A stretch of 12,845 nt of DNA from Prevotellaceae bacterium (GTDB lineage: Bacteria > Bacteroidota > Bacteroidia > Bacteroidales > Bacteroidaceae). Shown one piece after another: positions 1-12,845 of the stretch. The stretch lies in assembly GCA_022508685.1 (NCBI GenBank), contig JAFLUS010000023.1, forward strand, positions 1-12,845. Reading direction: 5' to 3'. The notes below the pieces were generated by a model, which worked only from the letters and a program-made list of their open reading frames with translations, made no database searches and was not told the DNA's origin. The position numbers and the translations under genes were made by a program. Numbering within the stretch: the first letter of the stretch is position 1; every line of letters begins with the position of its first letter.

Positions 1-1492
1 GGCTACGTTGGGTATTTTTGTACCTGAGAATGGCGAAAAGCCTGCGTCGGTTGTGGCAGTCATCAATCCTTCAGATGCCGTAGAGGCTGCTTCTGGAGCG
101 AAAGTCGGCAATGTTACCGGTCCGTCTCTTGCGGAACTTGAAGGTTGCGTTGCTAATTATGAAAAGGGTCTGGTTTCCGAAAACTTTGTCATGAGCAATT
201 CTGCCTATGTCAGCACGACCGGTAAGGAACTTGCCACAAGTCTTGTGAAGGCAGATGGTTCGTACTTCAAGAGCAGTGTAGAAGCGGCTCTTGCTGACCC
301 CATTACGATTTATGTGGAAAGAGTGGTTGCCCGTCTTGACCTCTGGAATGATTTGGCGACAACAGATGCTAAAACCATCACTAAAGAAGGCGAAGGCACG
401 TTTACGATTTATCCCCTCAAGATAGTAGATGCTGCTACAAATGCAACAGTGGAGGATGTGACTATCAATGGTAAAGCGCAAAAGGTTTACATCAGATTCC
501 TTGGCTGGAACGTCACAAGCACTGCGACCAAATCAAATCTTTTGAAGAATATCAATCCGGCATGGACAAGCAATGATTTGTTTGCCAAGACGGGAGAAAC
601 GGCTGCTACTGCATGGAATAATCCGACATTCCACCGTTCTTTCTGGGCAATGAACCCAAATAACGTAACCTTCGGTTATGGTGATTTCAATGGTAAATCA
701 ACTGCTGCTGATAACCTCTATCCTGCTACATTGACGATGCCTGCAGATAACCAAAACCCGGCAATCACCTATCTGCAGGAAAATGCCTCTCCTTACGATG
801 AAGATGGCGCGGCTGCTGCTCCTACGTCACCAACCAAAGTGATACTTGCCTGCCAATTAGTGGATGAAACTGGCACGCCTATCCGTCTTGCAGAATGGGG
901 CTTCCAGAAGTTTACAATCGACGCACTTAAGAGTTATCTCCTCGGAACAATCTGCAAAGAGAAGTTCTATGTGAAAAAGACGACTACCGAAAATGGTGAG
1001 ACTACGACTTCATACACCCGTCTTGTAGAGGATAATTTCAAATTTATTACTGCTAAAGAAAAATTTGGCGCAACCCTTCCCAAAGGTGTGAATAATTATT
1101 ATTCTTATCTTGTTCTCGATTATACGCTCGAAACAGGTGAGACACTGACAAAAGGCGAAGGCGATGCTGCTCAGGATGTAGATGCTGCCTATATCAACAA
1201 GTATTTGCTCGACACGGTCAACTACTCAATGATTTGGGAACAAGGCTATTCTTACTATTTCTTTGATGTACGTCACCTTGGCGCTGAAGAGTCTGTCGGA
1301 TATAATGGTATCGTCAGAAACCATATCTATGACACGCATGTCAAGTCTATCGTAGGTATCGGTACGCCGGTTCTGAACCCGGAAGAAACCATCTATCCCG
1401 AGAAGCCTGAATACGAAGAAAGCATCGTTGCTGCAGAAATCAAGATTCTGCAATGGCGTGTCGTGAGCAGCAATTACGAAATTCAGTGGTAA
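1..1492 (+). CDS. mfa1: Mfa1-family major fimbrial (stalk) subunit, 5'-truncated
   Basis: Major pilin that polymerises into the shaft of a type V (Bacteroidales) fimbria on the cell surface. The frame is open to the left edge of the window, so the TTG at position 8 is not the real start; the signal peptide, lipobox and N-terminal Arg cleavage site lie upstream. About 496 codons are present, and family members are usually somewhat longer. Family signatures visible: 'VVAVINPS' near the N-terminal edge, 'FVMSNSAYV' (about nt 182-208), 'YVERVVARLDL' (about nt 311-343), 'FLGWNVTSTATKSNLLKNI', 'FHRSFWAMNP', and the C-terminal fimbrillin block 'YNGIVRNHIYDTHVKSIVG' followed by a conserved GTPV and a PEKPE stretch. 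It ends in ILQWRVVSSNYEIQW, the strand expected to be donated to the neighbouring subunit. The other seven genes follow on the same strand after a 102-nt gap with a hairpin. The identification is firm; the symbol marks the family, not proven orthology to P. gingivalis Mfa1. Confidence 0.93.
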   Translation, partial: ATLGIFVPENGEKPASVVAVINPSDAVEAASGAKVGNVTGPSLAELEGCVANYEKGLVSENFVMSNSAYVSTTGKELATSLVKADGSYFKSSVEAALADPITIYVERVVARLDLWNDLATTDAKTITKEGEGTFTIYPLKIVDAATNATVEDVTINGKAQKVYIRFLGWNVTSTATKSNLLKNINPAWTSNDLFAKTGETAATAWNNPTFHRSFWAMNPNNVTFGYGDFNGKSTAADNLYPATLTMPADNQNPAITYLQENASPYDEDGAAAAPTSPTKVILACQLVDETGTPIRLAEWGFQKFTIDALKSYLLGTICKEKFYVKKTTTENGETTTSYTRLVEDNFKFITAKEKFGATLPKGVNNYYSYLVLDYTLETGETLTKGEGDAAQDVDAAYINKYLLDTVNYSMIWEQGYSYYFFDVRHLGAEESVGYNGIVRNHIYDTHVKSIVGIGTPVLNPEETIYPEKPEYEESIVAAEIKILQWRVVSSNYEIQW

Positions 1493-1520
1493 TCCTCTTG
1501 ATTTTAAGATGACATCATGT

Positions 1521-1552
1521 TCACCGAGAGTGATTTTCGTCACTCTCGGTGA
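1521..1552 (+). promoter_or_regulatory. Perfect 13-bp hairpin between the stalk and anchor genes
   Basis: The arms TCACCGAGAGTGA (1521-1533) and TCACTCTCGGTGA (1540-1552) are exact reverse complements around a 6-nt loop, TTTTCG. The hairpin begins 28 nt after the pilin stop codon and ends 48 nt before the anchor start codon. No T-tract follows (CTTCCTCC then A6), so it does not look like a full intrinsic terminator. The likely role is to protect the 3' end of the abundant pilin mRNA, or to act as a partial terminator or processing point so that the downstream minor subunits are made in smaller amounts. I found no convincing Bacteroides-type promoter (TAnnTTTG) in the gap. The structure is seen directly; the role is inferred. 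Confidence 0.75.
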
Positions 1553-1600
1553 CTTCCTCCAAAAAATAGACTTCTGTTCATTACTTTCTCAAATGTGTCT

Positions 1601-2683
1601 ATGAGAATTTTGAGATTAGCAACATCCTTTTTTAAGTCGGTATTTGTGGCGACCGTCGCACTGCTCCTGTTTTCGTGCGACAGCGTCATTTATGACGATG
1701 AAGGAGATTGCGTCGTAAAACATCGCTTGCGGTTCGTGTATGACATGAATCTCAAGTGGGCGGATGCATTTGCATCTGAAGTGAATTCCGTCAACCTTTA
1801 TGTGTTCGACCATAACAAGTTGTTTGTAAAGGAATATGCTGTTGCTGGCGATATGCTGTCGCAACCGGGATACAGGTTGGATCTTGACCTCCCCGCGGGC
1901 GACTATTATTTTGTGGGGTGGTGCGGTCTGAACAACAACGGCGTCATGATGGAATCATTCACCGTCAACCCTCCGAAGGTTGGCGTCACCACCATGGATG
2001 AACTCATCTGTACACTCAACACGAAGCCTTCGCGTGCCGACGATGACATGCCGACGTGCGACAGCCGTCTGAACTTCCTTTACCACGGCTATCTGGAAGC
2101 AACGCTTCGTGACACCAAGGACGGCGCAGAGTATGAGTATACGATGTATCTGACGAAAGATACCAATCATATCAGAATTATATTGCAAGAATTGTCTTCA
2201 GACGAAGACATGGATGCTTCGGACTATGAAGTCAAGATTGAAACGGCTAACGGAACACTGGCTTACAACAATGCGTTGCTTGGCAATACCGTCATTTCCT
2301 ATCAGCCGTGGGGTCTGACGGACGATTATGTCGGAGTGGGCAGAGTGGATGTCGAAAACGGTGACATCAAATATGTAAAAGGCGTTGTGGCAGACTTAAG
2401 CACGAGCCGAATGATGGCATCGCAGAAGAATGACTTCATGCTGACCGTGACACGGAAGGACAGCGGGGAAGACATCATCGCCCGGGTTCCCGTGATACAA
2501 TATGCCCTTCTTTCACGTTCATATTACGAAATGGCGTATGGTCACCAAATGACTGACCAAGAATTTCTTGACCGTGAGGATGAGTATGTAATGACTTTCT
2601 TCCTTGAAAAAGGAAAATGGATAAGCAGTTATATCGATATCCTTCAGTGGAGAATCGTTATAAGCAACTACGATATCGGATAA
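1601..2683 (+). CDS. mfa2: FimB/Mfa2-family fimbrial anchor lipoprotein
   Basis: Predicted outer-membrane lipoprotein of 360 residues that anchors the base of the fimbria and limits its length. The ATG at 1601 is preferred over the in-frame GTG at 1595, because it puts a compact basic and hydrophobic signal peptide directly before the lipobox LFSC (Cys26). The acidic stretch after the Cys (YDDEGD) suits Bacteroidetes surface export. The block RLRFVYDMNLKWADAF (residues 42-57), followed by VNSVNLYVFD and the segment around YYFVGWCGL, is typical of the FimB/Mfa2 family. The C-terminus, ILQWRIVISNYDIG (347-360), nearly copies the end of the stalk pilin. No T-R-A type cleavage site is seen after the first strand, which fits an anchor that keeps its lipid and is not trimmed. 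The next gene starts 2 nt after its stop, so translation is probably coupled. Confidence 0.92.
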   Translation: MRILRLATSFFKSVFVATVALLLFSCDSVIYDDEGDCVVKHRLRFVYDMNLKWADAFASEVNSVNLYVFDHNKLFVKEYAVAGDMLSQPGYRLDLDLPAGDYYFVGWCGLNNNGVMMESFTVNPPKVGVTTMDELICTLNTKPSRADDDMPTCDSRLNFLYHGYLEATLRDTKDGAEYEYTMYLTKDTNHIRIILQELSSDEDMDASDYEVKIETANGTLAYNNALLGNTVISYQPWGLTDDYVGVGRVDVENGDIKYVKGVVADLSTSRMMASQKNDFMLTVTRKDSGEDIIARVPVIQYALLSRSYYEMAYGHQMTDQEFLDREDEYVMTFFLEKGKWISSYIDILQWRIVISNYDIG

Positions 2684-2685
2684 AG

Positions 2686-4074
2686 ATGACAAAGACGCTA
2701 TTGCGACAAATAGTTACGCTTTTTCTCGTCGCCATGGGCATGACGGCATGCGTTTTCGACCATTATGAAGATGCAGAAGACGTTGTTGCCAAGCATGAAG
2801 GCGAGGAAAAGGTGGTCATGCTGTTCCAAGTCAACACCATGGCGTCCTCAAGCACGGACGAAAATGGTGTCTCTGAAAAGATTAAATCTTTACGTATCTT
2901 TGTGCTCAACGAGGACAGCATAGAATGCAATCGTCTTATACAGATTGACAGCAACGTGGATGCTGTTGATTTTTCATACGACTTTCAATGGTGGACCAAG
3001 CCCGGTGTCAAACAATTGATAGTCATTGCCAACGAAGAAAGCGTTTCGGAACTGAGTTATATACCGGTCGTGACTGATGAACCGGATTTGGAGGAAAAGG
3101 CAGAGGAACTGCCGACGACGCTTCCGAAGAATTTGACAGAACTTCTGAACTTGTATAGTAACGATTCCGAGTATCCCAACCATTGGGATGCCAAGGAACT
3201 GAAGAAGGTGATGAATGCAATTGCTTTCGAACCGGAATACACGGTCAATGACAAGAAGGAGATATTCCTCCCTTATGCAGTGTCGTATGCGGATATTGAG
3301 GTACAGAAAGCCGAAAAGAAACCGATGCCGATTTACCTTGTGCCCGTGGCGACAAAATTCATCTTCAAATTCTCCAACAGCCGTAGTTACCCTGTCAACA
3401 TAAACGGCATATCGCTTGCCTACACGAATGCTTCCAGTTACCTGCTCGGACAAGTGGGGAAAGATGATTATACGAAGCAGTATGACGGCAAAGACTTATA
3501 CTGGGTAGATTGGTTGGCGGAAGTTTCGAAAAAATCATGGGGCTCTCAGGGATTTTCAGAAAATGAAAGTTTCAATGAGTCGGTAGGTTGGATTGTGGAC
3601 TATTCAGTACCTCGTCCAGAAGAAAGTATACTGACGACATTTGTTGGAGAGGAACTCAACAATACGTTCACCATACCAGAAGGAACAAAAATAACCGGAG
3701 AAACGGAGGAGGATGAAACGATTGAGCCGGGGACATATTCCACTTCAATCTTCTACATTCCGGAAAGCATCAACAAGACAAGGCCGGATGACGGCGACGA
3801 GAGTGACGACACGGATGACGGGCAAAGATTTTATCTGACGTTGAAAATGGAAGATACTGCCCCCAACGTAACGGCTCCGATATTTGAGAATGTCGTGATA
3901 CCCAATCTGAAAGCCCTTTTCCGCAACACTTATGTCATCATCACCATCAACATGTCGGAAGGAGACATGGAACTCTATGCCGAAATAGCGTCATGGAATA
4001 AAAAGACAGCCCATGGGCACGTTGCAGAGGGAGATGCTCCAACCAACAATCCGTTTAAGATAATTGGGAAATGA
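2686..4074 (+). CDS. Minor fimbrial subunit lipoprotein (Mfa/FimC-like)
   Basis: Probable accessory subunit of the same fimbria, 462 residues, exported as a lipoprotein. The frame is open further upstream inside the anchor gene, but the ATG at 2686 starts a proper signal peptide with lipobox GMTAC (Cys22), followed by an acidic stretch (FDHYEDAED). After a first strand (VVMLFQVN) come KIKSLRIFVLN, 'KQLIVIANEE' (109-118), 'PIYLVPVATKFIFKFSN' and 'YWVDWLAEV' (272-280), a layout seen in minor subunits of the FimC / Mfa3 kind. A very acidic loop, PDDGDESDDTDDG (367-379), lies in the C-terminal half. The last strand, 'ELYAEIASWNKK', resembles a fimbrial C-terminal strand but runs on about 20 residues past the Trp. 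No Arg follows the first strand, so the usual cleavage site is not apparent. It overlaps the next gene by ATGA. Adaptor, or second anchor-like role: inferred. Confidence 0.8.
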   Translation: MTKTLLRQIVTLFLVAMGMTACVFDHYEDAEDVVAKHEGEEKVVMLFQVNTMASSSTDENGVSEKIKSLRIFVLNEDSIECNRLIQIDSNVDAVDFSYDFQWWTKPGVKQLIVIANEESVSELSYIPVVTDEPDLEEKAEELPTTLPKNLTELLNLYSNDSEYPNHWDAKELKKVMNAIAFEPEYTVNDKKEIFLPYAVSYADIEVQKAEKKPMPIYLVPVATKFIFKFSNSRSYPVNINGISLAYTNASSYLLGQVGKDDYTKQYDGKDLYWVDWLAEVSKKSWGSQGFSENESFNESVGWIVDYSVPRPEESILTTFVGEELNNTFTIPEGTKITGETEEDETIEPGTYSTSIFYIPESINKTRPDDGDESDDTDDGQRFYLTLKMEDTAPNVTAPIFENVVIPNLKALFRNTYVIITINMSEGDMELYAEIASWNKKTAHGHVAEGDAPTNNPFKIIGK

Positions 4075-5279
4075 CAGGAAAAAGAACATATTGGATATGG
4101 ATATTCGCGGCCATTCTCATGGGTGCTTGCTCGGAGCATGAAGAAGGGACGCAACCGACGTCTGAATATTGCAATGACGATTGCATATTTGTTGCCAAGA
4201 ACGATGTAAGGAAAGCATCGGGAGTGGGAGAAGACGATACGGAGGAAACCGAGCCGATTATCATCGGTGGATTTGAAAAAGGCGACCTGCTCTATTTCTC
4301 GCAGATGCCTCAAGGAAAAGACCCGAATTTCTCCGACTTTGATGAAAATGCTTCCAATTATCTCTATATATATGAATACAATGAAACCGAAAATGCGTCG
4401 TGGTCGGAAGGGTACAACTTTCAGGTACACGAGGACAAGAAAGGTTTTAATTGGGATGATGTCCTCAAGGTAGGCCCAAGTGGAAATGCGTTTAAGTTTT
4501 TTGGTTTTTATTTTCCTGTAGACCAAAAGCCAACATGGTGTGTACAGACAAATCAGACGGGAAGCGAGGAGGACGGATACTCCAAAGAAAACTTCATGAA
4601 ATCTGACATCATGGGGGCATACCATGCGACTTCCTCGATATTCACCCGAATGCGCTTCCGCCTCTTTCACCTGATGACCTATCTTAAGGTTACGCTGTAT
4701 GTCCCCGTTTATGACGGCTCGTCCGATAATCCTGACGACCTGAGTTATTCCGGATATAATGCAGGAGCGTTGAAAGGGGGATACGTCATGGACGCGATAA
4801 CGGATTTCACTATCGAGTGGGCTGTTGCCAAGAGTTCTGACTCGGAAGCACCGCTTGTGCAGACAAAGGCAGATGCAAAGAAACAGCACATTCAAATGTA
4901 TAGGCATCAGTCGGATGAAACTGCCATTAAATCATTGGAAGTGGCTGATTATTATAGCGAACCGGTCGACGGCATTACGGATGGGGTTGATGAAGTGAGA
5001 ACCTATCATTTCAGTGTGCTCTTCCCGACTCAGAATTTCGATGGCAATTTTCTGTGTTTTGCCCTGCAGACGCCGGGAGGAACGACGAAATACTACTATT
5101 TCTCTGCCGCCCAACTTATCTCACACGATGGCGATAGTTTCGGACTGACACAGGGAACACTCCAGCAACTTTATCTCTACCTTCCAAGAAAGACAAATCA
5201 GACGGTATTGGTAAGTGCGAAAATCTTGCCATGGAAAGATGCCACCACCGACATGACCGTTAACAAGCAATCCGAATGA
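4071..5279 (+). CDS. Fimbrillin-family minor subunit lipoprotein
   Basis: Predicted surface lipoprotein of 402 residues with a fimbrillin-like (Mfa-like) fold, probably a structural or adaptor subunit. The ATG at 4071 overlaps the previous stop (ATGA). The signal peptide ends in lipobox LMGAC (Cys20), then SEHEEG. A first strand (CIFVAKNDVRKASG) holds a candidate cleavage Arg at 47, although the next residue is Lys rather than Ala. The core motif MRFRLFHLMTYLKVTLYVP (from residue 194) matches the 'F.H..s.l.v' strand of fimbrillin-like proteins. The end has the typical sequence of an F.L.qGtlqqLyLyLp strand, then KILPWKD (384-390). The protein stops 14 residues after the Trp, without the C-terminal extension of the four genes that follow. 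Two Cys lie close together (34 and 38) before the candidate cleavage point. It overlaps the next gene by ATGA. Confidence 0.8.
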   Translation: MTGKRTYWIWIFAAILMGACSEHEEGTQPTSEYCNDDCIFVAKNDVRKASGVGEDDTEETEPIIIGGFEKGDLLYFSQMPQGKDPNFSDFDENASNYLYIYEYNETENASWSEGYNFQVHEDKKGFNWDDVLKVGPSGNAFKFFGFYFPVDQKPTWCVQTNQTGSEEDGYSKENFMKSDIMGAYHATSSIFTRMRFRLFHLMTYLKVTLYVPVYDGSSDNPDDLSYSGYNAGALKGGYVMDAITDFTIEWAVAKSSDSEAPLVQTKADAKKQHIQMYRHQSDETAIKSLEVADYYSEPVDGITDGVDEVRTYHFSVLFPTQNFDGNFLCFALQTPGGTTKYYYFSAAQLISHDGDSFGLTQGTLQQLYLYLPRKTNQTVLVSAKILPWKDATTDMTVNKQSE

Positions 5280-6721
5280 AAAAAATATCACATAGCATCA
5301 TCTGTCCATTCATCTGCTTCATGACCATCATGATGGTTATGCAGGGATGTGCCTCCGACCAGTTTGAAGATGTCCGTGAAAAGGATGATACTTTTCCACG
5401 CCTCAGCGTAACGGCTGCTTTAGCCGGTCAGACTTATACGAGAGCCTACCAAGACGAGGGACAAGTTGTAGATGGAAAATATTATCTTTCCTATCCTGCG
5501 ACAGACAATGTCTATACGGTCGCTATAGTGGATTTTGACAAACAAAAGACCGAAACAGAGGGATTGGGAATTGTATCATCTTTGGATGGTGAAGAATTGG
5601 CATGGAACAAAATCGGAGGTTCACCGGTCGATTTTTATCTTGATAATGTGGGCAATGAATATGGTTCTTCATCGCTCGTGACGTTTGATGACGATAATCC
5701 TAATCCTTTCGTTGCCGGTCTTTTTGATTTTGAGAATGGTAGCAACGATTTGCTATGGGGAGAGAAGAGTGTGTATCGGAATACTAAAACCCTGAACTTC
5801 GACCTTCATCATTGCATGTCAAGAATTAGGGTGCAGGTACAGGTGGCTAAATCTGACCAATCAGTCGATGATATAACGCTTGATGATGCCACGGTAGAAA
5901 TTACCAATCTGTATACCACTCCACGGACATACAATCGCCTCGACGGCGTTCTTTCTCCTGCCGACGATGCCGAAACTGCCTCTGTTGTGGTCGTTTCTTC
6001 CGATGAAGAATATAAAGAATATGGATGGAAATCTATATCCGCTTCAGAGGAGAATTCAGACATCATCACCTATCTGTCCAAAGACATAGTCATTCTTCCG
6101 CAGTCGCTTGCCGAAGATGTCAACCGACCGCAATTAAAAATCACATTGAGCGACGGGCAGGTCTATTCCGGTATTCTGCCTCACGCCATGCTCATCGCTA
6201 ACAGCGAGACAGACAATTCGCTGAATTATCCTGTCACCCTTGCTTTCCTTCGGGAGCATATCCTCACGATACGCACTTTGATTACGGAGGAACCACCTCA
6301 ACTCGCTTTTATGCCGGTATGGGTAACTGATTGGGTTGACAAAGGAGAATTCACGTTGGAGGCTCATCAATCGGGCGTGTATACCGCTTCTGAATTCTCC
6401 AAATTGATAGGGTATTATCAAGACCATAATGAATATCAACTTGTGCGGTATGGGTATCTCTTTACTCCCGAAGGCACTGACACGCAAAAATGGCGGTTCA
6501 ACATCTTCAGCAGCGTTGTGCTTCAATTTGATGACATCTACGACACAATGATACCCCATACCGACGTTGGGGAGAAGGGAGAAACGAAGGACTTTGAATT
6601 TGTCTTTAATAACTATGCTGTATATATAGAGAAGGATGGTGAAAGTGAAATGAAACAAGTAACAGAACCTCAATTATATGCAATAGTGACAGGTAATCCG
6701 AATTGGGAACAAATCCGCTAA
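5276..6721 (+). CDS. Fimbrillin-like lipoprotein with short C-terminal extension (tip candidate)
   Basis: Predicted surface lipoprotein of 481 residues, first of four related proteins. The ATG at 5276 overlaps the previous stop; the signal peptide ends in VMQGC (Cys25), then acidic residues (ASDQFED). The first strand SVTAALAG leads to TYTRAY, with the candidate cleavage Arg at 56. The fimbrillin core strand is LNFDLHHCMSRIRVQV (173-188), and the domain closes with MPVWVTDWVDKG (346-357). A linker follows, GVYTASEFSKLIGYY (367-381), predicted helical and matched in the next three genes, then about 100 residues (YLFTPEG, FNIFSSVVLQFDD, FNNYAVYIEKDG) with no visible GLUG-like repeats. It may be a short-headed tip or an adaptor. 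The exact ligand is unknown. The next gene starts 4 nt after its stop. Confidence 0.77.
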   Translation: MKKISHSIICPFICFMTIMMVMQGCASDQFEDVREKDDTFPRLSVTAALAGQTYTRAYQDEGQVVDGKYYLSYPATDNVYTVAIVDFDKQKTETEGLGIVSSLDGEELAWNKIGGSPVDFYLDNVGNEYGSSSLVTFDDDNPNPFVAGLFDFENGSNDLLWGEKSVYRNTKTLNFDLHHCMSRIRVQVQVAKSDQSVDDITLDDATVEITNLYTTPRTYNRLDGVLSPADDAETASVVVVSSDEEYKEYGWKSISASEENSDIITYLSKDIVILPQSLAEDVNRPQLKITLSDGQVYSGILPHAMLIANSETDNSLNYPVTLAFLREHILTIRTLITEEPPQLAFMPVWVTDWVDKGEFTLEAHQSGVYTASEFSKLIGYYQDHNEYQLVRYGYLFTPEGTDTQKWRFNIFSSVVLQFDDIYDTMIPHTDVGEKGETKDFEFVFNNYAVYIEKDGESEMKQVTEPQLYAIVTGNPNWEQIR

Positions 6722-6725
6722 CGAA

Positions 6726-8483
6726 ATGATGCAAAAATATATATTTTTCCTTTTGTCGTCTATTGTGCTCTTCAGCACTTCGTGCACTTCCGATGATGAA
6801 TGGGTGATGCCGGAACGCCCCTTGTCTTCGCCGTTGGTCATCAATGCACATATTGCAGGTTCGGCAGCCACACGCGTTGTCGTCAATCCGAAAAAAAAAG
6901 CAGACGAATGGTCGTATATCGATTTTACGGAAGATGATGTCATGGGCTTCTTCGCGTCCGGAGGAAAGTTCACAGAAGGAACATACGGACAAGCACCATT
7001 TATTAACCAACCATTGGTCTATACAGGAGGTGTCGGCGGAGAAAATTTCCGTGACCCCGACAATACCGATTTCAGTCCCTCGCACATGAATGGGAATGAA
7101 ATATACATGTATTTCCCCTATGCGCCTTCTATCACTGACGCGAATGGATTTACTCTTCGGACAGATAAAGGCACAGGTGGTGAAACACTTGACACACTCA
7201 GGTGTGTAGACTTTCTTTCCACTAATCATCTTGATATATTGAGCGAAGGCGTTTCGTCTTCGGCGGCTTTGTATGGAGAATTCTATCATACGTTTGCAGA
7301 ACTGATTATCATGCGTGGAGAAGGCTTTGATAATCCTCCCGCATCGCTCGGAACGGATAGGTGGAAAATCAGAGCCGTTCTGAATACGCCGGTTACCGGT
7401 ATCCGGACTGCGCTTGCCGAAGATGGAGAGTCGTGGAAATGTACTCCGGAACTCGTATGGGACTCTATTAAGGTTGTCGACAGATTGGAGGCATCCACTT
7501 GGGAAGCATGGCATGGCGGCAATTATTCTAAGACACAACAAGACACAATAGGTCAGAGTGCTTGGTATGTCATCGTGCCGACATTGGGCTGCAAGGCGGC
7601 TCAAGGAGCGCAAAGAGAGGGCGAGCGAACAATTGTGCAATATATCGAACTCTATGACAATGACGGAAACCTGCAACGAGTGTCGACGCTTCTGTTGAGC
7701 AATGGAAATTCAAAATATGTAGACGGCGGTTGGCGCTATCCGATGGAAATCTCTCTCAAGGAACTCGTGCCGACAGCCTATCCGTGTGAAATCGTTCCAT
7801 GGGTGGACGAAGTTGACCTTACCGACGAACGAAGCCGAGGCATCAATAACGCACAGGAATTCGAAAGATGGGTGCAAGCCTACAATCTTTATCTTCGAGA
7901 GCCTACTGAAGAGCATAGCAATGCGCTGCTCCAATTTGGAGATTTATATATCAAATCTGATGAAACAAAATATTGGCATTTCTATGTATTGAAAGACCTT
8001 GACTTGTCGGGATTTTCAGATACCCCGATAGTGCCTGTGTTGAGAGATATCTTCGATGGCCAAAGCACCATATATGCCAACGGAGGACACGGAAATAACA
8101 CCATTTCCGGATTGTCTACGACATTATTCGGAACCATAGAGGGAGAGAATGCAAAAGTTCAGAATTTCAATATAAAGAAGCCCAAAGTCAATTACGGAGA
8201 CAGCAACACCGACCCTGTCGGCATACTCGCTAACACGATTTCAGGCGGCGGGGCAGTGGAGCATTGCAACATACAGGACGGAACGCTTTACAGTCCGAAT
8301 GCTGCAGCCGGAATGATTGCGGGAAAGGTGGAGCAGGGCTCTGTGAAGAACTGTACGGTTTCCGGTTTTCTTGTCTCTTCTTCGACACACGATGGTGTAA
8401 TCGGAGAGAAAGGCAGTTATTATGCGGAAGAAAACAATGATGCGAGCAACGTCACTACGACGTCTGTGGAGCAAGAACCTTAA
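6726..8483 (+). CDS. Fimbrillin-like lipoprotein with C-terminal beta-helix-like region (tip adhesin candidate)
   Basis: Predicted surface lipoprotein of 585 residues. Two ATGs stand side by side (6726 and 6729); either gives the same signal peptide, ending in FSTSC (Cys20) and followed by TSDDE. First strand LVINAHIAG, then AATR (Arg50), the candidate cleavage point, followed here by Val rather than Ala. Fimbrillin core strand YGEFYHTFAELIIMRGE from 183; domain end CEIVPWVDEVDL from 354. The linker INNAQEFERWVQAYNLYL (373-390) resembles those of its neighbours. Then comes a parallel-beta-like region: VLKDLDLSGF, FDG (443-445), TISGLSTTLFGTIEG, and two coils, VGILANTISGGGAVEHCNI (from 498) and AAGMIAGKVEQGSVKNCTV (from 527). 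This layout suggests a binding head. Codons 56-58 are a run of nine A bases that could slip. The next start is 10 nt beyond the stop. Confidence 0.78.
   Translation: MMQKYIFFLLSSIVLFSTSCTSDDEWVMPERPLSSPLVINAHIAGSAATRVVVNPKKKADEWSYIDFTEDDVMGFFASGGKFTEGTYGQAPFINQPLVYTGGVGGENFRDPDNTDFSPSHMNGNEIYMYFPYAPSITDANGFTLRTDKGTGGETLDTLRCVDFLSTNHLDILSEGVSSSAALYGEFYHTFAELIIMRGEGFDNPPASLGTDRWKIRAVLNTPVTGIRTALAEDGESWKCTPELVWDSIKVVDRLEASTWEAWHGGNYSKTQQDTIGQSAWYVIVPTLGCKAAQGAQREGERTIVQYIELYDNDGNLQRVSTLLLSNGNSKYVDGGWRYPMEISLKELVPTAYPCEIVPWVDEVDLTDERSRGINNAQEFERWVQAYNLYLREPTEEHSNALLQFGDLYIKSDETKYWHFYVLKDLDLSGFSDTPIVPVLRDIFDGQSTIYANGGHGNNTISGLSTTLFGTIEGENAKVQNFNIKKPKVNYGDSNTDPVGILANTISGGGAVEHCNIQDGTLYSPNAAAGMIAGKVEQGSVKNCTVSGFLVSSSTHDGVIGEKGSYYAEENNDASNVTTTSVEQEP
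6891..6899 (+). repeat. A9 homopolymer inside a tip-adhesin candidate gene
   Basis: Nine consecutive A bases encode Lys56-Lys58, six residues after the candidate cleavage Arg50. It is the longest A-run I noticed in the window. Losing one A would shift reading to a frame that ends at TGA/TAA-type stop 7087-7089. Gaining one A would stop at 6935-6937. Slippage is possible but not shown. Confidence 0.85.
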
Positions 8484-8493
8484 ACTTTCAGAC

Positions 8494-10845
8494 ATGATAC
8501 AAAAGTACAGATATTTATTGCTTTTCGTTCTGTTTCCTGTTTTGGTAGGATGTGCAGACGACATGGGCTTATCTGAAGCAGATTCCGTGCACAATGGAGA
8601 ACTGCCCGTCGAATTTCATTTCGAATGGCCCGGAATGACGGATACGAGAGCATTCGACGATGTCAATGTCAAAACAAAGTTTGGCAATGATGACGTCATT
8701 CATATTGTTGGTACGTTCAAGACAAGTGCGTTGCAGGAAGACGGAACTTATAAGGAAGGCACCGTTTCACGATACGGCGCATTGAAATATGATGCTACCA
8801 ATAGAAAATGGAATGCAGTGGCGGGTAGCACGCTCACTTGGCCCTCCATTTCTACTGAAGGTAAGTTCTATGCCTATTACGAAAGCACGTCAAGTGGATT
8901 GTTTACCCAATATGACACTCCTATAGAAATCAATCTTTCGGAGGTGACGCCACAGACCGACCCTCTGATGGCTCCGGAAACGTCCGACATGCCGTATGGA
9001 CATGCTGTACATCTTCGGTTCGAACATCTTTGCACCTACTTGTCTCTTGTCGACCTCGAGCCAATGGTTGCTTCTCAATATTTCTTCACGACTCCCGACT
9101 ATAAAATAGGAAGTAAGGACGCACCAAAGGACTTCCATAATGGTTATCGACTCTCTTTGGTCAACAATGCGCCGGAGTCCGAAGTTCCACAGCCGGCACT
9201 GAAATTTGAATTTGTTCAAATTCCGGACGAAACCTATGAAGGACTGATATATATAGCGGGTAATGCCACGACCATACAGCATTCCGACGATGACGAAGAA
9301 GTCAAGGCAACAAAGGTCGGCTATTTCCTTGAACCGGGACTTTACAATAAATTTCAGTTGAGTTATTCTTCCATCGCCCCCAAAACGTATAATTATCTTA
9401 CCTATGATTATGAAAGTATCCCGCCACAGATGGGAGGAATAGACAAACAAAACACCCCGCCCGATTTGGCTGCAGGTCATACCTATGTATTGACCGTGAC
9501 GAAATCGCCGGGTGTCACCATTGAGTCTCCTCCTTCGGGAGAAGGTTGGGATGAAACGGACGTATCATACGATGTGGAAGTGGATGAATTCCTGAAATCC
9601 ATACGCGAAGGAAGGGAATATCGGAATAAAAGTGACATACTGATACTTGAAGCCGTGCCCGGAGGCACGCGGTTGCTTCATAATGTCGATTTCCACGGAG
9701 AGAATTATGAAGATTTTCAGCAACTTGGCTTCCTCCCTGATGTGTTGGGCGGTAGGACTTTTGACGGAAACTATCATTATATTATGAACCTTGGCTGTTC
9801 TCTCTTCCGCAACAACTACGGCACCATACAGAATTTGGGGCTGAAAAATGCCGTCATCAATACGACATCCATAGAATATACGTATGGAGAAGAAGAAGAC
9901 AATACCCAAGACAAAAGCCGTCACGGAGCCCTTTGCATGTGGAACCGCTCCGATGGCATCATCAGCAATGTCAGACTGGAAAATGTCGATATGACCGTTT
10001 CTGTGCAATATAATAACGACGATGCCGACGGCAGCGAGGTGCACAACATCGGAGCCGTAGTGGGTTCAAATACCGGAAGCATCTCGGAATTATATTTAAG
10101 CGGACGCTTCAACCTCACGGTAGAAGGAGCGGATGTACAGAACGCCGAGGTGCTTATAGGTGGTCTGATGGGGCAAAATGCGGGTTCCGGAACAATCAGC
10201 AATGTCTCCCTCCTCAAGGATGATTTTCAGATGCAGATAATGAACAAGTGCAGCAGTGCCTTGGGACTTTATGCCGTAGGAGGAATAGCCGGTAAATCCT
10301 CTGGAATGATGAGTGGAATTATCATGACAGATGTGTTTATTGATTGCAGAGAAAGTACAGGACTTGTGTCTTATCTCGGCGGTATGGCAGGTCAATTGGA
10401 AGTGACCGGCGCATCCTCCGTCGGATATATGAATGACTGCATCTTGAGCGGCTCTGTACAGGCAGGTAAAACCATTGCTGACGAGAAAATTCCCGGACAG
10501 GCCTACACAGGCGGCATGGCGGGGTACGACAACAATGTGCCCGTCACAGATTGTCGGGCGTCAGTGTCCGTCATCGGTTCACAGGCAGTCAGCAGTCGGG
10601 TGACGTATGGTACAGGAGGCGCTTTCGGTCGGATATTCAATTCGTCGACTTTTGAAAATCTCATCACCTATGGCGCACGATTGGTTGCTCCCACCGGCAC
10701 ACCCGAATCCGATGCAAATCATATAGGCAACTTTGCGGGAATTGCACCTGAAGGGCAGTCTTGGGAAAAGGATTATGCCGACAAGAACATCATCTTCCAT
10801 TCCTTCGCCGGTCTTGAGGAAATAGGCGCATTCCTTTCAAATTAG
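8494..10845 (+). CDS. Fimbrillin-like lipoprotein with seven GLUG-like coils (large tip adhesin candidate)
   Basis: Largest protein here, 783 residues, predicted to be a surface lipoprotein with an N-terminal fimbrillin module and a long C-terminal beta-helix. The frame is open upstream to 8422, but the ATG at 8494 directly precedes a clean signal peptide ending in VLVGC (Cys20), then ADDMG. First strand PVEFHFEWPG, then TDTRAF with the candidate cleavage Arg at 52. Core strand VHLRFEHLCTYLSLV from 172. Linker DVSYDVEVDEFLKSIREG (356-373). Then FDGNYHYIMNL (423-433) and CSLFRNNYGTIQNLGLKNA, which look like the first turns of a GLUG-type helix. Seven coils follow, starting with a G-G-hydrophobic-x-G pattern (residues 519-749), and a short C-terminal cap ends in LEEIGAFLSN. 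There is no fimbrial C-terminal donor strand. Beta-helix heads are common in adhesins; the ligand is unknown. It follows the previous gene by 10 nt. Confidence 0.8.
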   Translation: MIQKYRYLLLFVLFPVLVGCADDMGLSEADSVHNGELPVEFHFEWPGMTDTRAFDDVNVKTKFGNDDVIHIVGTFKTSALQEDGTYKEGTVSRYGALKYDATNRKWNAVAGSTLTWPSISTEGKFYAYYESTSSGLFTQYDTPIEINLSEVTPQTDPLMAPETSDMPYGHAVHLRFEHLCTYLSLVDLEPMVASQYFFTTPDYKIGSKDAPKDFHNGYRLSLVNNAPESEVPQPALKFEFVQIPDETYEGLIYIAGNATTIQHSDDDEEVKATKVGYFLEPGLYNKFQLSYSSIAPKTYNYLTYDYESIPPQMGGIDKQNTPPDLAAGHTYVLTVTKSPGVTIESPPSGEGWDETDVSYDVEVDEFLKSIREGREYRNKSDILILEAVPGGTRLLHNVDFHGENYEDFQQLGFLPDVLGGRTFDGNYHYIMNLGCSLFRNNYGTIQNLGLKNAVINTTSIEYTYGEEEDNTQDKSRHGALCMWNRSDGIISNVRLENVDMTVSVQYNNDDADGSEVHNIGAVVGSNTGSISELYLSGRFNLTVEGADVQNAEVLIGGLMGQNAGSGTISNVSLLKDDFQMQIMNKCSSALGLYAVGGIAGKSSGMMSGIIMTDVFIDCRESTGLVSYLGGMAGQLEVTGASSVGYMNDCILSGSVQAGKTIADEKIPGQAYTGGMAGYDNNVPVTDCRASVSVIGSQAVSSRVTYGTGGAFGRIFNSSTFENLITYGARLVAPTGTPESDANHIGNFAGIAPEGQSWEKDYADKNIIFHSFAGLEEIGAFLSN
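10048..10749 (+). repeat. Seven GLUG-like protein repeats (residues 519-749 of the large adhesin)
   Basis: The repeats begin IGAVVG (519), IGGLMG (555), VGGIAG (595), LGGMAG (628), TGGMAG (672), TGGAFG (707) and IGNFAG (744). Spacings are 36, 40, 33, 44, 35 and 37 residues. Several are followed by a short turn and an 'I-S-N-V-x-L' or 'x-D-C-x-x-S' strand, as in the GLUG motif family. The DNA itself is not obviously repeated, so these are old, diverged protein repeats rather than a recent tandem duplication. Confidence 0.75.
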
Positions 10846-10873
10846 ATTAGACTTAATTGATTTCAAAGCAAAC

Positions 10874-12613
10874 ATGAGACTCCGAATACGAACAAATCAT
10901 TCAAGAATAAGAACCCTGCTGCTTGGTGTCGCAGTGGTTGTCGGCACTTGCCTTGTGGGCTGTACAGACGAACTTGCAGACTTCACCTCTTCTGCAAAGC
11001 CGTCTGGCGGTCTGAATTTTAAGGCATACATAGAAGAGGAAGGCACCCTGTCGACACGTGCGGAGGGTTTAGATTCAATATATGTGGCGTATGAGCCTTG
11101 GAATCAGGATTTCTATATCCAGTTGAATACAACCGATGACGCCGGAAAGGAAGTAGTGAAATATGGAGTCTATGAAGTGCCGTCGGCTTACGAAGGTCGG
11201 CTTGAACCCAAAGATGTTGCCAAGGCGTTGAATTGGAACAATCTGAAGAATGCACATACCTTCTATTCATGGACCATTCCATGGATGAAAACCGCTTCAG
11301 AAGACACGCCGTCCGACAATCCGTCTGCAGAGGATGAAGGCACTCAGTATTATTCACCCTCAGATAAGTCCGTTCCCGTCTATTTTTATAATTCGTCAGA
11401 GGAACATGGGTATGAGCAAAACCACAATAATGCGGTCTACGAAGGATTTATCGGAGCAAAATCAGAAGCATTCAGTTATGCGGAGCATGGCAAGTATGTA
11501 GAACTGACATTCCATCATCTTGTATCAAAAATCAAGATAGCCAGCCTGATTTTGATACAGACCGATGGTTCAGTCCAGAAGAACCTTCAGGCAGACATGA
11601 CATTTGTCGGCATGCCCGTACAGGCGACGTTCTATCCTCATCCGAAAGACGATGACGAGAGCGGTGCGCCAAAGGGATGGCGTCCGTATGTGGGTGCGCC
11701 TTATGAAGCATCTCCTGACACAGGCGTAACCTACTATATACACAACCGCCCGAATTTCCAAGATATATTCTATGTCTGCCCCGAAGTGAATTTTTCCAAG
11801 ATAGATTATCAGATAAAAATCAACACCAAAGGTTATGAGACCCTCCAGACCTACTATGGAACATTCGACGATGTAGTGTTTGAAAGGGAACCCGGTTGGG
11901 GTTATGACCGCGGCGAAGAGGATGAAAATGGTGAGATGACCGACGCGAAAATCCTCCATGCAGGCGAAGAAATGCTCCTCAACATCGTGCTCATCCCGGG
12001 AAAAGGCCCCGGCTTGAAGGTGATTATCAAAGATTGGAGCACCGAGCAGCCAAGAGAATCGGAATATCACCCTCATCAAGGATTTTATTCCGATGCCGAG
12101 TTGCAAGAACTGCTCGACCTGTTGTATGGTTTGGATAAGAATACCTACGACAACCCACCGGCCGAATTGGAACTTCTTTTTGAGATGTATGGTTACACGG
12201 GAGAAGACGGAAAAAAATATTTCCCTCTCTATGAAAACCTCACCCCGCGGAAAGGCAACTCGGTGAGCGGTATCTTCCCTATTCCGCCGGGATACATCAT
12301 AGACGGAATGGGGCATGTCGTCACCCTGAAGACAAACGAAGGCTCTTATTGGCCTAATGAAGGGCGTTCAAAATATTTCAACGTCGGCGGCTTGTGCCGT
12401 GACATATATTTTACGGACGAGAACGGCAACAATACCATTTATATAGACAGCGATGGCTATATTTGGGTGACAAACCCCGAAACCGGGCTGTTGGAACAAA
12501 CGAAGAACCAATTGCCTGCTGAAATGCCTCCGGGAAAAAGAGGGTTTGACATCAGTTGTACGACAGGTAGCATCCGCGAAACTGAATATTATAATGACCA
12601 GATAGTAGGATAA
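10874..12613 (+). CDS. Fimbrillin-like lipoprotein with C-terminal extension (tip candidate)
   Basis: Last gene of the operon, 579 residues, predicted surface lipoprotein. The ATG at 10874 begins a long basic n-region and a signal peptide ending in CLVGC (Cys30), followed by TDELAD. First strand GLNFKAYIEEEG, then TLSTRAEG with the candidate cleavage Arg at 62. Fimbrillin core strand YVELTFHHLVSKIKIASLIL from 208; domain end LKVIIKDWSTEQ, with Trp388. The linker GFYSDAELQELLDLLYGL (403-420) matches the preceding three genes. The extension of about 160 residues contains IIDGMGHVVTL (475-485) and NVGGLCRDIYF (503-513), which look like one or two beta-helix turns, then ENGNNTIYIDSDGYIWV and a Cys-containing tail. 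It lies 28 nt after the previous gene, with no terminator between, and 32 nt before the operon terminator. Function as an alternative tip is inferred. Confidence 0.78.
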   Translation: MRLRIRTNHSRIRTLLLGVAVVVGTCLVGCTDELADFTSSAKPSGGLNFKAYIEEEGTLSTRAEGLDSIYVAYEPWNQDFYIQLNTTDDAGKEVVKYGVYEVPSAYEGRLEPKDVAKALNWNNLKNAHTFYSWTIPWMKTASEDTPSDNPSAEDEGTQYYSPSDKSVPVYFYNSSEEHGYEQNHNNAVYEGFIGAKSEAFSYAEHGKYVELTFHHLVSKIKIASLILIQTDGSVQKNLQADMTFVGMPVQATFYPHPKDDDESGAPKGWRPYVGAPYEASPDTGVTYYIHNRPNFQDIFYVCPEVNFSKIDYQIKINTKGYETLQTYYGTFDDVVFEREPGWGYDRGEEDENGEMTDAKILHAGEEMLLNIVLIPGKGPGLKVIIKDWSTEQPRESEYHPHQGFYSDAELQELLDLLYGLDKNTYDNPPAELELLFEMYGYTGEDGKKYFPLYENLTPRKGNSVSGIFPIPPGYIIDGMGHVVTLKTNEGSYWPNEGRSKYFNVGGLCRDIYFTDENGNNTIYIDSDGYIWVTNPETGLLEQTKNQLPAEMPPGKRGFDISCTTGSIRETEYYNDQIVG

Positions 12614-12645
12614 AGACAAGCGTAGACAAAATCTGCAGCCGCTGC

Positions 12646-12687
12646 TAAAGTCCATTCGGAATTTCCGAATGGACTTTATAGTTTTTT
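12646..12687 (+). terminator. Intrinsic terminator of the fimbrial operon
   Basis: A 14-bp perfect stem (12646-12659 paired with 12665-12678) closes a 5-nt loop AATTT, whose outer A-T can add one more pair. Four nucleotides later comes a T6 run (12682-12687). It begins 33 nt after the stop of the last adhesin gene and is the only stem plus T-tract I found in the window, which supports reading the genes as one transcription unit. Confidence 0.9.
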
Positions 12688-12722
12688 ATTGTCCTTTATT
12701 TTCCTCACTCCCATCCCATTTT

Positions 12723-12743
12723 TAGTTGCGAAATTCGCAACTA
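12723..12743. repeat. 21-bp palindrome downstream of the operon
   Basis: TAGTTGCGAA and TTCGCAACTA are exact reverse complements around a single central A. With a one-base centre this is more like a binding site for a dimeric protein, or a small dispersed palindromic element, than a hairpin terminator; no T-tract follows on either strand. A smaller 5-bp hairpin, TGCCT-TATG-AGGCA, lies just beyond at 12746-12759. Confidence 0.8.
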
Positions 12744-12761
12744 TCTGCCTTATGAGGCATA

Positions 12762-12800
12762 TACACTATAAGTCGCTGATTGACAATTGCCTACACTATA
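12762..12800. repeat. 9-bp direct repeat, 30-bp period
   Basis: TACACTATA occurs at 12762-12770 and again at 12792-12800, a 30-bp period, or about three helical turns. It lies between the operon end and whatever gene begins beyond the window. It may be a regulator site for that next gene, or chance in A/T-rich DNA. No coding region is supported in 12614-12845. Confidence 0.5.
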
Positions 12801-12845
12801 TTCCACTTTTATGAAATTTGGAGTGCACTTCAGATGAATTTAGAG

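Follow-up and report, generated by a model that had tools for sequence, protein, structure and literature searches.

An operon that encodes one pilus shaft and one anchor together with four large tip-type pilins raises the question of how the four are deployed: as interchangeable tips on a single shaft, as the initial annotation of this DNA had proposed, or jointly on the same fimbria. The DNA analyzed here (the window) is one entire contig of 12,845 bases from a fragmented, 2.06-Mb genome. Judged from its sequence, the window holds a type V (Mfa1-type) pilus operon of gut Bacteroidales, in which a single shaft gene and a single anchor gene accompany four genes for large tip-type proteins. Open reading frame calling places eight genes, A to H, all on the plus strand, in a nearly gap-free array that occupies the 12.8-kb contig (Table 1).

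Table 1. Genes and terminator-like hairpin of the fimbrial operon in the window.
Feature	Position	Strand	Assignment	Details
A	2..1492	+	Mfa1-type stalk pilin, 5' end cut by contig edge	C terminus ILQWRVVSSNYEIQW; Pfam Fimbrillin_C 1.4e-14
B	1595..2683	+	FimB/Mfa2-family anchor lipoprotein	C terminus ILQWRIVISNYDIG; Pfam Mfa2 2.7e-53
C	2686..4074	+	FimA-type pilin with short free tail, candidate adaptor	25 residues past Trp; first loop without Arg
D	4071..5279	+	Pilin with short free tail, candidate adaptor	Tail ILPWKDATTDMTVNKQSE
E	5276..6721	+	Tip-type pilin	Arg site in TYTR (...QTYTRAY); 128 residues past Trp; Pfam Mfa_like_1 1.2e-11
F	6726..8483	+	Tip-type pilin	Arg site in AATR (...SAATRVV); 226 residues past Trp
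G	8494..10845	+	Tip-type pilin	Arg site in TDTR (...TDTRAF); 431 residues past Trp; orthologs with GLUG/M26_N-like repeats
H	10874..12613	+	Tip-type pilin	Arg site in LSTR (...LSTRAEG); 191 residues past Trp; C terminus conserved
Hairpin	12646..12678	+	Terminator-like hairpin	15 pairs, 3-nt loop, T-rich tail; 32 nt 3' of H

Stalk, anchor, and boundaries of the operon

The pairing that marks a type V pilus operon, a stalk gene of the Mfa1/FimA family adjoining an anchor gene of the Mfa2/FimB family, is present at the 5' end of the window (Pfam matches in Table 1). The truncated A comprises 496 residues, its full-length relatives 578 to 623, and it matches the NCBIfam model fim_Mfa1_fam at 2e-27, a score under that model's cut-off. 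The Arg site of the stalk falls off the contig but is seen in the full-length relatives. The closest solved structures to B are 4qdg (5.3e-41) and 3gf8 (3.2e-29), and no S/T/A/G-R site was seen after its first strand. As the initial annotation stated, A and B are the only proteins that end in ILQWR, which is followed by 10 residues in A and 9 in B; by homology, this C terminus of A is the putative donor strand.

The hairpin downstream of H probably marks the end of the operon; terminator-like sites in the window as a whole number 10, against 10.2 expected. A Bacteroides-type promoter matches once (0.42 expected), inside gene F. Sigma-70-type promoter-like sites are more numerous than chance predicts (32 found versus 21.6 expected; standard deviation, 4.5), so the operon may contain internal promoters. 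No invertible element was seen in the window, where the inverted repeats listed (25 of the 27 repeat pairs) are imperfect (74 to 88%) apart from the terminator hairpin. This search covers the window itself, and the usual site of such a switch, upstream of A, lies off the contig. Searching the window against Rfam at gathering scores gave no match.

Short free tails and long C-terminal extensions

Features of C to H were compared across 18 operons: the window, 13 loci found with an H profile, and four second, diverged operons from the same genomes as those loci. The window and the 13 loci, 14 in all, constitute the type-1 operons. Each of C to H has a conserved Trp in all 18 operons, and the length of the protein past this residue separates two kinds of pilin. 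In C and D, 13 to 28 residues follow the Trp, whereas E to H continue for 115 to 503. Short free tails are thus present on four proteins (A to D), not two, and absent from E to H.

The tail of D in the 14 type-1 operons reads ILxW...MTV plus a few residues, with MTV invariant, and that of C mostly W..K..NGWVTEG...; both tails differ from these in the four second operons. C matches the FimA family at 0.00034, its 21.3 bits falling marginally short of the 21.4-bit cut-off, and D has weak fimbrillin-like matches alone, in 2 of 14 orthologs. Nine of the 14 type-1 C proteins have an S/T-R site in the first loop; in L058 and L060 an Arg occurs elsewhere nearby, and the window, L057, and L063 have none. 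At the corresponding position D carries Arg in 9 type-1 operons and Lys in 5.

In E to H, the T-R site after the first strand that the initial annotation described is found in every protein of the window. This loop Arg, which (or Lys in its place) is expected of the lipoprotein pilins of a type V operon, is kept in all 18 operons in E, G, and H and in 17 of 18 in F, the F of L066 having Lys instead. All four are predicted lipoproteins. Their extensions, given earlier as about 100 to 400 residues, agree with the lengths measured here (Table 1). E spans 115 to 132 residues past the Trp in type-1 operons and is much longer in the second operons (438 to 469), where the size classes of F, G, and H are unchanged. 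A cleavable N terminus, a pilin fold, and an extra C-terminal domain are described as the makeup of tip-class type V pilins (PMC12632263), and a fimbrillin-like fold with an additional C-terminal domain is what we find in E to H.

Mfa_like_1 is matched at an E value of 0.1 or lower by 13 of the 14 E sequences, by 8 of 14 for F and likewise for G, and by 38 of the 57 H sequences; among the window's own proteins, E scores above the cut-off, G just below it, and H weakly (0.085), and F gives no match at 0.1. Profile comparisons indicate that E, F, G, and H are distantly related to one another: E aligns with F over the Trp and the beginning of the extension (84.9%), most of E aligns with H (83.8%), most of F aligns with G (78.0%), and the alignment of H to G covers roughly the first 110 columns (92.3%). 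Peptidase_M26_N matches 5 of 14 G orthologs (best, 0.00029) and 2 of 14 F orthologs, and the GLUG motif matches 2 of 14 G orthologs. Because we take both models to describe GLUG-type repeats, these weak matches make a beta-helix likely for the extensions of F and G. No phage match of G was found.

When profiles of C to H were compared with solved structures, the one usable template was 4k4k, which matched the pilin part of F and its orthologs (1.3e-5) and, weakly, E (0.036). No chain of the Porphyromonas gingivalis tip proteins Mfa3 to Mfa5 was among the matches; the precedent that these proteins offer for E to H is therefore one of architecture, with no detectable sequence kinship to the solved Mfa3 to Mfa5.

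The extensions of the tip-type pilins are slightly less conserved than the pilin part in three of the four proteins and are not hypervariable. Averaged over 91 pairs each, the pairwise identities in the pilin part versus the extension are 0.49 versus 0.44 for E, 0.52 versus 0.47 for F, 0.50 versus 0.51 for G, and 0.56 versus 0.47 for H.

Distribution and co-inheritance of C to H

The H profile search of the species-genome collection returned 13 loci, in which the presence of H is by construction and that of C to G is not. Twelve carry the label Muribaculaceae or Paramuribaculum and the thirteenth that of Bacteroidales; a single MAG series (HAN) is the source of them all. Every one of the 13 has the genes C-D-E-F-G-H at full length and in that sequence; as H served as the bait, a loss of H alone could not show there. 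The stalk adjoins the block in 12 of these loci and the anchor in 10. B is missing between A and C in L059 and L066, and the C-H block of L058 has neither A nor B upstream, an unrelated gene lying 5' of C and an A-B pair of that genome sitting on a separate contig (L112).

The 13 genomes carry 48 Mfa2-family matches, two to seven apiece, from which ten anchor regions were later fetched with long flanks (the rest have short flanks or were unseen). Four of the ten (L115, L116, L117, and L120) proved to be the second operons, which repeat the order A-B-C-D-E-F-G-H and in which every gene matches solely the profile of its own family, although the stalk match in L117 is a short frame only. These operons were found through their anchors, with E to H not used as bait. 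As for the other six regions, L124 turned out to be the L065 contig once more, and the remaining five, which belong to other kinds, give no match to E to H.

All 18 operons therefore carry E to H complete and in a single order, and none of the four was seen to be lost or exchanged in any operon, although in 13 of them H is there by construction. The genes are also closely spaced: in 14 operons the gaps between neighbors from C to H run from -8 to 81 nt, and 9 of these 70 gaps are negative (script-chosen starts). Pairwise distances within D to H are strongly correlated, with a Pearson r of 0.87 to 0.95 when the shared species tree is left in; the Spearman rho is looser (0.45 to 0.84), with the lowest values in pairs with E. 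Correlations of C are somewhat lower (r = 0.76 to 0.78), and those of D to H with A or B range from 0.42 to 0.71, some of the A sequences being truncated.

At an E value of 1e-20 or lower, H matched the window's own genome alone among 301 genomes of the window's family (its genus included) and 295 of its order; a large protein collection holds 230 relatives of H and at least 152 of E at 1e-3 or lower. The anchor was matched at 1e-50 or lower in 24 of the 301 family genomes, the window's included. All 26 anchor regions of the family beyond the window were fetched, and none has a match to E, F, G, or H at 1e-3 or lower. Nine of the 26, the putative Bacteroidaceae-type Mfa operons (L032 to L039 and L044), share stalk, anchor, and a C-like pilin with the window in the same order, but there the C-like pilin is followed by a single long lipoprotein (open frame, 1018 to 1169 residues); most of the others have other pilins downstream. 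The multi-protein module therefore looks like an enlargement of this stalk-anchor-adaptor-tip plan, seen in one lineage among the genomes examined. Tip pilins of Bacteroides type V pili are described as one kind per pilus, whereas the window's operon has four. A literature search for this gene set turned up no paper, a statement that extends no further than that search.

Alternative tips should show independent loss, exchange, switching, or diversification. Instead, there are no losses in 18 operons, the extensions are not hypervariable, and no switch appears in the window, with the region upstream of A out of view. The set looks fixed, and the proposal of four interchangeable tips is weakened as a result, since one would expect swappable parts to go missing or be exchanged in some operons. 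The wider scheme of one stalk, one anchor, and four tips survives in part: the architecture of E to H is that of the tip class, but the scheme passes over C and D with their short free tails.

Arrangement of the tip-type pilins

The closest precedent, the Mfa1 fimbria of P. gingivalis, resembles the window in having stalk, anchor, and then tip genes in one cluster and in having pilins (Mfa1, Mfa3, and Mfa4) made as lipoprotein precursors whose first loop contains an Arg. It differs in having three tip proteins rather than six and in that one of the three, the von Willebrand protein Mfa5, is exported through the type IX system. Mfa3 extends about 105 residues past Trp341, the Trp at which the free tail of the shaft protein starts (PMC5789003), a length similar to that of E in type-1 operons. 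According to the same source, removing the last nine residues of Mfa3 leaves polymerization unaffected, and the C terminus of Mfa4 is a last strand within its own C-terminal domain, with no free tail. Mfa3, Mfa4, and Mfa5 are nevertheless reported to copurify in a ratio of about 1:1:1, as judged from band intensity (PMC4789730), and losing any one of them to remove all three (PMC5954841). The argument that a pilin with no free C-terminal strand can only cap the tip is thus not supported, because such proteins share one fimbria in P. gingivalis, all or none. The FimC-FimD-FimE set of the same organism is likewise a group of several accessory pilins, though of three proteins and debated location; mounting of FimC and FimD on the fimbria is described as requiring FimE (PMC12785474).

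Because all four proteins are kept together, we favor, with moderate confidence, a reading in which E to H hold nonredundant places in one composite tip, as Mfa3 to Mfa5 and FimC to FimE do in P. gingivalis; the tip would be an enlarged module whose members cooperate. Their constant presence and order suggest such a tip over four interchangeable ones. The tip module would have grown to six proteins, C to H. B would serve as the anchor, and A would polymerize by strand exchange, its first strand being removed in an Arg-directed step and the C-terminal strand of a neighbor inserted. C, D, or both, with their short free tails, would join the shaft to the tip, and E to H would be lipoprotein pilins that lose the first strand on maturation and bear adhesive C-terminal domains. 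C-terminal strand donation alone cannot chain E to H together, so they would need to contact one another by other means, such as the new N terminus or the extension domains. That the four are terminal acceptors, each with its own C-terminal head, assembled into a multiheaded tip by contacts other than C-terminal donation, is a more tentative proposal.

The terminal-acceptor logic still stands as a serious objection to the composite tip. Under that logic, E, F, G, and H would each cap a filament of their own, giving four filament types per cell on one kind of shaft. C-terminal strand donation would allow only one of the four to end a given filament; none of them has a short free tail in any of the 18 operons, all retain the Arg site (with the single exception in F), their extensions differ in length as might suit different ligands, and the operon may have internal promoters. 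Exchange of tip genes between strains also occurs elsewhere: Parabacteroides distasonis is described as having one Fim cluster type with either of two fimE-like genes by strain and never both (PMC9409006). We nonetheless regard separately capped filaments as unlikely, given that the 18 operons record no loss or swap (H by construction in 13), that the window shows no invertible or hypervariable element, and that Mfa3 and Mfa4 share one tip with no free C-terminal tail. It is more doubtful still that E to H, or some of them, lie off the tip, either along the shaft or as cell-surface lipoproteins coexpressed with the fimbria. They are predicted lipoproteins, L058 shows that C-H may occur away from A-B, and the exact location of FimC to FimE has itself been questioned, with copies exceeding what a tip location alone explains (PMC12785474); against this, E to H keep the S/T/A/G-R site after the first strand, as do subunits that leave the membrane, and the anchor B has none that we could see.

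Co-inheritance shows that all four proteins are kept, not that they share a filament or where each one sits. How a type V tip is built from more than one accessory protein is a question even in P. gingivalis, and a six-gene module in which four members are without a free donor strand and no loss is seen offers a clean natural case: a single tip would be shared by a number of pure acceptors through a contact not yet known, or one cell would make four kinds of filament from one operon. A multiheaded tip of the kind proposed, if real, would fall outside the known rules of type V assembly.

Distribution and copies of the operon

Outside the window's own genome, the tip-type pilin H had no match at E <= 1e-20 in 300 genomes of the family to which the assembly belongs, nor in 294 genomes of an order sample. 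The 13 loci in which H was found belong to genomes mostly labelled Muribaculaceae. The window contig (1-12845) may have been placed in the wrong bin, or else the operon may have been transferred. At one of these loci (L058), the block of genes C to H lacks an adjoining stalk and anchor, and a stalk-anchor pair (A-B) of that genome is on a separate contig (L112).

Four of the genomes with type-1 loci carry an additional, diverged operon of eight genes with the same plan (L115, L116, L117 and L120), in which the tip-type pilin E is enlarged, with open frames of 839 to 905 residues. Among the window's family relatives (anchor regions L032-L056), many long tip-position proteins have an RCVRD-like motif at or near the C-terminal end.

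Genes upstream of the stalk

A DUF3575 gene and a gene with TPR matches precede the stalk at four loci, the former assignment resting on a Pfam test that covered L106 and L107 and the latter on a test of L105, L106 and L108. The TPR-matching gene of L105 also has a weak match to DUF3868. For the operon in the window, the corresponding part falls beyond the contig edge.

Coordinates of the features discussed
Feature	Locus	Positions
DUF3575 gene and gene with TPR matches	L105	8459-10555
DUF3575 gene and gene with TPR matches	L106	15706-17787
DUF3575 gene and gene with TPR matches	L107	6922-9020
DUF3575 gene and gene with TPR matches	L108	16289-18433
C	window	2686-4074
C-H block	L058	1-11970

The predicted cleavage site of C

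In the short-tailed pilin C, the S/T-R site, at which protease cleavage is expected after the first strand, is missing from 5 of the 14 type-1 operons, and the loop Arg was not seen in three of the four second operons. These sequence differences suggest that C may remain uncleaved, and membrane-bound, in some species.
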